Shown: positions 1-64,000 of the stretch, one piece after another | Position numbering within the stretch: the first letter of the stretch is position 1 | Layout: every line of letters starts with the position of its first letter | NCBI RefSeq assembly: GCF_003966955.1 | Contig: NZ_AP019367.1 | Location: 806,001-870,000, forward strand | Direction of reading: 5' to 3' | DNA length: 64,000 nucleotides | Source of the DNA: Parolsenella catena | GTDB lineage: Bacteria; Actinomycetota; Coriobacteriia; Coriobacteriales; Atopobiaceae | Notes under the pieces: generated by a model | Database searches by the model: none | What the model was told of the DNA's origin: nothing | Seen by the model: only the letters and a program-made list of their open reading frames with translations | Program-made: the position numbers and the translations under genes

Positions 1-475
1 CACGATCGAGGACTTCACACCCGAGCTGCAACCCTGCACGCTCGCCTCGTTTGTGTCGCTGTTCGTTCCGGCGGACGTCATTGCCGAGCTGGGGCTTCCC
101 ATCAAGGACTTCTTCATCTGGACGGATGACTGGGAGTTCACGAGGCGCGTGTCTCGCGTCCATCCGTGTTATGTCGTGGGCACGAGCGTCGTGACGCACA
201 AGTGCAAGGTCAATGGCGCGGGCAACATCGCGCTCGACTCGGGCGAGCGCATCGGCCGGTTCCGTCTGGCGTATCGCAATGACATCGTGCTGTACCGCGG
301 CGAGGGCCTCGCTGGTTATGCTTACGTCATCGCCCGAGACCTCAATCACCTCGCGCGCATCGTCCTCGAGGCGAAGGGGCGTAAGCTCGAGCGCGCTCGG
401 GCCGTCGTCGGCGGCACGCTCGAGGGCCTTCGTTTCCATCCCCAGATCGAGTACGTGAGACGTCCTGAGAAGTAA
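1..475 (+). CDS. Glycosyltransferase family 2, C-terminal part (5' end outside window)
   Basis: The reading frame is open from the first bases of the window (codons begin at base 2), so the N-terminus and catalytic start lie upstream. The visible 157 residues contain FFIWTDDWEFTRRV, the late acidic/tryptophan motif seen in rhamnosyl- and galactofuranosyl-type GT2 enzymes, followed by a basic C-terminal helix region. These enzymes add a sugar from a nucleotide donor to a lipid-linked surface glycan on the cytoplasmic membrane face. It converges on a GlfT2-like gene, suggesting one surface-glycan locus. Donor and acceptor cannot be told from this fragment. A GTG at 53 is an internal codon, not the start. 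Confidence 0.75.
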   Translation, partial: TIEDFTPELQPCTLASFVSLFVPADVIAELGLPIKDFFIWTDDWEFTRRVSRVHPCYVVGTSVVTHKCKVNGAGNIALDSGERIGRFRLAYRNDIVLYRGEGLAGYAYVIARDLNHLARIVLEAKGRKLERARAVVGGTLEGLRFHPQIEYVRRPEK

Positions 476-521
476 CGTCTCACGCCTGTGCGTAACTAAA
501 TGGCGAAAGCCTAGGTAAAGT

Positions 522-555
522 GAGGGGGCGACCGCATGCTCGCGATCGCCCCCTC
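522..555. terminator. Bidirectional hairpin terminator between convergent glycosyltransferase genes
   Basis: GAGGGGGCGA (522-531) and TCGCCCCCTC (546-555) form a perfect 10-bp stem around a 14-nt loop, midway between two convergent stop codons. There is no strong T tract, so terminator function is inferred from position and stability. Confidence 0.7.
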
Positions 556-581
556 TGTTGCTCATCGTGTAGTCGGGCTCG

Positions 582-2423
582 CTACTTCATTCCCAGGTAG
601 CCACGCCACCAGGCGTCGCTCGTCATCTTCGGGAAGGCGTCCGCATAGGCGGCCGCGACCTTCTCGTGCTCGAGCTGCCAGCGACGCTTGAGCGTGCGCT
701 CGCGCTCGATGATGCGGTGGTTTCGCTCGCGGTCCATGCGGCGGACCGCGGCCTTCTCGCCGGTGACGTCAAGCACGAGCACCGTCTTGCGCGCAACTGT
801 GTCGTTGTCGTAGACGCAGGGGCCCGTCGTCTGCATGTGGCCGGGGGCCTTTCTGAGCAGGGCATCAGGCAGCAGGTGCTTGTCATAGGGGATCGACTTG
901 CGAAGCTTGCCGGCGATGCCTATGGCATGGTGGGGCTCAGGGTGGATGGCGTCGAGGTCCGCGGAGTCGAGCAGCTCTGGGTCAACCTCCGACAGTGGCA
1001 CGAACTTGTCGTTGAGCTGGGCGTTCTTGCGCATGAGGGCGCTGCCGTCCACCTCCATGAGCCACTCGGGTCCGCGCAGGTAGTCCTCGACGCCCTGGAG
1101 CAGCAGCTCGGCGGCGCCATACTCCAGCTCGCGGCGGCGTAGCATGACGTTTCTCCACACGCGCGTCATGAACAGCTCGGTGTTCACGAATCCGTCGCAT
1201 GCGGCCATGACGAGGAAGTTGCGCACGTACTGGTAGCAGTCCACCGAAGCGCGAGGACGGCCCTCGAAGCTCTCGTGCCACACGCAGATTCCGTTCATCG
1301 TCATGTAGGTGGGGTTGGATCGCAGTCCGTACTCCACGTCGTCGCAGCGCACGAACACCGGCAGCGGCAGGCCCTTCTCGCGGATGTTGGCCACGGGGAT
1401 GCACGAGAACCACCAGGCGCCGTAAGCGTGCTCCACCTCGACGTTCTCGCGCTCGTTCGCCACGACGTCAGCCAGGCGGTCGACGTAGTGGTCGGGCTTG
1501 AGCTTTGCGTACTTGCCGCTGCGCAGCACGTGGCTCACGTCTTCGAACAGGCGCGTGGGCTGCTCGACGGAGAGCATGGCGCCGTTCACGAAGGCGTTCG
1601 CGTACTCGTCTGTCGCAAGCGCGAGCAGGTTGTAGGTGCGCTTGATGCTCTCGGGGAACACGTGCACGTCGTCGTCCATGAGGATGACGTGCGTGAAGGG
1701 CTGCTCGGAGTCGAGCGCGGCAAGCATGCCGCGGGCAAATCCGCCGGCGCCGCCCACGTTGGCGTTGGGAATCACGGTCACGAGCTCGTCGCTGAGTGCC
1801 GCAGCGTCAAGCGTGGAGCCGTTGTCGACGACGAACATGTGGAAGTTGTCGTGGATGGGGCCGTCGTCGCCCGCCACGCTCGAGCGCATGAGCTCGATGT
1901 TGGGGACGATGTAGTGCTCCTTCTTGAACGTCGTCGTGGACAGCGCGATGCGCACGGGGCGCACGCGCGCATCGTCAACGCGTGCCGAGTAGCTGCCAGA
2001 ATGGAGGAGCGTGCGGCCGGCGGGAAGCAATTCGAAGGCCACGAGGTCCATGCCGGCGGCGTCAATCGTGGCGCTCACCCGGGCGTGACCGCCCTCCTCG
2101 GGCTTGATGGAGAGGCGGTCGAGCTCGACCGTGCTCTCCGCGTCTGCGCGCGCACCCGCGGGCAGTCCCTTGATGACGACCTCGCAGGCGTCTCCGGACA
2201 GCTCGAGGGAAAGCGTCACCTCGTGGATGCCGCAGTACTTGGCCCACTTGCCCGTCGAGCAGGCGTTGAGGAAAGTCATGAAGTCGGTGGGCTCGTCGAC
2301 GACGAGGGCCTGCCGCGCGTCGTCATAGGCGAGCGGAGAGGAGCAGAATGCGTAGAGCTCGTCATGGCCCGTCAGGTGCTCTGCAGGCTTGAGCAAGACG
2401 TTAGAGAGCTTGTGCTCGATCAT
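582..2423 (-). CDS. GlfT2-like galactofuranosyltransferase (GT2 family)
   Basis: This 613-aa protein has the architecture of mycobacterial GlfT2: an N-terminal beta-rich domain (about residues 1-150), a GT2 core with the metal-binding motif VILMDDDVHV (about residue 250), an acidic/tryptophan acceptor region with YGAWWFSC and RCDDVEYG, and a long helical C-terminal domain. GlfT2 enzymes polymerise galactofuranose from UDP-Galf onto a lipid-linked acceptor at the inner membrane; here the exact sugar is inferred. The start is taken as ATG at 2423 because AGGAG lies 5 nt upstream; a GTG two codons earlier overlaps that Shine-Dalgarno. It is divergent from the pyr operon and convergent with another GT2 gene. 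Confidence 0.8.
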   Translation of the reverse strand: MIEHKLSNVLLKPAEHLTGHDELYAFCSSPLAYDDARQALVVDEPTDFMTFLNACSTGKWAKYCGIHEVTLSLELSGDACEVVIKGLPAGARADAESTVELDRLSIKPEEGGHARVSATIDAAGMDLVAFELLPAGRTLLHSGSYSARVDDARVRPVRIALSTTTFKKEHYIVPNIELMRSSVAGDDGPIHDNFHMFVVDNGSTLDAAALSDELVTVIPNANVGGAGGFARGMLAALDSEQPFTHVILMDDDVHVFPESIKRTYNLLALATDEYANAFVNGAMLSVEQPTRLFEDVSHVLRSGKYAKLKPDHYVDRLADVVANERENVEVEHAYGAWWFSCIPVANIREKGLPLPVFVRCDDVEYGLRSNPTYMTMNGICVWHESFEGRPRASVDCYQYVRNFLVMAACDGFVNTELFMTRVWRNVMLRRRELEYGAAELLLQGVEDYLRGPEWLMEVDGSALMRKNAQLNDKFVPLSEVDPELLDSADLDAIHPEPHHAIGIAGKLRKSIPYDKHLLPDALLRKAPGHMQTTGPCVYDNDTVARKTVLVLDVTGEKAAVRRMDRERNHRIIERERTLKRRWQLEHEKVAAAYADAFPKMTSDAWWRGYLGMK

Positions 2424-2501
2424 GTGCACTCCTGTGCGTTGAGCCGAGTGGATTTCGAATCTCGGCGTTGTTCTTGTCGCTGAGTAGTATAGTGGTCAAG
2501 A

Positions 2502-2531
2502 CCTTTAAGACGGTGCGGGACACCGGCAAGG
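2502..2531 (+). promoter_or_regulatory. PyrR-binding RNA hairpin (anti-antiterminator) in the pyr leader
   Basis: The sequence shows a lower stem CCUU/AAGG, the asymmetric internal loop UAAGA, and an upper stem CGGUG/CACCG closed by a purine-rich CGGGA loop. This matches the layout of PyrR-binding loops from Bacillus-type attenuators (CCUUUAA ... GCAAGG). The hairpin-loop bases CGGGAC (2516-2521) can instead pair with GUCCCG (2574-2579) in the 5' arm of the downstream terminator, giving the mutually exclusive antiterminator. UMP-bound PyrR would stabilise this hairpin and so allow termination. A -10-like TATAGT at 2488-2493 is too close to be the promoter of this leader with confidence. Confidence 0.7.
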
Positions 2532-2569
2532 ATCGAGCGCATCGGCGTAACACATATGAGACCTTCACC

Positions 2570-2608
2570 AGACGTCCCGGGCCGCACTAGGCACAGGCGT
2601 CTTTTTTT
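2570..2608 (+). terminator. pyr operon attenuator terminator
   Basis: AGACGTC (2570-2576) pairs with GGCGTCT (2596-2602, one G-U pair) and runs into seven T residues (2602-2608). It ends only 14 bases before the pyrR start codon and overlaps the proposed antiterminator pairing, which is the expected position for PyrR-controlled attenuation. Confidence 0.7.
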
Positions 2609-2622
2609 GTGAAGGGAGCCAC

Positions 2623-3207
2623 ATGGAACAGATCGCACCCAAGGCGACCATCATGGACGGAGCGGCGATGGCGCGAGCCCTCACCCGCATCGCCCACGAG
2701 GTCATCGAGAACAACGAGGGGGCTGGCAACATCGCCCTCGTCGGCATCGTGCGTCGCGGCGCAAACATCGCCGAGGAGCTCGCCGATGAGATCGAGGCCA
2801 TCGAGGGCATTCGCCCGCCCGTGGGCAAGCTCGACATCAGCTTCTATCGTGACGACGTGACGCGTCGTGTCGCGCCCGTCATCCACAAGACCGAGATCAA
2901 CTTCGACGTCGACGGCAAGGACATCGTCCTCGTCGACGACGTGCTCTTCTCCGGCCGCACCGTCCGCTCGGCGCTCGACGCCCTCATGGACTTTGGCCGA
3001 CCCGCCACCATCCAGCTCGCCGTCATGGTCGACCGCGGCCACCGCGAGCTGCCCATTCGTGCCGACTACGTGGGCAAGAACGTCCCCAGCTCCCACGAGG
3101 AGGACGTCCGCGTGTTCGTGGAGTCCTTCGACGGCCGCGACGCGGTGGAAATCTGGGACATCGAGGCCGAGAAGCAGGCCATCGCCAACAAGGAGGTCAG
3201 TGCCTAA
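2623..3207 (+). CDS. pyrR: Bifunctional pyr operon regulator / uracil phosphoribosyltransferase PyrR
   Basis: PyrR senses UMP and binds pyr mRNA to cause transcription termination; it also has uracil phosphoribosyltransferase activity. The 194-aa product is slightly longer than the usual 180 residues. It carries the PRPP-binding signature IVLVDDVLFSGRT (residues 101-113) and the PyrR-typical GIVRRG segment near residue 41. It is the first gene of the operon and lies directly behind the attenuator it would control. The ATG at 2623 follows GAAGGGAG. Its stop is followed at once by pyrB, whose Shine-Dalgarno lies inside the pyrR 3' end. Confidence 0.95.
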   Translation: MEQIAPKATIMDGAAMARALTRIAHEVIENNEGAGNIALVGIVRRGANIAEELADEIEAIEGIRPPVGKLDISFYRDDVTRRVAPVIHKTEINFDVDGKDIVLVDDVLFSGRTVRSALDALMDFGRPATIQLAVMVDRGHRELPIRADYVGKNVPSSHEEDVRVFVESFDGRDAVEIWDIEAEKQAIANKEVSA

Positions 3208-3208
3208 G

Positions 3209-4141
3209 ATGCTTTCCGTACGCAACCTCATCAACACGACGGACCTAACGGCCGACGACATCACGCAGATCCTCGACACCGCCCGCTCGATGGAGGAGAT
3301 TAACCACCGCACGATCAAGAAGGTGCCCGCCCTGCGCGGCCGCACGATCGTGAACCTGTTCCTCGAGGCCTCCACCCGCACGCGCTCCTCGTTCGAGATT
3401 GCCGAGAAGCGCCTCTCCGCGGACTCCCTGAACGTCCAGGGCTCCAGCTCCTCGGTCTCCAAGGGCGAGTGCCTCGAGGACACCATCAAGACGCTCGACT
3501 CCTACGGCATCGACATGTTCGTCTGCCGCGCGCGCAACGCCGGCACCGCCGAGCGCATCACCCAGTACACCGACGCGCGCGTCATCAACGCCGGCGACGG
3601 CAAGCACGCCCACCCCACGCAGGCCCTGCTCGACCTGTACACGATGCGCGAGCACTTCGGCAAGCTCGAAGGCCTCAAGGTCGCCATCGTCGGTGACCTT
3701 CTGCACAGCCGCGTCGTGGGCTCGCTGGCCCCCGCGCTGCGCACGATGGGCGCCAAGGTCACGCTCGTGGGCCCGCCCACGTTCCAGCTTCCCGAGCCCG
3801 AGGTCTTCGGCGCCGAGGAGACGTATGACTTCGACTCCGTCATCGAGGACGCCGATGTCGTGTATATGCTGCGCGTTCAGCTCGAGCGCATGGAGGGTGC
3901 CACCATCCCCTCTAAGCGAGAGTACAACCGCCTGTGGGGCCTCAACGCCGAGCGTCACGCCCGCATGAAGGAGGGTGCGCTCGTCATGCACCCGGGCCCG
4001 ATGAACCGTGGCATGGAGATCGACTCGATCCCCGCCGACGCCCAGAACTCGTTCGTGACCCGACAGGTCGCCGCGGGCCTCTACACCCGCATGGCCGAAA
4101 TGTACCTGCTGCTTGGAGGAGAAGAGAATGCTGCTGATTAA
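3209..4141 (+). CDS. pyrB: Aspartate carbamoyltransferase catalytic subunit
   Basis: The enzyme condenses carbamoyl phosphate with aspartate, the committed step of pyrimidine synthesis. The 310-aa protein has the carbamoyl-phosphate loop STRTR (residues 55-59), the HPTQALLDLYT motif near residue 137, and the late LRVQLERM and HPGPMNRG motifs. The length fits a stand-alone catalytic subunit, and no pyrI regulatory gene is present. ATG 3209 starts one base after the pyrR stop; GTG 3200 is an alternative but sits only 3 nt from the AAGGAGG at 3190-3196. The 3' end overlaps pyrC by 14 bases. Confidence 0.95.
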   Translation: MLSVRNLINTTDLTADDITQILDTARSMEEINHRTIKKVPALRGRTIVNLFLEASTRTRSSFEIAEKRLSADSLNVQGSSSSVSKGECLEDTIKTLDSYGIDMFVCRARNAGTAERITQYTDARVINAGDGKHAHPTQALLDLYTMREHFGKLEGLKVAIVGDLLHSRVVGSLAPALRTMGAKVTLVGPPTFQLPEPEVFGAEETYDFDSVIEDADVVYMLRVQLERMEGATIPSKREYNRLWGLNAERHARMKEGALVMHPGPMNRGMEIDSIPADAQNSFVTRQVAAGLYTRMAEMYLLLGGEENAAD

Positions 4142-5417
4142 GGGCGCCCACGTCGTTGACCCCCAGATTGGTCTCGACGGTGTCATGGACGTGCTCATCG
4201 AGGGCGAGCGCATCGCCAGGGTTGGCGAGCGCATCAAGGCCCCCGAGGGTGCCGAGGTCATCGAGGCCGACGGCAAGTACCTCGTTCCCGGCCTGACCGA
4301 CATCCACGTCCACTTCCGCGACCCCGGCTTCGAGTACAAGGAGACCATCGAGACGGGCTCCGCTGCCGCCGCTGCCGGTGGCTTCACGGACGTGGCTACG
4401 ATGCCCAACACCGACCCGGTCGTCGACACGGGCGAGGGTATCCGCTATCAGATCGCCAAGGGCGACGCCTGCGGCCTCGTTCACGTCCGCCCCATCGGTG
4501 CCTGTACGCGTGGCGAGAAGGGCGAGGCCCTGGCCGAGATTGGCGATATGGTCGCCGAGGGCGCCTGCATGTTCTCCGATGACGGCCACGGCGTGCAGAG
4601 CGCCGGCATGCTCCGTACCGTGATGGACTACGTCCGTCAGTTCGATCGTGCCGTCGCCTGCCACTGCGAGGTCAAGTCCCTGACCGAGCACGGTATGGTC
4701 AACGAGGGCCGCGTGAGCACCCGCCTCGGCATCGCTGGCTGGCCTGCCGCCGGCGAGGAGATCGAGATCGCTCGCGATATCGAGCTTTGCCGCCTCACGG
4801 GCTGCGCCCTGCACATCTGCCACATCTCCACCGCTCGTGGCGCCGAGCTCGTCCGTGCCGCCAAGGCCGAGGGACTGCCCGTCACGGCTGAGGTCTGCCC
4901 GCACCACCTCTTCCTCGACGAGGAGCTTCTCGACGAGACCTACAACACCAACCTCAAGATGAACCCGCCGCTGCGCACCCCTGCCGACACCGCGGCTCTC
5001 CGCGAGGGCATCTGCGACGGTACGCTCGACTGCGTCGTCACGGACCACGCACCGCACGCCCTCCACGAGAAGGAATGCGAGTTCGAGATCGCTCCCTTCG
5101 GCGTCGTCGGCCTTGAGACGAGCCTCCCGCTCATGCTCACCAACCTTGTTTCCACCGGCAAGATGAGCTGGCAGCGCCTCGTCGAGGTCATGTGCGTGAA
5201 CCCGCGCAAGGTTGCCCGTCTCGAGGCCGTTAAGGTCGAGGCCGGTTCCCCCGCGGACCTCACCCTTATCGACCCGGCCATCGAGCTCGAGGTCACGCCG
5301 GAGCTGTTCTGCGGCAAGCAGCACAACTCCGCCTTCATGGGCGCCAAGCTCACCGGTCGCGCGACGGACACGGTCGTTGCCGGCAAGCACGTCCTGAAGG
5401 ACTGCAAGCTCGCCTAG
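4128..5417 (+). CDS. pyrC: Dihydroorotase
   Basis: Dihydroorotase cyclises carbamoyl aspartate to dihydroorotate in the cytosol. The 429-aa product is of the long class I type, with the metal-binding DIHVHFRDPG (residues 58-67), a MNPPLRT segment and the TDHAPH motif near residue 305 that carries catalytic aspartate and histidine. The start is ATG 4128, preceded by GGAGGAGAAG inside the pyrB 3' end; the 14-base overlap implies translational coupling. It is followed by a strong hairpin before pyrK, so expression of the distal genes may be reduced. Confidence 0.95.
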   Translation: MLLIKGAHVVDPQIGLDGVMDVLIEGERIARVGERIKAPEGAEVIEADGKYLVPGLTDIHVHFRDPGFEYKETIETGSAAAAAGGFTDVATMPNTDPVVDTGEGIRYQIAKGDACGLVHVRPIGACTRGEKGEALAEIGDMVAEGACMFSDDGHGVQSAGMLRTVMDYVRQFDRAVACHCEVKSLTEHGMVNEGRVSTRLGIAGWPAAGEEIEIARDIELCRLTGCALHICHISTARGAELVRAAKAEGLPVTAEVCPHHLFLDEELLDETYNTNLKMNPPLRTPADTAALREGICDGTLDCVVTDHAPHALHEKECEFEIAPFGVVGLETSLPLMLTNLVSTGKMSWQRLVEVMCVNPRKVARLEAVKVEAGSPADLTLIDPAIELEVTPELFCGKQHNSAFMGAKLTGRATDTVVAGKHVLKDCKLA

Positions 5418-5430
5418 TTCCATACGCATG

Positions 5431-5463
5431 GCGCCCGTCGGTCCGGGGAGGGTCGGCGGGCGT
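5431..5463 (+). terminator. Hairpin between pyrC and pyrK (possible partial terminator)
   Basis: GCGCCCGTCGG (5431-5441) can pair with TCGGCGGGCGT (5453-5463) over 11 bp, with three G-U pairs and an 11-nt loop. Only a short TTT follows. It could attenuate read-through into pyrK or protect an mRNA end. Function is inferred from structure and position. Confidence 0.5.
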
Positions 5464-5512
5464 CTTTGGTCGTCGCGTGGCTCGCGACGGCGTTTTGCCC
5501 GAAAGGAGAGAC

Positions 5513-6307
5513 ATGGCCCTACCAACACCATCGCCGGCGCGCATCCACGACTTCACCGTCGTCTCGAACGAGCCTGTGGCCGAGGGCGTCTATCGCCTCA
5601 CGATCGAGGCCCCGCGTCTGGCGGCAGCTCTCGAGCCCGGTCAGTTCATGAGCTTCGAGGTCCCCGGCGATACCCGCCAGCTCATTCGCATCCCTCTCTC
5701 GTATTCCTCCGCTGATGCCGAGGCCGGCACTGTGACCACGTACTATGCGGTCGTGGGCGATGGCACGCGTAGGCTTTCCGCCATGGGTGCCGGCTCTACC
5801 TCGACGGTGCTTGGCCCCGGTGGCCACGGCTGGAGGATGGACAAGGGCGCGAAGAGGGTCCTCGTCGTCGCGGGCGGCATCGGCATCACGCCTGTCATCG
5901 CCGCTGCTCGCTTCGCTGCTGACAACGGTGCCGAGGTTGACGCCGTCGTTGGCGCCCTCACTGCCGCCAAGATCTGCGGAACCGACGAGCTCGGGCCGCT
6001 GTGCGGTGAGGTCCGCCTCACGACTGACGACGGTACGGCTGGCACGAAGGGGTTCGTGACGGCCGAGGTCGAGCCTATGCTCGCCACGGGTGCGTATGAC
6101 CTCGTCCTCACTTGCGGTCCCGAGCCTATGATGCGCGCCGTCGCGGCTATCGCCGAGGCTGCCGGCGTCACGTGCGAGGTCTCCGTCGAGCGCATGATGA
6201 CCTGCGGCTTTGGCGCTTGCAACACGTGCAACGTCGAGACCGTCTACGGCATGATGGGCGCCTGCATGGCAGGTCCCGTCTTCGACTCGAAGGTGGTGGC
6301 ATGGTGA
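5513..6307 (+). CDS. pyrK: Dihydroorotate dehydrogenase electron-transfer subunit PyrK
   Basis: PyrK is the FAD and [2Fe-2S] subunit that passes electrons from PyrD to NAD+. The 264-aa protein shows an N-terminal FAD-binding barrel (RIPLSYSS near residue 62), an NAD-binding motif VAGGIGITP, and four C-terminal cysteines at about 231, 236, 239 and 251 that bind the iron-sulfur cluster. ATG 5513 has AAGGAGAG 5 nt upstream. Its stop overlaps the pyrD start in ATGGTGA. The PyrK/PyrD pair marks a class 1B, NAD-linked enzyme, fitting an anaerobic lifestyle without quinone-linked oxidation. Confidence 0.93.
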   Translation: MALPTPSPARIHDFTVVSNEPVAEGVYRLTIEAPRLAAALEPGQFMSFEVPGDTRQLIRIPLSYSSADAEAGTVTTYYAVVGDGTRRLSAMGAGSTSTVLGPGGHGWRMDKGAKRVLVVAGGIGITPVIAAARFAADNGAEVDAVVGALTAAKICGTDELGPLCGEVRLTTDDGTAGTKGFVTAEVEPMLATGAYDLVLTCGPEPMMRAVAAIAEAAGVTCEVSVERMMTCGFGACNTCNVETVYGMMGACMAGPVFDSKVVAW

Positions 6308-7227
6308 GCAAGGTGAACATGGCCGTCGACCTCGGCGGCATCAAGATGAAGAACCCGATCAACACCGCGAGCGGCACGTATGGCTTTGGCTGGCAGTTCG
6401 AGGGCTTCTACGACGTGAGCCGCCTTGGCGCCATCACGACGAAGGGCTGCGCCGCCGAGCCCTGGCCCGGCAATCCCGCGCCGCGCATGGCCGAGGTCAC
6501 GAGTGGCATGATGAACTCCGTGGGCCTTCAGAACCCCGGCGTTCGCGGCCTTGTTGACTCCTATGGCGAGTACCTCCAGCAGCTCTCCGACAAGGGCACC
6601 CAGGTGATCTGCCAGGTTGCCGGCCATTCCGTTGACGAGTACGTGCGCGCCGTGGACCTGTTCGAGGAGCTTGCGCCCTTCGCCGCCGGTCTCGAGATCA
6701 ACATCAGCTGCCCCAACATCGCCGCCGGCGGTTGCGCCATGGGCTCCACGCCCGAGGGTGCCGCCGAGGTGATCCGCGCCGTGCGCTCCCACACGAAGCG
6801 CCCGCTGCTCGTGAAGATGGCCCCTGCACGCGTCGTCGAGGTTGCCCAGGCCCTCGAGGCCGAGGGTGCCGACGCCCTCACGGTCATCAACTCCATCTCC
6901 GGCATGGCCATCGACGTGGACACGCGCAGGAGCCGCCTGTCGCGTCCCACGGGCGGCATGAGCGGCCCGGCCCTGCATCCCATCGCCGTGCGCATGGTGT
7001 GGGAGGTTCACAACGCCGTGAACATCCCAATCGTGGGCGTTGGCGGCGTCATGACCGGTCGCGACGCCGCGGAGTTCATCCTCGCCGGCGCCACGAGCGT
7101 CTCGGTGGGCATGGCCAATCTCGTTGACCCCACGGCCGCGCCGCGCATCCTCGACGAGCTCACCGAGTGGGCCGAGTCCCAGGGCGTCAGCGACATCAAC
7201 GAGCTCATCGGCGCCTTCGAGGGATAG
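6301..7227 (+). CDS. pyrD: Dihydroorotate dehydrogenase, class 1B catalytic subunit
   Basis: This FMN enzyme oxidises dihydroorotate to orotate and hands electrons to PyrK. The 308-aa protein contains NISCPN with the probable catalytic Cys137, substrate-side NTASGTYGFG near the N-terminus, and VGVGGVMTGRDAAEFILAGA, the phosphate-binding loop for FMN. The ATG overlaps the end of pyrK by 7 bases, as expected for two subunits of one complex. Start choice is therefore firm. Confidence 0.95.
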   Translation: MVSKVNMAVDLGGIKMKNPINTASGTYGFGWQFEGFYDVSRLGAITTKGCAAEPWPGNPAPRMAEVTSGMMNSVGLQNPGVRGLVDSYGEYLQQLSDKGTQVICQVAGHSVDEYVRAVDLFEELAPFAAGLEINISCPNIAAGGCAMGSTPEGAAEVIRAVRSHTKRPLLVKMAPARVVEVAQALEAEGADALTVINSISGMAIDVDTRRSRLSRPTGGMSGPALHPIAVRMVWEVHNAVNIPIVGVGGVMTGRDAAEFILAGATSVSVGMANLVDPTAAPRILDELTEWAESQGVSDINELIGAFEG

Positions 7228-7236
7228 GGGAGAGAC

Positions 7237-7965
7237 ATGGGTAGGTTCGACAACCTCTCTGCGCGCGAGCGCATCATGGTGGCGCTCGACTGCGGCCCCG
7301 ACGAGGCTCGCGCGCTTGCCGGCAAGCTCGAGGGACATGCCACGTGGCTCAAGGTGGGCATCACGCTCATCTACGACGGTGGCCTGCCTCTCGTCTCCGA
7401 GCTGCGCGAGCGTGGCTTCAAGGTCTTCGTGGACTCCAAGTTCCATGACATTCCCCACCAGGTTCGCGGCGCCGTCAAGAGCGCGGCGCACTCCGGCGCC
7501 GACCTCGTGACCGTTCACGGCTCTGGCTCCGAGGCCATGCTGCGCGCCTGCCATGAGGGCGCCGGGCAGGCCCAGGACGAGTACGGTCACAAGCCCTACG
7601 TCATCGCGATCACGGTCCTCACGAGCATGGACGCCGACGAGCTTGCCAAGGTGGGCGTCACGCGCCCGATTCCCGAGCAGGCCGCGGCGCTCGCGAAGCT
7701 TGCCCTGGACAGCGGGCTTGACGGCATCGTCTGCTCGCCGCGCGAGGCCCGCGAGATGCGCGAGCTGCTCGGTCCGGACGCCCTCATCGTGACGCCGGGC
7801 GTGCGACCCGCCGGCGCTGCTCTCGGCGACCAGAGCAGGGTCGCCACTCCTGCCGCCGCGATCGAGGCGGGGGCGAGCCACATCGTCGTGGGCAGGCCCA
7901 TCACGCAGGCCGACGACCCGGTTGCCGCCTTCGAGTCGATCGTCGCCGAGCTCGAGCGCGCCTAG
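7237..7965 (+). CDS. pyrF: Orotidine 5'-phosphate decarboxylase
   Basis: PyrF decarboxylates OMP to UMP, the last de novo step. The 242-aa product has an intact catalytic array D-x-K-x-x-D within VFVDSKFHDIP (Asp66, Lys68, Asp71) and a C-terminal phosphate-binding VVGRPIT. GGGGAGAG precedes the ATG, 9 bases after pyrD. It is the last gene of the operon here. The orotate phosphoribosyltransferase gene pyrE, which would make its substrate, is not in this window. Confidence 0.95.
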   Translation: MGRFDNLSARERIMVALDCGPDEARALAGKLEGHATWLKVGITLIYDGGLPLVSELRERGFKVFVDSKFHDIPHQVRGAVKSAAHSGADLVTVHGSGSEAMLRACHEGAGQAQDEYGHKPYVIAITVLTSMDADELAKVGVTRPIPEQAAALAKLALDSGLDGIVCSPREAREMRELLGPDALIVTPGVRPAGAALGDQSRVATPAAAIEAGASHIVVGRPITQADDPVAAFESIVAELERA

Positions 7966-7987
7966 GCCCAAAATAGATTCGCCACAA

Positions 7988-8063
7988 GGCTCCCGGAAAA
8001 GGCCACAAAGTGTCCATCCCTTGACAAAAGTGGTGGTAAATTGGCCAAAACCGGGAGCTTTTT
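7988..8063 (+). terminator. Long-armed terminator after pyrF
   Basis: GCTCCCGG (7989-7996) pairs with CCGGGAGC (8051-8058), followed by TTTTT (8059-8063). Inside, GGCCA (8001-8005) pairs with TGGCC (8042-8046) across symmetrical AAAA bulges. The remaining loop of 36 nt is unusually long for a simple terminator and contains a TTGACA -35-like hexamer at 8021-8026. Confidence 0.6.
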
Positions 8064-8136
8064 ATGTCGAAGTTCTTGCAAAACGGCAGCTCTATTGCCA
8101 TAGTTGCATACAGCCGATTCCGGGGATGGACATCCC
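7997..8136 (+). promoter_or_regulatory. Structured leader upstream of mihF
   Basis: TGTCCATCCC (8011-8020) has its exact reverse complement GGGATGGACA at 8123-8132, and the latter is part of the palindrome GGGATG-GA-CATCCC (8123-8136). TTGACA occurs at 8021-8026. The repeats span the mihF upstream region and may be operator or RNA elements; this is inference. Confidence 0.4.
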
Positions 8137-8175
8137 TTCGGTTCTTTTGTTCGTTGTTTATGTTTGGAGGAAACA

Positions 8176-8484
8176 ATGGCTCTCCCTCAGCTTTCCGAGG
8201 AGCAGCGTGCTGCCAACCTGAAGAAGGCCGCCGAGGCCCGTCACGCCCGTGCCGAGCTTCGCGAGAAGATCAAGAACGGTCAGGTCACCCTCGAGTACGT
8301 CCTCGACTCCGATGACCCCGCCGCCACCCGTATGCCCGTCCGCGCCCTCATCGAGTCGCTGCCTGGCTACGGCAAGGCCAAGGCCGCCAAGATCATGGAC
8401 GAGCTCGAGATTTCCCCGAAGCGTCGCGTCCAGGGTCTCGGCCTTCGCCAGCGTGAGGCCCTCCTCGAGATCCTCTCGAAGTAG
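8176..8484 (+). CDS. mihF: Integration host factor, actinobacterial type (mIHF)
   Basis: mIHF is a small nucleoid-associated protein that bends DNA and affects replication and global transcription; it is characteristic of Actinobacteria. The 102-aa product has a basic N-terminal helix (residues 10-35) and the helix-two-turn-helix-like core ESLPGYGKAKAAKIMDELEI near residues 60-80, followed by RRVQGLGLRQREALL. ATG 8176 is supported by GGAGG 5 nt upstream; earlier in-frame codons lack a ribosome site and would run through the structured leader. The upstream 210 bases contain long inverted repeats. It is followed immediately by gmk, as in other actinobacteria. Confidence 0.9.
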   Translation: MALPQLSEEQRAANLKKAAEARHARAELREKIKNGQVTLEYVLDSDDPAATRMPVRALIESLPGYGKAKAAKIMDELEISPKRRVQGLGLRQREALLEILSK

Positions 8485-9050
8485 TGTCGCGCACACCTAG
8501 GCTGTTCGTCGTCTCCGGACCGTCGGGCGCAGGCAAGGGCACGCTCGTCTCCCTCGTGAGGGAGCAGCGCCCCGACCTGGGCCTGACGGTCTCGGCCACA
8601 ACGAGGCAGCCACGCCCTGGCGAGGTGGACGGAGTCTCGTACCACTTCCTTAGCAAGGAGGAGTTTGCCACCCGCGTCGAGGCTGGCGAGTTCCTTGAGT
8701 GGGCCAACGTCCATGGCAACTGCTACGGTACCCTGCGCTCAGAGGTTGACCGCAACCTCGCGGCCGGCCGTTCCGTCATTCTCGAGATTGACGTGCAGGG
8801 CGCCCTCAACGTTCGCAAGGTCTATCCGGACGCCGTGCTCGTCTTCATCGAGCCGCCCTCGATGGAGGTGCTCGAGCAGCGACTTCGCGGTCGCGGCACC
8901 GAGGACGAGCAGAGCCTCGAGCTCAGGCTCGCCGACGCTGCCGGTGAGATGGAGATGGCCCGAGAGTACGACGAGCGCGTTGTCAACGACGACCTTCAGG
9001 AGTCCTGCGCGGAGCTGCTCCGCGTCCTGGACTCTCATGAGATGAATTGA
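8484..9050 (+). CDS. gmk: Guanylate kinase
   Basis: Gmk phosphorylates GMP to GDP with ATP. The 188-aa protein has the P-loop GPSGAGKG (residues 12-19), the GMP-binding TTRQPRPGEVDGVSYHF segment, and the lid region RLRGRGTEDEQS. The GTG start overlaps the mihF stop (TAGTG), so the two are translationally coupled. It is followed by rpoZ with an 11-base gap, the common gmk-rpoZ pairing that joins nucleotide supply to RNA polymerase assembly. Confidence 0.95.
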   Translation: MSRTPRLFVVSGPSGAGKGTLVSLVREQRPDLGLTVSATTRQPRPGEVDGVSYHFLSKEEFATRVEAGEFLEWANVHGNCYGTLRSEVDRNLAAGRSVILEIDVQGALNVRKVYPDAVLVFIEPPSMEVLEQRLRGRGTEDEQSLELRLADAAGEMEMAREYDERVVNDDLQESCAELLRVLDSHEMN

Positions 9051-9061
9051 GGTACCAAGCA

Positions 9062-9349
9062 ATGTCTGTCATCAAGCCTGAAATCGACGACCTGCTGGAG
9101 CAGACCGAGCACAACCCGTTCCTGCTGTGCTCCGTAGCTTCCAAGCGCGCGTGCGACATCAATAACATGCTCCGCGGGCAGCACCTGCGCGTGACGGCCA
9201 TCCAGGACGTCGACGACATCACGACCGTCGTCTCCGGCCAGGACACGACCTCCATCGCCATGGACGAGATCGCCAATGGCACGCTCGGGTACGTCCAGGA
9301 GGACTTCGACGAGGCCATCAAGGACACGAACACCAAGATTGGCGAGTAA
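9062..9349 (+). CDS. rpoZ: RNA polymerase omega subunit
   Basis: Omega helps fold and assemble the beta' subunit of RNA polymerase. The 95-aa product has the N-terminal helix KPEIDDLLEQ and the family motif SVASKRACDINNMLRG (residues 25-40), followed by an acidic tail. Length is typical. ATG 9062 lies 11 bases after gmk with GAGGT upstream; an earlier ATG within gmk would add five residues and has no better support. Confidence 0.9.
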   Translation: MSVIKPEIDDLLEQTEHNPFLLCSVASKRACDINNMLRGQHLRVTAIQDVDDITTVVSGQDTTSIAMDEIANGTLGYVQEDFDEAIKDTNTKIGE

Positions 9350-9352
9350 CCC

Positions 9353-10609
9353 GTGACTTCAAGAGTCTGCCTCGTCCACTATCACGAGATTGGCCTGAAG
9401 GGCAAGAACCGCTCGACGTTCGAGCGACAGCTCATTACCAACCTCAAGCGAGCCCTCAAGGGCCGTTCCGCTCACGTGGAGCGTCTTGCCGGCTACGTGC
9501 GCGTCCACTTCGAGGACGAGGACGTCCCGGCTGACGTTCCTGAGCTCATCTCGCGCGTGCCCGGCGTTGCGCGCGTGTCGGTTGCCTACAGGTGCGAGCG
9601 CGAGCCCGAACAGTACAACGAGGCCGCTATCGAGAGCCTCAAGGCATGTGAGCCGTTCCAGACCTTCAAGGTCCACGGGCGCAGGTCCAACACGGATTAT
9701 CCCATCCACAGCATTGACCTCAACCGTCAGGTTGGTGCCGTGCTGTGCGACGCCTTCCCGGACAAGAAGGTGCAGATGCATCAGCCCGACGTCACGGTCA
9801 ACGTGCATGTTGTCCAGTCCGACGTCTACGTGTATGCCGACGCCACTTCCATGCGCGGTGCCGGCGGCCTTCCCGTGGGCACGGCTGGCAAGGTTGTGAC
9901 GCTGCTCTCGAGCGGCTTCGACTCACCCGTCGCCACATGGATGGTCGGCCGTCGCGGTGCCACGTGCGTGCCCGTGCACTTCTCTGGCCGTCCCATGACG
10001 AGCGACGCCTCGGAGTGGCTCACCCAGGACATCGTTCGCGCCCTCGAGCCTGCGGGCATCATCGGGCGCCTGTACGTGGTGCCGTTCGGCGAGTGCCAAC
10101 GAGAGATCTCCCTCAAGGCGCCGCAGTCCCTGCGCGTCATCATGTACCGTCGCCTCATGTTCGAGGTCGCTCAGGCCGTGGCCGAGCTCGAGGGGGCAAA
10201 GGCGCTCGTCACCGGTGAGTCGCTCGGACAGGTGGCCTCCCAGACGCTCGATAACATCACGGCAACCAACGACGTTGCCAAGATTCCGGTGTTTCGCCCG
10301 CTCATTGGCACTGACAAGATCGAGATCATCGATCGTGCCCGCAGGATCGGGACGTATGACATCAGCGCTCAGACCGCTCCGGACTGCTGTACGTTGTTCA
10401 TGCCGCGCCGCCCGGAGACGCATGCGCACCTGGATGCCGTTCGTCGCGCTTGGGAGACCTTCGACCATGACGCCATGGTGAAGCACCTCATGGAGACCAT
10501 CGAGTACGTTGACTTTGACACGTGCCCCTCGTACCGTCCTCCCCGCGAGCTTAAGACCAGGCATCGCGAGCTTGCACCTGCCGAGTGGCCGGAGAACTCA
10601 GCCGAATAG
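9353..10609 (+). CDS. thiI: tRNA 4-thiouridine synthase ThiI
   Basis: ThiI adenylates uridine 8 of tRNA so that sulfur from a cysteine desulfurase can be inserted; some members also serve thiamine synthesis. The 418-aa protein has an N-terminal ferredoxin-like and THUMP region (residues 1-165) and a PP-loop SGFDSP (residues 187-192). It lacks the C-terminal rhodanese domain of the E. coli enzyme, as in most Gram-positives. GTG 9353 starts three bases after rpoZ stops, so coupling is likely. A strong terminator follows. Confidence 0.93.
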   Translation: MTSRVCLVHYHEIGLKGKNRSTFERQLITNLKRALKGRSAHVERLAGYVRVHFEDEDVPADVPELISRVPGVARVSVAYRCEREPEQYNEAAIESLKACEPFQTFKVHGRRSNTDYPIHSIDLNRQVGAVLCDAFPDKKVQMHQPDVTVNVHVVQSDVYVYADATSMRGAGGLPVGTAGKVVTLLSSGFDSPVATWMVGRRGATCVPVHFSGRPMTSDASEWLTQDIVRALEPAGIIGRLYVVPFGECQREISLKAPQSLRVIMYRRLMFEVAQAVAELEGAKALVTGESLGQVASQTLDNITATNDVAKIPVFRPLIGTDKIEIIDRARRIGTYDISAQTAPDCCTLFMPRRPETHAHLDAVRRAWETFDHDAMVKHLMETIEYVDFDTCPSYRPPRELKTRHRELAPAEWPENSAE

Positions 10610-10650
10610 TCTCTTAAATCTGTTTTGAACATCTGCTGCTAGATGTGCGT

Positions 10651-10687
10651 GCCCGACCAGTTCTCAACAGCTGGTCGGGCTCTTTTT
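10651..10687 (+). terminator. Intrinsic terminator after thiI
   Basis: GCCCGACCAG (10651-10660) and CTGGTCGGGC (10671-10680) form a perfect 10-bp stem with a 10-nt loop, followed by TCTTTTT. Confidence 0.92.
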
Positions 10688-10813
10688 GTGCCAAAGAGGC
10701 CAAATCCTGTCAGGTTTTTGCAAGGTTTGCGTTTGACGGTGCGGGACTTTCTATTCCATTGCGCTGGTCTGCTGTTGCTCCTTTGCCATGATTCGAGCAG
10801 GGAGGTGGTTGGA

Positions 10814-11473
10814 ATGGCCCAGCCAAGAAGGACGGGGCGTCCGGACATAAGGCTCGTGGCGCTCGTCGCGGCCGTTGCGCTGGCCGTGGCCGTTGGTGTC
10901 TTCGTCTTCCTTGTCCGTCCGTCCGGCGGCGTTGTGGTGCAGCGCGCGTCCGACACCGCTCTCGTGACACAGGAGAACCAGGGAATTGCGCGGACGGATC
11001 AGGCTGCGCTGACTTCCGAGCCCAATGCGATCGTGGTGCATGTTGATGGTGCGGTGGCCTCGCCGGGGGTCTATGAGCTTGCGATTGCCTCTCCGCGGGT
11101 GCGGGATGCCGTTGATGCCGCGGGAGGGCTTGCTCAGGGGGCGGACACTTCCTCGATGAACCTGGCTTTACCTCTCGGGGACGGACAGAAGGTGCATGTT
11201 CCATTCGAGGGCGAGGCGGCGGGTGCCGAGGCTGATTCCAGTGGTGGCGACGCTGCCGGATCCGTGTCATCTTCCATGCCTTCGCTCATCAACATCAACA
11301 GCGCAACGGCCGAGGAGCTCGACAGCCTTCCTGGCGTGGGGCCCTCGACGGCTGCAGCGATCGTCGAGGATCGTGATGCCAACGGTCCCTTCTCGTCTGT
11401 CGAGGACCTCATGCGCGTGAGCGGAATCGGCGAGAAGAAGTTCGCCAAGCTTCGCGACCACATCTGCGTGTGA
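10814..11473 (+). CDS. comEA: ComEA competence protein (SLBB and helix-hairpin-helix DNA receptor)
   Basis: ComEA is the membrane-anchored DNA receptor of the natural-transformation uptake machinery. The 219-aa product has an N-terminal membrane anchor (about residues 14-34, Ala/Val rich), an SLBB-type domain (VHVDGAVASPGVYEL, about residue 75), a flexible Ser/Gly/Ala linker, and a C-terminal double helix-hairpin-helix domain (ININSATAEELDSLPGVGPS and VSGIGEKKF). ATG 10814 has GGAGG 8 nt upstream. A longer in-frame start at 10643 would lie inside the thiI terminator and is rejected. It overlaps comEC by 4 bases. Confidence 0.92.
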   Translation: MAQPRRTGRPDIRLVALVAAVALAVAVGVFVFLVRPSGGVVVQRASDTALVTQENQGIARTDQAALTSEPNAIVVHVDGAVASPGVYELAIASPRVRDAVDAAGGLAQGADTSSMNLALPLGDGQKVHVPFEGEAAGAEADSSGGDAAGSVSSSMPSLININSATAEELDSLPGVGPSTAAAIVEDRDANGPFSSVEDLMRVSGIGEKKFAKLRDHICV

Positions 11474-13839
11474 TTGCGATGGATGACATGAGTGGGCCCG
11501 ATGACGCGGCCGCCTTTCCGGGTCGTCCCTATGTGCCACCGTTGTTTGTGGGAATGGTCTGCCAGGTCATATGCGGCGTCGCGATCTTGCGTGGTGTCTG
11601 CGGGGTGCCGATGCCGCTGTACCTGTCGGTTGCCGGCCTTGTGCTTTGGTTGGCGTTTCGTCGTTGCGGTCGTGTCCTTGCGCCGCGCATGGCTCTGGCG
11701 GCCTCGCTTGGCATACTTATTGCATGCGCATGCTCAAGCCTTGCGTTGGCTCGGCTTGATGCCGCCACCGAGCAGCTTGTCCGTACGCCCGTCTCCTCAT
11801 GCGTCTTGTTCGTTGACGGGGATGCGAGCGAGCGGGATGGCTCTTGGACGTGCAGGGCACGTGTCGAGGCCCCAGGGGGCATCACGGCAGGTGTTTGGCT
11901 CACGGCGCCTGAGGCCGTGACGAGAGGAGAACGCCTCCGTGCCATTGGGCGCTTCTCTCCCAACGGCAGCGATGACTGGGGCGTGTCGAGCCGCTCCCAG
12001 GGCATCGCGGGGCGCATAAGGGCCGTGCGCATCACCGAGAGGTGGCATGCCGGCGGAGTCGTGGGCGTGCTGGCGGGTTTGAGAGAGGGTGTGGTGGCGC
12101 GCATCGCCCCCAAGAGGGGTGAGGGCCGGGCGTTGCTCGCGGGCATCGTGGCTGGCGACAGGCGCGAGCTCAAGGCTCAGGGGCTCAGCGACGTTTTCTC
12201 GGCTGCGGGCCTTTCTCACCTCGTCGCCGTATCGGGGGCGCATCTCGCCATTGCTCACGCGCTCGTCGAGGGCCTGCTGCTTTGCGCCGGCGTGCCGTGT
12301 GGGCCCCGCCGCGTCCTGGCGCTTGGCCTGTCCGCGCTGTTCGTGCTGATGTGCTCGTGTCCGGCGTCTGCCGTGCGCGCCTGGGTGATGCTTGCCTCGA
12401 GCGTTGCGGGAAAGGGAGCGGGACGGCGGGGACATGCGCCCTCCGGCCTTGCGATCGCGGGCTCGCTCATGTGTCTCTCGGACCCATTCTGTGCATGCGA
12501 CCTAGGATTTCAGCTCTCGATGCTCTCCGTGGCCTCGCTATCGCTGTTTGGCCCCTATGCGAGGGCAACCCTCAACGCGCTCATAGCCCCGCGCACGTAT
12601 CGCGAGATGCGTCTGACGCCGCGTCCGCTTCGGCCCCATATGGCAAAGCTCGGCCGATCCGTTCGCTCGTCTCTTGCGGCCTCGCTCGTGTGCCAGCTGT
12701 CAACCTGGGCCGTGGTCGCCGTGACGTTCGGGAGGGTCTCGACGGTGGGCCCCATCGCGAGCCTTGCGGTGGGCCCCTTGCTCTCGCCTCTCGTGCTTGC
12801 GGGCCTAGTCGCTTGCCTCCTTGCCGCCGTGCCGGTTGTGGGTGGCCTCCTGCTTGCGGTGGCGGACGGGCTCGCATGCCTTGTCGTGGCCCTGACTCGC
12901 CAGTTTGCCGCTCTCCCATTTTCAAGCGTTGCCGTCGTAGTTCCGAGGTGGGTGGAGTTGCTTCCTATTATCGTGGCGCTGCTGCTTCTGGCACTTTGGC
13001 CAAGGCCATCTAGGAGGGTGCTCGCAAGGGTCTCCCTGGGTGGGCTTGCGGTAGCCATCGCGATCTTCGTGCGGCTGTACGTTCTCGTGCCTGCGAGCGT
13101 CACCGTGCTTGACGTGGGACAGGGGGACGCGATCCTCGTCCGTGACGGGCCCCACGCCCTGCTCGTTGACACGGGGCCGGGAGACGCAATAACCGATGCC
13201 CTCGCGCGTCAGCACGTCCTGTGGCTCGATGCCGTCATCGTGACGCACCTGCACGACGACCATACGGGTGGCATCGATGACCTCGCTGGCCTTGTGCCCA
13301 CGGGCTCCCTGTACGTGGGCGAGGGCGTCTCGGGCAGTCTGCCCGAGGGCCTGGGCAGGGATGCGGACCGTCTCGTGGGCTCAGGCATCGGCGAGCTGTG
13401 CGCGGGAGATGAGGTGAGGCTTGGCGGGTTTACCATGACCTGCCTATGGCCGAGGGAGGTCACGGACGGGTCCGAGAACGAGGACTCCGTCTGCCTGCTG
13501 CTCACCTACGGGGAGGGAGGAGCTGGCCTTCGGATGCTCCTCACGGGCGATGCTGAGTCGAACGTGCTTGACAGCATCGTCTCGCAGGTGGGTGACATCG
13601 ACGTGCTCAAGGTGGGGCACCACGGCTCGCGCGTCTCGCTGGACGGGGGACAGGCCGCGGTGCTGCGCGCTGAGGTTGCGGTGGCAAGCGCCGGTGAGGG
13701 CAACTCGTACGGACACCCTGCGCCCGAGTGCGTTGAGACGCTTGAGGGAAGCGGCGCCTGGTTTCTGTGCACGAAGGACCATGGCGACGTGACGCTGTCT
13801 CCGGGCGAGCGCGGCGTTGGCGTCCTCTGTGAGAGGTAG
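11470..13839 (+). CDS. comEC: ComEC/Rec2 DNA-uptake channel with metallo-beta-lactamase domain
   Basis: ComEC forms the membrane channel for single-stranded DNA import. The 789-aa protein has N-terminal membrane segments, an OB-like extracytoplasmic part, the central competence domain with many membrane helices (SHLVAVSGAHLAI at about residue 255), and a C-terminal metallo-beta-lactamase domain with DVGQGDAILV and HLHDDHTGG (about residues 594-602), a possible nuclease. The GTG at 11470 overlaps the comEA stop; ATG 11479 is an equally possible start, since neither has a clear ribosome site. With comEA it suggests competence, though other com genes lie elsewhere. Confidence 0.92.
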   Translation: MIAMDDMSGPDDAAAFPGRPYVPPLFVGMVCQVICGVAILRGVCGVPMPLYLSVAGLVLWLAFRRCGRVLAPRMALAASLGILIACACSSLALARLDAATEQLVRTPVSSCVLFVDGDASERDGSWTCRARVEAPGGITAGVWLTAPEAVTRGERLRAIGRFSPNGSDDWGVSSRSQGIAGRIRAVRITERWHAGGVVGVLAGLREGVVARIAPKRGEGRALLAGIVAGDRRELKAQGLSDVFSAAGLSHLVAVSGAHLAIAHALVEGLLLCAGVPCGPRRVLALGLSALFVLMCSCPASAVRAWVMLASSVAGKGAGRRGHAPSGLAIAGSLMCLSDPFCACDLGFQLSMLSVASLSLFGPYARATLNALIAPRTYREMRLTPRPLRPHMAKLGRSVRSSLAASLVCQLSTWAVVAVTFGRVSTVGPIASLAVGPLLSPLVLAGLVACLLAAVPVVGGLLLAVADGLACLVVALTRQFAALPFSSVAVVVPRWVELLPIIVALLLLALWPRPSRRVLARVSLGGLAVAIAIFVRLYVLVPASVTVLDVGQGDAILVRDGPHALLVDTGPGDAITDALARQHVLWLDAVIVTHLHDDHTGGIDDLAGLVPTGSLYVGEGVSGSLPEGLGRDADRLVGSGIGELCAGDEVRLGGFTMTCLWPREVTDGSENEDSVCLLLTYGEGGAGLRMLLTGDAESNVLDSIVSQVGDIDVLKVGHHGSRVSLDGGQAAVLRAEVAVASAGEGNSYGHPAPECVETLEGSGAWFLCTKDHGDVTLSPGERGVGVLCER

Positions 13840-13886
13840 GGAGGCCCCGCGCTACAATCAGACGAGCAACCTACCCGGGAGGACCC

Positions 13887-14852
13887 ATGGCCGATCTCTT
13901 GCCCGCATATCTCATCGTTGGCGCTGACGAGCTCAAGCGCGACGCGGCGGTGCGGCGCCTGCGCTCCCATGTCCCCGCGGACATGGCAGACTTCAACCTT
14001 GACGAGCTTGACGGCGCCTCCCTGGAGGAACCCGGTCAGCTCATCTCCTCGGCTCAGACGATGCCGTTTTGCGCAGACTTCCGCCTCGTCATCGTGAATG
14101 GGGCAGGGGAGCTCGCCAAGCCAGTGTCTGAGGCGGTCGTGAGTTACCTCGCAGACCCCAATCCCCAGTGTGTCCTGTGCCTCGTGGCGGAGAAGCTTGC
14201 AAAGAACACGCGCCTGTACAAGGCCGTCGCCAAGGTGGGTCCGCACTCCGTCATCGACTGCGCCCCGCTCAAGCGCTGGGAGCTGCCGCCCTACGTCGTG
14301 AAGCTTGCCCAGAAGCGCGGGCTTTCCATGGACAACGCGGCGGCGCAGGAACTCGTGGAGCGCGTGGGCGAGTCCACGGTGGCCCTCGACAACCAGATAG
14401 CCACGCTTGCTCAGCTCGTGGGAGACGCAGGCCGCATCACCCTCGCCGACGTGGAGGCCAACGTCGCCCAAATCGCCGAGGTGAGTCCCTGGGCCTTCGC
14501 CGATGCCGTCTGCGAGAGGAATGCCCCTCGCGCCATGGAGATGCTCAATCTCATGAAGGCTCCCTCGCTCGTGTTCCTCCACTCTGTGCTCGTGGCCAGA
14601 CTCCGCGAGCTCATATGCGCCAAGTCGCTCGACGCTCGCGGGGCCGCAAGCGGGCTCGCTCGCGAACTGGGACGGCAGTCCTGGCAGGTGAAGAATCACG
14701 TTCGCTGGTCTCGTGCCTTTGGCGAGGAGGAGCTCGTCGAGCTGCTCGGGCAGGCCGCCGTGTGCGAGCGCGCGCTCAAGGGCAGCCAGGACTCGGAGGC
14801 CGCCTTTGCGCGCTTCGTGCTTGCCATGGCATCGCCCAATGCCGCTCGCTAG
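13887..14852 (+). CDS. holA: DNA polymerase III delta subunit
   Basis: HolA opens the beta clamp within the clamp-loader complex. The 321-aa product has the usual three-domain layout: an AAA-like N-terminal part (PAYLIVGADELKRD near residue 6), a middle lid, and a helical C-terminal collar. GGGAGGA precedes ATG 13887. A -10-like TACAAT at 13853-13858 may give holA its own promoter in the 47-base gap after comEC. The comEA-comEC-holA-rpsT order is common in many bacteria. Confidence 0.9.
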   Translation: MADLLPAYLIVGADELKRDAAVRRLRSHVPADMADFNLDELDGASLEEPGQLISSAQTMPFCADFRLVIVNGAGELAKPVSEAVVSYLADPNPQCVLCLVAEKLAKNTRLYKAVAKVGPHSVIDCAPLKRWELPPYVVKLAQKRGLSMDNAAAQELVERVGESTVALDNQIATLAQLVGDAGRITLADVEANVAQIAEVSPWAFADAVCERNAPRAMEMLNLMKAPSLVFLHSVLVARLRELICAKSLDARGAASGLARELGRQSWQVKNHVRWSRAFGEEELVELLGQAAVCERALKGSQDSEAAFARFVLAMASPNAAR

Positions 14853-14945
14853 GCGTTTTGGACAAGGCCTGCACGAACATCGCTGCAAGCGTTGTCCCAT
14901 TAAGGCCTCGTCTGTCTGCGGCCGGCGCATCAAGCTCAGATAAGG

Positions 14946-14983
14946 AAGAGTCCCCGCCGACCAGCACGTCGACGGGGACTCTT
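14946..14983. terminator. Bidirectional terminator between holA and rpsT
   Basis: AAGAGTCCCCG (14946-14956) and CGGGGACTCTT (14973-14983) are perfect 11-bp inverted repeats with a 16-nt loop, placed between the convergent holA and rpsT stops. The T tract is weak on both strands. Confidence 0.8.
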
Positions 14984-15003
14984 GGACTCGCTGTTGCGAG
15001 AAG

Positions 15004-15267
15004 CTACTTGATCTTGTTCACGAGCTTCTGGACGCCACTCTTGCGCTGAGCAGCCTGGTTCTTGTGGATGATGCCCTTGGAGGCAGCCTTGTCCAGCAGC
15101 TTGCCGGCCTTGTTGGCCTCGGCCTGAGCGAGCTCGGCGTCGTTGGCCTCGACGGCGGCACGGACACGCTTGACAGCGGTCTTCAGCTCGGAACGGACGG
15201 CCTTGTTGCGCATGCGAGCCTTCTCGGCGGTGACGATGCGCTTCTTCTGCGACTTGATGTTAGCCAC
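15004..15267 (-). CDS. rpsT: 30S ribosomal protein S20
   Basis: S20 binds 16S rRNA early in 30S assembly. The 87-aa basic product has the family start [10 protein letters not shown] and two long lysine/alanine-rich helices. The start is GTG at 15267, with AAAGGA about 8 nt upstream; this gives the usual S20 length, whereas a longer reading adds 26 residues unlike the family. A GTG start is notable for a highly expressed ribosomal gene, and S20 is known in E. coli to use a weak start for autoregulation. Confidence 0.95.
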
Positions 15268-15356
15268 GTGCAGATCCTTTCGATTTCTCTTCTTTGAGGC
15301 CTCTGTTGACGCTGGGAGTGGGGCTTCCAACGTCTGACACGGCAATCAAGTTCGTG

Positions 15357-15365
15357 AGTATAGCA
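15357..15365 (-). promoter_or_regulatory. Extended -10 promoter element for rpsT
   Basis: On the minus strand the sequence reads TGCTATACT, a near-consensus extended -10 element (hexamer TATACT at 15362-15357), about 90 bases upstream of the rpsT GTG. No good -35 is seen at 17 bp, which extended -10 promoters tolerate. Confidence 0.55.
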
Positions 15366-15401
15366 GACGTTATGCAATCTCGCATGTGAAATGCAAAGAA
15401 C

Positions 15402-15432
15402 TTGCAGGTGCATCAAAGAAATACGCTAGAAT
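15402..15432 (+). promoter_or_regulatory. Promoter of lepA giving a probable leaderless mRNA
   Basis: TTGCAG (15402-15407) and TAGAAT (15427-15432) are separated by 19 bp. The lepA ATG at 15440 begins 7 bases after the -10 hexamer, which is where transcription should start. No Shine-Dalgarno lies before the ATG. Confidence 0.5.
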
Positions 15433-15439
15433 CGTCCAC

Positions 15440-17247
<1,808 letters not shown>

Positions 17248-17248
<1 letters not shown>

Positions 17249-18342
17249 TGGCGCGCTCCTCTCACTACGTTGCCGAGCAGCTCGAGCTTGCCCACAGCGA
17301 TGCCGCCTCGCTCGTCATGGAGCGTGGGGCGGCCGCAGCCGGCCTGTCGTGGCCGCCGGCACCGTTTGCGCCCCGGGACGCGGGCTCGCTGCGCGAGCGC
17401 CTCGCGGCCAACCCGTTTCTCATGGCTCCCATGGCAAGCGTCACGGACTGCGCCTATCGCATGATGATGCGCGCCGGTGGGGCGGCACTTGCCTATACCG
17501 AGATGGTCTCAGTCACGGGCATTCACTACGGCAGCGACAAGACCTGGTCGCTCGTGCAGCCCAACGTGGGCGAGCCGGACCTTGCCGTGCAGCTGTTCGG
17601 TGCCGACCCCGAGCACTTCCGCGAGGCTGCGAGCCAGCTCGGCGAGCACGTTGGGGAGCGCCTCGCGCTCGTTGACGTGAACATGGCGTGCCCGGTTCCC
17701 AAGGTCACGAGGGGAGGGGCGGGCTCCGCGCTGCTCGATGACCCCGTGCTTGCCGCGCGCATCGTGCGGACGCTGCGAGAGGAGCTCGACGTTCCCGTCA
17801 CCGTGAAGATCAGGATCGGCCGCGTGCCCGACCACATCGTGGGCGCGGACTTTGCGCGTGCCATGGAGGCGGCCGGCGCCAGCGCCATTGCCGTCCATGG
17901 GCGCGTGGCGTCTCAGATGTATCGCGGTCAGTCGAGTGCCGATGCCATCTCGCGCGTGGTTGATGCAGTGTCCGTGCCCGTCATTGCCTCGGGTGATGCC
18001 CTGAATGCGGCGCGTGCCGCGAAGCTTCTCAAAGACACGGGGGCCGTGGCCTGTTTCGTTGCCCGCGGCAGCTATGGGGATCCCTGGGTGTTCAGAAACG
18101 CCCGGCGTATCCTGGGTGGCGAGGATGCGCTCGAGGTGACGCCCGAGATGCGTCTTGCGGCGTTTCGTCTCCACGTGCGCCTGTTGGGCGCAACGGGCGC
18201 CCACATCGCGCGTGCCCGCAGCCTGGCCGGCTGGTACCTGCGCGGTGTCCCCGAGGCCGCCGCATGGCGCGAACGCGCCATGCACTGCGTGACACTCGAT
18301 GACTACCTGACGCTTGCCGACGAGCTCGAGGCGACGCTGTGA
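17248..18342 (+). CDS. dus: tRNA-dihydrouridine synthase
   Basis: Dus enzymes are flavoproteins that reduce uridine to dihydrouridine in tRNA. The 364-aa protein has the N-terminal flavin site MAPMASVTDCAYR, the catalytic cysteine Cys148 in NMACPVPK, and the conserved HGR(V)ASQMYRG segment. It carries an N-terminal extension of about 55 residues compared with typical DusB. GTG 17248 overlaps the lepA stop (TAGTG). The subtype (DusB-like) is inferred from general resemblance. Confidence 0.9.
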
Positions 18343-19550
18343 TGTCCGGTGCTTCCGCCCTGTACCTGCATGTTCCTTTCTGCGTGAGGCGCTGCCGCTA
18401 CTGCGACTTTACAACGGCTGCCACGAGGCACGGTGACGCTCGCATGGGGGAGTACACCTCGACGCTCTGCCGCCTCGTGGCCGAGGCGCGCGGCCTCGGC
18501 CTTCTCGATGGGCAGCGCAGCGCCTACGTTGGCGGCGGCACGCCGACGATGCTTGGGGCAGACGCGCTTTCGCGCGTGCTCGACTCGTGCGGCCCCGGGC
18601 TGGGCGAGCTTTCGTTCGAGGCAAATCCCGAGTCACTCACGGATGCGGTTCTTGCTGGCGCGCGAGAGCATGGCGCCACGCGAGTCTCCATCGGCGTGCA
18701 GAGCTTCTGCGACCGCGAGCTCAAGGCGCTTGGCCGCGTGCACACCTCTGAGGAGGCACGCGAGCGCGTCCGTGCGGCCGTCCGCAGCGGCCTTGACGTG
18801 TCGCTCGACCTCATGTGCGGAGTCCCCTACCAGACGCCGGCATCGTGGCGCGCGTCCCTTGAGACGGCCGTCTCGCTCGGCGTGGGCCACGTGAGCTGCT
18901 ACCCGCTCATGATCGAGCCCGGCACGCTCATGGAGCGCATGTGCGAGGAGGGCTCGCTTCCCTGGCCCTCGGACGACACGGAGGCCGCGGATATGGAGGC
19001 CGCACTCGACGTCTTGGGTGCGGCGGGGCTCTCGCGCTACGAGGTCGCAAGCTACGCCAGGCCCGGGATGCGCTGCAAGCACAACATCGCCTATTGGACG
19101 GGCGTGGAGTATCTGGGTCTTGGGACGGCAGCCTCGAGCATGCTCGGTCGCGAGTCCTACGAGCTGCTGCGTTCGGCCGTCCCGTCGCTTGCCGCACCAA
19201 GCGCCGACACGCGCCGGCTCCGGCTCACCGTGGCGTCCACGACAGACGAGGCAATCTCTGCCCGCGCGCTCGCAGACCTTCGCTTTGACGTCGAGCAGTT
19301 GAGCGAGCGCGAGGCCATGGCGGAGGATCTCATGCTCGCGGCCCGCATGACGGACGGCCTGCCGCCCGAGCTGCTTGCGCGAGCGCGCAACGTCATCGGC
19401 GCCGCGCGCGTTGACGCGTGTCTCGAGCGCCTCGTCTCCCGCAACCTCCTCGGGGGCCGTGCGGACGGCTCCCTTGTGCCCACGCACGACGGCTGGCTGC
19501 TTGGAAACGAGCTGTACGGCGCGCTGTGGGACCTTTCGTCGGACGAATAG
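18342..19550 (+). CDS. hemW: Radical SAM heme chaperone HemW
   Basis: HemW-family proteins resemble oxygen-independent coproporphyrinogen oxidase but act as heme-binding chaperones. The 402-aa product has the radical SAM cysteines C-x3-C-x2-C in CVRRCRYC (Cys14, 18, 21), the glycine-rich YVGGGTPTML, and a HemN-like C-terminal domain. The HemW-type N-terminus starts at the SAM core, without the extension needed by HemN. The ATG overlaps the dus stop (TGATG). The lepA-hemW association is common in bacteria and usually precedes hrcA, which is absent here. Confidence 0.88.
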   Translation: MSGASALYLHVPFCVRRCRYCDFTTAATRHGDARMGEYTSTLCRLVAEARGLGLLDGQRSAYVGGGTPTMLGADALSRVLDSCGPGLGELSFEANPESLTDAVLAGAREHGATRVSIGVQSFCDRELKALGRVHTSEEARERVRAAVRSGLDVSLDLMCGVPYQTPASWRASLETAVSLGVGHVSCYPLMIEPGTLMERMCEEGSLPWPSDDTEAADMEAALDVLGAAGLSRYEVASYARPGMRCKHNIAYWTGVEYLGLGTAASSMLGRESYELLRSAVPSLAAPSADTRRLRLTVASTTDEAISARALADLRFDVEQLSEREAMAEDLMLAARMTDGLPPELLARARNVIGAARVDACLERLVSRNLLGGRADGSLVPTHDGWLLGNELYGALWDLSSDE

Positions 19551-19658
19551 GGCATTCGCGTCCCCGTTTGCTGATTGTTAGCTTAAGGTAAAGAAGTTTT
19601 GCTCGCGGGCCCTTGCGCTTGGGTGCCGCGGTTGACCACGACGCTACGGAGCCGCCCC

Positions 19659-21650
19659 GTGTTCTCCTGGATCACAGACATCTTCATGGCCATCATGCGG
19701 CCGTGCTACGAGCTTACGCACAACTGGTGGGCCACCATCCTCCTGTTCACGCTCATCGCCAAGGTGGTGCTCATGCCGCTGTCGCTGTGGTGCCAGTGGA
19801 ACTCTATCGTCATGGTGCGCATGATGCCGGCGCTCAACCGCGTCAAGGTCAAGTACTTCGGCGACCAGGAGCAGATCGGCGAGCGCCAGAGCGAGCTCAA
19901 CCACGAGTACCACTACCACCCGCTGCTCTCGCTCATCCCGCTTGCCGTCCAGGTCATCATCCTGTTCGGCCTCGTGGACGTCATCCACGCTATCGCCGAC
20001 TCGGGGGCCGCCGGCACCGAGTTCCTCGGCCTCGTGCCCATGGAGGACGGCGGGGCCTCGTGGGTCATGCCCGTGGCCGCCACGCTCTCGGCGGTCGTGA
20101 TGGGAGTGGCCTCCAACCACATCAACCCGCTGCAGCGCGAGCAGTCCCGCGCCGAGAAGAACTCCACGAACGGCCTGTCCATCGCCCTGTCTTTCTTCCT
20201 GGGCATCTACGTCTCGGCGGGCATGGCGTTCTACTGGGTTTGCTCGAACTTGCTCTCCATCGTCGTGCAGGCCGTCTGCAACCTGTGCATCAGGCCCGCC
20301 AAGTACGTTGACTACGGGGAGCTCGAGGCGTCCAAGGCCGAGCTCGCCGAGCTCAACTCCCTCTCCACCCGCAAGGGCCCCTGGTGGAGGCCCGACCCCA
20401 ACTCCCGCCGCGAGCGCGAGGACTACAGGCGCTTCTTCTCCATCGTGGGCAAGCACCTCGTGTTCTACTCCGAGCGCAGCGGCTTCTGGAAGTACTTCCG
20501 CGGCGCCGTCGAGTGGCTTCTCGCCAACACGGACATGTGCGTCCACTACGTCACCGGCGACCCCGACGACCAGGTCTTTTCCTACGCCGAGGCGCACCCG
20601 CGCGTGCTGCCCTACTACGTGGGCGAGAAGCGCCTCATCACGCTCATGATGAAGATGGACGCCGACGTCGTGGTCATGACCCTCGACGACCTCGAGAACT
20701 TCTACGTCAAGCGCTCCTACGTGCGCAAGGACACGCGCTACGTCTACGCCTTCCACCACCCGACGTCGCTGCACCTCGTGAGCCACGCCGCGGCCTTCGA
20801 CCACTACGACGCGCTCATGTGCGTGGGTCCCCACCAGGTGCGCGAGGCCCGCGCCCGCGAGGCGCAGGCCGGCCTCGCGCCCCGCGAGCTTGCCGCGTGC
20901 GGCTACGACCTCATCGACCGCGAGCGCGCCGACTACCTCTCCCGCGACCACGCCGCGGGCGGGCGCCCCACCGTCCTCATCGCGCCGTCGTGGCAGGAGG
21001 ACAACATCCTCGACCTTTGCGCCGACGAAGCCATCCGCCCGCTGCTCGGGCGTGGCTGGAGGGTGGTCGTGCGCCCGCACCCCGAGTACACGAAGCGCTA
21101 CCGCGCCCGCTGGGAGCAGCTCCAGACGCGCTTCGCCGACGTGCCCGCCGAGGACCTGTACTTCGAGCAGGACTTCTCGAGCTCCGACTCCATCCTGGAC
21201 GCCGACGTGCTCGTCACCGACTGGTCGAGCGTCTTCTGCGAGTTCGCGCTCGTGGCGTTCAAGCCGTGCGTGTTCGTGGACTCTCCCATGAAGGAGACCA
21301 ACCCCGAGTGGAGGGACCTCGGCATCGAGCCCACGGACATTGGGCTGCGCAATCGCGCGGGCGTCTCGGTCGCGCCGGGGGAGCTCGCCGAGAGGCTCCC
21401 CGGCGTGGTGGAGGACATGATCGAGAACGGCGCCTCCTGGCACGACCGGCTCGAGGCAGTCCGCGACGAGATGGTCTTTTACCCGGGCCACGGTGGCGAG
21501 AGGGACGGTCGCTACCTGCTGAGCCTCGTGCTCGAGGCCCAGGCCTCTCGCGAGGGCGACGAGGCCGCCGAGCTTGCGGCCCGCGAGGAGCGGAAGGCCC
21601 TGCTCGCGGATGACGTCATGCTGCCGAGGATTGGGAAGGGCGCCGAATAG
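19659..21650 (+). CDS. YidC/Oxa1-like membrane insertase fused to CDP-glycerol glycerophosphotransferase-like domain
   Basis: The 663-aa protein joins two families. Residues 1-215 read as a YidC/Oxa1 core: a first helix with conserved basic residue Lys35 (TLIAKVVLMPLS), a coiled cytoplasmic hairpin (KYFGDQEQIGERQSEL), and later helices near 90-110, 135-155 and 172-207. Residues about 265-640 resemble TagB/TagF poly-glycerophosphate transferases, with APSWQEDN, VVVRPHPEY (about 473) and VLVTDWSSVFCEFAL (about 520), the D-x-S-S donor motif. No signal peptide precedes the first helix. GTG 19659 has GGAG 7 nt upstream; the earlier TTG 19599 adds residues unlike YidC. Function is unknown; a membrane-tethered teichoic-type polymer transferase is plausible. 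Confidence 0.82.
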   Translation: MFSWITDIFMAIMRPCYELTHNWWATILLFTLIAKVVLMPLSLWCQWNSIVMVRMMPALNRVKVKYFGDQEQIGERQSELNHEYHYHPLLSLIPLAVQVIILFGLVDVIHAIADSGAAGTEFLGLVPMEDGGASWVMPVAATLSAVVMGVASNHINPLQREQSRAEKNSTNGLSIALSFFLGIYVSAGMAFYWVCSNLLSIVVQAVCNLCIRPAKYVDYGELEASKAELAELNSLSTRKGPWWRPDPNSRREREDYRRFFSIVGKHLVFYSERSGFWKYFRGAVEWLLANTDMCVHYVTGDPDDQVFSYAEAHPRVLPYYVGEKRLITLMMKMDADVVVMTLDDLENFYVKRSYVRKDTRYVYAFHHPTSLHLVSHAAAFDHYDALMCVGPHQVREARAREAQAGLAPRELAACGYDLIDRERADYLSRDHAAGGRPTVLIAPSWQEDNILDLCADEAIRPLLGRGWRVVVRPHPEYTKRYRARWEQLQTRFADVPAEDLYFEQDFSSSDSILDADVLVTDWSSVFCEFALVAFKPCVFVDSPMKETNPEWRDLGIEPTDIGLRNRAGVSVAPGELAERLPGVVEDMIENGASWHDRLEAVRDEMVFYPGHGGERDGRYLLSLVLEAQASREGDEAAELAAREERKALLADDVMLPRIGKGAE

Positions 21651-21657
21651 CGGCTCG

Positions 21658-23322
21658 TCAGTGCTTTCGTGCGCGCGAGGCCAGGGTGGCAAGTCCCCTC
21701 GCGGCCAGTGGGATGAGGCACAGGAAGAACGGGAGTGTGTACATTCCCTTCGCCTCCCAGAGCGTGTAGACGACGAACCCCATGAAGGCGGCACAGGGGA
21801 GGGCGAATTCAAGCGTCTTTGCCCGCTTCTTGCGTGCCTCGGCCACAAGTGCGGTGCCGCCAATCGTTGCCCCTAGGTATATCACGCTTTGCTGGCCGTC
21901 CATGACGCATTCGAGCGCACGACACGCGAGTCCGTGGGGCAGCGTCGCGTCTGCCGGGTCAAACCTGCCATCGTCTGCGTGCGTGCGTCCCTGGGAATCG
22001 GCCCTCATGATTCCGCAGCCCGCAATGTAGAGCGACTGGAACGAGGGGTCGAGCCATTCCGTGCCCAGCTTCTTGGCAAAGAACCAGGCGGCATAGCTGG
22101 GGTCGCTCGCGAACGTGGCGAGTGACATGGAAATCGAGTCTTGCGCGTCTCGCGACATCGCGGCTACGTCTCCCTCGCTTCCTATCTGGCTGTCCAAGGC
22201 CGAGGTGCTCCACCAGCCGGGCATGTCCTGGCCCAGGACGCTTTCATTGGACAGTCCCATGGCTATCCAAGCGGTCTTTGGCTGGTTTGAGGGCAGCTCG
22301 TAGCCCAGACGAGCCTCGATGACGGCTTGTGGAACGGCGCCAGAGAGCCTCGTGGCCACGACGAGAAGGATTGCGAATGCGATCCCCCAGGCACCGTCTC
22401 GCTTTCTCAGACAATCGACTAGAAGCACGACCAAGTACCCGATGGCGATGACGACGTACGTTGACTTGACGGCTAGGCCAAGGCAGAGAATGACGAAACC
22501 GAGCGCAACGAAGGCCATGCGCGCCGCACCCGCGGCGCCGCGAGACCTCTCCCATAGGCTCATGGCAAGGAGCGCGAGAAACAGTCCGATCGTGTTGCCG
22601 TAGGGAAACACTACGAACAACAGGGGCGCAAAGAGCGTCAGGGAGAGAAGGGCGCTCAACAGCCTTTCCGGCTTGGGGCGCCCGTTGATGACGCTTGACC
22701 TTACGAGCAAGAGCGACGTGCCCACGCAACACAGGGCGTTGAGCACCTGGAACGCCTGGACGTCAAAGTCCCCAAACATTCTGGAACACCCCTCGAGAAG
22801 CAGCAGAATTCCGCCCTGGTAGGGATAGTTCGAGAGGTACATGTCGCCCGGCAGCTTGTTGGCAAACGACTCGCTGTGGGGAAGAAACGAGCTCATGTCC
22901 CCGTGGGCGAGCTGCCTGGCGTAGGCAAGCAGCTGCGCAGAGTCGGAGAACCCATTGTGCTCGGTGGCGTTTGTCGCGATCCAACAAAGGCCGAACGCAA
23001 GGGCGGCCAGCGCGAGGGTTGTAACGAACCCTCTCTCTGGGATGAGGGAGGCCTTGCGAGCCACGAGAATCGCGATGAGCGCGTAGGCGATGCCCGAGAC
23101 GAGCGCCAGGCAGGTCATGAGCGTCCTGCCCGGCGCAAAGAGGTGCCAGATGGTCACATGCTCGCTCAAAGGGGCGAGGGATGGGGAGGCCGTGAGAAGA
23201 AGCGAGGTGACGAACCCGACTCCGCAGGCGATCGTCACGAGTGCGATGCCGAATACGAGGAACCAGTTGAGCTGCATTCCGCGTTCGCTGTCTTTTGGCG
23301 TCCCTGCTCGGTTCAAAATCAC
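21658..23322 (-). CDS. Multipass membrane protein, probable GT-C-type glycosyltransferase
   Basis: The 554-aa product has about ten to twelve hydrophobic helices. An extracytoplasmic loop after the second helix pair carries EHNGFSDSAQ, and a later loop has LSNYPYQGG, features common in lipid-phosphate-sugar-dependent GT-C enzymes of Gram-positive surface polymers. Donor and acceptor are unknown. GTG 23322 is the longest start, with GGGGAGG very close upstream; ATG 23277 is an alternative lacking a ribosome site. It converges on the YidC-TagF fusion with only 7 bases between stops, and lies downstream of ettA, 24 bases away on the same strand. Confidence 0.65.
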   Translation of the reverse strand: MILNRAGTPKDSERGMQLNWFLVFGIALVTIACGVGFVTSLLLTASPSLAPLSEHVTIWHLFAPGRTLMTCLALVSGIAYALIAILVARKASLIPERGFVTTLALAALAFGLCWIATNATEHNGFSDSAQLLAYARQLAHGDMSSFLPHSESFANKLPGDMYLSNYPYQGGILLLLEGCSRMFGDFDVQAFQVLNALCCVGTSLLLVRSSVINGRPKPERLLSALLSLTLFAPLLFVVFPYGNTIGLFLALLAMSLWERSRGAAGAARMAFVALGFVILCLGLAVKSTYVVIAIGYLVVLLVDCLRKRDGAWGIAFAILLVVATRLSGAVPQAVIEARLGYELPSNQPKTAWIAMGLSNESVLGQDMPGWWSTSALDSQIGSEGDVAAMSRDAQDSISMSLATFASDPSYAAWFFAKKLGTEWLDPSFQSLYIAGCGIMRADSQGRTHADDGRFDPADATLPHGLACRALECVMDGQQSVIYLGATIGGTALVAEARKKRAKTLEFALPCAAFMGFVVYTLWEAKGMYTLPFFLCLIPLAARGLATLASRARKH

Positions 23323-23346
23323 TGCCTCCCCAGGCTGTCAAACTCT

Positions 23347-25068
23347 CTAGTCCCTCGTGAGCTTGCGGTGGATGCGATGGGGCTTTGCGGCCTCCTCGCC
23401 CAGGCGACGCACGCGGTCGCGCTGGTAGTCGTCGAAGTTGCCCTCAAACCAGTGCCAGGTGCCGGGGTTCTCGTCGGTGCCCTCCCAGGCGAGGATGTGG
23501 GTGGCCACGCGGTCGAGGAACCAGCGGTCGTGCGAGGTGATGACCGAGCAGCCCGGGAACGCCAGCAGCGCCTCCTCGAGGCTCTCGAGCGTCTCGGTGT
23601 CCAGGTCGTTCGTGGGCTCGTCGAGAAGCAGCAGGTTTCCGCCCTGCTTGAGCGTGAGGGCGAGGTTCAGGCGGTTGCGCTCGCCACCGGAGAGCACGCC
23701 CGCGGGCTTCTGCTGGTCGGTGCCCTTGAAGCCAAAGGCCGAGACGTAGGCGCGCGAGTTGATCTCGTCCTTGCCCACGACGATGAAGTCGTTGCCGTCA
23801 GAGACGACCTCCCAGACGTTCTTCTCGGCATCGATGCCGGCGCGCATCTGATCGACGTAGGAGAGCTTGACCGTCTCACCGAGCGTGATCGTGCCGTTCG
23901 TGGGCGCCTCGGTGCTTGCGGCCGAGAGCGTCTGGTCGCCGGCCTGTACGGCGGCGCCCACGATCATCTTGAACAGCGTCGACTTGCCCACGCCGTTGGG
24001 GCCGATAACGCCCACGATGCCGTTTCTCGGCAGCTCGAAGGACAGGTCGTCGATGAGCACGCGGTCGCCGAATCTCTTGGAGAGGTGCTCTGCCACGAGG
24101 ACCTTCGTGCCCAGGCGCGGGCCGGTGGGGATGCGGATGTCGGTGACGCTCACGGAGCGGCCGGCCTGGGCCTCGGCCTCCATCTGCTCGTAGCGCTCGA
24201 GTCGCGCCTTGTTCTTGGCCTGGCGGGCCTTGGGGCTGCTGCGCACCCACTCGAGCTCGTTCTTGAGGCGCGTGGCGAGCTTGGCCTCCTTCTGGCCCTG
24301 GGCCTCGAGGCGGGCGGCCTTCGTCTCGAGGTAGGTGGAGTAGTTGCCCTTGTAGGGGTAGAGGTGGCCGCGGTCGACCTCGCAGATCCACTCGGCGACG
24401 TTGTCGAGGAAGTAACGGTCGTGCGTCACGGCCAGGACGGCACCGGGGTAGTTGTGAAGGAACTGCTCGAGCCACAGCACGCTCTCGGCGTCCAAGTGGT
24501 TCGTCGGCTCATCGAGCAGCAGCAGGTCGGGTGCTTCGAGCAGCAGTCGGCACAGGGCAACACGGCGGCGCTCGCCGCCGGAGAGGTGGTCTACGCGCTC
24601 ATCGGGGTCGGGGCACTGCAGGGCGTCCATCGCCTGCGCGAGCTGGGAGTCGAGGTCCCATCCGTTCGCCGCGTCGATCTCGTCCTGCAGCTTGCCCATC
24701 TCGGCCATGAGGGCGTCGAAGTCCGCGTCCGGGTTGGCCATCTCGTTGCCGATCTCGTTGAAGCGGTCGATCTTTGCCACGAGGTCGCCAAACGCCATGC
24801 GGACGTTCTCGATGACGGTCTTGTCGTCATCGAGCGGGGGCTCCTGCTCGAGCAGGCCGACGGTGTAGCCGGGCGTGAGCCGGGCGTCGCCGTTGGTGAC
24901 CTCCTCCTTTCCTGCCATGATCTTGAGCAGCGTGGACTTGCCCATGCCGTTGGGGCCCACGACGCCGATCTTGGCGCCGGGGAAGAAGCTGAGCGTGACG
25001 TCGTCGAGGATGACCTTGTCGCCATGGCTCTTGCGTGTCTCGAACATCTGGTAGATGAATTCTGCCAT
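23347..25068 (-). CDS. ettA: Energy-dependent translational throttle protein EttA (ABC-F)
   Basis: EttA binds the ribosomal E site and gates translation by energy status. The 573-aa product contains two ABC ATPase domains: Walker A GPNGMGKST (residues 38-46) with LSGGERRR and LLLLDEPTNHLD, and a second GPNGVGKST with LSGGERNR and LLLLDEPTNDLD. It has the N-terminal AEFIYQMF typical of EttA, the arm insertion in domain I, and the charged inter-domain linker. ATG 25068 follows AGGAGGT; an upstream in-frame codon would add 22 residues without family support. It is soluble, with no transporter partner gene. Confidence 0.93.
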   Translation of the reverse strand: MAEFIYQMFETRKSHGDKVILDDVTLSFFPGAKIGVVGPNGMGKSTLLKIMAGKEEVTNGDARLTPGYTVGLLEQEPPLDDDKTVIENVRMAFGDLVAKIDRFNEIGNEMANPDADFDALMAEMGKLQDEIDAANGWDLDSQLAQAMDALQCPDPDERVDHLSGGERRRVALCRLLLEAPDLLLLDEPTNHLDAESVLWLEQFLHNYPGAVLAVTHDRYFLDNVAEWICEVDRGHLYPYKGNYSTYLETKAARLEAQGQKEAKLATRLKNELEWVRSSPKARQAKNKARLERYEQMEAEAQAGRSVSVTDIRIPTGPRLGTKVLVAEHLSKRFGDRVLIDDLSFELPRNGIVGVIGPNGVGKSTLFKMIVGAAVQAGDQTLSAASTEAPTNGTITLGETVKLSYVDQMRAGIDAEKNVWEVVSDGNDFIVVGKDEINSRAYVSAFGFKGTDQQKPAGVLSGGERNRLNLALTLKQGGNLLLLDEPTNDLDTETLESLEEALLAFPGCSVITSHDRWFLDRVATHILAWEGTDENPGTWHWFEGNFDDYQRDRVRRLGEEAAKPHRIHRKLTRD

Positions 25069-25261
25069 CTGGATACCTCCTGGTAGCGGTGGCTCTCGCG
25101 ATCTTTGGTGCGTCAGGCGCATGCGCTCGCGCAAATCAAGAGCGTATCAGATTAGTGGGTTGGCGCATGTGAGCCACGCGTGTGTTTGGGTAGAATGTCG
25201 AGCATACGTGCGCCTTGGCTCGCTCAAGGCCAATTGACTCTAGACGGGAGCCCATCCGAGC

Positions 25262-26377
25262 ATGGCATCCATGAACGACAAGGACTACTACGCCATCCTT
25301 GGCGTCGAGCATGACGCCGATGACGCGGCAATTCGCAAGGCGTTCCAGAAGCTGGCGCGCAAGTACCACCCCGACATCAACAAGGAGCCCGGCGCCGAGG
25401 AGAAGTTCAAGGAGATCTCCGAGGCATACGCCGTACTTTCCGACCCCGACAAGCGCCGCCGCTATGATGCCATGCAGTCCGGCAACCCGTTCGCCGGCGC
25501 CTCCTACGGCTCGCCGAGCCAGCCGCAGGGCGACCCCTTCGGCGGGATGGGCGGCTTTTGGGGCTGGCCCTTCGGTGCCGCGGGCGCGGGGCGGCAGGCA
25601 GGCTCGCGTCGCAGCCGCGCGTACAACCCCAAGGCCGGAGGGGACGTCGTCTACCAGCTTGACATCGATGACAAGCAGGCCAAGGAGGGCGTGCGCCGCG
25701 GCATCACGTACCAGCGCTACGTCGCGTGCGACGTATGTCACGGTGCGGGTTCGGTCCATGCGGACCACGCGCGCACGTGCCCCACGTGCGGGGGCTCTGG
25801 ACACATCTCCGTTGACCTGGCGAGCCTTCTGGGCCTTGGCGTCATGAACATGGTCTGCCCCGAGTGCGAGGGGTCGGGACGCGTGGTCGTCGACCCGTGC
25901 GAGGCATGCGGGGGCACCGGTCGCGTGCTGTCCGCGAGCGAGGTCGTCGTGGACATTCCCGCGGGAAGCCACGACGGTGACACGGTTCGCGTGCCCGGCA
26001 TGGGCAACGCCGGCACGAACGGCTCGTCGACGGGCGACTTCGTCTGTCGCGTGGGCGTTCCCAGCGAGCGCCTGCAGCCCCAGGCGGCGCAGGGATTCCA
26101 GATGATCGGCTTTGCCATGCCGTTCATCGTCTTGGGAGTCCTGCTCGACGTGCTCGCCCAGCTTACCGTCATCATCGCCATCCCGCTGCTCGTGGGCATC
26201 GTGCTCGTCGGCCGTGGTGGTGGCGTGCTGCACCATGCGGGCACGTGGTGGAGAAACGCGTGGCGCTACTTCGTGAACGGCTTCATGAACGCCGCCACGA
26301 TCGCCGTCTTCATGGCGCTCATGGTCTCCTGCATGTCCGGCTTTGGGACGGCCGGATACCGAGGCGGTTTCTACTAG
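25262..26377 (+). CDS. DnaJ-like co-chaperone with C-terminal membrane segments
   Basis: The 371-aa protein begins with a full J domain, including HPD (residues 36-38) that stimulates DnaK ATPase, then a Gly/Phe-rich linker and four CxxCxGxG zinc repeats ([32 protein letters not shown]). Only part of the substrate-binding domain follows ([18 protein letters not shown]). From about residue 282 the sequence turns hydrophobic, with helices near 285-325 and 345-362, replacing the second beta domain and dimerisation tail of DnaJ. It probably places DnaK at the membrane. ATG 25262 follows GGGAG. A canonical dnaJ lies immediately downstream. Confidence 0.85.
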
Positions 26378-26444
26378 GTGATTCTCGGGCGGTGCGCCCG
26401 CCCACTTCGATGATGGACACGAGAGGGAAGCGAGTACTACGAGC

Positions 26445-27614
26445 GTGGAAGCTAAGGTCGACTACTACGAGGTGCTTGGCGTTGACCGTGATGCGGACGC
26501 CAGGACCATCAAGCGTGCGTTTCTCAAGAAGGCCAGGGCCCTTCACCCTGACGTGAACAAGGCCCCTGACGCCGAGGAGAAGTTCAAGGAGGTCAACGAG
26601 GCGTACTCGGTGCTCTCCGACGAGCAGAAGCGCGCCAACTACGACCGTTATGGCGACCCAGACGGCCTCGGCGGCTTCGGGGGCGCAGGTGTTGACGTCT
26701 CCGACATCTTCGGCGGCTTTGGCATGGACGACATCTTCTCCTCCTTCTTTGGCGGCGGTGCCTCCGGTGGCAGGACGGCCCGCACGGCTGGCCGCGACAT
26801 GGGCATCACGCTGCGCATCTCGCTTGCCGAGGCGGCCTCCGGATGCACGAAGACCGTTGCCTACGACCGCCTCGCTCCCTGCGACGACTGCAACGGCAGC
26901 GGTTGCGCCGAGGGTGGTCACGTCACCACGTGCTCGCGCTGCCATGGCACGGGTCGCGTCGTGACGGTCCAGCGCACGATCCTGGGGCAGATGCAGACGC
27001 AGTCCGAGTGCCCCGTCTGCCACGGTACGGGACATTCCATCGACCATCCCTGCGAGACCTGCGGCGGGCAGGGCCGCACGCCCAACCACGAGACCGTCAA
27101 GGTGGAAATCCCGGCCGGCGTCCACTCCGGCCAGTCCCTCAAGGTCGAGGGATACGGCGAGGCCGGCATCCGTGGCGACCGCTCGGGTGACCTCATCGTG
27201 CGCATTGACGTCCAGGAGGGAGAGCGCTTCCAGCGTGAGGGTGACGACCTGTACTGTGTCGAGGACGTCACGGCGCTCGAGGCCATGTGCGGCTGCACGC
27301 TCGACGTCGAGGGCGTGCTGAGCGACGAGCGCGTGAGCGTGACGGTGCCGGCCGGCAGCCAGCATGCCCAGCACATCGAGGTCGAGGGCTATGGCATGCC
27401 TCGCCAGGGCAGCCACGCTCGCGGCAAGCTCGTCGTGGTACTCAACGTGACCGTGCCCGGCGACCTCTCCGCCGAGGACCTCGAGGCGATCCGCTCCATC
27501 GCGGCTGCCCGAGGCGAGCGCGTCGCCGGCGCCAAGGCTGCCGAGCAGGCCGAGGGCTTCTTCGGCCATCGCCACGGCCGTGCAGCCTCTGCGAAGCCCA
27601 AGCACAAGAAGTAA
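26445..27614 (+). CDS. dnaJ: Chaperone protein DnaJ
   Basis: DnaJ delivers unfolded proteins to DnaK and stimulates its ATPase. The 389-aa product has the complete type I layout: J domain with HPD (about residues 34-36), Gly/Phe region, four zinc repeats ([32 protein letters not shown]) and both C-terminal beta domains ([21 protein letters not shown], then a second barrel). The GTG at 26445 is the only start giving the usual [10 protein letters not shown]-terminus; its ribosome site is weak. The stop overlaps mtaB (TAATG). grpE and dnaK are not adjacent. Confidence 0.93.
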
Positions 27615-28891
27615 TGGGACGCGCCAACGTCTCGCTCGTCAACCTTGGTTGCCGGGTGAACAGGGCCGAGCTCGACGCGATCGGGCGCGAGCTCTCTCGC
27701 GAGGGCATACGCATCGTATGCCGGGACGAGGCGGAGGCGATCGTCGTGAACACGTGCGCCGTCACTTCCGAGGCGCAGGCCAAGACGCGCAGGGCCCTGC
27801 GCCGGGCGGCCGAGGAGCCCGGCGTGCGCGCGATCGTGGCCACGGGCTGTGCGGCGTCTCTGTTTTCCGCAGAGCTCGAGGCGTTGGACCCCCGTATCGT
27901 GGTCGAGCCCGAGAGGGAGCGTGTGGCACAGCGCGTCGCCCACCTTCTCGGGTTGGGCCATGACGGGGGCGGCGCGGAGGCGGGCCAGGCATTCTGCGGA
28001 GGTGCCGTGACGCCCACGGGTCGCATGCGTCCCGGCCTCAAGGTCCAGGACGGCTGCGACAGGCGCTGCTCGTACTGCATAGTGTGGAAGGCGCGTGGCC
28101 CCGCCCGCTCCATGCCGCCCGAGCGCGTGGTGGCCTGCGTGGGGGAGCTCGTCTCGGATGGCGCGCGAGAGGTCGTGCTCACCGGCATCGACCTTGGGCG
28201 CTACGAGTCCGGCGGCGTGGGGCTCTCCGGGTTGCTTGCGCGCATCCTCGAGCAGACGAGCGTGGGGCGCGTGAGGCTCTCCTCCGTGGAACCCGCCGGC
28301 GTCACCGAGGAGCTGCTCGACCTCATTGTCTCCTCGGCTGGCCGCGCGGCTCCCTTCCTGCACGTGCCGCTCCAGAGTGGCTGCGACGCCACGCTCGCGA
28401 GGATGGCGCGGCCCTACACGAGCGAGGCCTATGCGCGCATGGCCGAGCGTGCGAAGGCCATGGTGCCCGGCATTGCGCTGTCCACGGACGTCATCGTGGG
28501 ATTCCCGGGCGAGACGGACGCTGAGTTTCAGGAGAGCCATGCGCTCTGCGCCTCGCTGGGCTTCTCGAGACTTCACGTCTTTCGCTACTCACGCCGCCCC
28601 GGCACGGCTGCGGCGGCCATGAAGTCCCAGGTTGACCCCGCCGTGAGCCTGGAGCGCTCGCGCCGCATGCGGGCACTCTCCGATGCGTGCGCGTCCGAGT
28701 TCTCCGCAGCGCTCGTGGGTACGCCCCAGCTCGTCCTGTGCGAGCGCGGATGCATGGGCACGACGGGCGGCGGCGCGCGCGTGCGCACGGATGCGGGGCT
28801 CGCGGGCTCGCTCGCCTGGCTCGCTCCCCACTCGTCGGATGCCGCCGGCGTGCTTGACGCGCGGGGCTGTCGTATCATCAGGCAGGAATAG
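27614..28891 (+). CDS. mtaB: tRNA (t6A37) methylthiotransferase MtaB
   Basis: MtaB adds a methylthio group to t6A37 of tRNA using two [4Fe-4S] clusters. The 425-aa product has N-terminal cluster cysteines in LGCRVNRAE (Cys13), NTCAVT and ATGCAA, and the radical SAM motif CDRRCSYC. The N-terminal NLGCRVN and the IVWKARGPARS segment match MtaB rather than MiaB or RimO. ATG 27614 overlaps the dnaJ stop. The dnaJ-mtaB-phoH-ybeY order is shared with Firmicutes, although prmA and rsmE are missing between dnaJ and mtaB. Confidence 0.9.
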   Translation: MGRANVSLVNLGCRVNRAELDAIGRELSREGIRIVCRDEAEAIVVNTCAVTSEAQAKTRRALRRAAEEPGVRAIVATGCAASLFSAELEALDPRIVVEPERERVAQRVAHLLGLGHDGGGAEAGQAFCGGAVTPTGRMRPGLKVQDGCDRRCSYCIVWKARGPARSMPPERVVACVGELVSDGAREVVLTGIDLGRYESGGVGLSGLLARILEQTSVGRVRLSSVEPAGVTEELLDLIVSSAGRAAPFLHVPLQSGCDATLARMARPYTSEAYARMAERAKAMVPGIALSTDVIVGFPGETDAEFQESHALCASLGFSRLHVFRYSRRPGTAAAAMKSQVDPAVSLERSRRMRALSDACASEFSAALVGTPQLVLCERGCMGTTGGGARVRTDAGLAGSLAWLAPHSSDAAGVLDARGCRIIRQE

Positions 28892-28913
28892 CAACGCTCA
28901 CCCTTGGAGGAGC

Positions 28914-29879
28914 ATGGAGCCAGCTCAGGTTCGTCTCACCATCCCAGACTCGCTTGACCTCACGAGGCTCATGGGCCCCGCAGACTCGCTGCTCAGGCGC
29001 ATCGAGGCGTCCACCGATGCCTCGATCACCGTCCGTGGCAACCAGGTTGGCATCACGGGGGAGGCGGCGGAGGCAAACCGCATCGTCGCGGTGTTCTCGC
29101 GTCTCATCCAGCTCGTCTCCCGCGGAGACGCGCCCTCCGTCGCCGACGTTGACCTACTGCTCCAGCAGTCTCGCGCGGGCCTTGCCCCCGAGGCGCAGCT
29201 CCCCGATGAGATCCTGCTCACGTACCGCGGCCGGGCCCTTCGTCCCAAGACCGCGGGCCAGCGCCGCTACGTGGAGGCCGTGCGAAGCAACACGCTGACG
29301 TTTGCGCTGGGTCCGGCCGGAACGGGCAAGACCTACCTCGCCATGGCGATGGCCGTGGCCGCCCTCAAGCGTCATGAGGTGGGACGCATCGTCTTGTGCC
29401 GTCCCGTCGTGGAGGCAGGAGAGTCGCTGGGCTACCTTCCCGGCACGCTTCAGGAGAAGCTCGACCCCTATGTCCGGCCGCTGTATGACGCGCTGTTCGA
29501 CATGACGGACATGGAGAAGGGCAACGCCCTCATCGAGCAGGGCATCATCGAGATCGCCCCGCTTGCCTACATGCGGGGACGCACGCTCAACGACGCGTTC
29601 GTCATCCTTGACGAGGCGCAGAACACCACACCCGAGCAGATGAAGATGTTCCTCACGCGCCTGGGTTTCAGGAGCCGCTTCGTCGTGACCGGAGACTCCT
29701 CCCAGCGCGACCTCAACGGCCCCTCGGGGCTCATCACGGCACGCCGCGCCCTCGAGGGCACGGAGGACATCGCGTTCGTCGAGCTCGGGAAGGCCGACAT
29801 CGTGCGCCATCCGCTCGTTGCGCGCATCGTCGAGGCCTACGAGCGCGCGGAGCAGACCGACGGGAGGCCAAGGCCATGA
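28914..29879 (+). CDS. PhoH-family ATPase
   Basis: PhoH-like proteins are cytoplasmic ATPases, probably RNA helicase-like partners of YbeY. The 321-aa product has an N-terminal KH-like region (residues 1-100), Walker A GPAGTGKT (about residue 140), and Walker B FVILDEAQNTT, with TGDSSQRDL beyond. ATG 28914 follows TTGGAGGAG. Its last bases overlap ybeY (ATGA), in keeping with the frequent phoH-ybeY coupling. Confidence 0.93.
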   Translation: MEPAQVRLTIPDSLDLTRLMGPADSLLRRIEASTDASITVRGNQVGITGEAAEANRIVAVFSRLIQLVSRGDAPSVADVDLLLQQSRAGLAPEAQLPDEILLTYRGRALRPKTAGQRRYVEAVRSNTLTFALGPAGTGKTYLAMAMAVAALKRHEVGRIVLCRPVVEAGESLGYLPGTLQEKLDPYVRPLYDALFDMTDMEKGNALIEQGIIEIAPLAYMRGRTLNDAFVILDEAQNTTPEQMKMFLTRLGFRSRFVVTGDSSQRDLNGPSGLITARRALEGTEDIAFVELGKADIVRHPLVARIVEAYERAEQTDGRPRP

Positions 29880-30421
29880 GCGCAAGCGTCAACCTGTACT
29901 GCGAGGACGGTGTCGAGCTCGCCATCGACGAGCGTGAGCTCTCGCGCGTCTTCGACCTCGTCTTGGCCGAGGAGGGCGTCGATCGCGAGTGCTGCGTCTC
30001 GGTGAGCGTGTTGGGCGAGAGGTCCATGCAGGAGCTCAACGCCCAGTGGCGAGGGGTCGAGTCGCCCACGGACGTCATCTCGCTCGAGTGCGAGCGCCCC
30101 GATGACCCCGAGCTCGCCCCGGGCGAGCCCTGCGAGCTCGGCGACATCGCCATGGCGCCGGAGGTGCTCGCCGCGCAGTCCACGCGCTTTGGCACGACGC
30201 CCGCAGACGAGACGCGCCTCATGGCGATCCACTCGCTGCTCCACCTGCTCGGCTACGACCACATCGACGAGGACGACGCCCGCGTCATGGAGGCCCGAGA
30301 GGACGAGCTTCTCGCACTTGCGTGCGGTCGTGAGCTCGTTCACGTGGCAACGACGCGTCACGATGACGACGCGCCGCTTGCGGACGCGCGCGACTCCTCC
30401 GGGGGCGGTGAGGACGCATGA
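29876..30421 (+). CDS. ybeY: Endoribonuclease YbeY (rRNA maturation factor)
   Basis: YbeY is a zinc-dependent endoribonuclease that matures 16S rRNA 3' ends and takes part in ribosome quality control. The 181-aa protein has the HSLLHLLGYDH zinc motif (HGxxH-type with three histidines) and the PTDVISLE substrate segment. It has a C-terminal acidic extension of about 25 residues compared with the family. The start overlaps phoH and the stop overlaps dgkA, both as ATGA, giving tight coupling. Confidence 0.93.
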   Translation: MSASVNLYCEDGVELAIDERELSRVFDLVLAEEGVDRECCVSVSVLGERSMQELNAQWRGVESPTDVISLECERPDDPELAPGEPCELGDIAMAPEVLAAQSTRFGTTPADETRLMAIHSLLHLLGYDHIDEDDARVMEAREDELLALACGRELVHVATTRHDDDAPLADARDSSGGGEDA

Positions 30422-30801
30422 TCCCGGGCTCCAGGGAGAACCATCCCTCGTTTCGCAAGAGCTTTGGCTTTGCCTTCCAGGGATTTCGCTTTGCGGTCCT
30501 GAGCGAGCGCAACATCAAGGTCATGCTCGCCGGCTTTGCGCTCGCCGTCGTGCTGGGTCTCGTTGCCGGCCTGGATGCCGTGCGCTGGGCGATCGTGCTG
30601 CTGTGCTGCGGCGTCGTGCTGTGCGCCGAGCTTCTGAACACGGCCATCGAGACGGTCGTCGACCTCGTGTCACCCGAGTACCATCCGCTTGCGGGCCGCG
30701 CCAAGGACATCGCCGCGGCCGCCGTGTGGGTGCTGTGCGTGTTCGTTGCCCTCGCGGGCGTTCTCACGATCGGCTCGGCGCTCATCGACAAGTTCCTCTA
30801 G
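30418..30801 (+). CDS. dgkA: Undecaprenol/diacylglycerol kinase (DgkA family)
   Basis: Gram-positive DgkA homologues phosphorylate undecaprenol, recycling the lipid carrier for cell-wall synthesis. The 127-aa integral membrane protein has three helices and the family motif ELLNTAIETVVDL with its catalytic acidic residues, followed by AKDIAAAAV. ATG 30418 overlaps the ybeY stop. The phoH-ybeY-dgkA-era-recO order is the conserved Firmicute arrangement. Confidence 0.92.
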   Translation: MIPGSRENHPSFRKSFGFAFQGFRFAVLSERNIKVMLAGFALAVVLGLVAGLDAVRWAIVLLCCGVVLCAELLNTAIETVVDLVSPEYHPLAGRAKDIAAAAVWVLCVFVALAGVLTIGSALIDKFL

Positions 30802-30810
30802 GAGACAGAT

Positions 30811-31713
30811 ATGACTGACACCCCGTTCAAGAGTGGTTTCGTGGCCCTCGTGGGCCGTCCCAACGCCGGCAAGTCGACGCTGCTCAACGCCGCGTGCGGC
30901 CAGCGCATCGCCATCACGAGCCCCGTGGCCCAGACCACGCGCAAGCGCCTGCGCGCCGTCGTGAACACGCCCACGAGCCAGATCGTCATCGTGGACACCC
31001 CAGGCCTTCACAAGCCCAAGGACGCCCTGGGCAAGGAGCTCAACCGCGCCGCCCTCGGAGAGCTCTCCGACGTCGACGTCGTGGCCATGCTCGTGGACGC
31101 CACCAAGCCCGTGGGCACCGGTGACGAGTGGGTGGGTGCCCACGTCGACAAGGCGCATGCGCCCAAGATCCTCGTGCTCACGAAGGCCGACATCGCCAAG
31201 CCAGACCAGATGCAGGCCCAGCTCGAGGCCGCGAGCAAGCTCGCCCACTTCGACGACGTCATCGTCACGAGCGCCACGGAGGGCTTCAACGTCGACGCCT
31301 TCCTCGCCCTCGTGAGCGAGAAGCTCCCCGAGGGCCCCAAGTGGTTCCCCGACGACATGGACTCCGACGCCACCGAGGAGGACCTCGTGGCGGAGTTCGT
31401 GCGCGAGAAGGTCCTGCTCAACTGCCGTGACGAGGTTCCCCACTCCGTAGCCGTCGTCTGCAACGACATCGTGTGGAAGAAGGATGGCCACGCCAGCGTG
31501 AGCGCCACGATCTTCGTCGAGCGCGAGGGTCAGAAGGGCATCATCGTGGGCAAGGGCGGCTCCATGGTCAAGAAGATCGGCGTGGCCGCGCGCGCCGACA
31601 TCGAGCGGCTCCTCGGTGCCAAGGTCTATCTCGAGCTGCGCGTCCAGGTTCGCCCGCAGTGGCGCCGTGACCAGAACGAGATCCGTCGCCTTGGCTACGA
31701 GGCAACCGAGTAG
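30811..31713 (+). CDS. era: GTPase Era
   Basis: Era binds the 3' end of 16S rRNA and guides 30S assembly. The 300-aa product has the G1 loop GRPNAGKST near residue 13, the switch and DTPGLHKP motif, LTKAD for guanine recognition, and a C-terminal KH domain with IIVGKGGSMVKKIG. It starts 9 bases after dgkA with AGGAGA upstream. All expected motifs are intact. Confidence 0.96.
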   Translation: MTDTPFKSGFVALVGRPNAGKSTLLNAACGQRIAITSPVAQTTRKRLRAVVNTPTSQIVIVDTPGLHKPKDALGKELNRAALGELSDVDVVAMLVDATKPVGTGDEWVGAHVDKAHAPKILVLTKADIAKPDQMQAQLEAASKLAHFDDVIVTSATEGFNVDAFLALVSEKLPEGPKWFPDDMDSDATEEDLVAEFVREKVLLNCRDEVPHSVAVVCNDIVWKKDGHASVSATIFVEREGQKGIIVGKGGSMVKKIGVAARADIERLLGAKVYLELRVQVRPQWRRDQNEIRRLGYEATE

Positions 31714-31716
31714 GCC

Positions 31717-32466
31717 ATGGCACGCGGACGCACACGCCATACCTCGGCCATAGTCATCGACCGCACGAAGCTGGGGGAGAGCGACCTCATCCTCACGCTC
31801 CTTGAGGCCGATGGCAGCCAGGGACGCGCCGTGGCGAAGGGCGCGAGAAAGCCCGGCGGCAAGCTGGCGGCTCGCGTGCAGCTCTTTTGCGAGGACGACC
31901 TTCTGCTGGCAGTGGGCAGAAACCTGGACGTCGTCGCCGAGGCACAGCTCAACTGCGCGCACGCCTCGCTCAGGGGCGACCTCGCGCGCGTGAGCGCCGC
32001 GAGCGTCGTGTGCGAGGTGGCGAGGCTCACGAGCTTTGCCGATGCCCCGGACTCGTTTCTGCGCCCGATCTGCTCGCGCGCCCTGCTCGCCTGCGAACAG
32101 GCGGTCGACCAACCCCACCTCGACGTCGTCGTTGCCGCCTACGCGTTCAAGGTCCTCTCCCACGAGGGTTGGCGCCCCGTCGTCGACTCGTGCGTCGCCT
32201 GCGGCGAGCCGAGCGTCACGCGCTTCTCCGCCCTTGCCGGAGGGGGCCTGTGCGAGAGCTGCTCGCGTGAGGTCGAGGGCGCCGAGCCCGTCGATGCGGC
32301 GACGCTCTCGTGGGTCGAGTGCCTCGTGGGGCTCACGTTCGACGAGCTTCTCGCGGCGCCCGTCGATGCGCCGACGGCGGCGCTTCTGCTTGCGATGGCT
32401 CACACCTGGGCCGCGACGCACCTTGACGCGCGTCTGCGCGCGTTCGAGTTCGCGCTGAGCCTCTAG
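31717..32466 (+). CDS. recO: DNA repair protein RecO
   Basis: RecO loads RecA on SSB-coated single-stranded DNA in the RecFOR pathway. The 249-aa product has an N-terminal OB fold (TSAIVIDRTKLGESDLILTL) and a zinc site formed by CVACG and CESCS (about residues 165-187), then a helical C-terminus. ATG 31717 follows era after three bases. It is the last gene of this operon. A small GTGGAG/CTCCAC hairpin at 32509-32524 follows but lacks a T tract. Confidence 0.92.
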   Translation: MARGRTRHTSAIVIDRTKLGESDLILTLLEADGSQGRAVAKGARKPGGKLAARVQLFCEDDLLLAVGRNLDVVAEAQLNCAHASLRGDLARVSAASVVCEVARLTSFADAPDSFLRPICSRALLACEQAVDQPHLDVVVAAYAFKVLSHEGWRPVVDSCVACGEPSVTRFSALAGGGLCESCSREVEGAEPVDAATLSWVECLVGLTFDELLAAPVDAPTAALLLAMAHTWAATHLDARLRAFEFALSL

Positions 32467-32610
32467 CGGCGACGATCGGCCTTGGCGCCATTGCCGCGTC
32501 CCTGGTCTGTGGAGCCGTCTCCACGCTGAGGATGTGAGCAGTCATTCAGACGTTCTCGCGGCTATCATCCACTGCCGTTGAACACGATTGATTGCTTGGA
32601 GTGCGTTTTC

Positions 32611-33537
32611 ATGGAGTTTGTGCTCGACGTCGTCATCGACGCCCTGAAGGACACGGCGGAGCTCATCCCGTTCCTGTTCGCTACCTATGTCGTCATCAGC
32701 CTTCTCGACCTGTTCGCCTCGGACAAGACCACGGCCGCCATCCAGAGGGCGGGGCATGCCGGTCCGCTCATCGGCGGCGTGCTCGGCGTCGTTCCCCAGT
32801 GCGGCTTCTCGGCCATGGGGGCGTCGCTGTATGCGGACCGCATCGTCTCGCTCGGCACGTTCGTGGCCGTCATCCTCTCGACGTCTGACGAGATGCTTCC
32901 CCTGCTCTTGGCCGAGCACGTTGAGGTGGGGCTGCTCGCCCGCATCCTCGTGACCAAGGCCGTGCTCGGCGTCATTCTCGGCTTTGCCACTGACCTTGTC
33001 CTGCGTCTGGTTCTTGGCCGCACGTCCCTTGCTGGCGTTGACGAGTCCGACGCGGGCGAGGGGCAGGACGAGGACGCCGAGTTTGACCCGAGCGCCTACT
33101 CTTGCGACTGCGGCTGCGGCGAGCCACTTACCCGTGGGCAGACTGCCTGGTGGGTGGTCGTCAACTCTGCCTATCGCACGTTTCAGGTCATCGTCTTCAT
33201 CTTTGTGGTGTCCGTGTTGCTGAATGCGCTCATCGCCTTGGTGGGGGAGGATGCCCTCGCCTCGTTCCTGTCTGGCAACGCGGTCGTGGCCACGCTCGTC
33301 TCGGGCCTTGTCGGGCTTGTTCCCAACTGTGCTGCCTCGGTCGTGCTTACCCAGCTCTACATCGACGGCGTCCTCGGCTTTGCCCCCATGATCGCCGGCA
33401 CGCTTGTGGCAGGTGGCGCCGGCTACCTCGTTTTGTTCCGCATGAACGGCAACATGCGCGAGAACGCCGCGATCGTGGGCATCGTCTACGTGCTCGGCGT
33501 GTGCGTCGGCCTCGTCATGCTGGGGCTGGGGCTCTGA
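32611..33537 (+). CDS. Putative 10-TM heavy-metal (manganese/arsenic) exporter family protein
   Basis: The 308-aa membrane protein consists of two similar halves, each with PxC motifs: GVLGVVPQCGFSAMGASLY (about residue 60) and GLVGLVPNCAASVVLTQLY (about residue 240). The halves are joined by an acidic cytoplasmic loop with a cysteine pair (SCDCGCG). This is the pattern of the putative 10-TM exporter family related to ArsP-type permeases; the metal is not established. ATG 32611 has TTGGAG about 10 nt upstream; the TTG at 32578 is less likely. It is monocistronic by spacing. Confidence 0.7.
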   Translation: MEFVLDVVIDALKDTAELIPFLFATYVVISLLDLFASDKTTAAIQRAGHAGPLIGGVLGVVPQCGFSAMGASLYADRIVSLGTFVAVILSTSDEMLPLLLAEHVEVGLLARILVTKAVLGVILGFATDLVLRLVLGRTSLAGVDESDAGEGQDEDAEFDPSAYSCDCGCGEPLTRGQTAWWVVVNSAYRTFQVIVFIFVVSVLLNALIALVGEDALASFLSGNAVVATLVSGLVGLVPNCAASVVLTQLYIDGVLGFAPMIAGTLVAGGAGYLVLFRMNGNMRENAAIVGIVYVLGVCVGLVMLGLGL

Positions 33538-33716
33538 GCGCGCTTGAGACGTCGAGCGAGCTGGCCCCGTTTATCGTGAGCTCGCAGTTGCTCCAGATTG
33601 CGGCTTCGAGGTTGTGATCGTCCTGCTCGACGAGGCTTTTGGCCAGCTGAAGCTCTTGGTTATCTCCGGCGCGAGGCCAAGAGATGACAGAGTGCGCGCG
33701 GCCAGGGTGGGCGCAC
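33515..33716 (-). pseudogene. Coding-like tail in another frame downstream of the hypothetical gene
   Basis: On the minus strand, a frame one base off the upstream hypothetical gene is open for 66 codons before a TGA at 33517-33515. It has no ATG, GTG or TTG. Its translation includes QELQLAKSLVEQDDHNLEAA and WSNCELTINGASSLDVSSAL, amphipathic and protein-like rather than the Arg/Ala/Pro-rich shadow expected by chance here. This suggests a frameshifted C-terminus of the 33660-34214 gene. The call rests only on composition. Confidence 0.3.
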
Positions 33717-34214
33717 GTCTATGATGCCGGCCTCGTCTGCGCAGCGAAGCGCGAGCACGAGCTCGTCGGTTGCCTCTGAGACGTTTCTGCGGGCATGCCC
33801 CATGCGCGGGCCCCTCATGCGCGTCTCGAGCGTCTCGGCGAGTGGGATGAGCGCGCAGCCCGCGAGGGTGGCATGGGTGCGATCAAGCCTATCCTCAAGG
33901 CTCTCGAGCGCCTGGCGAGCCTCACTGGTCTCGCACGCGTCGCACGCGATGAGCGCATAGACGAGTGCGCCGGGCGCGATGGCCGTGTAGCGAGCCTCGC
34001 GCATATCCCGTGCGTGGGTGGCGATGACGAGTGCGTCCGCATGTCTACTGGCAAGGGCTCGCCTGGGCGAGGGCACGCCACCGATGCGTGCGTAGGCCCC
34101 AAGCGCGTCTTCGAAGTCGTCGAGCAGCAGGCCGGGCAGCGCGCTCGTCCTGTCGCCATACTCGATGAGGGCCATGGTCTTGGGAAGCGGTCGTATGTTT
34201 CTCGCATCACTCAT
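33660..34214 (-). CDS. Hypothetical protein, possibly frameshifted at its C-terminus
   Basis: I do not recognise this 184-aa product. It has no clear membrane segment, signal or nucleotide motif; the N-terminal half contains YGDRTSALPGLLLDDFEDAL and the centre is Ala/Arg rich. The start ATG has no Shine-Dalgarno, but a -10-like TAATAC (34225-34220 on the minus strand) lies 5 bases before it, so a leaderless mRNA is possible. Beyond its stop, another minus-strand frame stays open with coding-like composition, suggesting that the end may have shifted frame. It could also be a decaying gene. Confidence 0.45.
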   Translation of the reverse strand: MSDARNIRPLPKTMALIEYGDRTSALPGLLLDDFEDALGAYARIGGVPSPRRALASRHADALVIATHARDMREARYTAIAPGALVYALIACDACETSEARQALESLEDRLDRTHATLAGCALIPLAETLETRMRGPRMGHARRNVSEATDELVLALRCADEAGIIDVRPPWPRALCHLLASRRR

Positions 34215-34415
34215 GTGACGTATTATTGCCCATGCCGGGCGTGGCGCCAGTGAGGCGGCCGCCTTCGTGTGCTCTCGTGGCGGTCTTGTGACGAGGCCGC
34301 TGGTCCGGACGCATTGTGCTAATCTCTTACAGGTTTGTCAGTACCCCTCACTTGGAGGCGCGCCCACACCAGCGGCACTCCCAGTCTGGGGCGAACAGAG
34401 AAGAAAGGTGTCATC

Positions 34416-34694
34416 ATGACCATCTCCAAGGAGCGCAAGGCCGAGCTCATCAAGACCTACGGCAAGAACGAGCACGATTCCGGCTCTGCCGCCGTTCAGG
34501 TCGCCATCCTCACCGACCGCATCAAGGAGCTCACCGAGCACATGAAGTCCCACAAGAAGGACTTCCACACCCGCCGTGGCCTCCTCATGCTCGTCGGCAA
34601 GCGTCGTCGCCTGCTCTCCTACATCAAGGGCAACGACATCAACGAGTACCGTGAGCTCATCGCCAAGCTCGGCATTCGCGACAACATCCAGTAA
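34416..34694 (+). CDS. rpsO: 30S ribosomal protein S15
   Basis: S15 binds 16S rRNA and bridges the subunits. The 92-aa protein has the family core [17 protein letters not shown] and [23 protein letters not shown] 34416 has AGAAAGG upstream; in-frame codons upstream do not match S15. A TGCTAATCT extended -10-like element lies at 34317-34325. A strong terminator separates it from pnp, as in other bacteria where pnp is partly read through. Confidence 0.96.
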
Positions 34695-34704
34695 GTGGAC
34701 CTAC

Positions 34705-34728
34705 GGGGCGCCTTCTGGCGCCCCTTTT
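34705..34728 (+). terminator. Intrinsic terminator between rpsO and pnp
   Basis: GGGGCGCC (34705-34712) and GGCGCCCC (34717-34724) form a perfect 8-bp stem with TTCT loop, followed by TTTT. Since pnp has no obvious strong promoter in the 140 bases after it, partial read-through is likely. Confidence 0.92.
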
Positions 34729-34868
34729 CGTATCGCGTGCCCAAGGGTCTGGGCACAGCGGGCTTGCCCGGAATCCCCGGGCCAGACCAAGCGGGCGGGG
34801 GAGCATCCCGCGCCTGGGGCCCGCAGACGGCCCGCCTGCGACGTGGCAGGCGGAGATAAGGGAAAGAA

Positions 34869-37103
34869 ATGGCAAAGGTTACACACGAGTTCGACCTCTA
34901 CGGCAAGCACTATGTGCTCGAGACCGGCGAGCTGGCCAAGCAGGCCACCGGCGCCGTGCTCGTCAAGCAGGGCGACTCCACGGTGCTCGTCACTGCGGTC
35001 GTCTCGAAGGAGCGCAAGGATTACGACTTCTTCCCGCTGACGGTCGACTTCATCGAGAAGATGTACGCCGTGGGCCGTATCCCCGGCGGCTACCTCAAGC
35101 GTGAGGCCCGTCCGTCCGAGAAGGCCACCCTCACGGCTCGCATGATCGACCGTCCGCTGCGCCCGAGCTTCCCGGCCGGCTTCCGCAACGAGGTCCAGGT
35201 CGTTGCCACCTCGCTCGTCGCCGACCAGGTGAACCCCGTGGACACGATGTGCGTCATGGCCGCCTCCGCCGCCTTCACCGTGGGTGGCGTGCCCTTCGAG
35301 GGCCCGCTGGCCTGCGTGCGCATCGGCCGCAACCCCGAGACGGGCGAGTTCATCGTTAACCCGACCTATGACGAGCGCGACGCCTCTGACCTCGACCTCG
35401 AGCTCGCCGGCTCCGACTCGTTCATCTCCATGCTCGAGGCCTCCGCTGACGAGATCTCCGAGGAGGACATGCTCGCCGCCATGGCGTTTGGCCAGGAGGC
35501 CATCGCCGCCTTCTGCGAGGAGCAGAAGAAGTTCTTCGAGAAGTTCGAGCAGGTCAACGGCCCGATTCAGCAGCGCGAGTACGTCTACGACGAGCCGGTG
35601 CCCTACGTCCACGACAAGGTCTTCGCCCACTACGACGAGATGAGCGCCGCGCTCAAGGACGCCGACAAGCTCTCCCGCATCGGCAAGGTCGAGCTGCTCA
35701 AGGCCGCCATCAAGGCCGAGTTCACCGAGGAGGAGCAGGCCCTCTACAGCCGCGAGATCCCCGTGGAGCTCAAGAGCCTCGAGAAGCACGCCATGCGCTG
35801 CATGGTCGTCGAGACCGGCGAGCGCGTTGACGGCCGTGCGGCCGACGAGATCCGCCCGCTCATGGTCAAGCCCGACTACCTGCCGCTCGTCCACGGCTCC
35901 GGCCTCTTCCAGCGCGGCCAGACCCAGGTGCTGTCCGTCTGCACGCTCGGCATGCTCAACGAGTGGCAGCGCCTCGACACCATCGAGCCGGTCGATGGCA
36001 AGCGCTACATCCACCACTACAACTTCCCGCCGTACTGCACCGGCGAGACGGGTCGCATGGGCTCGCCCAAGCGCCGCGAGATCGGCCACGGCAACCTCGC
36101 CGAGCGCGCGCTGCTTCCCGTGATCCCCTCCGAGGAGGAGTTCCCCTACACGATTCGCGTGGTCTCCGAGGTCATGGAGTCCAACGGCTCCTCTTCCATG
36201 GCTTCCACCTGCGGCTCCACGCTCGCCCTCATGGACGCCGGCGTGCCGCTCAAGCGTCCCGTCTCCGGCATCGCCATGGGCCTCATCCAGGAGGAGGGCA
36301 AGACCGTCGTCCTGTCCGACATCCAGGGCCTCGAGGACTTCCTCGGCGACATGGACTTCAAGGTGACGGGCACCGAGCGCGGCATCACCGCCATGCAGAT
36401 GGACAACAAGGCCACCGGCCTCACGCCCGAGATCCTCTCCCAGGCGCTTCACCAGGCCCACGAGGGTCGCGCGTTCATCCTCAAGACGATGCTCGACGCC
36501 ATCCCCGCGCCGCGTGAGACCCCCAAGGACACGGCTCCCCAGATCATCACGATCCAGATCCCCACGGACAAGATCCGCGACGTCATCGGCAGTGGCGGCA
36601 AGGTCATCCGCGGCATCCAGGACGACACGGGCGCCACGATCGACATCCAGGAGGACGGCAACGTCTTCATCGCCGGCACGGACGGCGCCGCACAGGACGC
36701 CGCCGCTCGCATCAAGGCCATCGTGAAGGTCCCTGAGGTGGGCGAGGAGTACACCGGCCGCGTCGTGGGCATCCAGCCCTTCGGCGCCTTCGTCGAGCTC
36801 CTGCCCGGCAAGGACGGCCTGCTCCACATCAGCCGCGTCGCCCAGGGTCGCGTCGACAAGGTCGAGGACGTCCTGGCCATCGGCGACGAGGTCAAGGTCA
36901 AGGTCCTCGAGGTCGACGAGAAGGGCAAGATCAGCCTCGATCGTCTCGACAAGCCCGAGGTTCCCGGCGGCTCCAAGGGCGGCCACGGTGACCACCATGA
37001 GCCGCGCGGCGAGCGTCGTGGCGAGCGCAAGCCCCGTCGTCACCCCGGCGACAACGGCAACGTCGGCTCTGGCCGCGCCCCGCGTCGTCACCACGAGGGC
37101 TAG
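34869..37103 (+). CDS. pnp: Polyribonucleotide nucleotidyltransferase (PNPase)
   Basis: PNPase is the phosphorolytic 3'-5' exoribonuclease of mRNA decay. The 744-aa product has two RNase PH domains joined by a helical domain, the KH domain with IRDVIGSGGKVIRGIQ, and the S1 domain GEEYTGRVVGIQPFGAFVEL. A basic tail rich in Gly, His and Arg follows, which may add RNA binding. ATG 34869 fits the family N-terminus. It is flanked by rpsO and RNase J, making an RNA-decay cluster. Confidence 0.96.
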   Translation: MAKVTHEFDLYGKHYVLETGELAKQATGAVLVKQGDSTVLVTAVVSKERKDYDFFPLTVDFIEKMYAVGRIPGGYLKREARPSEKATLTARMIDRPLRPSFPAGFRNEVQVVATSLVADQVNPVDTMCVMAASAAFTVGGVPFEGPLACVRIGRNPETGEFIVNPTYDERDASDLDLELAGSDSFISMLEASADEISEEDMLAAMAFGQEAIAAFCEEQKKFFEKFEQVNGPIQQREYVYDEPVPYVHDKVFAHYDEMSAALKDADKLSRIGKVELLKAAIKAEFTEEEQALYSREIPVELKSLEKHAMRCMVVETGERVDGRAADEIRPLMVKPDYLPLVHGSGLFQRGQTQVLSVCTLGMLNEWQRLDTIEPVDGKRYIHHYNFPPYCTGETGRMGSPKRREIGHGNLAERALLPVIPSEEEFPYTIRVVSEVMESNGSSSMASTCGSTLALMDAGVPLKRPVSGIAMGLIQEEGKTVVLSDIQGLEDFLGDMDFKVTGTERGITAMQMDNKATGLTPEILSQALHQAHEGRAFILKTMLDAIPAPRETPKDTAPQIITIQIPTDKIRDVIGSGGKVIRGIQDDTGATIDIQEDGNVFIAGTDGAAQDAAARIKAIVKVPEVGEEYTGRVVGIQPFGAFVELLPGKDGLLHISRVAQGRVDKVEDVLAIGDEVKVKVLEVDEKGKISLDRLDKPEVPGGSKGGHGDHHEPRGERRGERKPRRHPGDNGNVGSGRAPRRHHEG

Positions 37104-37149
37104 GATCCTCGCGCGTGCCACAAGGCATGGGATTTAGATAGAACGCATG

Positions 37150-37177
37150 GGGGAGGGCTCCACGGGGCCCTCCCCTT
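37150..37177 (+). terminator. Intrinsic terminator after pnp
   Basis: GGGGAGGGC (37150-37158) and GCCCTCCCC (37167-37175) form a perfect 9-bp stem with an 8-nt loop, followed by the short T-rich TTGTTGC. Confidence 0.82.
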
Positions 37178-37306
37178 GTTGCATAATGAAGAGTCGCGCG
37201 CGAGCCATGCACGCTCGTGCAGGCTTTTGTGCGCGCCACCAACCCAATCAGACGCGGGCTTGCCCGCTTGACCTGCAGGACTCAATCAAGGAGGAATACA
37301 CCACAC

Positions 37307-38965
37307 ATGGCTAAGACCCCGACCCTGAGGATCATCCCGCTGGGTGGTCTGGACGGCATCGGCAAGAACATGACCGCCTTCGAGTGCGGAGACGACATGG
37401 TGCTCGTCGATGCTGGCCTCATGTTTCCCGATGACGACCAGCCCGGCATCGACCTCGTGCTTCCCGACTACACCTATGTGCTCGAGAACGAGGAGAAGCT
37501 CCGCGGCATCGTCATCACGCACGGCCACGAGGACCACACCGGAGCGCTGCCGTACCTGCTCATGGACCTCACGCACAAGGTGCCGATCTTCTCGAGCAAG
37601 CTCACCCTCGGCATGATCGAGGGCAAGCTTGCCGAGCACAACATCAAGAGCCCCAAGTTCCGCGAGGTCACGGATGGCTCAAGCGTCAACCTCGGCTGCT
37701 TCTCGCTGCAGTTCTTCTCCATGACGCACTCCATCCCCGGTGCTTTGGGAATCTTTCTCAAGACGCCGGCCGGCACGGTGCTGCACACCGGCGACTTCAA
37801 GCTCGACCAGACGCCCATTGACGGCGTGCGCCCCAACTACAACGCCATCAACCGCTTTGGCAAGCAGGGCGTGGACCTCATGCTCTCCGACTCCACGAAC
37901 GCCAACTTCCCCGGCTTTACGCCGAGCGAGGCCACCGTGGGCGCGTCACTCCGTCACATCATCAAGAATGCCCCGGGTCGCGTGTTCGTCGCCAGCTTCT
38001 CGAGCCACATCCACCGCCTGCAGCAGGTGTGCGACGCCGCCACGGCAGTGGGCCGCAAGGTCGTCGTGACGGGCCGCTCCATGGTTACCAACACCAAGAT
38101 CGCCCGCGAGCTCGGCTATCTCAAGATCGCCGACGAGGACATCGTTGACGCGTTCGAGATCAACGACATCCCCGAGGACAAGATCGTCGTGCTGTGCACC
38201 GGCAGCCAGGGCGAGCCGCTCTCCGCGCTCGCCCGCATGGCAAACGGCGAGCACAAGAGCCTCTCCATCTGCGAGGGCGACACGGTCATCATCTCCGCCA
38301 CCCCGGTCCCGGGCAACGAGAAGAGCGTCCAGGGCATCATCAACTCGCTCTCCAAGATCGGCTGCGAGGTCTATGACAAGACCAACGCCACGGTTCACGT
38401 CTCCGGCCATGCTCGCCAGGAGGAGCTCAAGCTGATGCTGGCCATGGTGCACCCGAGGAACTTCATGCCCGTTCACGGTGAGGCCGTGCACCTGCGCGCG
38501 CACGCCAAGCTCGCCGAGGGCATGGGCATCCCGCGCGACCACATCTTCATCCTCGACAACGGAGACTCGCTCCAGATGCGTGGCGGCAAAGTCTCGCTCG
38601 GCCCGAGCTACGACTCCGGCATCATCTACGTTGACGGCCTGCGCATCGGCGACACCGACCCGGTCGTCCTGCGCGACCGCCAGAAGCTCTCACAGGACGG
38701 CATCGTCACGTGCGTCGTGACGCTCAGGAGTCGCTCCCACAAGGTGGCCGACGTCGACGTCTCGAGCCGTGGCGTGTCGTTTGCCAGCGACGATGAGCTG
38801 CTCGCGGGCATCGAGGACACCTGCCGCACGGCCATCGACAAGAACAACCAGGGCAGCCCCTCGGTTGACGTCCTGCGCAAGGCCGTCCGCAACTCGCTGT
38901 CCAATTACCTGTGGTCCAAGACTCGCACGCGCCCGATGATCATCCCGGTCGTCATGGAGGTCTAG
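37307..38965 (+). CDS. rnj: Ribonuclease J
   Basis: RNase J is a metallo-beta-lactamase-fold enzyme with 5'-3' exo- and endonuclease activity in mRNA and rRNA processing. The 552-aa product has the zinc motif THGHEDHTGA (His72, His74, Asp76, His77), a beta-CASP domain with FSSHIHRL and VTGRSM, and a C-terminal dimerisation domain. ATG 37307 follows AAGGAGGA. Only one RNase J is seen, next to PNPase. ftsK follows after four bases. Confidence 0.95.
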   Translation: MAKTPTLRIIPLGGLDGIGKNMTAFECGDDMVLVDAGLMFPDDDQPGIDLVLPDYTYVLENEEKLRGIVITHGHEDHTGALPYLLMDLTHKVPIFSSKLTLGMIEGKLAEHNIKSPKFREVTDGSSVNLGCFSLQFFSMTHSIPGALGIFLKTPAGTVLHTGDFKLDQTPIDGVRPNYNAINRFGKQGVDLMLSDSTNANFPGFTPSEATVGASLRHIIKNAPGRVFVASFSSHIHRLQQVCDAATAVGRKVVVTGRSMVTNTKIARELGYLKIADEDIVDAFEINDIPEDKIVVLCTGSQGEPLSALARMANGEHKSLSICEGDTVIISATPVPGNEKSVQGIINSLSKIGCEVYDKTNATVHVSGHARQEELKLMLAMVHPRNFMPVHGEAVHLRAHAKLAEGMGIPRDHIFILDNGDSLQMRGGKVSLGPSYDSGIIYVDGLRIGDTDPVVLRDRQKLSQDGIVTCVVTLRSRSHKVADVDVSSRGVSFASDDELLAGIEDTCRTAIDKNNQGSPSVDVLRKAVRNSLSNYLWSKTRTRPMIIPVVMEV

Positions 38966-38969
38966 CCTC

Positions 38970-41627
38970 GTGCCAGCCAAACGCAGCTCAAACGCACAAA
39001 GGAAGAAGCCCGCTGCCGCCGCGGGGTCTGGCATCGCCAACGACCTCATCGGCGTCGGTATCATCGTCGTGGCGATGGCCATGATCGTCTCTCTCGTCTC
39101 GCCCTCTTCGGCCATCGTGACTCATGCGATGGCCGAGGGGCTAAGGCTCGGCTTTGGCGAGGGCGCGATGCTCGTGCCCTTCGCGCTCATTCTGTTTGCC
39201 GTCACGATGTTTCTGCCCACGGACTCCTCGCTCGTCGCGAGGGTCGCGGTGGGCCTTGCCCTCGTGGTGCTGTCCGCGCTGTCGATGCTCTCCATCCTCG
39301 TGCCGGGTTCTGATGCCCAGCCCGCCCTCGTGCTCGAGGCCGATGTTGCCTCCTCCTATGGCGGCTATGTGGGGTCTGGCGTCGCTTGGCTTCTGCTCAC
39401 CTACGTGGGTCAGCTCGTGGGAATGGTGCTGCTCGTTGGCATGGCCGTCTGCGGAATCGTTGTCTGTGGCTTCTCAATCTCCAACCTCGTGCTGCGCATC
39501 CGCAACTCCCTTGGCGTTGCGGCCGAGCACATCGCCGCCGCCCATGAGACGCACAGCACGCGCAGGCGCGAGGCTCGCGAGGCCGTCGAGGCCGCTGCGT
39601 GGGACGAGCCCGAGGTTAGCGAGCCCGAGACTGCCGTCATGGACGAGCCCGAGACGAGCTTCATCGGCTCGAGGAAGACGAGCGTCCTTCGACGTGGCGC
39701 CAAGACCACGCGCATGGACCACGCCACGGGCACGCGAGAGCTCGATGGCATGGCCGAGAAGGACGAGCCACAGCCCAAGACGACGCTGCTTGGGCGCAGG
39801 CGCCACAAGAAGGAGGAGGCCGCCTCTTCCGAGGCCACCCAGACGTTTGACGCCGAGGCAACCCTGGCCGCGGCCGACACGAATCCCGCGCTGTGGGACA
39901 CGCCGTTCGAGCCTCCCGTGGCCCAGGCGGCGTCTTCGAAAGAAGCGACCGTAGCTTCGAATGAGTCTGCCGATTCGTCGGTGACCGGGTCGAAGCACCC
40001 CGAGCAGCAAACCGCCGTCCCCGACTTTCTGCTTGCGGCGGCCGCAAAGAAGGAGGGCGCGGCGCCGGAGCAGCCGGCAAAGCCGCGACCCGGTCGCGGG
40101 TCTCGAGCCAAGCAGAAGGCTGCCCCCGATGCCCCCGTGCGTCCCGGTGACGACTCGGATGACTTTACGCTGCCGCCGCTGTCGTTGCTCAGCAGCAACC
40201 CCAACTCGGCAAGCTCTGCGAGCTCCGACTCTGAGCTTGACCGCACGGCCCAGCGACTTCAGGCCACGCTCGAGGAGTTTGGCCTCACGAGCCGTGTCTC
40301 CGGCTGGACGGCCGGACCTCTCGTCACGACGTTCAAGATCGAGATGGGCGAGGGCGAGCGCGTCAACAAGATCACGAACCTGCAGGATGACATCCAGCTC
40401 TCGCTGGCCTCCGAGTCGGTCCGCATCTTCGCGCCGATTCCCGGCACGTCTCTCGTGGGCATCGAGATTCCCAACAAGCGGCGCCAGAACGTGTGCCTGG
40501 GAGACGTCCTGCCCTATGCTCAGGGAGGTCCTCTCGAGTTTGCCATCGGCCGTGACTCCGAGGGCTCTCCGGTGGTGGCCGACCTCGCGCGCATGCCCCA
40601 CATGCTCGTGGCGGGCACCACGGGCTCGGGCAAGTCCGTGCTCATCAACGCCATCATCATGTCGCTCATCATGCGCACGACCCCCGAGCAGGTCCGCCTC
40701 ATCCTCGTGGATCCCAAGCGCGTCGAGTTCTCCTGCTATGCCGGGCTTCCGCACCTGTACGTGCCCGTTGTGACGGAGCCTCGACAGGCAGCGAGCGCCC
40801 TGCAGTGGGCCGTCACCGAGATGGACCGCCGCCTTAAGGTGTTCGAACGCGCCGGCGCGCGTGACGTCAAGGTCTACAACAAGATGGTCGAGGACGGTAA
40901 GTTCGCCGACATGGAGAACCCGCCCAAGCCCATGCCTTACCTCGTCATCGTGATCGACGAGCTCAGTGACCTCATGATGGTTGCCGGAAAGGACGTAGAG
41001 GCCTCGATCGTGCGCATCGCCCAGCTCGCGCGCGCTGCGGGCATCCACCTCGTCCTTGCCACGCAGCGCCCCTCCGCCGACGTCGTGACGGGCCTCATCA
41101 AGTCCAACGTCGACACGCGCGTGGCGCTCAAGGTCTCCTCTTCCATTGACTCGCGCGTCATCCTGGACCAAACGGGTGCCGAGCGCCTCATGGGCAGGGG
41201 AGACATGCTCTTCCGCAAGGCCGGCGGCGTGCTGCGCCGCGTCCTGGGCGCCTATGCGAGTGACGAGGAGATCGAAAGCGTGGTCTCCTTCATACGCGAC
41301 CAGCGTGAGCCCGACTATCACGACGAGATCCTCTCAGCCGTGGCTCCCGCCCAGCCAGGCAGCGCCGCGACGGCCGAGGACATGGAGGAGGACGACCCAC
41401 TCGTCTGGGAGGCCGCCCAGGTGGTTGTGGACTCTCAGCTAGGTTCCACGTCCGGCCTGCAGCGCCGTCTCAAGGTGGGGTACGCTAGGGCGGGAAGAAT
41501 CATGGATAACCTCGAGCGCAAGGGCGTCGTCGGCCCGCCCGAGGGGTCCAAGCCCAGAGAGGTGCTCCTTGATGCCGATGGCCTCGAGGAGCTACGTGCG
41601 GCCGAGGCCGCGTTTAGGGAGGTGTAG
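38970..41627 (+). CDS. ftsK: DNA translocase FtsK/SpoIIIE
   Basis: FtsK pumps chromosomal DNA through the closing septum. The 885-aa protein has four N-terminal membrane helices (about residues 25-175), a long Ala/Glu/Pro-rich linker (about 185-420), the motor domain with Walker A GTTGSGKS (about 549-556) and Walker B VIVIDELSDLMM, and a C-terminal winged-helix gamma domain (about 825-885) that reads KOPS-like DNA. The GTG at 38970 starts four bases after rnj. rodZ follows after five bases, so rnj, ftsK and rodZ may be one transcript. Confidence 0.95.
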   Translation: MPAKRSSNAQRKKPAAAAGSGIANDLIGVGIIVVAMAMIVSLVSPSSAIVTHAMAEGLRLGFGEGAMLVPFALILFAVTMFLPTDSSLVARVAVGLALVVLSALSMLSILVPGSDAQPALVLEADVASSYGGYVGSGVAWLLLTYVGQLVGMVLLVGMAVCGIVVCGFSISNLVLRIRNSLGVAAEHIAAAHETHSTRRREAREAVEAAAWDEPEVSEPETAVMDEPETSFIGSRKTSVLRRGAKTTRMDHATGTRELDGMAEKDEPQPKTTLLGRRRHKKEEAASSEATQTFDAEATLAAADTNPALWDTPFEPPVAQAASSKEATVASNESADSSVTGSKHPEQQTAVPDFLLAAAAKKEGAAPEQPAKPRPGRGSRAKQKAAPDAPVRPGDDSDDFTLPPLSLLSSNPNSASSASSDSELDRTAQRLQATLEEFGLTSRVSGWTAGPLVTTFKIEMGEGERVNKITNLQDDIQLSLASESVRIFAPIPGTSLVGIEIPNKRRQNVCLGDVLPYAQGGPLEFAIGRDSEGSPVVADLARMPHMLVAGTTGSGKSVLINAIIMSLIMRTTPEQVRLILVDPKRVEFSCYAGLPHLYVPVVTEPRQAASALQWAVTEMDRRLKVFERAGARDVKVYNKMVEDGKFADMENPPKPMPYLVIVIDELSDLMMVAGKDVEASIVRIAQLARAAGIHLVLATQRPSADVVTGLIKSNVDTRVALKVSSSIDSRVILDQTGAERLMGRGDMLFRKAGGVLRRVLGAYASDEEIESVVSFIRDQREPDYHDEILSAVAPAQPGSAATAEDMEEDDPLVWEAAQVVVDSQLGSTSGLQRRLKVGYARAGRIMDNLERKGVVGPPEGSKPREVLLDADGLEELRAAEAAFREV

Positions 41628-41632
41628 CCCAC

Positions 41633-43126
41633 ATGCAACGTCCGCAGTTCGCCGAGCTTCTCGCAGACAGGCGTCGTCAGCTGAGGCTCTCCGTCCCTCA
41701 GGCGGCCCGCGTGCTCAGGATGCGCGAGAGCGTGCTTGAGGCCTTTGAGATTGGTGACTTCGACCATCTGCCAGCACTGGGCTATGCCCAGGGCATGGTG
41801 GCGAGCTATGCACGCTACCTCGGGCTCGACCCGCGCCGAATCACTGAGCTGTACGAGCGCGAGCATGCCGAGTACGTTGCCGGCGTTACCGGCAGGGCTC
41901 CCACGGGCCTCGCTCGCCTCTCGGACGAGCCCGGCCACGATGGCCCCGCATCGGCCGCGAGCCAGGCGCGCTCGACGACGACGGGCCTTGCCCTCGCGCG
42001 CACGAGTCAGCCGTCGTACGGCTCCTCGTCCTCTTATGCGGGACAAGGCGCCTACAACCCACGAGGTTCGTATGGGGCAAGCTACTCGAGCGCCTATGCC
42101 AACGGCTCTGACAGACGCTACACCACGCGAAACCCCAATGACTACGAGGACCGCGCTCGTCGCCAGCAACAGGCTGGCAGGGCCCGCCGCGCTCGCGACT
42201 CCTATGGAGACGAGTACTCGCGCGCTCGCGATGGCGGTCGCGGCGGCACTCGCCAGGGATCCTCTCGTGCGAGGGCTGGCCGCGAGGGCTCTCGCTACGG
42301 CGATGACATCCAGACGCGTCGCGTGGATTCCGGTCAGTACAGGGATGACCTGCGCTTTGGCTCTGACGCCCGCCCGTATCGGCCCTCGTCCACGCGGGCT
42401 GGCCGCGAGGGCAGCAGAAACATGTCAACGCCGGTTCGCCCCAACGTTCGCAGACAGTCTCCCGCCCGAGACCGCAATCGAGACCCGCGCAATCGGGGAC
42501 GTCGGAATGAGCCGCAACGCTCCGGGCTCGCCGGCATTCTCGATGCCGTCATGGCTGATCCCAGGCGAGCCTTCATGCTTATCTCGGCTTTGCTCGTCGT
42601 GCTGCTCGTCGTCATCCTGACGTTCTCGATTCGTTCCTGCGCCTCGTCGAAGGTGGACAACAGCAAGGTCAACGTCGTCACCGCCGTGACGAGCGAGGCC
42701 GCGTCCACGTCTGCCACCACGACGTCTGCCGCCGAGCAGCAGGCGCTGTCCGAGGCCGCCGCAAAGAAGGCCGCCTCGGCTGCTGCCGCCGCCACGCAGG
42801 AGACGAAGGTCACCGTGAGCGTGGCAGACGGCGCCACCACGTGGGTTGAGATCACGTGCGACGGAGAGCAGCAGGTGGCGGAGTCCATCACGGGCTCGTG
42901 GTCCCAGGAGTACACACCCAAGAAGTCCCTTGAGATCAGGGTGGGTGACCCGAGCGTCGTGACCGTCGAGAAGAACGGGGAGCGCCAGAGCTTCTCCGGC
43001 AAGTCGGCGGGCACCTCCACGCTCACCATCGAGGGGACGGACCCAGACGCCGCCACGACCGAGGCCGCAACCTCGGGCTCGCGGTCAAGCTCGAGCTCGT
43101 CTGACGAGGACGATTCGGACGAGTAG
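41633..43126 (+). CDS. rodZ: RodZ-like cell-shape protein (HTH, membrane helix, DUF4115)
   Basis: RodZ links the cytoskeleton to the elongation machinery. The 497-aa product has an N-terminal HTH (residues 1-75, RRQLRLSVPQAARVLRMRES), then a very long low-complexity linker rich in Ser, Arg, Gly and Tyr (about 90-310) that repeats the motif RAGREGSR, one membrane helix (about 313-335), and an extracytoplasmic domain resembling DUF4115 ending in a Ser/Asp tail. ATG 41633 starts five bases after ftsK. The linker is much longer than in E. coli. The ftsK-rodZ-pgsA-cinA-recA order is the Firmicute arrangement. Confidence 0.85.
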   Translation: MQRPQFAELLADRRRQLRLSVPQAARVLRMRESVLEAFEIGDFDHLPALGYAQGMVASYARYLGLDPRRITELYEREHAEYVAGVTGRAPTGLARLSDEPGHDGPASAASQARSTTTGLALARTSQPSYGSSSSYAGQGAYNPRGSYGASYSSAYANGSDRRYTTRNPNDYEDRARRQQQAGRARRARDSYGDEYSRARDGGRGGTRQGSSRARAGREGSRYGDDIQTRRVDSGQYRDDLRFGSDARPYRPSSTRAGREGSRNMSTPVRPNVRRQSPARDRNRDPRNRGRRNEPQRSGLAGILDAVMADPRRAFMLISALLVVLLVVILTFSIRSCASSKVDNSKVNVVTAVTSEAASTSATTTSAAEQQALSEAAAKKAASAAAAATQETKVTVSVADGATTWVEITCDGEQQVAESITGSWSQEYTPKKSLEIRVGDPSVVTVEKNGERQSFSGKSAGTSTLTIEGTDPDAATTEAATSGSRSSSSSSDEDDSDE

Positions 43127-43175
43127 GGCTCCCAGCAATCAGCATTAGTCGGGCGATGCCCGGAAAGGACGAGAT

Positions 43176-43673
43176 ATGGCCAAGGACTCGAGCTTCGACG
43201 TCGTCTCCACGGTTGACATGCAGGAGGTTGACAACGCGGTCCAGCAAACGGCTCGCGAGCTCACCCAGCGCTATGACCTCAAGGGCTCTGGCTCGAGCAT
43301 CGAGCTTGCCAAGGCCGATGCCACCATCACGGTGTGCGCGCCTGCCGAGTTCGTTGCCAACCAGGTCATCGACATCCTGAACGGCAGGCTCGTCAAGCGC
43401 CAGGTGGACCTCAAGAGCGTGCGTTGGGACAAGCCCGTCGCAGCGTCGGGTGACTCGGTACGCGTCATCGGCCACGTCGTCCAGGGGATCGACAAGGAGT
43501 GCGCCAAGAAGATCTCCAAGGACATCCGAGACCTCAAGCTCAAGGTCAAGGCCCAGATCGACGATGACAAGCTCCGTGTCACGAGTCCCTCCAGGGATGC
43601 GCTCCAGCAGGTCATCTCTCACCTGCGCTCCCAGGACTATGGCATTCCGCTCCAGTTCAACAACTACCGCTAA
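43176..43673 (+). CDS. YajQ-family nucleotide-binding protein
   Basis: YajQ proteins are small two-domain RRM-like folds that bind RNA or, in Xanthomonas, cyclic di-GMP. The 165-aa product has the typical N-terminus SSFDVVSTVDMQEVDNAVQQ, the RYDLKGS motif and the C-terminal IPLQFNNYR. Length is normal. GGAAAGGA precedes ATG 43176. No cyclic di-GMP enzyme is seen in the window, so its ligand here is open. Confidence 0.92.
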   Translation: MAKDSSFDVVSTVDMQEVDNAVQQTARELTQRYDLKGSGSSIELAKADATITVCAPAEFVANQVIDILNGRLVKRQVDLKSVRWDKPVAASGDSVRVIGHVVQGIDKECAKKISKDIRDLKLKVKAQIDDDKLRVTSPSRDALQQVISHLRSQDYGIPLQFNNYR

Positions 43674-43761
43674 CCTCTCGCCCCGGGTGACCTTAGACGG
43701 GCCCGGGGCTTGCCATGCACGCTCATCAATCCGAGAACCGCCAATCCGAGAAAGGCCACCT

Positions 43762-45141
43762 ATGTCACTCGAGCAAACGAAGGCCGAGGGCTCTGCGAGC
43801 ATCCTGTTCGTCACGCTCGGCTGCGCCAAGAACGAGGTCGACACGGACCGCATGCGCAGCCTGCTGCTCCGCGCGGGATACGAGGAGGCCTCCGAGGCAG
43901 AAGAGGCTGACGCCGTGATCGTCAACACCTGCTCGTTCCTCGCGAGCGCCACGTCCGAGAGCATCGAGCGCACGCTCGAGCTCGCCGAGGCAAACACCGA
44001 GGGCGTGCGCAACCGTCCCATCGTCATGTGCGGCTGCGTTCCCTCCCGCTATGGCGACGACCTTCCCGCCGAGCTCCCCGAGGTCGCCGCGTTCGTTCGC
44101 GCGGATGCTGAGGACGGCATCGTCTCGGTCATGGACGGCGTGCTTGGGCGCGAGTCCGCGGTGCCTGCTGCGGTCGGCTCCTCGGCGGGGCCTCTCGCCG
44201 AGCCACTTCGCACCGTTGAGGGCGCAAGCGCCTACGTGAAGATCTCTGACGGCTGCGACCGCTTCTGCTCCTTCTGCGCTATTCCCTATATCCGCGGTCG
44301 CTACGCCTCCCGTCCCTATGCAGAGATCGAGCCCGAGGTGCTCGCGCTTGCCAAGAGCGGCGTGCGAGAGTTCGTTCTCATCGGCCAGGACACCGGCATC
44401 TGGGGCAGGGACCTGGGGGAGGGTGACACGCTCGCGAGCCTGCTCACGCGCCTCGCGAAGGTGGTGCGTCCCTTTGGCGCCTGGCTGCGCGTGCTCTACC
44501 TTCAGCCCGAGGGCATGACCGACGAGCTCGTGGCTGCCATCCGTGACACGCCCGAGGTGCTTCCCTACATCGACATCCCCATTCAGCACTGCAACGCTCG
44601 CGTGCTCAAGAGCATGAACCGTTCGGGCAGCGCCGAGGAGTTCTCCGAGCTGTTCGCGCGCCTCCGCTCCGAGATCCCGGGCATGGTGCTTCGCACGACG
44701 GGCCTCGTTGGCTTTCCCGGCGAGACCGAGGAAGAGTACGAGGAGCTGCTTGACTTCATCCAGAAGGAGGAGTTTGACTACACGAGCGTGTTCTCCTATT
44801 CGCGCGAGGAGGGTACCCGCGGCGCCGAGATGGACGGTCAGATCGACGAGGACGTGAAGCTCGAGCGTGCCCAGGGGCTCATCGACATCGCCGAGGAGCT
44901 TGGCTTCTCCGCCACGGCCAAGCACGTGGGCGAGGTCGTCGACGTCATCATCGACGGCATCGACACCGATGGCGAGACTCCCGAGCTCATCGGCCACACC
45001 TGGTTCCAGGCCCCCGACTGCGACGGCGCCGTTCACATTCCCGAGGGCGAGGCGTGCGTGGGAGACGTCGTGCGCGTGCGACTGACGGAGTCGTTCTGCT
45101 ATGAGCTCGAGGGTGAGATCGTGACGGACGAGGAGGCGTAG
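43762..45141 (+). CDS. rimO: Ribosomal protein S12 methylthiotransferase RimO
   Basis: RimO methylthiolates an aspartate of ribosomal protein S12 using two iron-sulfur clusters. The 459-aa protein has N-terminal LGCAKNEVDTDRM (RimO-specific), further cluster cysteines in NTCSFL and CGCVPSRY, the radical SAM motif CDRFCSFC, and a C-terminal TRAM domain. ATG 43762 follows GAAAGG. It is the third methylthiotransferase of the window besides MtaB and MiaB. The next gene starts three bases after its stop. Confidence 0.94.
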   Translation: MSLEQTKAEGSASILFVTLGCAKNEVDTDRMRSLLLRAGYEEASEAEEADAVIVNTCSFLASATSESIERTLELAEANTEGVRNRPIVMCGCVPSRYGDDLPAELPEVAAFVRADAEDGIVSVMDGVLGRESAVPAAVGSSAGPLAEPLRTVEGASAYVKISDGCDRFCSFCAIPYIRGRYASRPYAEIEPEVLALAKSGVREFVLIGQDTGIWGRDLGEGDTLASLLTRLAKVVRPFGAWLRVLYLQPEGMTDELVAAIRDTPEVLPYIDIPIQHCNARVLKSMNRSGSAEEFSELFARLRSEIPGMVLRTTGLVGFPGETEEEYEELLDFIQKEEFDYTSVFSYSREEGTRGAEMDGQIDEDVKLERAQGLIDIAEELGFSATAKHVGEVVDVIIDGIDTDGETPELIGHTWFQAPDCDGAVHIPEGEACVGDVVRVRLTESFCYELEGEIVTDEEA

Positions 45142-45144
45142 GCC

Positions 45145-46254
45145 GTGAGCGAGAAGAAGTCTTCGCCTGGCATGTGGACTCCGGCAAACATCGTCACGTC
45201 CGTCCGCGTCGTTTTCGTGCCCGTCTGGCTGCTCATGGCGCAGCTGCTTGGCGGCGTCGGGGTCGGCGGCATGGCGGTGTTCGTCGCGTTTTGCCTGCTG
45301 TCGCTCACCGACAAGCTTGACGGCTACCTCGCGCGCAGCCGCAACGAGGTGACGACGTTCGGCAAGTTCCTCGACCCGATTGCCGACAAGCTCGTCGTCA
45401 TCGTGGCACTGTGCTATCTGCTCGAGACCGGTGCTCCCGTGTCGTGGGCCCTGCTCGTCATCGTCTCTCGCGAGTTTCTCGTGAGCGGGCTTCGCATGGT
45501 CGTTGCCACGAAGGGCGTCGTCATCGCCGCCGGAAACCTAGGCAAGTGGAAGACCGCCACGACGATGGTCTCCATTTGCGGCGCCCTGCTCGCCATGGCC
45601 ATCGACAGCTACGCCCTCATGTGCGTGTCCTATGGTCTGCTTGTCGTTGCCGTCGTGCTCACCATCTGGAGTGGCGTGGACTACTTCGTGAAGTCCTGGG
45701 GGGCGCTTTCGGATGACGAGCCTGAGGCGTCAGACAAGAGTGATGCGGCTCCGACGTGGGACGATGCCGTGTCGCTTGCTTCCCGTGTTCTCGATCAGGC
45801 TCGCGCGGCTGGTCTGAGCGTCGGCACCGCTGAGAGCTGCACGGGGGGCCTCGTGGAGGCGTCACTCACGGCCGTGCCCGGTTCCTCGGACGTCGTGATG
45901 GGCGCTGTGGGCTCGTATGCGTGCTCGGTGAAGGAGGCACTGCTTGGGGTCGAGCATGACACCCTCGAGCGTGTTGGCGCCGTGTCCTCCGAGTGCGCGA
46001 GCGAGATGGCGCGTGGGGCGCGTGGGGCGCTCGGGTGCGATGTGGCCGTGAGCGTCACTGGCATTGCTGGACCTGGCGGGGCCGTTCCCGGCAAGCCCGT
46101 TGGGCTCGTCTGGTTTGGCGTGAGCGATGGGCATGAGACGCGCACGGAGTCCGTCGTGTTCCCCGGCGATCGTTCCGAGGTGAGGCTGCGCTCCGTGATG
46201 CACGCTCTCGAGCTGCTGCGCAGCATGTGCGGCAAGGCTGCCGCTCGCGGCTAG
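45145..46254 (+). CDS. pgsA: Phosphatidylglycerophosphate synthase fused to CinA-type nicotinamide-nucleotide amidase
   Basis: The 369-aa protein joins two usually separate enzymes. Residues 1-195 are a CDP-alcohol phosphatidyltransferase with membrane helices and the motif DKLDGYLAR...GKFLDPIADK, which transfers phosphatidate from CDP-diacylglycerol to glycerol-3-phosphate. After an acidic linker (about 195-212), residues 213-369 form a CinA C-terminal (PncC) domain, with TAESCTGG and VTGIAGPGG, which deamidates nicotinamide mononucleotide. The CinA N-terminal MoCF-like domain is absent. GTG 45145 follows rimO closely. In related genomes pgsA and cinA are neighbours just before recA, so the fusion probably arose from them. 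Confidence 0.88.
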   Translation: MSEKKSSPGMWTPANIVTSVRVVFVPVWLLMAQLLGGVGVGGMAVFVAFCLLSLTDKLDGYLARSRNEVTTFGKFLDPIADKLVVIVALCYLLETGAPVSWALLVIVSREFLVSGLRMVVATKGVVIAAGNLGKWKTATTMVSICGALLAMAIDSYALMCVSYGLLVVAVVLTIWSGVDYFVKSWGALSDDEPEASDKSDAAPTWDDAVSLASRVLDQARAAGLSVGTAESCTGGLVEASLTAVPGSSDVVMGAVGSYACSVKEALLGVEHDTLERVGAVSSECASEMARGARGALGCDVAVSVTGIAGPGGAVPGKPVGLVWFGVSDGHETRTESVVFPGDRSEVRLRSVMHALELLRSMCGKAAARG

Positions 46255-46302
46255 GCAAAGCCCGCTCGGCGGTTTCGCCTTTCATCAATTTTGCTTAAAA
46301 TT

Positions 46303-46352
46303 CGGGCATCTAGCTGCGGTGTTAGACCTCAGTTAGATGCCCGTCAGGTTTT
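46303..46352 (+). terminator. Long hairpin terminator after the pgsA-cinA fusion
   Basis: CGGGCATCTA (46303-46312) pairs with TAGATGCCCG (46334-46343), and the inner CTGCGGT/ACCTCAG continues the stem with one mismatch to a 5-nt loop GTTAG. TCAGGTTTT follows. It isolates recA from upstream transcription. Confidence 0.82.
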
Positions 46353-46387
46353 GCTCGCAACGTATGTCCTAAGCTCCTCTCAAGTGT

Positions 46388-46416
46388 TTGACCACGAACG
46401 ATTGTTCGTGTATCAT
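46388..46416 (+). promoter_or_regulatory. recA promoter
   Basis: TTGACC (46388-46393) and TATCAT (46411-46416) are separated by exactly 17 bp. The predicted start of transcription lies just before the GGGAGGT ribosome site and ATG 46431, giving a very short leader. Confidence 0.82.
46395..46408 (+). promoter_or_regulatory. LexA operator (SOS box) in the recA promoter
   Basis: CGAAC-GATT-GTTCG is a perfect match to the Gram-positive/actinobacterial SOS box CGAAC-N4-GTTCG, extended on both sides to CACGAAC/GTTCGTG. It fills the space between -35 and -10, so LexA binding would block RNA polymerase. Confidence 0.9.
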
Positions 46417-46430
46417 GTCGGGAGGTAGCA

Positions 46431-47537
46431 ATGGAAGGGAACGAGATGGCTAAGTCCAACGCGGTTTCGCGAGAGATTCACGCGCCTACCACGGGCGAGG
46501 AACGCACGAAGATGATCGAGTCCACGACTGCCGAGATTGAGAAGAAGTTCGGCAAGGGCGCGATCATGAAGTATGGCGAGGGCGGGCCTGACCTTCACGT
46601 CGAGGCCATCCCCACGGGCTCCCTCGCCCTTGATGTCGCCCTTGGCATCGGTGGCGTTCCCAGGGGCCGCATCGTGGAGATCTATGGCCCCGAGTCCTCG
46701 GGCAAGACCACGCTCTCGCTCGAGATTCTCGCAGAGGCCCAGGCCATGGGTGGCGTCGTTGCCTTCATCGATGCCGAGCACGCGCTCGATCCCGGCTATG
46801 CCGCTCGCATCGGCGTTGACATCGACGAGGTGCTCATCTCTCAGCCAGACACCGGCGAGCAGGCGCTTGAGATCTGTGACATGCTCGTTCGCTCCGGAGC
46901 CATCGATGTGGTGGTCATCGACTCCGTGGCCGCGCTCGTCCCGCGTGCGGAGATTGAGGGCGAGATTGGAGACACCACGGTGGGTCTCCAGGCCAGGCTC
47001 ATGAGCCAGGCGCTTCGCAAGCTCGCTGGCTCTCTCTCGAAGTCCAACACCACCTGCATCTTCATCAACCAGCTTCGCGAGAAGATCGGCATCATGTTCG
47101 GCAATCCGGAGACCACTCCTGGCGGCCGTGCCCTCAAGTTCTTCTCTTCGGTGCGCATGGACATTCGTCGCATCGACACGATCAAGCAGAGCGGCGACAT
47201 CGTGGGCAGCCGCGTGCGCGTCAAGGTCGTCAAGAACAAGGTGGCCCCTCCCTTCAAGACGGCCGAGTTCGACATCATGTACGGCACCGGCATCTCCAAG
47301 GAGGGTTCGATCCTGGACCTCGGCGTCGACAACGAGGTGGTCAACAAGTCCGGCGCCTGGTACACGTACGAGGGCGAGCGCCTTGGCCAGGGCAGGGAGG
47401 CCGCGAAGGAGTTCCTGCGCAAGAACCCCGATCTCAGGGACGAGATCGAGTCTCGCGTCCGTGAGGTCGTCGGCCTGGAGCCCCTTGAGGGCGTGGAGCC
47501 CTCGACTCCGGTGAGCGCTGAGAGCGATGGCGAGTAG
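46431..47537 (+). CDS. recA: Recombinase RecA
   Basis: RecA forms filaments on single-stranded DNA, drives strand exchange and triggers LexA self-cleavage. The 368-aa product has the P-loop GPESSGKTT (residues 86-94), the KKFGKGAIM start of the core, loop L2 region [16 protein letters not shown], and a C-terminal lobe. ATG 46431 has GGGAGGT 4 nt upstream; the internal ATG at 46446 would also give an intact core. It is controlled by a consensus SOS box. A 13-bp perfect hairpin follows before recX. Confidence 0.97.
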
Positions 47538-47567
47538 GAGAGCCGGAGCGTCCAGCCACAAGACTTC

Positions 47568-47603
47568 GAGGGACCCTCGTGTGCACGAGGGTCCCTCTGG
47601 CTT
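47568..47603 (+). terminator. Hairpin between recA and recX
   Basis: GAGGGACCCTCGT (47568-47580) and ACGAGGGTCCCTC (47585-47597) form a perfect 13-bp stem with a GTGC loop, followed by TGGCTTT. It probably limits read-through so that RecX is made in smaller amounts than RecA. Confidence 0.8.
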
Positions 47604-47643
47604 TACGTGGACGCTCTGCTTCCCCGATCGAGGTGCCACCCCG

Positions 47644-48243
47644 ATGGGGGCGAGAAAGCCCCTGGCATGTATAGAGACGGCTGATTCCGAGCCCATTTTT
47701 GTCCCCGTCTGCGTGGCCAGGCGACTTGACGGAGCCGACGGCCCGGAGCCGGGCAGCAGGGCCGAGCTTTTGTACGAGGTGAGGACGCTCTCTGACGAAT
47801 GCGCGTGGTCCAAGCTCGTTGACCTTGTGTCTCGCAGGGATTACTCGCAGAAGGAGGCCGCTGACAGGCTCGTTCGCGAGGGCTTCTCGAGGGACTGCGC
47901 GTGCCGCGCGGTGGGGCGCGGCGTTGCCTCGCGTGTCGTGAATGACGCGAGGTTTGCCGAGTACTTCGTGCGTGCCAAGGTCAGTGCTGGGTGGGGCCCG
48001 ATGCGCATCGAGCGCGAGCTTTCTCGCAGGGGCGTCCCCATTGAGGATGTACCCGGTTGGCCAGATGAGTTCTTTGGCGACGAGGGTCCCGCGCAACGGG
48101 CGCGTGAGCTTATCGAGCGCAAGCCTGTGCCTCGGGAGAATGCCTACCCAAAGCTCGTTCGCTTCCTCGTGTCGAGGGGCTTCTCCCTCTCCGTTGCCAA
48201 GGACGTTGTGAGCGAGCGTCTGGCACGGGATGACGATTCATAG
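47644..48243 (+). CDS. recX: Regulatory protein RecX
   Basis: RecX caps and modulates RecA filaments. The 199-aa product is built of three-helix repeats, visible as YSQKEAADRLVREGFS, VVNDARFAEYFVRAKVSAGW and FLVSRGFSLSVAKDVV. The frame is open from 47527, but that start would place the recA terminator hairpin inside the gene. ATG 47644 has GAGGTG 8 nt upstream and is chosen. Position directly after recA is typical. Confidence 0.85.
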   Translation: MGARKPLACIETADSEPIFVPVCVARRLDGADGPEPGSRAELLYEVRTLSDECAWSKLVDLVSRRDYSQKEAADRLVREGFSRDCACRAVGRGVASRVVNDARFAEYFVRAKVSAGWGPMRIERELSRRGVPIEDVPGWPDEFFGDEGPAQRARELIERKPVPRENAYPKLVRFLVSRGFSLSVAKDVVSERLARDDDS

Positions 48244-48288
48244 TCGGACTGCGCGATGTGCTGCATTTCTGTCCCGCTGTGTGCCGCG

Positions 48289-48317
48289 TTGACGCAAGCG
48301 GGCTCTACACATAAAAT
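48289..48317 (+). promoter_or_regulatory. Promoter of the rny operon
   Basis: TTGACG (48289-48294) and TAAAAT (48312-48317) are 17 bp apart, a near-consensus housekeeping promoter. It would give a leader of about 170 nt before rny, containing the inverted repeats GAGATA/TATCTC (48318-48339) and CGAAC/GTTCG (48362-48380). Confidence 0.75.
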
Positions 48318-48492
48318 GAGATAACCATTTGGGTATCTCTCGTCCGCCGTGTTCCTCATGGCGAACGTTCTTTTTGTTCGTTTAGCTGCGATTGGACGCA
48401 CATAGACGCCGGGAGTCACTCGGATGGTGGGTTCTGCCCTTGTCGGCAGTCTCCTGAACATCTCTTGCAGTTTTGTGATCCTAGGAGTCAAC

Positions 48493-50049
48493 ATGTTGCC
48501 AGTTATCGTTGCGGCGGTCATCGCCCTTGTGGCGGGTTTCGCCATCTCTCACTTCGCTGTCAATGGCCAGAACTCGGCCAAGGTCCAGGAGGCCAACCGT
48601 CAGGTGAGCGAGGCTCAGCAGAGGGCCGAGCAGATTTGCGCCGATGCCGAGCGTCAGGCCGAGACCACCAAGAAGGAGGCCGTTCTCGCTGCCAAGGAGG
48701 ACATCCTCAAGCAGCGCCAGGCCGCTGAGGCCGAGGAGAAGCAGCGCAAGAGCGAGCTTCACTCCCTTGAGAGCCGTATCATGCAGCGCGAGGAGTCCCT
48801 CGACCGTCGAAACGACGCGCTCGACCGTCGCGAGCACCAGCTCTCCAGTCAGGCGGGCCAGCTCGACCGTCGTCAGAGCGACCTCGATGGCCTCGTCAAG
48901 AAGCAGACGACCGAGCTCGAGCGCATCGCGTCCCTCTCTCAGGACGAGGCCCACAAGGAGCTTCTCGACCGCGTTCGCAAGGACACGGTTCGTGAGGAGG
49001 CCCAGATCCTTCGCGAGAGCGAGCAGCGTACGCGTGCCCAGGCTGACAAGACGGCTCGAGAGATCGTGACGACCGCCATCCAGCGCTGCGCCGCTGACCA
49101 GGCCGGCGAGGTCACCGTTACCTCCGTTCACATCCCCTCCGATGACCTCAAGGGCCGCATCATCGGCCGCGAGGGCCGCAACATCCGCACGTTCGAGCAG
49201 GTCTCCGGCGTCTCTCTCGTCATCGATGATACCCCCGAGACGGTGCTGCTCTCGAGCTTCGAGCCCGTTCGTCGCGAGACGGCCCGCGTGGCGCTCGAGA
49301 ACCTCATCGCCGACGGCCGCATTCACCCGGCCCGCATCGAGGAGATGTACAAGAAGGCCGAGACTCTCGTCAACCAGCGGGTTCAAGAGGCTGGCGAGCA
49401 GGCCGCCTTTGACGCTGGCATCCACGACCTTCACCCCGAGATCATCAAGACGCTCGGCGCTCTGCGCTATCGCACCTCTTTTGGCCAGAACGTCCTGCAG
49501 CACTCCAAGCAGGTCTCTGAGCTGTGCGGCGTCATGGCCTCCGAGCTTGGGCTTGATCCCACGGCCGCCAAGCGTGCCGGTCTTCTGCATGACCTCGGCA
49601 AGGCCATTGACCACACGGTCGAGGGCCCGCATGCCGTCATCGGCGCCGACCTCGCACGTCGCTATGGCGAGCGCCCCGAGATCGTCCACGCCATCGAGGC
49701 GCACCACGCAGATGTTGAGCCCAACACGATTCTCGACCAGCTCGTGATGGCCGCCGATGCCATCTCCGCCGCCAGGCCCGGCGCGCGTCGCGAGAGCGCC
49801 GAGACCTACATCAAGCGACTTCAGAAGCTTGAGGAGATCTCGAACGCTCACGAGGGCGTCGAGCGCACCTACGCCATGCAGGCCGGTCGCGAGCTCCACG
49901 TCATGGTCCAGCCCGAGAAGATCTCCGATGCCGAGGCCACGGTTCTGGCCCACGACATTGCCAAGCAGATCGAGGACGAGATGGAGTATCCCGGCCAGGT
50001 CCGCGTCGTCGTCATTCGCGAGTCTCGCGCCGTTGATGTCGCGAAGTAG
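48493..50049 (+). CDS. rny: Ribonuclease Y
   Basis: RNase Y is the membrane-anchored endoribonuclease that starts mRNA decay in many Gram-positives. The 518-aa product has one N-terminal membrane helix (residues 2-22), a long coiled coil (about 25-200), a KH domain (KGRIIGREGRNIRTFEQVSG) and an HD domain with HDLGKAIDH. ATG 48493 follows TAGGAG. The longer in-frame start at 48424 lacks a ribosome site. It heads a block ending in miaA, in the same order as the Bacillus rny-ymdB-spoVS region except for the next gene. Confidence 0.95.
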   Translation: MLPVIVAAVIALVAGFAISHFAVNGQNSAKVQEANRQVSEAQQRAEQICADAERQAETTKKEAVLAAKEDILKQRQAAEAEEKQRKSELHSLESRIMQREESLDRRNDALDRREHQLSSQAGQLDRRQSDLDGLVKKQTTELERIASLSQDEAHKELLDRVRKDTVREEAQILRESEQRTRAQADKTAREIVTTAIQRCAADQAGEVTVTSVHIPSDDLKGRIIGREGRNIRTFEQVSGVSLVIDDTPETVLLSSFEPVRRETARVALENLIADGRIHPARIEEMYKKAETLVNQRVQEAGEQAAFDAGIHDLHPEIIKTLGALRYRTSFGQNVLQHSKQVSELCGVMASELGLDPTAAKRAGLLHDLGKAIDHTVEGPHAVIGADLARRYGERPEIVHAIEAHHADVEPNTILDQLVMAADAISAARPGARRESAETYIKRLQKLEEISNAHEGVERTYAMQAGRELHVMVQPEKISDAEATVLAHDIAKQIEDEMEYPGQVRVVVIRESRAVDVAK

Positions 50050-50070
50050 CGGTCCGTCCATCTTCTGACG

Positions 50071-51186
50071 ATGTCCAACACGAGTCACATCTCATCTGGC
50101 GAGGGCAAGGCTCCGGCCGTGCCCTCGCTTGTCGATTTTGTCGCCGCCGTCTCTGGTGACACGGCCGTGCGCGTCGAGGAGTCACTTGGTGAGGGCTTCG
50201 TTCGTCTGCGCGTTGGCGAGGCCGAGAGGCGCCAGGCAAAACATGACATCCGTTGCATCGAGGACGTCGTCATCGAGATGCTCCGCAACTCGAGGGATGC
50301 GGGCGCGCGCCGAATACTCGTTGCTACGACGCGAGAGGGTGATACTCGCTCCCTCGTCATGATCGATGATGGTTCCGGCGTCCCCGATTCCATGCGCGAG
50401 CGAATCTTCGATGCTCGCGTGACCTCAAAGCTCGATACGGTGCACATGGACCGTTGGGGCGTCCACGGTCGTGGCATGGCCCTCTTCTCCATCAAGGAGA
50501 ACACGCGTATGGCACGCGTCATGGCCTCGGGGAAGGGGCTCGGCTCCTCCATCCGAGTTGAGGCGGACGCCACGGAGCTTCCCGAGAGAAAGGACCAGAG
50601 CACGTGGCCCTCCGTTGGCAGTGGTGACGAAGGCCAGACGCAGCTCAAGGGCCCTCACAACATCATTCGTACGTGCTGCGAGTTCGCGCTTGAGGAGCGG
50701 CCGAACTGCGAGGTCTATCTCGGCTCCGCGGCCGACGTCCTGTCCACTGCCCGCGCCCTCGTCGAGCAAAGCCCAGATAGGTCTAGGCTTCTCTTCGTCG
50801 ACGACCCCTCCGAGGTCCCGGTCATCGAGCGGCCTGCCGTTGCCGGGGATGCGCGCGAGCTCTCCACGATAGCCCAGGACCTGGGACTTTCCATCTCTGA
50901 GCGCACGGCGCACCGCATTCTTGCCGGGCAGATCAAGCCGCTCCGTCCCGTCGCGGCAAGGCTGCTCCACCATGGCGGTACGCCTGGGGCCCAGCAGGTC
51001 GACCTGTCCAAGGACCGTCGCGGCCTCAAGATCGCGCAGGATGACATCGACGAGTTCTCGCGCACGATGGAGCGGGCCTTCGACCTCATTGCGGAGCGCT
51101 ACTATGTGGGTCTTTCCGGCGAACCTCGCGTGAGCGTGACGCGTGACAAGATTACCGTTACATTTGACCTCGAGAAGCAAGACTAG
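50071..51186 (+). CDS. GHKL-type ATPase with possible helix-turn-helix, unknown role
   Basis: The 371-aa protein carries a Bergerat ATP-binding fold: the N-box EDVVIEMLRNSRDAGARRI (about residue 66), the G1 box VMIDDGSGVPDSMRERIF, and the G2-like WGVHGRGMALFSIKEN. These motifs resemble MutL/HSP90/MORC-type GHKL ATPases rather than sensor kinases, and no phospho-acceptor domain is present. A segment around residues 275-310 (STIAQDLGLSISERTAHRI) looks like a DNA-binding helix-turn-helix. It sits between rny and spoVS, where Bacillus has the phosphodiesterase gene ymdB. ATG 50071 lacks a clear ribosome site. The function is not known. Confidence 0.72.
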   Translation: MSNTSHISSGEGKAPAVPSLVDFVAAVSGDTAVRVEESLGEGFVRLRVGEAERRQAKHDIRCIEDVVIEMLRNSRDAGARRILVATTREGDTRSLVMIDDGSGVPDSMRERIFDARVTSKLDTVHMDRWGVHGRGMALFSIKENTRMARVMASGKGLGSSIRVEADATELPERKDQSTWPSVGSGDEGQTQLKGPHNIIRTCCEFALEERPNCEVYLGSAADVLSTARALVEQSPDRSRLLFVDDPSEVPVIERPAVAGDARELSTIAQDLGLSISERTAHRILAGQIKPLRPVAARLLHHGGTPGAQQVDLSKDRRGLKIAQDDIDEFSRTMERAFDLIAERYYVGLSGEPRVSVTRDKITVTFDLEKQD

Positions 51187-51279
51187 GGCCGCTATCGGGC
51201 GCAGCTCGTCCGCGCAGCGGTCCCCTTAGGATATAACTCAGCAGCATCACTACCATAAACGCAGCTAGGAGCAACATAC

Positions 51280-51597
51280 ATGGACTACCTGAAGGTCTCG
51301 AGCAAGTCCTCGCCTGCTTCTGTCGCCGGTGCGATTGCCGGCATGGTGAAGGACGGGGTTCCCGTCAACATCCAGTCGGTGGGGGCTGGGGCTGTGAACC
51401 AAGCGATCAAGGCCGTGGCCATCGCTCGTGGCTTCCTCATTCCCACGGGAGTCGACATCTCGTGTGCCCCCACGTTCTCGGATATCGATATCGACGGCCA
51501 GAGCCGCACGGCCATTCGCATTGCGGTGTATGTCCACAGGCTTGCGCCGTCGGACGCTACGACCATCGAGCAGGGTGCCGGAAAGGTGGCAATTTAA
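51280..51597 (+). CDS. spoVS: Stage V sporulation protein S (SpoVS), Alba-fold
   Basis: SpoVS is a small Alba-like nucleic-acid-binding protein, found also in non-sporulating bacteria. The 105-aa product has the core VSSKSSPASVAGAIAGMV, the GAGAVNQAIKAVAIARGF motif and GQSRTAIRIAVYV. The usual length is about 86 residues; here a polar tail of about 19 residues is added. ATG 51280 follows AGGAG. A -10-like TATAAC lies at 51232-51237. No other sporulation gene is visible, so the role is likely in general regulation. miaB starts directly after its stop. Confidence 0.92.
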   Translation: MDYLKVSSKSSPASVAGAIAGMVKDGVPVNIQSVGAGAVNQAIKAVAIARGFLIPTGVDISCAPTFSDIDIDGQSRTAIRIAVYVHRLAPSDATTIEQGAGKVAI

Positions 51598-52965
51598 GTG
51601 AGCAATGTCTCGTCTCTTGCTGGTCTCACGTATCACGTGAAGACGTTTGGCTGTCAGATGAACCTTCATGACTCGGAGCGCGTGTCGGGTCTTCTCGGGT
51701 CGTGCGGCTGCCTTGAGGTCGCCACTCCTGATGAGGCCGATATCGTCGTCTTCATGACGTGCTGCGTCCGCGAGAAGGCCGACACGCACCTCTACGGTCA
51801 GGTCTCAGCCATGGTGAGTGCCCCCGAGCCCCCGCACGGCCGCAGGGTCGTGTGCATCGGCGGCTGCATCGCCCAGCGTGACGGCTCCGGCATTCGCGAG
51901 CACATGCGCAACGTCGACGTCGTCTTTGGCACCCGTGCGATCGCGAGCCTTCCCGACCTCATCGTGGACGCCCTCAACGGCTCCAAGAAGAATGTCTTTG
52001 CGGACACGAGCGAGGATGACCCGGGCTTCTCCTCCGACCTGCCTAGCAGGCGCGAGGACGTCTGGCATGCGTGGGTGCCCATCATGACGGGCTGCAACAA
52101 CTTCTGCAGCTATTGCATCGTTCCCTACGTGCGCGGCCGCGAGCGCGACCGAGCGTTCGAGAGCATCGTCGACGAGGTGCGTACGCTCCATGAGGACGGT
52201 GTCCGCGAGGTCTGCCTTCTGGGCCAGAACGTCAACTCCTTCGGCCGCCAGCGCTATGGCTCGCCCCGCTTTGCCGAGCTGCTGCGTGCCGTGGGTGAGA
52301 CGGGCATCGAACGCATCCGCTTCACGAGCTCCCACCCCAAGGACCTCTCTGACGAGACGATTGCCGCCATGGCCGAGACGCCTGCCGTCATGCCCCAGCT
52401 TCACCTTGCCGTCCAGAGCGGCTCAACCCGCGTCCTCAAGGCGATGAACCGGCACTACACGCGTGAGGACTACCTTGCCTTGGCCGATCGCATCAAGCAG
52501 GCCAATCCTGGCATCGCTCTGTCCACCGACATCATCGTGGGCTTCCCCGGCGAGACCGAGGAGGACTTCGAGCAGACGCTGAGCCTTGTGCGAGAGGTCG
52601 GGTTCTCCTCTGCGTTCACGTTCATCTACTCCAAGCGTCCCGGAACGCCCGCTGCCAAGATTGACGACCCCACTCCGCGCGAGGTCATCCAGGAGCGCTT
52701 CGACAGACTTGCGGCTCTCGTTGCTGACCTCGCCCACGAGGCCAACCAGGTTGAGCTCGGCCATACGGTCGAGGCGCTTGTCGAGGGACCGTCCAAGAGG
52801 GATGCCGACATTCTCGTGGGGCACAGCCCCAAGAACAAGACGGTGCACTTTGAGATTCCGGAGGGTTACAAGGCCCAAGACCTTGTTGGCAAACTCGTTG
52901 ACGTTCGCGTCGAGGAGGCCCGTACCTGGTATCTGCGTGGCCCGATGGTTGGCGACCCGAGGTGA
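51598..52965 (+). CDS. miaB: tRNA-2-methylthio-N6-isopentenyladenosine synthase MiaB
   Basis: MiaB adds the methylthio group to i6A37 of tRNA. The 455-aa product has the cluster cysteines in TFGCQMNLHDSER, MTCCVREKAD and GGCIAQ, the radical SAM motif CNNFCSYC followed by IVPYVRGRERDR (MiaB-specific), and a C-terminal TRAM domain. GTG 51598 abuts the spoVS stop with AAAGGTGG 8 nt upstream. It overlaps miaA by 4 bases, so both steps of the ms2i6A modification are coupled. Confidence 0.95.
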   Translation: MSNVSSLAGLTYHVKTFGCQMNLHDSERVSGLLGSCGCLEVATPDEADIVVFMTCCVREKADTHLYGQVSAMVSAPEPPHGRRVVCIGGCIAQRDGSGIREHMRNVDVVFGTRAIASLPDLIVDALNGSKKNVFADTSEDDPGFSSDLPSRREDVWHAWVPIMTGCNNFCSYCIVPYVRGRERDRAFESIVDEVRTLHEDGVREVCLLGQNVNSFGRQRYGSPRFAELLRAVGETGIERIRFTSSHPKDLSDETIAAMAETPAVMPQLHLAVQSGSTRVLKAMNRHYTREDYLALADRIKQANPGIALSTDIIVGFPGETEEDFEQTLSLVREVGFSSAFTFIYSKRPGTPAAKIDDPTPREVIQERFDRLAALVADLAHEANQVELGHTVEALVEGPSKRDADILVGHSPKNKTVHFEIPEGYKAQDLVGKLVDVRVEEARTWYLRGPMVGDPR

Positions 52966-53927
52966 GCGAGGGCTCCCAGGCCCCGGTATGCCCGGGCGCA
53001 CCCGTTATATGCATCGTGGGTCCCACTGCCTCGGGCAAGAGCGCGCTGGCAGACGAAGTGGCCATGCAGCTTGGGACGGACGTCATCTCCGTCGACTCGA
53101 TGCAGGTCTATCGCGGGATGGACATAGGCACGGCCAAGACGCCGATGGGGGAGCGTCGCGTTCCCCTGCAGATGGTCGATGTCTCTGACATCTCCAAGGA
53201 TTATTCGGTCGCGATGTTCCAGCGCGACGCACGCATGCTTGTGAACGAGCGCAGGTGCGCCGGTAAGGCGGCGATATTGTGCGGGGGAACGGGGCTGTAC
53301 CTTGACGGCGTCATTGACGTGATGGAGTTTCCCACGGGCGAGACCCACGGCGAGGTTCGCTCGAAGTACGAGGGCTATCTCGCCAAGCATGGTACGCAGG
53401 CCCTTTGGGAGCTTCTCGACTCGCGTGACCACGAAAGCGCGGCAGCCATCCACCCCAACAACGCGCGACGCGTGGTCAGGGCTCTTGAGATGCATGACGA
53501 GGGCACGAGCTATGCTGAGCAGCTTTCTGGACTCAAGGCGCGTAGACCCTACTATTCCGTTGAGATGTGGGGCATAACGATGGACAGGCAGCGTCTCTAT
53601 CGCCGTATCGACGAGCGCGTTGATGCCATGATGGTTGCGGGACTCGTCGACGAGGTCGAGGGCCTCGTTTCCGCCGGATTGGGCGAAGACCTCACGGCGC
53701 GTCAGGCCATCGGCTACAAGGAGGTTCTTGCATATCTTGGCGGGAGCTGTTCTCTCGACGAGTGCGTTGAGCTCATCAAGCGACGCTCTCGCAGGTATGC
53801 GAAGCGGCAGCTGTCCTGGCTGAGAAGGGACGGGCGCGTTCGGTGGCTTGACATGGATGTGCTTGACACATCTGGCGCCGCGGATTTGGTCGTGAAGTCC
53901 TATAGCGCTGCCTTGCGCAGCTCCTGA
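52962..53927 (+). CDS. miaA: tRNA dimethylallyltransferase MiaA
   Basis: MiaA transfers the isopentenyl group to A37 of tRNA, producing the substrate of MiaB. The 321-aa protein has the P-loop GPTASGKSALA near residue 22, the substrate segment VDSMQVYRGMDIGTAKT, and the catalytic-region motif GGTGLYLDGV. GTG 52962 overlaps the miaB stop (GTGA). Length is typical. Confidence 0.95.
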   Translation: MSEGSQAPVCPGAPVICIVGPTASGKSALADEVAMQLGTDVISVDSMQVYRGMDIGTAKTPMGERRVPLQMVDVSDISKDYSVAMFQRDARMLVNERRCAGKAAILCGGTGLYLDGVIDVMEFPTGETHGEVRSKYEGYLAKHGTQALWELLDSRDHESAAAIHPNNARRVVRALEMHDEGTSYAEQLSGLKARRPYYSVEMWGITMDRQRLYRRIDERVDAMMVAGLVDEVEGLVSAGLGEDLTARQAIGYKEVLAYLGGSCSLDECVELIKRRSRRYAKRQLSWLRRDGRVRWLDMDVLDTSGAADLVVKSYSAALRSS

Positions 53928-53964
53928 CACCAAGGGGGAGAGGGTTACGGGTCGATTCAAGCAG

Positions 53965-55239
53965 ATGTCAACGGCGCCCGTTCCGGAGCGGACGCTTGTC
54001 GTTGGTGTGGACACGGGAAGGGCCGATTGGCCCATGGTGGAGTCTCTTGACGAGCTCGAGAAGCTCGTCGAGACGGCTGGCGGCATCGTCGTTGCCCGTG
54101 AGACTCAAAGGCTCGATTCCCCCATCCCCAAGACCTTCGTGGGCTCCGGCAAGGCCAAGGAGCTCGCCGAGCTCGTCAGGCGAATGGATATCGACGTCGT
54201 TGCCTTTGACGATCAGCTGTCTCCGTCCCAGCAGGCCAACCTTGAGCGCATCTTCGGTGACCCCGTCAAGGTGATTGATAGGACTGCGCTTATCCTTGAC
54301 ATCTTTGGTCGCCATGCCACGACGCGCGAGGGCTCGCTTCAGGTTCAGCTCGCCCAGCTTCAGTATGTGCTGCCGCGTCTTCGCGGCATGTGGAGCCACC
54401 TCATGGGTGAGCAGACCCGCGGTGGCATCGGTAGTCGATTCGGCCAGGGCGAGAGCCAGCTTGAGGTCGACCGAAGGCTCGTCCGGGACCGGATAGCAGC
54501 GCTTCGCCGTGAGCTCGCTCGTCTCGAGACCAGACGCAACACCCAGAGCAAGGCGCGTTGGGACTCCGGTATCTATCGCGTGGCTCTTGCCGGTTACACA
54601 AACGCCGGAAAATCCACCCTGCTCAATGCGCTTACGGATTCAAAGGTCTATGCCAAGGACGAGCTCTTTGCCACGCTTGATCCTACGACGAGGTCCATCG
54701 ACCTTGCCGAGGGGAGAAAGATTACCCTCACCGACACGGTCGGGTTCATTCAGAAGCTCCCGACAACGCTCGTTGAGAGCTTCAAGTCCACGCTTGCCGA
54801 GGTTCGGGCCGCCGACCTTGTGCTAGAGGTCGTGGATGCCCATGACGGCAACTGGGAGAAGAAGGTCAGGGCCGTCAACGACATTCTTGGGCAGATCGAC
54901 GCCGGTGATATCCGCCGCGTCCTCGTCTTCAACAAGTGCGATCTTCTTGACGATGAAGCCCTCGGCGAGCTGAGGGCCCACAATTCTGACGCCGAGTTTG
55001 TCTCCGCGGAGCAGGGAACCGGACTTGCTGGTTTGATGCACAGGATTGCCTCGGAGGCGAGCGCTGGCGACGTGACGCTCACTGCACTGGTTCCCTATGA
55101 GAAGGGAATGCTCGTCAAGATGGTTCACGAGCGCTGCCAGGTTATCAGAGAGCAGTATCAGGATAATGGGCTTTTCGTGACCCTGAAGGCCGGCGAGCGC
55201 ATGGCTGCAACCCTGCGTCCCTATGAGATAGACGATTAG
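53965..55239 (+). CDS. hflX: Ribosome-splitting GTPase HflX
   Basis: HflX splits stalled ribosomes under stress. The 424-aa product has the N-terminal HflX domain with RLDSPIPKTFVGSGKAKEL, a glycine-rich linker (GGIGSRFGQGESQLEVDRR), and the G domain with G1 AGYTNAGKST and FATLDPTTR, TDTVGFI and NKCD. ATG 53965 has only a distant purine stretch upstream. hflX next to miaA is common in bacteria; hfq, usual in Proteobacteria, is absent. Confidence 0.95.
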   Translation: MSTAPVPERTLVVGVDTGRADWPMVESLDELEKLVETAGGIVVARETQRLDSPIPKTFVGSGKAKELAELVRRMDIDVVAFDDQLSPSQQANLERIFGDPVKVIDRTALILDIFGRHATTREGSLQVQLAQLQYVLPRLRGMWSHLMGEQTRGGIGSRFGQGESQLEVDRRLVRDRIAALRRELARLETRRNTQSKARWDSGIYRVALAGYTNAGKSTLLNALTDSKVYAKDELFATLDPTTRSIDLAEGRKITLTDTVGFIQKLPTTLVESFKSTLAEVRAADLVLEVVDAHDGNWEKKVRAVNDILGQIDAGDIRRVLVFNKCDLLDDEALGELRAHNSDAEFVSAEQGTGLAGLMHRIASEASAGDVTLTALVPYEKGMLVKMVHERCQVIREQYQDNGLFVTLKAGERMAATLRPYEIDD

Positions 55240-55243
55240 CTCG

Positions 55244-56026
55244 CTATCTCCCAAAGACGGCCATGAGGGCCGCGAGCACCAATGGCTGGTGTAGCACGTA
55301 GAACTCAAGTGCGTGCCTTCCAACGAACTCGAGGGGCCTGCACCTGAGGTTCGCAAGCGCGTGGCTTACCTTCGTGCTTTCCCTGACGGGCTTTGCCAGC
55401 ATGGTTCCCGCAAGATAGAGCAGCGTAAAGGGCAGTGGCGTGTAGTAGTCTCCCGACGCGAAGGTGGGCCCTGGGAAGCCGAGCCAACTCAACAGCCCGC
55501 TCTCGTAGGGCGCGGAGGGCATTCTGAGGTAGGGACCTCCTAATGCCTTGAGCCCGAACGTCCCACTCGGGATATCGAGGCAAAGCAGAAACGCGCCTAG
55601 CAACGCGGCAAAGAGAGCCATGGACTTCCTGTCGGACAGCTCTTTTGGCATGAGGCACCGTATGGCTTCTGCGACGAGCGTGCTGGCGCCCATGCAGTAG
55701 ATGATGCCAAAGCTGATGGGAGTGTCCACGGCGACTACCGTTGTGACCAGAAAGATTACTGCAGCAACAACGAGATACCTGCACCCTCTCTTGAAGTTGC
55801 TTCTCGAGTAGGTTGCCATGATTCCGGCAACCAGGATGAACGTCCAGGATATCGAGGCGCGCCAGACATCCTGCAGGGGAGGGCGAAACCAACTCAGGTT
55901 AACCCCATAGAGATACACGAGGTCATAGCAAAGGTGGAAGCCGATCATTGATATGACCGAGAACCCCCGGATAACGTCGTAGCCATGGATTCTGTTGTTT
56001 GGCTTTGCGCTGTGTTCCGCATTCAT
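55244..56026 (-). CDS. DUF1624-type membrane acyltransferase (heparan-glucosaminide acetyltransferase domain)
   Basis: The 260-aa integral membrane protein has about seven helices and the family N-terminus GYDVIRGFSVISMIGFHLCYDL with the conserved Asp/Arg/His residues, plus a terminal helix FVGRHALEFYVLHQPL shared with acyltransferase-3-like proteins. Such proteins move acyl groups across or onto membrane or glycan substrates; the substrate here is unknown. Its ATG lies one base after the lexA stop on the same strand, so it is probably co-transcribed and translationally coupled with lexA. Confidence 0.72.
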   Translation of the reverse strand: MNAEHSAKPNNRIHGYDVIRGFSVISMIGFHLCYDLVYLYGVNLSWFRPPLQDVWRASISWTFILVAGIMATYSRSNFKRGCRYLVVAAVIFLVTTVVAVDTPISFGIIYCMGASTLVAEAIRCLMPKELSDRKSMALFAALLGAFLLCLDIPSGTFGLKALGGPYLRMPSAPYESGLLSWLGFPGPTFASGDYYTPLPFTLLYLAGTMLAKPVRESTKVSHALANLRCRPLEFVGRHALEFYVLHQPLVLAALMAVFGR

Positions 56027-56027
56027 G

Positions 56028-56681
56028 CTAAAGAGACCTGAGAAGTCCGGTCACCCTGCCAAGAATCGTTGGGTTGTCTGCGTAGATGGGTTCCATCGTG
56101 TCGTTCTCCGGCTGAAGGCGAATTCGATTCTTCTCGCGATAGAAGGTCTTGACCGTGGCGGAGTCATCGATGAGCGCAACGACGATCTCTCCGTTGTGAG
56201 CATCATGCTGCTCTTTGACGACGATGTAGTCACCGTCGAAGATGCCTGCGTTGATCATCGATTCGCCGCGGACGCGGAGGATGAACGAGCTTGAGTCGCC
56301 GATGAGAGACGTGGGGAGCGTCATGACCTCCTCGACGTTTTGCTCGGCCAAGATGGGCGTTCCGGCTGCTACCCTTCCCACGACTGGCAGGGTGACGGTT
56401 CCGCCATCAACGTCTTGGGAAACGCTTGCAAGGTTCGTGGGCTGCTGGAATCTTTCGCTTCCCGGACCGGTTATCTCGATCGTGCGTGGCTTGTTGGGGT
56501 CGCGGCGTATGTATCCGGCCTTCTCGAGACGGTGAAGGTGCGAATGCACTGTCGAGGGGGACGAGAGCCCGATTGCGGCCCCGATCTCTCGTACTGAGGG
56601 CGGGTAGCCGTGCGTTGCCGTGAAGCTGCATATGAAGTCATAGGCCTGCTGCTGGCGTGCGGATATCTTTACCTCAGACAT
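56028..56681 (-). CDS. lexA: SOS repressor LexA
   Basis: LexA represses SOS genes and cleaves itself when RecA filaments form. The 217-aa product has a winged-helix DNA-binding domain (residues 1-70, GYPPSVREIGAAIGLSSPST), the cleavage bond Ala106-Gly107 within GRVAAGTP, and the catalytic dyad Ser141 (GESMINAG) and Lys178. ATG 56681 has GAGGAGG 5 nt upstream; the frame runs further but that part overlaps the promoter. It is divergent from a small membrane-protein gene and is followed on its own strand by an acyltransferase gene. Confidence 0.96.
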   Translation of the reverse strand: MSEVKISARQQQAYDFICSFTATHGYPPSVREIGAAIGLSSPSTVHSHLHRLEKAGYIRRDPNKPRTIEITGPGSERFQQPTNLASVSQDVDGGTVTLPVVGRVAAGTPILAEQNVEEVMTLPTSLIGDSSSFILRVRGESMINAGIFDGDYIVVKEQHDAHNGEIVVALIDDSATVKTFYREKNRIRLQPENDTMEPIYADNPTILGRVTGLLRSL

Positions 56682-56706
56682 GATTCCTCCTCTTCGACTT
56701 GAAGCA

Positions 56707-56735
56707 ATCATACACGCGTTCGACTCAAGATTCAA
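56707..56735 (-). promoter_or_regulatory. lexA promoter
   Basis: On the minus strand TTGAAT (56735-56730) and TATGAT (56712-56707) are exactly 17 bp apart, about 25 bases before the lexA start. The spacer contains CGAAC-GCGT-GTATG (56722-56709), a half-conserved LexA-like site. Confidence 0.75.
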
Positions 56736-56746
56736 ACATTTGTTCT
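56733..56746. promoter_or_regulatory. LexA-like box 1 (overlaps lexA -35)
   Basis: CAAAC-ATTT-GTTCT matches CGAAC-N4-GTTCG at 8 of 10 fixed positions. It overlaps the lexA -35 hexamer. Its start is 28 bp from the next box. Confidence 0.65.
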
Positions 56747-56754
56747 ATTTCTGC

Positions 56755-56782
56755 TTGACACGAACAGCTGTACGTAGATACT
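56755..56782 (+). promoter_or_regulatory. Promoter of the small membrane-protein gene divergent from lexA
   Basis: A consensus -35 TTGACA (56755-56760) is followed after 16 bp by GATACT (56777-56782). The spacer holds LexA-like box 2, the same layout as at recA. Predicted transcription starts about 90 nt before the ATG at 56883. Confidence 0.65.
56761..56774. promoter_or_regulatory. LexA-like box 2 (between -35 and -10 of the small gene)
   Basis: CGAAC-AGCT-GTACG matches the SOS box at 9 of 10 fixed positions and sits directly after the TTGACA of the rightward promoter. Confidence 0.75.
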
Positions 56783-56788
56783 AGGTAT

Positions 56789-56802
56789 AGAACAATTGTT
56801 TG
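56789..56802. promoter_or_regulatory. LexA-like box 3 (at the start of the rightward transcript)
   Basis: AGAAC-AATT-GTTTG matches the SOS box at 8 of 10 fixed positions, exactly 28 bp from box 2, and covers the predicted start of the small-gene transcript. Confidence 0.65.
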
Positions 56803-56882
56803 GGCATTGGACTACAGAAATTATTGTCCTAAATAGTTCGTATAAATGTAGCTGCTGGTATTGCGAGAGAGAGGTTGAGCAG

Positions 56883-57176
56883 ATGAGGAATCGTGAACTG
56901 AATTTTGGCATCGCTGGAACGTCCGCACTTCAGCCTGAGCCGGCGGAATCTGGCTTTCGTGTCATAGACGGTTCCAGGCCTGCTCATGGCGACAGCTTTT
57001 CTCGTGAATCTGAGGGGCGTGGCCCGAGCATCATCTCCAAGGCGGTCAACTGGAACAGACGCGTGAACACCTCTACGTGCGTGGCCCCCGTTATCGACGA
57101 TCGACAGCAGCTCGTTGGCGAGCTCGGCTTTTTCCTCGTCGTGGCCATCGTGGTCCTTGGACTGGCTTTCCTGTGA
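56883..57176 (+). CDS. Small tail-anchored membrane protein, SOS-controlled; candidate division inhibitor
   Basis: I do not recognise the family of this 97-aa protein. Residues 1-77 are polar and contain a single cysteine; residues 78-97 form one hydrophobic helix (FFLVVAIVVLGLAFL) ending at the C-terminus, so it is probably tail-anchored with a cytoplasmic domain. No LysM domain is present. It is divergent from lexA, lies behind LexA-like boxes, and precedes nrdR. In Corynebacterium, Mycobacterium and Bacillus the gene divergent from lexA is an SOS-induced division inhibitor (DivS, Rv2719c, YneA), so a similar role is inferred from position only. ATG 56883 has GAGG 8 nt upstream. Confidence 0.72.
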   Translation: MRNRELNFGIAGTSALQPEPAESGFRVIDGSRPAHGDSFSRESEGRGPSIISKAVNWNRRVNTSTCVAPVIDDRQQLVGELGFFLVVAIVVLGLAFL

Positions 57177-57271
57177 TGGGTTAATTCGGGCGTTTTCGCA
57201 GCGTCCTAGACTAATCCATAGTCGCAGCGTATGGTATGTATCGCTAGTGTTTCTGCGATGTGGAGGAAGCC

Positions 57272-57724
57272 ATGCGCTGTCCCAAATGCGGCTGCGAGGA
57301 GTCCAAGGTCGTTGACTCCAGGCCCGCCGAGAACAATGACTCAATCAGGCGCCGCCGTGAATGCGTCTCCTGCGGCTTTAGGTTCACCACGTACGAGCGC
57401 CGCGAGGAGCTTCCGCTTGTCGTCCGCAAGCATGACGGGTCCAAGGAGCCCTTCGATCGTGAGAAGCTCATGCGCGGTCTCGTTCGCGCAACCGTCAAGC
57501 GCGACATCCCCATTGACGTTCTCGACAAGCTCATCGGCGACATCGAGAGCGAGCTGAGGGACCATGGCACAACTGAGGTGGATTCGAGCGCCCTTGGCGA
57601 GATGGTCCTGCATCGCCTTGCTGACATTGACAAGGTTGCCTACGTGCGCTTCGCCTCGGTCTACCGTGACTTCAAGGATATCGAGGAGTTTTCCGCGGAG
57701 CTGAGGAGGCTCTCTGGTGAGTAG
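57272..57724 (+). CDS. nrdR: Transcriptional repressor NrdR
   Basis: NrdR represses ribonucleotide reductase genes in response to ATP/dATP. The 150-aa product has the N-terminal zinc ribbon MRCPKCGC and [13 protein letters not shown], and the ATP-cone domain starting [23 protein letters not shown] 57272 follows GTGGAGG. The dut gene starts inside its last codons. lexA - small gene - nrdR is the actinobacterial order. No NrdR box pair is visible in the window. Confidence 0.95.
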
Positions 57725-58166
57725 CGAATTAATCTCTCTTCCCATCAAGCGCCTCGACCCCGAGGTGGAGCTTCCGGCCTATGCCTATGAGGGAGACGCG
57801 GGCCTCGACTTGCGCTCCAACGAGGACATCGTTCTGGCTCCTTTTGAGCGCCGCCTCATCTCCACGGGCCTTGCGATCGCGATTCCCGAGGGTTATGCGG
57901 GCTTCGTTCAGCCGAGGAGTGGTCTGGCCCTTCGCGAGGGTCTCTCGATGGTCAACACTCCAGGACTGATCGATGCCCACTACCGTGGTGAGCTCAAGGT
58001 CTGCGCAATCAACCTCGATCCCGAGAACCCGATCCGTGTCGAGAGGGGCGAGAGAATCGCCCAGCTCGTCATCCAGGAGGTCCCGAAGGTCTGTCTGCAT
58101 GAGGTCGATGAGCTGGACGAGACCGACCGAGGCTGCGGCGGATTTGGATCGAGCGGCATCAACTAG
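57717..58166 (+). CDS. dut: Deoxyuridine 5'-triphosphate nucleotidohydrolase (dUTPase)
   Basis: dUTPase hydrolyses dUTP to dUMP, keeping uracil out of DNA and supplying thymidylate synthesis. The 149-aa trimeric-type protein contains all five motifs: [37 protein letters not shown] and the C-terminal [13 protein letters not shown] 57717 overlaps the end of nrdR by 8 bases. The coupling joins two genes of deoxynucleotide control. Confidence 0.95.
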
Positions 58167-58198
58167 CATGTAATACTCGATAAGCAACGGAGGCCGTC

Positions 58199-59161
58199 AT
58201 GTCACTGCTTCGGACGCATGAACTTGTGGTCATAGGCGGAGGCCCCGCCGGCCTGTCTGCCGCCATCTACGCCACCCGTGCGGGCCTCACTCCAGTCGTC
58301 ATCGAGTCCGGCTCGTTTGGTGGGCAAATTTCGACCACGGACGAGTTGGACAATTATCCTGGTCTGGATAACGTTGGTGGCGTGGAGCTTGGCGAGCGTA
58401 TGCGTGCCCACGCCGAGCGGCTTGGGGCCGAGTTCTCCTACGACGCCATTAAGAGCATTGAGCTTGATGCTGGCACCGCAACGTTTCGTCTTCAGGGCGA
58501 GGAGAGCTATGAGGCCAGCGCTGTAGTGTATGCGGCCGGCGCCTCACCGAGGAAGGTAGGCTTTGTCGGTGAGAATGCTTATCTTGGCAGGGGAGTCTCA
58601 TATTGCGCCACATGTGACGGCATGTTCTATCGCGGCAAGCAGGTCTTTGTCGTTGGTGGGGGCAACACTGCCTGTGAGGAGGCAACCTACCTCGCAAGGC
58701 TTGCCGAGAAGGTAACGCTTCTCGTGCGAAAGGACCACCTGAGGGCGATGAGCTCGCTTGCCAACTCCGTTCTTGAGAATCCGAAGATTGAAGTTAGGTA
58801 CCTAACTTCAATTGTTGAGCTTCGCGGACGTGAGGGGGCGGTGACGTCACTCCCTGACACCATCGTGCTGTCTGTTGGCGAGGCAGGAGCCACTCCACAC
58901 ATCGAGGAGCTTTCGTTTGCGCCTGGGTCCTTTGGCGTCTTTGTTGCCGTTGGCCGCGAGCCGAGATCCGAGCTTGTAAGCGATCTTGTAGACCTGGATG
59001 CGGACGGCTACGTCCTCACAAACGATTCCATGGAGACGCGCACCCCTGGTCTCTTCTGCGCTGGTGACGTGAGAACAAAGCCGCTGAGGCAGGTTGTGAC
59101 CGCAGCATCTGACGGCGCTGTTGCAGCCGTCAGTGCCGCCACATATCTTTCGCGGTTATGA
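58199..59161 (+). CDS. trxB: Thioredoxin-disulfide reductase
   Basis: TrxB is an FAD enzyme that reduces thioredoxin with NADPH. The 320-aa product has the FAD motif VIGGGPAGLSAAIYA near the N-terminus, the redox pair CATC (about residues 138-141), an NADPH-binding GGGNTACEEA, and the C-terminal GLFCAGDVR. GGAGG precedes ATG 58199. Unusually, codons for about residues 197-205 form a perfect 26-bp palindrome, with AT-rich codons rare in this genome. No thioredoxin gene is adjacent. Confidence 0.93.
   Translation: MSLLRTHELVVIGGGPAGLSAAIYATRAGLTPVVIESGSFGGQISTTDELDNYPGLDNVGGVELGERMRAHAERLGAEFSYDAIKSIELDAGTATFRLQGEESYEASAVVYAAGASPRKVGFVGENAYLGRGVSYCATCDGMFYRGKQVFVVGGGNTACEEATYLARLAEKVTLLVRKDHLRAMSSLANSVLENPKIEVRYLTSIVELRGREGAVTSLPDTIVLSVGEAGATPHIEELSFAPGSFGVFVAVGREPRSELVSDLVDLDADGYVLTNDSMETRTPGLFCAGDVRTKPLRQVVTAASDGAVAAVSAATYLSRL
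58787..58812. repeat. Perfect 26-bp palindrome inside trxB
   Basis: ATTGAAGTTAGGT (58787-58799) is followed directly by its exact reverse complement ACCTAACTTCAAT (58800-58812), with no loop and GGTACC at the centre. The reading frame stays intact through it. The element is far more AT-rich than its surroundings. Its role is unknown. Confidence 0.9.
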
Positions 59162-59292
59162 CCTAATTTCGCAGTTACCCCGACGCGCCGGCAAGCTGTC
59201 TCGCTGGGTTGTATTCCTCTAGATCAGGTGATTAGACTTCGCTCGCGAAATAAACGCGATAATATATCTTATGTAAAGTAGAGAAGTAATTG

Positions 59293-59330
59293 AAGTGGGG
59301 CGCCTCCAAAAACCAAAGGCGCCCCACTTT
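59293..59330. terminator. Bidirectional terminator between trxB and clcA
   Basis: AAGTGGGGCGCCT (59293-59305) and AGGCGCCCCACTT (59317-59329) form a perfect 13-bp stem with an 11-nt loop; TT follows on the plus strand and TTCAATTACTTC on the minus strand. It serves the two convergent genes. The 130 bases between the trxB stop and this hairpin are AT-rich and hold nothing else I can identify. Confidence 0.88.
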
Positions 59331-59374
59331 CTAAGCCCATCTCGAATCGTGAGCAGCTTCTTCTTATCGCAAAC

Positions 59375-60973
59375 TTATTTCTCAAGTTTCTCGGGTGGAG
59401 CGAACGTCCCATGGCAGATTCTGCGAACGACGCGCTCGTTGTCTCCGTCTTCCTGCTCATCGAGAAGGACGAGGATTCGATCGCCTTCGAGCAGCTTGGT
59501 GTCACCGTTTGGAACGAGCTCCCTGCCGCAACGCCGCACGGACACCACTAGCGTTCTCTCGGGCCACTCAATCTGAGAGATGAGCTTGTCTGCTGCGCTG
59601 CATCCGGCCTCTATGACATACGACTGGAGCTGACGGCCGTGGCTGCCCCAGTGCTCGTGCGCCTCGTCCGCGGAGGTACCAAGCTGCCGCGCAAGCAGAT
59701 GCTCATAGTAGGCGTCAACCCGCATGAGGTTTGCCGTGACATAGGCGATGATGCTCACGATCGCAAGCGACAGCAGCTGCTCGAGGCTCCCCGTGAGCTC
59801 GAATGCGAGCACTACGGCGGTCACGGGGGCCCTGATGGCGCCGGCGAACATGCCTGCGATGCCCAGCACCATGAAGTTCATGATGAAGTCCGAGCTCATC
59901 CCAAGCACGCGAGTTGCGGCAGTTCCAAATATCGCTCCCGCGAGCGCGCCCATTATCACGAGTGGAAAGAGCGTTCCTCCCGGCGTCCCAGCTCCAAAGC
60001 AGACGCCAGTGAAGAGATACTTTCCAAGAAGGATCGTGGTGAGTGCAACCAGTCCAATGCCCTGCGGACGCATGAGCATTTCGAGAATCGCGTCCCCGCC
60101 GCACATGAGATCGGGCGCCGCGAGTGCCACCAATCCCGCCAGGGCGAACGGGATCACGTAGCGAAGGTAGGGCGAGCGATACCTGATCTTGGAAAGGAGA
60201 TTCTGCAGCTCGAACATGCCGATGTTGTGCAGGGCGCCGATTGCGCCCATGACAAGCCCGAAGACGAGGAGAAGCCCATAGGCTTCGTGAGGGATGACCT
60301 CAGAGAGCGTGAAGCTAATGACCGGCTTGAGTCCGAGGACTTGGCTCGTCACGTAGTCGCTCATGACGGCGCTCATCATGACGGAGATGATGAGGGGCGC
60401 GTTGAACGTCTTGTGGATCTCCTCAAGCGCGAACATCACGCCCGTGAGGGGCGCATGAAAGGCTGCCGCCATGCCCGCACCGGCACCGCAGGTGACGAGA
60501 AGGCGCTCCTCTCCCCTTCCACGGCCGAGCATGCGCGAGACGCCCTTGCCGGCCATGCCGCCAAGCTGGACCGATGGTCCCTCCCTGCCAAGGGAAAGAC
60601 CGCCAAGCGCGCCGAGCGTTCCCTCTACGAACTTTGCGGCGGTCACGCGGTGCCAGGGAGCCTCCATGGCACCCATGACCTCTGCGTCTACCTGCGGTAT
60701 TCCCGAGCCGGACGTCGCTGGCTCCCAGCGTACGAGTGCGGCCACGACAACGGCCATGATGAGGAGTGCCGCGCCCCAGAGCGCCACGTTTGCGATAGAG
60801 GCAGAGAAGCTCGCGATGATCTGCCTCAGCGTGTGCTCGCCCCACGTGAGCGCAAGCCTGTAGAGCGTTACGAGCGCCCCGGCAAACAGACCGACGAGCG
60901 CTCCTTCCCACACGAGGCTCACCTGGAACCTTCTCGAGAGACGTCTTCGTATTGGGTTGCTGCGTTGCTGCAC
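59375..60973 (-). CDS. clcA: CLC-family chloride/proton antiporter with RCK-C domain
   Basis: CLC proteins exchange chloride for protons. The 532-aa product has the selectivity motif GSGIP (residues 89-93), GREGP with gating Glu131, and an inner acidic pair (Glu184/185) at the position of the proton glutamate, so antiport rather than channel activity is expected. About residues 445-520 form a soluble TrkA-C/RCK-C domain, likely ligand sensing. GTG 60973 has GAGGGG upstream. It is monocistronic, between terminators. Confidence 0.9.
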   Translation of the reverse strand: MQQRSNPIRRRLSRRFQVSLVWEGALVGLFAGALVTLYRLALTWGEHTLRQIIASFSASIANVALWGAALLIMAVVVAALVRWEPATSGSGIPQVDAEVMGAMEAPWHRVTAAKFVEGTLGALGGLSLGREGPSVQLGGMAGKGVSRMLGRGRGEERLLVTCGAGAGMAAAFHAPLTGVMFALEEIHKTFNAPLIISVMMSAVMSDYVTSQVLGLKPVISFTLSEVIPHEAYGLLLVFGLVMGAIGALHNIGMFELQNLLSKIRYRSPYLRYVIPFALAGLVALAAPDLMCGGDAILEMLMRPQGIGLVALTTILLGKYLFTGVCFGAGTPGGTLFPLVIMGALAGAIFGTAATRVLGMSSDFIMNFMVLGIAGMFAGAIRAPVTAVVLAFELTGSLEQLLSLAIVSIIAYVTANLMRVDAYYEHLLARQLGTSADEAHEHWGSHGRQLQSYVIEAGCSAADKLISQIEWPERTLVVSVRRCGRELVPNGDTKLLEGDRILVLLDEQEDGDNERVVRRICHGTFAPPEKLEK

Positions 60974-61009
60974 GTCTGTCCCCTCTTGTGATGCTGTCGT
61001 GCAAGGAAG

Positions 61010-61040
61010 AACCGGTCGCGGCTCGTGGCCACGACCGGCT
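61010..61040 (-). terminator. Hairpin terminator after apt
   Basis: CCGGTCG (61012-61018) and CGACCGG (61032-61038), continued by GGC/GCC inside, form a stem just downstream of apt on the minus strand and are followed there by the T-rich TTCTTCCTT. Confidence 0.65.
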
Positions 61041-61079
61041 GTGATTCTACGCCTCTGCGGATAAGGATGAGGGTCTGGT

Positions 61080-61628
61080 CTAGTCCACCTTTATCAGGGA
61101 GTAGACCTCCTGCGAGTACTCCTTGCCGATGGCCTCGCGCGGATTGAGGAAGGCGAGCTCGAGGATGAAGGAGAAGCCGAGGATCTTCGCCCCCGACTGC
61201 TCGACGAGCTTTGCCGTGGCAAGGGCCGTGCCGGCCGTGGCAACGAGGTCGTCGACGATGATCACGCGGTCGTCAGGCGAGAGCGCGTCCTTGTGAATCT
61301 GCAGCTCGTCGGTGCCATACTCGAGGGCATAGCTCTGCGTGTAGACTTCTCGCGGCAGCTTTCCGGGCTTGCGGGCCGGAACGAAGCCCGCTCCCAGGCG
61401 ATAGGCCACAGGCGTGCCGATGAGGAACCCTCGCGCCTCCGATCCCACGACCTTCGTGACACCCTTGCCAAGAAAGTGCTGCGTCATGGCATCGACGCAT
61501 GCGGAGAAGCCCCTCTCGTCGGCAATGAGTGGCGTGATGTCCTTGAAGACGACTCCGGGTTCGGGATAGTCCGGGATGTCTACGACGAGGTTCTCATAAG
61601 GGAATGGTGTCTCGTTGGCGACGTCCAT
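61080..61628 (-). CDS. apt: Adenine phosphoribosyltransferase
   Basis: Apt salvages adenine to AMP with PRPP. The 182-aa product has the family N-terminus VVDIPDYPEPGVVFKDITPL, the GSEARGFLIG hood segment and the PRPP motif VIIVDDLVATAGTA. ATG 61628 follows CAGGGGG; an in-frame start 12 codons upstream lacks family support. It lies 84 bases downstream of the MerR-family gene. Confidence 0.95.
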   Translation of the reverse strand: MDVANETPFPYENLVVDIPDYPEPGVVFKDITPLIADERGFSACVDAMTQHFLGKGVTKVVGSEARGFLIGTPVAYRLGAGFVPARKPGKLPREVYTQSYALEYGTDELQIHKDALSPDDRVIIVDDLVATAGTALATAKLVEQSGAKILGFSFILELAFLNPREAIGKEYSQEVYSLIKVD

Positions 61629-61712
61629 ATGGTGCCCCCTGATTTGAGTTTGGCGCCGCGACAAATTGCGGCCTTACCAATCCTTGTTCCCCGTTAGGAG
61701 GGGAATGAAACG

Positions 61713-62432
61713 CTAGTGTGAGCGCTCGTCTCCGAGTAGCTCTCTTCTGATGAGGGACCGCCTGACGGATCCGGTGAGCTCGAGCATCCTGTCAAGCGTC
61801 ATCTCCCTCCTGAGCGCCCGCTCGCCCTCGCTCTCGCCCTGGTGCCGGGAGATCGACGCGAGCGCCTGCTCGAACATGGGCGTCTCGCGATTGGCTGCCG
61901 CAACATACTGGCGCAGGTTCTTGGGCTCGATGCCAAAGTGCGTGAGCTCGGCACACGTGACGATGAGCTCGAGGTCCTGGCCACGCACGAGATCCCTTCC
62001 CGCGGGTGAGCGAACAAGCCTGATGAGCCCGCAGTCAGCCATCTTCCTTACGATGGCCAAGCTTACGCCCAACAGCTCGGGAATCCTGTCGATGGGGTGC
62101 ATCTCGTCCGCAAGCTCAGGACTGATCCTGGATGCGCGCTCACGAGACGCGCCAAACATCTCTTCTGGTGTGCTCTCTTCCTGCGTCGTCCTGCCATCGA
62201 GCTCATCCTTGATAACGCTCAGGGGCAGGAATTTCGTCTTCTGCAGGTACAGGATCGTCTCGAGACGCTGAATGTCGCGCGAGGAATAGAGACGGTATCC
62301 GCCAGGGGTGCGAGAGGGCGTGAGCAACCCCTCGTCCTCAAGGTAGCGGACCTTCGAGATGGAAAGGTCGGGATACTGCTCCTGGAGCCTTCTTACAACC
62401 TTGCCTATGGTGAGATAGCCGGCGTCGGCCAT
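61713..62432 (-). CDS. MerR-family transcriptional regulator, FtsR-like
   Basis: The 239-aa protein starts with a MerR winged helix (YLTIGKVVRRL, YLEDEGLLTPSRTPGGYRLY), and a second MerR-like helix-turn-helix region follows (LLGVSLAIVRKMADCGLIRL, about residue 120). It has no metal-binding cysteine cluster. It directly follows an FHA-domain gene, the arrangement known for GarA/OdhI and the division-gene regulator FtsR in other actinobacteria; an FtsR-like role is inferred from that. ATG 62432 is close to the FHA stop. Confidence 0.8.
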   Translation of the reverse strand: MADAGYLTIGKVVRRLQEQYPDLSISKVRYLEDEGLLTPSRTPGGYRLYSSRDIQRLETILYLQKTKFLPLSVIKDELDGRTTQEESTPEEMFGASRERASRISPELADEMHPIDRIPELLGVSLAIVRKMADCGLIRLVRSPAGRDLVRGQDLELIVTCAELTHFGIEPKNLRQYVAAANRETPMFEQALASISRHQGESEGERALRREMTLDRMLELTGSVRRSLIRRELLGDERSH

Positions 62433-62437
62433 GTGCG

Positions 62438-62857
62438 CTACTCGCCCGTCTGGATTCTCTGGGGACGGGTCGTGTGGTAGACCATGCGGAACGTCCCCAC
62501 CTGGATGGTCGAGCCGTCAACGATCGGTGCGCTCTTGACGATGGCGCCGTCAACCCAAGTCCCATTGAGAGACCCGAGGTCTTCGATGCGGGCAGAGTTC
62601 CCGTTGATGTGCAGGACCGCGTGACGACGAGAGACGGTCATGTCGTTGAGAAACACGGAGGACGACGGGTCGCGGCCAATCGTGATCTCTGGCGTGTCGA
62701 GCACGAACGAGGCGCCCGTCTGCGGTCCCTTGAGGATGGAGAGGGTTGGGTAGCCGGGACGCGTCGAGCCCATGAGGTCGGGCACGGTGGCGTCCGCCGA
62801 GGGCATGCAGAAAATGGCCGTGGCGTCCGCTGCGTTCTTGATGTTCTCGTCGGACAT
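62438..62857 (-). CDS. FHA-domain protein, GarA/OdhI-like
   Basis: FHA domains bind phosphothreonine; GarA/OdhI controls glutamate and 2-oxoglutarate metabolism after phosphorylation by PknG/PknB-type kinases. The 139-aa product has an N-terminal segment with DATAIFC, resembling the ETTSVFR phospho-site region, and an FHA core with ITIGRDPSSSVFL, VSRRHAVLHI and DLGSLNGTWVDG (about residues 55-125). It is followed by the MerR gene as in other actinobacteria. Whether a threonine in the N-terminus is phosphorylated is unknown. Confidence 0.85.
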   Translation of the reverse strand: MSDENIKNAADATAIFCMPSADATVPDLMGSTRPGYPTLSILKGPQTGASFVLDTPEITIGRDPSSSVFLNDMTVSRRHAVLHINGNSARIEDLGSLNGTWVDGAIVKSAPIVDGSTIQVGTFRMVYHTTRPQRIQTGE

Positions 62858-62909
62858 GGAATCCCTCTCTTGGTTGTCTATTCGAACTTCGATTGTAGCG
62901 CTCTTGGCG

Positions 62910-63284
62910 CTATCGGCAGGCTATAGCCTCGATTGCGACGGGGGCGCCCTGGGCGATGGAAACCACTTGCACGCGAGAACAGGCGGGCATGGGCCTGGGG
63001 AAACGTTCCTCGCACGCGGCGTCGACAGCCGAGAAGTCATCGGTACCGGCAAGCAGGACTGTTACCTTCGTGACGTCGGAAAGCGTAAGGTCGAGTTCGG
63101 AGAGCACCGCCTCGACGTTGTCGAGGCATTGTGAGGCCATCTCCTTGAGCGAGCCTTTGACGAGTGCGCCCGTCTTGGGGTCGGCGGGAGGCTGTGCGGA
63201 GACGAACACGTAACGGCCGGCACTCGTTCCCTCAGAAAAGGGCGCTGAGGTCCGCGGCGCCCTACTTGCCGAGATGGCATACAT
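62910..63284 (-). CDS. RidA-family (YjgF/YER057c) protein with altered active-site region
   Basis: RidA proteins hydrolyse reactive enamine/imine intermediates. The 124-aa product has the fold's motifs GRYVFVSAQPPADPKTG, SQCLDNVEAVLSE and VTKVTVLLAGTDDF. The usual PARSxVEV with its catalytic arginine reads PACSRVQV here, and the late VEIE reads VAIE, so deaminase activity is doubtful. ATG 63284 is used. It stands between the DD-carboxypeptidase and FHA genes on the same strand. Confidence 0.85.
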   Translation of the reverse strand: MYAISASRAPRTSAPFSEGTSAGRYVFVSAQPPADPKTGALVKGSLKEMASQCLDNVEAVLSELDLTLSDVTKVTVLLAGTDDFSAVDAACEERFPRPMPACSRVQVVSIAQGAPVAIEAIACR

Positions 63285-63301
63285 TGCTTATCCACCGTCC
63301 T

Positions 63302-64000
63302 TTAGGCAGACTTTGCTCCCATGAGGTTGGGGCTCAGCTCGTCAACGAGACCGAAACCGCTCCTCGCATAGGTAAGCTTAGCAGTTGCGACGTACGTGCA
63401 TGCCCCAACCGTGCGTCCTGCCTGCGACCATGTGCAGACGCCCGCGGCGTCGCTCGGTGCGCATAGCTGGGCCGTTGAAGACATGGTCCTCACATAGGTC
63501 GTGGGGCCGGCGTCTGGCCATACGAGTCCCTTGGTGGTTGCCTGGGTGGCAACGGGACACATCAGCGCGAGGTCATAGGCAAAGGGCCGCTCGCCCATGG
63601 CCTTCTCGGGACTTGCGAGGACGTACGAGTCATAGGTGCCAAAGGCCCAGTCGAGCAGCGCCTCGGTGTCCGTGAAGCGGCCCTCGCGCGTCTGGCAGCC
63701 AAGGACAACGGTGTAGAGCGTGGTGCCATGGCGCCTGGCGCAGCCCATGAATGCCGTCACGTAGTTGCCTGCCCCCGTCTTGATGCCCAGAAGCCCGTCA
63801 TAGCTGCCGAGTAGGTGGTCGACCGTGGGAAAGGTCGTCTCGATGCCGTTGACGTTGACGGTCGTCGACTGCATGCGGACCGTGTCAGCGATGAAGGGCT
63901 GCGTTGTCATGGCGTAGCGGGCGAGGATGGCGAGGTCGTGGACGGTCGAGTGATGCCCGTCGGCATCGAGTCCGTGGGGGTTCTCGAAGTGGGTGTCGTT
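63302..64000 (-). CDS. D-alanyl-D-alanine carboxypeptidase (peptidase S11), C-terminal part, 5' end outside window
   Basis: The frame is open to the end of the window, so the N-terminus with signal peptide and the SxxK active site is missing. The visible 232 residues contain THFENPHGLDADGHHST, the S11 segment after the SxN loop, and the third active-site motif KTG in LLGIKTGAGNY. These penicillin-binding enzymes trim the terminal D-Ala from peptidoglycan pentapeptides outside the membrane. The C-terminal 100 residues form a beta-rich domain. No membrane anchor is visible at the C-terminus. Confidence 0.88.
   Translation of the reverse strand, partial: NDTHFENPHGLDADGHHSTVHDLAILARYAMTTQPFIADTVRMQSTTVNVNGIETTFPTVDHLLGSYDGLLGIKTGAGNYVTAFMGCARRHGTTLYTVVLGCQTREGRFTDTEALLDWAFGTYDSYVLASPEKAMGERPFAYDLALMCPVATQATTKGLVWPDAGPTTYVRTMSSTAQLCAPSDAAGVCTWSQAGRTVGACTYVATAKLTYARSGFGLVDELSPNLMGAKSA

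Follow-up and report, generated by a model that had tools for sequence, protein, structure and literature searches.

Within a 64,000-nucleotide stretch of the Parolsenella catena genome (hereafter the window), one gene joins a membrane domain of the YidC/Oxa1 type to a transferase of the TagB/TagF type, which raises the question of what such a protein does and which pathway it serves. The first-pass annotation had described a single reading frame encoding a YidC-like core followed by a TagF-type enzyme, and this fusion is borne out by Pfam, by the predicted fold and by the relatives of the protein. The frame runs uninterrupted from its GTG start, and the profiles of both halves, 60KD_IMP and Glyphos_transf, each score above their cut-offs. 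A sequencing error or an accidental join of two genes is excluded because full-length relatives exist at 39–90% identity. An AlphaFold2 model of the fusion protein, built from 50 relatives, had a mean pLDDT of 89.3, and the literature searched contained no mention of a YidC-glycerophosphotransferase fusion. Elsewhere in the window, two DnaJ-like genes lie adjacent and in tandem (25262-26377 and 26445-27614).

Table 1. Features of the fusion gene and its downstream junction, in window coordinates.
Feature	Position	Strand	Basis
Ribosome-binding-like site GGAG, 7 nt 5' of the GTG start	19648-19651	+	sequence
Fusion gene, 663 aa: YidC-fold domain and GT-B CDP/CMP-donor transferase	19659-21650	+	Pfam, AlphaFold2 with structure comparison, relatives
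YidC/Oxa1-fold membrane domain, residues 1-218	19659-20312	+	60KD_IMP E 2.8e-24; 3wo7 Z 18.6 over 1-219
Lys35 codon, at the YidC groove arginine position	19761-19763	+	Lys in 50/50 relatives, Arg in 12/12 canonical YidC
Ser174 to Ser178, two invariant serines, Met in the 12/12 canonical YidC compared	20178-20192	+	alignment
GT-B transferase domain (TagF/TarL fold), residues 262-639; invariant His366, His474, Asp521, Ser523	20442-21575	+	Glyphos_transf, TarL Z 20.6, TagF Z 19.8, invariance
Junction without a sulfatase-type partner gene	21651-21657		decayed copy in the sister species at this junction
GT-C-like membrane protein	21658-23322	-	homologue at this position in the sister species

Residues 23–208, counted from the GTG, match the 60KD_IMP family with 86.4 bits against a cut-off of 35, and in the AlphaFold2 model residues 1–219 superposed on Bacillus halodurans YidC (3wo7) with an rmsd of 2.8 Å over 199 residues, in agreement with the five-helix core proposed earlier. 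Against the NCBIfam family TIGR03592 (YidC), the fusion protein scored 77.8 bits, below the curated cut-off of 84.3, and we therefore refer to a YidC-fold relative and not to a YidC insertase. Lys35, to which attention had been drawn as the basic residue of the first helix, falls on the position of the YidC groove arginine in the alignment and is invariant among the relatives, replacing the arginine of the canonical YidC proteins of the class, for which 12 sequences from Coriobacteriia served as the comparison set. Invariant in the fusions and different in these canonical proteins are, together with K35, residues N48, N153, N156, E161, S174, S178 and N197, and the YidC halves of the fusions form a single clade separate from the 12 sequences. 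A canonical YidC is also encoded in the same 1.80 Mb genome, in an rnpA-yidC-jag-type operon with jag-like genes nearby; the second, stand-alone copy that the first-pass annotation had proposed to look for is thus present, which rules out the fusion as the sole YidC of the genome. With the YidC/Oxa1/Alb3 insertases the fusion shares the fold, the PF02096 profile and a basic groove residue, but it differs from them in its lysine for arginine, its invariant polar set, its location outside the rnpA operon and its score below the NCBIfam YidC cut-off, and it carries an enzyme in place of the basic ribosome-binding tail.

The C-terminal half matches Glyphos_transf (PF04464) over part of its length (E 1.4e-8; 34.5 bits against a cut-off of 22.1), a cut-off that some relatives do not reach. 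In the model, this half superposed on TarL and TagF and also on UDP-GlcNAc 2-epimerases (Z about 20–21), and is therefore of the GT-B type; since the epimerases score equally, the TagF/TarL fold is by itself not specific. An hmmsearch with the transferase half against the TagF structures gave no sequence match, and the link to TagF comes from Pfam and the fold comparison only. Both motifs read from the sequence earlier are in place, PHP as RPHP (His474) and D-x-S-S as Asp521-Ser523/524, and the four residues listed in Table 1 are invariant in the alignment of the fusions. The assignment as a CDP-glycerol glycerophosphotransferase-like domain was right. The GT-B fold and PF04464 are shared with the poly(polyol phosphate) polymerases TagF and TarL, to whose catalytic histidine pair and D-x-S-S the invariant residues may correspond. 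In the genome of the window, the fusion is the only Glyphos_transf match.

Full-length fusions were found in about 50 of 298 Coriobacteriia genomes, and both halves also lie in a single frame in many Clostridia and in three metagenome-assembled genomes labelled Saccharibacteria, so that the one-frame arrangement holds well beyond the window. A second collection contained the fusion in named Olsenella, Atopobium, Lancefieldella, Adlercreutzia, Gordonibacter, Angelakisella, Anaerotruncus and Eubacterium. Mean pairwise identity was 52% for the YidC half and 51% for the transferase half, and the distances of the two halves correlate (r 0.75), with none of 999 permutations reaching as high a value. 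Judged from these comparisons, the fusion is old and under selection. The YidC halves from the three loci labelled Candidatus Saccharibacteria (L097, L107 and L112) nest in a clade of Clostridia sequences, which suggests gene transfer or mislabelled bins. At these three loci, the fusion is located amid surface-polymer genes.

The neighbourhoods of the relatives contain a constant partner. Among 80 near-complete Coriobacteriia genomes of two families, an LtaS-like membrane protein of the sulfatase type is encoded in 38/38 genomes with the fusion and in 0/42 without it (Fisher p 1e-23, without correction for kinship), and in the genera that contain both fusion-bearing and fusion-free members (codes g3, g14, g32, g35 and g40) the partner tracks the fusion every time. 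The same partner was found at 33 of 34 Bacillota/Saccharibacteria fusion loci, and where the flanks are long enough to judge, most relatives have one to three genes right beside the fusion that encode such a membrane protein, carrying a Sulfatase/alkaline-phosphatase domain, gene calls at these loci having been made mechanically. The partner profile matches Staphylococcus aureus LtaS at 3.7e-13, the predicted structure has the LtaS/LtaP/YejM fold (Z 20–21), and the residues Asp357, Thr394 (26/27), His554, Asp609 and His610 are kept, placing the partner, by sequence and model, in the LtaS-type alkaline-phosphatase superfamily with its catalytic fold, metal ligands and threonine nucleophile.

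Unlike LtaS, LtaP and YejM, the partner is always paired with a YidC-transferase and has an N-terminal membrane element of its own, 'YVDPSVMTY', which lies at the N-terminus of the Coriobacteriia partners, whereas Clostridia encode it next to the fusion in a gene of its own, some 90 codons long. Small proteins of ~90 aa with a 'YIDPSVMTY' membrane segment (L104:7890-8156, L107:7869-8132 and L085:12308-12571) are homologous to the N-terminus of the Coriobacteriia partner, and the one that was scanned matched no Pfam family above the cut-off. At two Clostridia loci (L098:3994-5877 and L102:3670-5883), the N-terminus of the partner carries peptidoglycan-binding-like repeats in place of membrane helices.

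This obligate partner is missing from the window. The first-pass annotation had seen hints of a surface-polymer pathway in the adjacent GT-C-like gene and in the GT2 genes at the window start, which are not the conserved partners. Between the end of the fusion at 21650 and the end of the convergent GT-C-like gene at 21658 there is no partner gene; in the sister species (G086, L118:7907-9900), exactly this place between the fusion and the same convergent gene is held by a partner that is decaying into a pseudogene, its frame broken and its Asp-His motif lost. An intact partner paralogue lies elsewhere in the genome of the sister species, and the genome of the window has one as well, of 739 aa, at a different locus. 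The GT-C-like neighbour itself, for which neither Pfam nor NCBIfam gave a family with a meaningful score, adjoins the fusion in the sister species too, but it does not belong to the gene set shared by other fusion loci, and was rejected as a functional partner.

In some relatives the modules are permuted. YidC, transferase and sulfatase form a single frame of 1360–1430 aa in several genomes, while in seven Coriobacteriia genomes free relatives of the transferase lie beside, or within 10 kb of, a 915–1060 aa fusion of YidC with the sulfatase. These YidC-sulfatase proteins match 60KD_IMP (E about 1e-20) as well as Sulfatase and were recovered in ten genomes including the same seven. In YidC-sulfatase fusions of 930–1060 aa (L143:8341-11517, L144:2520-5453, L146:7115-9913 and L072:10268-13054), the groove Arg/Lys position appears as Asn; two of the free transferases have a 'YIDPGTGSM' element at the N-terminus. 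Since YidC is joined to the inner enzyme, to the outer enzyme or to both in one chain, the simplest reading of these sequences is that YidC serves a step between the two.

Such permutations bear on two other explanations of the YidC half. It might do no more than anchor or dock the transferase next to the LtaS-like enzyme, export being left to another flippase. Such a role would suit a transferase to which the window protein offers no further membrane segment and whose free relatives are known without a fused YidC, and also the setting of L097, L112 and like loci among surface-polymer genes. However, conservation is as strong in the YidC half as in the catalytic one, and the YidC half keeps a set of invariant polar residues of its own, which would not be expected of an anchor only, and YidC is elsewhere fused to the LtaS-like protein, which has membrane helices of its own; a pure membrane tether is thus disfavoured, and we regard it as rather unlikely. 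Alternatively, the YidC half could serve as an insertase dedicated to the LtaS-like partner or to the small 'YVDPSVMTY' membrane protein, the fusion coupling their biogenesis to the transferase, an idea in keeping with the YidC-family fold and profile and with the strict pairing with a polytopic membrane protein. A housekeeping YidC exists in the genome, however, and a dedicated insertase is hard to picture when several relatives carry its supposed client in one chain with it, making this explanation improbable.

The donor-making genes give an indication of what the transferase half may use. LicC-LicA fusions, of a cytidylyltransferase with a choline-kinase type domain, are present in 37 of the 38 fusion-bearing genomes versus 19 of the 42 fusion-free ones, and in 13 of the 38 they lie within 10 kb of the fusion (chance expectation 0.5). 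A PEP mutase gene, usually joined to cytidylyltransferase domains, is near the fusion at nine of the 34 Bacillota/Saccharibacteria loci, where it shares the stretch with phosphonopyruvate decarboxylase, an iron alcohol dehydrogenase or both, and a nucleotidyltransferase-aminotransferase fusion is near eight others. Lic/Pnt-type donor-making genes are thus both present and linked to the fusion across the Coriobacteriia and Bacillota/Saccharibacteria loci, and they differ among fusion clusters. Choline-binding repeats, found in 24/38 fusion-bearing versus 18/42 fusion-free genomes, are not specific and were discarded as a marker of the fusion.

These genes also weigh on the possibility that the fusion is a TagF-type polymerase that makes a glycerol-phosphate polymer from CDP-glycerol. 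The Glyphos_transf profile and the TagF/TarL fold would agree with such an enzyme, and the genome of the window, in which the fusion has no Glyphos_transf competitor, does hold one TagD-type gene above the cut-off. Yet a TagD-type CDP-glycerol synthase exceeds the cut-off in 3 of 38 fusion-bearing versus 6 of 42 fusion-free genomes, the sister species, whose fusion is 90% identical, has no TagD match, and the neighbouring genes encode other donors (CDP-choline-like and CMP-phosphonate). As the capacity to make CDP-glycerol is not associated with the fusion, we rejected CDP-glycerol as the general donor and hold the polymerase to be very improbable. Of the functions first suggested, the teichoic-acid polymerase and the pure tether have thus lost ground, whereas the 'lipid/polymer translocation module' comes close to the reading best supported here.

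The genome of the window itself contains two LicC-LicA genes, a LicD gene, many choline-binding repeats and the TagD-type gene, and a PEP-mutase query of this genome found no match, so that a phosphocholine-like donor fits it better than a phosphonate. Judged by genome content and not by adjacency, a phosphocholine-like donor is the most likely one here, and since LicD and TagD-type genes are present, the classical LicD route or a CDP-glycerol donor may also apply. Choline-binding repeats gave 42 matches in this genome, one such protein having an NlpC/P60 domain, and proteins with these repeats adjoin a LicC-LicA gene and a LicD gene at L127:10859-13063 and other loci.

A locus from another actinobacterial class (G460, L165:3523-10044) encodes a PEP mutase-cytidylyltransferase, phosphonopyruvate decarboxylase, an iron alcohol dehydrogenase, a free Glyphos_transf transferase and a membrane sulfatase, and from its gene content looks like a complete hydroxyethylphosphonate tailoring pathway. 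Its free transferase, the only such relative in the Actinomycetota sample outside Coriobacteriia, is related to the second half of the fusion, and YidC is fused there to neither transferase nor sulfatase, from which it follows that the YidC fusion is not universal in the pathway.

Taking these observations together, we propose, at about even chances, that the fusion protein is dedicated to a surface-decoration pathway, with its transferase acting inside, its YidC-fold domain carrying across and the LtaS-like enzyme transferring outside; such a pathway is well supported by context, and it is the exact donor, a lipid-linked intermediate and the translocation that we infer. In a first step, suggested by the neighbours and the fold, the cytoplasm-facing GT-B domain would move an X-phosphate or X-phosphonate from CDP-X or CMP-X onto a membrane acceptor at the inner face, the group possibly being phosphocholine, a phosphoethanolamine-like group, or a phosphonate, for instance hydroxyethyl- or aminoethylphosphonate. 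The YidC-fold domain, as a second copy of YidC whose polar groove is re-tuned, would then pass the charged head-group to the outer leaflet. In the last step, to which the fold and catalytic residues of the partner point, the LtaS-like enzyme would shift the group from the lipid to a polymer of the outer surface. LtaS is known to transfer glycerol-phosphate from phosphatidylglycerol. A precedent for the second step is the scrambling of lipids by purified Escherichia coli YidC in liposomes (PMC10491306), which is not proof of a specific role here because scrambling is a general property of YidC. More tentatively, and as a possibility that we place somewhat below an even chance, the YidC fold would be a dedicated translocation module within an enzyme pair, with a lipid-linked phospho- or phosphono-group made inside, its head carried through the groove, and the group used outside by the LtaS-like enzyme.

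The proposed pathway overlaps with known systems and departs from each of them. With the Pnt pathway (PEP mutase and PntC; PMC6697681) it shares CMP-activated phosphonates for cell-surface tailoring and the PEP mutase, decarboxylase and cytidylyltransferase genes that lie beside the fusion; the steps after CMP-AEP are described for that pathway as unknown, with LicD-like transferases or glycosyltransferases named nearby, and the paper makes no mention of a YidC-transferase fusion with an LtaS-like partner (PMC6697681). PntC from Lancefieldella (Atopobium) rimae ATCC 49626 makes CMP-AEP (PMC6697681), and this strain has the fusion with an adjacent LtaS-like gene (L069) and no PEP mutase gene within 6 kb. 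In the pneumococcal Lic pathway, phosphocholine is added in the cytoplasm by LicD and the units are exported by TacF, a MOP flippase (PMC13385700). The LicA/LicC chemistry is common to both, as are the choline-binding repeat proteins in the genome of the window, but a YidC-fused GT-B transferase with an LtaS-like enzyme would stand here in the place of LicD and TacF. Unlike TagF and TarL, the transferase is fused to YidC, is not tied to TagD and has its obligate LtaS-like partner.

If the more tentative reading of a dedicated YidC-fold translocation module is true, it would be a third route for such surface groups, beside LicD with a MOP flippase and LtaS using phosphatidylglycerol, and the fusion would contain a YidC-family member that works in lipid transport and not in protein insertion. 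The finding itself names candidate enzymes, strictly paired in the genomes, for what follows CMP-activation when bacteria tailor surfaces with phosphonates, and offers a natural setting in which to ask whether the lipid scrambling of YidC-family proteins seen in vitro (PMC10491306) has a biological use. The genes occur in common gut and oral bacteria of humans and animals, some of them rich in choline-binding proteins.

Follow-up and report, generated by a model that had tools for sequence, protein, structure and literature searches.

A small membrane protein gene between lexA and nrdR

The window analyzed here, a stretch of 64,000 nucleotides, is part of a 1.80-Mb single-contig genome that we label G000; our comparison set includes one other genome of the same genus, G059. 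The window contains an open reading frame that starts with ATG and, on translation, closes with a stop codon after 97 amino acids (Table 1). Family matches to both neighbors confirm the proposal of an earlier note on this DNA that the gene diverges from lexA and lies ahead of nrdR. Searches of the product against Pfam and NCBIfam gave nothing at E ≤ 1, and it is therefore taken to lack a LysM domain, which agrees with the note's description of an unrecognized, LysM-free protein.

The last 17 residues are the only strongly hydrophobic stretch of the protein (KD 3.03). AlphaFold2 places a helix at residues 73 to 96, with pLDDT of 90 to 92 over the last two blocks and 68 overall, confidence being low outside this C-terminal helix. 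In a predicted model of one LysM-bearing relative, a small domain of high confidence comes after a long helix, so that the predicted structures agree with the layout described below: a C-terminal helix in the 97-aa protein and a helix plus small domain in the LysM relative. By hydropathy and model, the protein has a single C-terminal transmembrane (TM) helix and no N-terminal signal sequence, as expected of a tail-anchored protein with a presumed cytoplasmic N terminus.

Table 1. Features of the lexA-nrdR region and of the recA locus in the window
Feature	Position	Strand	Basis and remarks
Gene for 97-aa tail-anchored, LysM-less, predicted SOS protein	56883..57176	+	ORF translation, relative in genus, hydropathy
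RBS-like AGAGAGG	56868..56874	+	8 nt upstream of ATG; conserved in G059
lexA	56028..56681	-	TIGR00498, 4.9e-68; divergent from 97-aa gene
nrdR	57272..57724	+	TIGR00244, 9.6e-58; start 96 nt downstream of 97-aa gene
Conserved motif GTSALQPEPAESGFRVIDG, presumably cytoplasmic (codons 12-30)	56916..56972	+	Conserved columns in LysM-bearing orthologues and f4
Single TM helix, directly before stop (codons 81-97)	57123..57173	+	Hydropathy, AlphaFold2
LexA-type box 1, GAACAAATGTTT on - strand, lexA side	56734..56745	-	Palindrome scan
Predicted sigma-70-type promoter, TTGACA-16-GATACT	56755..56782	+	Called by consensus match only; G059 keeps both hexamers
LexA-type box 2, GAACAGCTGTAC, in spacer of predicted promoter	56762..56773	+	Palindrome scan
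LexA-type box 3, GAACAATTGTTT, near expected transcription start	56790..56801	+	Palindrome scan
LexA-type box GAACGATTGTTC, 23 nt before recA start	46396..46407	+	Palindrome scan
recA	46431..47537		Position in window; about 10 kb from lexA

Predicted control by LexA

Three LexA-type palindromes, which the earlier note does not mention, lie 28 nt apart within the 201 nt that separate lexA from the 97-aa gene, and the predicted promoter, box layout and RBS are conserved in G059. We scanned the first 320 nt upstream of lexA at 110 loci, allowing at most one mismatch to GAACNNNNGTTC, and found 320 boxes, compared with a mean of 12.6 and a maximum of 24 after shuffling; 85 of the 110 loci have three boxes each. 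The same type of box precedes recA in the window, which supports their identity, and we take the palindromes upstream of lexA as putative LexA operators. A position beside lexA and before nrdR, under predicted LexA control, is that of the ChiZ/YneA-type division inhibitors, and the conservation of the three boxes across the family supports the position and control of an SOS inhibitor that the earlier note had suggested.

No terminator-like site was found between the 97-aa gene and nrdR (window 57176-57724). With the nrdR start so close, SOS read-through from the gene into nrdR and dut is possible.

At another locus (L140, positions 1492-1523), GAACATATGTTC sits inside a longer inverted repeat and was read as a palindrome resembling a terminator, not as a LexA box; the adjoining gene encodes what we take, from its sequence, to be a ParB-like protein. 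The GAACATATGTTC box itself is present in both genomes of the window genus.

Kinship with LysM-bearing proteins in the same slot

In the order, lexA was matched in 266 genomes, and the 110 loci examined among them comprise 102 from the window family (f1), seven from a second family and one from a third. We tentatively take f1 to be the Atopobiaceae, and families f3 and f4, which appear below, to be the Coriobacteriaceae and Eggerthellaceae. The usual protein in the slot between lexA and nrdR combines an N-terminal motif (GTSAL...(I/V)(E/D)GG in most) with a single TM helix and LysM. Searched with a profile of the LysM part, 102 of the 110 loci give a match, including 94 of the 102 in the window family; of the eight that do not, two belong to the window genus and six are loci where no such gene was found in the slot. 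Six sampled relatives (five from the window family, one from another) match Pfam LysM above its cut-off, and four LysM-bearing relatives tested against the NCBIfam model 'cell division suppressor protein YneA' score 49.0, 53.5, 59.6 and 55.4 bits, the cut-off being 60; E-values of the LysM-bearing sample against these two models run from 4e-13 to 2e-16.

Ahead of the TM helix, most LysM-bearing orthologues carry G(T/S)xAL...(L/F)x(L/V)(I/V)(E/D)GG, with column frequencies of 0.87 (G), 0.91 (A), 0.82 (L), 0.98 (L/F), 0.79 (E/D) and 0.93 (G); the version in the window protein is GTSALQPEPAESGFRVIDGS. The profile search for homologues that the earlier note had proposed yields no library family, but an HMM of the LysM-bearing slot proteins does match, at 19.1 bits for G000 and 26.5 for G059 (best of 2000 shuffles, 6.7). 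Both alignments stop at model position 76-77 of 155, which is the end of the TM helix, and an HMM of the N-terminal half gives the pair E-values of 1.5e-6 and 4.7e-9. When residues 2-64 were shuffled, scores fell to a mean of 3.5 for G000 (maximum 17.8 in 1000) and 2.8 for G059 (maximum 9.6), while shuffling the last third barely lowered them (means of 17.3 and 26.8, respectively). As shuffling the last third costs so little, the homology score comes from the N-terminal half alone. Sequence kinship with the LysM-bearing slot members thus lies in that half; we infer kinship of the protein from motif and slot together, and the TM helices are equated by position.

These results support the relationship to lexA-divergent division suppressors that the earlier note had drawn from gene order, and the motif common to LysM-bearing orthologues in the same slot contradicts its idea of an independent type of checkpoint protein. 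A truly unrelated SOS membrane protein that took over the slot of a division inhibitor would fit the lack of any profile match, the low overall identity and the absence of support from the score for TM equivalence. We nevertheless judge such a replacement very improbable: the N-terminal motif is common to orthologues in the same slot, the N-half HMM E-values are low, and the motif also occurs in family f4, which aligns with the N-terminal half of the LysM form in hhalign (probability 91.4, E 9.2e-7, 27 columns). The synteny survey of lexA loci together with the family HMM led us to reject an unrelated protein.

The 97-aa protein is most likely a gut-actinobacterial descendant of the ChiZ/YneA type that has lost LysM. 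It ends where the LysM domain of these inhibitors would follow the TM helix. In the window genus 590 and 593 nt lie between lexA and nrdR, versus roughly 690-850 nt in most LysM loci, and the shorter span therefore points to the disappearance of about one LysM's worth of DNA. A LysM domain hidden in another frame was rejected, since a scan of the gene's strand in all three frames showed no remnant at the locus, where 95 nt separate the stop from nrdR. Relocation was rejected too, as no LysM was found anywhere in the G000 or G059 genomes. LysM matches occur in 90 of 104 genomes of the window family, nearly always singly and, among the places listed, mostly in this gene; some of the 14 genomes without a match carry the gene with a LysM detected by the family's own profile alone.

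Two features stressed in the earlier note can be placed accordingly. The single C-terminal helix is observed, by hydropathy and AlphaFold2, but as a distinct design it does not stand, since it follows from the loss of everything after the helix. The absence of LysM is true of this protein but not new by itself, as DivS and SosA are also described as lacking it in the account given in PMC6851548.

The slot varies in other ways. At L107 and L062 the reduction is the opposite one, with TM helix and LysM kept, the N-terminal part short and the motif absent (105 and 106 aa). Six of the 102 window-family genomes (L115, L118, L122, L125, L129 and L082) lack a membrane gene divergent from lexA at this place; of the five for which box positions are available, four retain two LexA-type boxes ahead of lexA. 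Two wider genome-contig scans and one viral-contig scan returned no close relative of the 97-aa protein; weak matches (E 0.006-0.08) in 19 other genomes are probably due to chance.

Conservation and selection within the window genus

The window's LysM-less form is known from two genomes, G000 and G059, and the G059 copy is intact (46% identity over residues 2-95, E 1.4e-19). Over the full alignment 41 of 97 residues are identical, and the two LexA proteins are 96% identical. Between the two genomes the gene has a dS of 1.05, a dN of 0.52 and a dN/dS of 0.50, with an excess of synonymous change (Fisher p = 0.003); for lexA, dN/dS is 0.044 and dS 0.83. Selection on this gene pair is purifying and the constraint weak. 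It varies along the gene, from the last third (dN 0.29 vs dS 0.99) to the middle linker, which looks near-neutral (1.08 vs 1.36). In 44 pairs of LysM-bearing relatives that have diverged to a similar depth, whole-gene dN/dS has a median of 0.265 (0.09-0.76), and eight of the 44 reach 0.50 or more in the N-terminal and TM part; judged from its one pair, the window gene is constrained about as loosely as that part of its more variable relatives.

These values bear on the idea that, LysM once lost, the remainder of the gene is decaying toward the complete loss seen in six relatives. Losses in 6 of 102 family genomes and the near-neutral linker would be expected under decay. We consider it improbable, however, given a frame open in both species at a lexA dS of 0.83, a dN/dS below 1, the constraint on the last third, an N+TM ratio inside the range of LysM-bearing pairs, and the promoter, boxes and RBS kept in G059.

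A second LysM-less group and TM-only peptides

LysM is absent from all 30 loci tested in family f4. Instead, 41 of 50 f4 loci (30 plus 20) hold an ORF of 75-129 aa with a motif, G(T/S)(S/A)AL, and a TM helix, and 43 of 44 motif ORFs (f4 plus three from related families) end at most six residues from the scored TM stretch. Motif columns in f4 are G 100, A 100 and L 95%, and the boxes are spaced 28-29 nt apart, much as in the window. Neither Pfam nor NCBIfam assigns a family to the four members tried, apart from a single Pfam match at E 0.13, and synonymous change exceeds non-synonymous change at p < 0.05 in 12 of 13 pairs tried.

Shorter forms occupy the slot elsewhere. The nine motif-less f4 loci have a 23-aa TM ORF in four cases (G199, G202, G203 and G205), one of 34 aa, longer tail-anchored ORFs in two and, by the criteria used, none in the remaining two (G250 and G229). 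In genus g43 of f4, to which these four 23-aa cases belong, a lexA-divergent, TM-only ORF of 23 aa (MSRYEFPVIFALSTLVSFFIFFA type) is present in all seven genomes (loci L154, L257, L262, L235, L165, L258 and L240), 120-124 nt from lexA, with two LexA boxes and, in most, an AGGAG-like site. Six of these frames, with G204 left out, give a pS of 0.19-0.83 and a pN of 0.02-0.26, pS being larger in 15 of 15 comparisons. The g43 ORFs are probably unannotated. Five class outgroups have short tail-anchored ORFs of 29-38 aa in the same slot; as the short ORFs were picked by a hydrophobicity filter, matches outside g43 may include chance ones.

We also considered gene transfer from f4. When 104 proteins are searched with the f4 HMM, the two top scores belong to the window protein (25.2 bits) and its sister (18.3). 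N-shuffled controls, however, reach 18.7, and the window pair ends VIDG(S/G) like its own family rather than IIxF(P) as in f4; transfer was set aside as the less probable course.

Probable order of LysM loss

In a LexA+NrdR tree of 97 genomes, the window genus falls in a 29-row group of its own family with support of 100, the next fork having only 56; with LexA alone, the genus sits at a base of its family that the tree does not resolve. The combined tree shows the window family, f3 and f10 as otherwise LysM-bearing apart from losses, and f4 with eight genomes of related families as a LysM-less clade (support 98). Because of this tree, and because 24 of 31 class outgroups have LysM, the domain was probably ancestral and lost separately in the f4 clade and in the window genus. 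A less probable course is one early loss with LysM regained by the common stock of f1, f3 and f10, which would suit the six LysM-less class outgroups placed just outside the order; even under that scenario the window genus is a separate loss.

A broader reading, which we offer tentatively and hold a little short of probable, is that Coriobacteriia have repeatedly whittled down an SOS division inhibitor, from tail-TM-LysM to a tail-anchored form and, within a single genus, as far as a TM peptide of 23 residues, the LexA boxes staying the same throughout. On this view the membrane helix (with tail) would do the work, acting within the membrane on the septal synthase and needing no hold on the wall, which goes against the YneA model. 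The window gene would be one of at least two separate steps.

A proposed model for division inhibition without LysM

The analysis establishes the gene, its boxes, the common motif, the loss of LysM, purifying selection and the recurrence of the LysM-less form. With modest confidence, we propose that the 97-aa protein is a LysM-less, tail-anchored, lexA-divergent SOS division inhibitor of the ChiZ/YneA type, repressed by LexA along with lexA and slowing septation through its helix and tail; induction, N-in topology, divisome target and inhibition are what we infer beyond the observations. LexA on the three boxes would repress the gene together with lexA, and DNA damage would lead RecA to inactivate LexA, allowing the protein to be made. 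It would insert by its C-terminal helix, leaving an 80-residue tail in the cytoplasm, and the helix may dock in the late divisome (FtsW or FtsI/FtsQ). Helix and tail would then delay septation, the glycan-gripping LysM of the relatives being dispensable in the window lineage. FtsW/RodA-family proteins give three matches in each of the two window-genus genomes.

The need for LysM is contested, with B. subtilis YneA requiring it and mycobacterial ChiZ reported to do without. For ChiZ, the N-terminal region plus TM helix is sufficient for filamentation, according to PMC7355643, which cites earlier work, and a review states that LysM does not appear necessary (PMC3989709). We favor a working inhibitor because the parts reported to suffice in ChiZ are exactly those present in the window protein. 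The TM-LysM proteins in the same slot, the family HMM match, the LexA boxes, the LysM-less f4 clade and the action of the short SidA on FtsW (PMC4211646) also speak for it. Against this stand YneA, in which LysM binding to peptidoglycan is reported as needed to block septal wall synthesis (PMC13396833), and SosA, described as inactive without most of its extracellular part (PMC6851548). Further points against it are that the homology signal comes from the N-terminal half, that two genomes carry the window's form, that its constraint is weak, and that six family members have lost the gene here.

The main rival reading builds on the YneA results: the 97-aa protein would still reach the division site by its helix and no longer inhibit. 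It would be induced by damage and act at FtsW as a placeholder, modulator or decoy. As reported in PMC13396833, the YneA TM helix binds TM7 of FtsW, which brings YneA to midcell, the helix alone sufficing for both; YneA lacking LysM localizes faintly to midcell and interacts with FtsW without blocking division. We think this reading unlikely, since a non-inhibiting form would hardly stay under SOS control throughout a second family (f4), and ChiZ without LysM is reported to be active (PMC7355643).

Natural LysM-less forms kept under predicted SOS control make the LysM question directly testable. Further interest comes from nature's repeated loss of a domain described as essential in a recent paper (PMC13396833). 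Loss of LysM, seemingly more than once, would show which part of this division brake works. The proteins also form an unannotated family missed by profile libraries, whose shortest members, at 23 residues, would probably escape gene finders; in the open-access literature, to which our search was confined, we found no prior description of it.

Comparison with known SOS division inhibitors

Mycobacterial ChiZ (Rv2719c) resembles the window protein in having a single TM helix after a disordered cytoplasmic tail and in its SOS induction, the cytoplasmic location of the tail and the induction being predictions for the window protein. At 165 aa, with LysM at 113-165, ChiZ has the architecture of the LysM-bearing relatives, whereas the window protein ends after the TM helix. 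YneA of Bacillus subtilis is likewise a lexA-adjacent, single-TM SOS protein, and its model gives the LysM-bearing relatives 49.0-59.6 bits; it differs in its N-terminal TM helix and in a LysM reported as essential (PMC13396833).

SosA of Staphylococcus aureus is, like the window protein, lexA-adjacent, small and LysM-less, with one TM helix. That helix lies at residues 10-30 and precedes a conserved extracellular C terminus described as essential (PMC6851548), whereas the window protein, with its helix at 81-97 of 97, has no such C terminus. DivS of Corynebacterium glutamicum is lexA-linked, SOS-induced and LysM-less (PMC6851548), a likeness by description rather than sequence. SidA of Caulobacter crescentus, a 29-aa inner membrane SOS inhibitor reported to act on FtsW (PMC4211646), is too short to hold the tail and motif of the window protein, and is closer in kind to the 23-aa peptides of g43.
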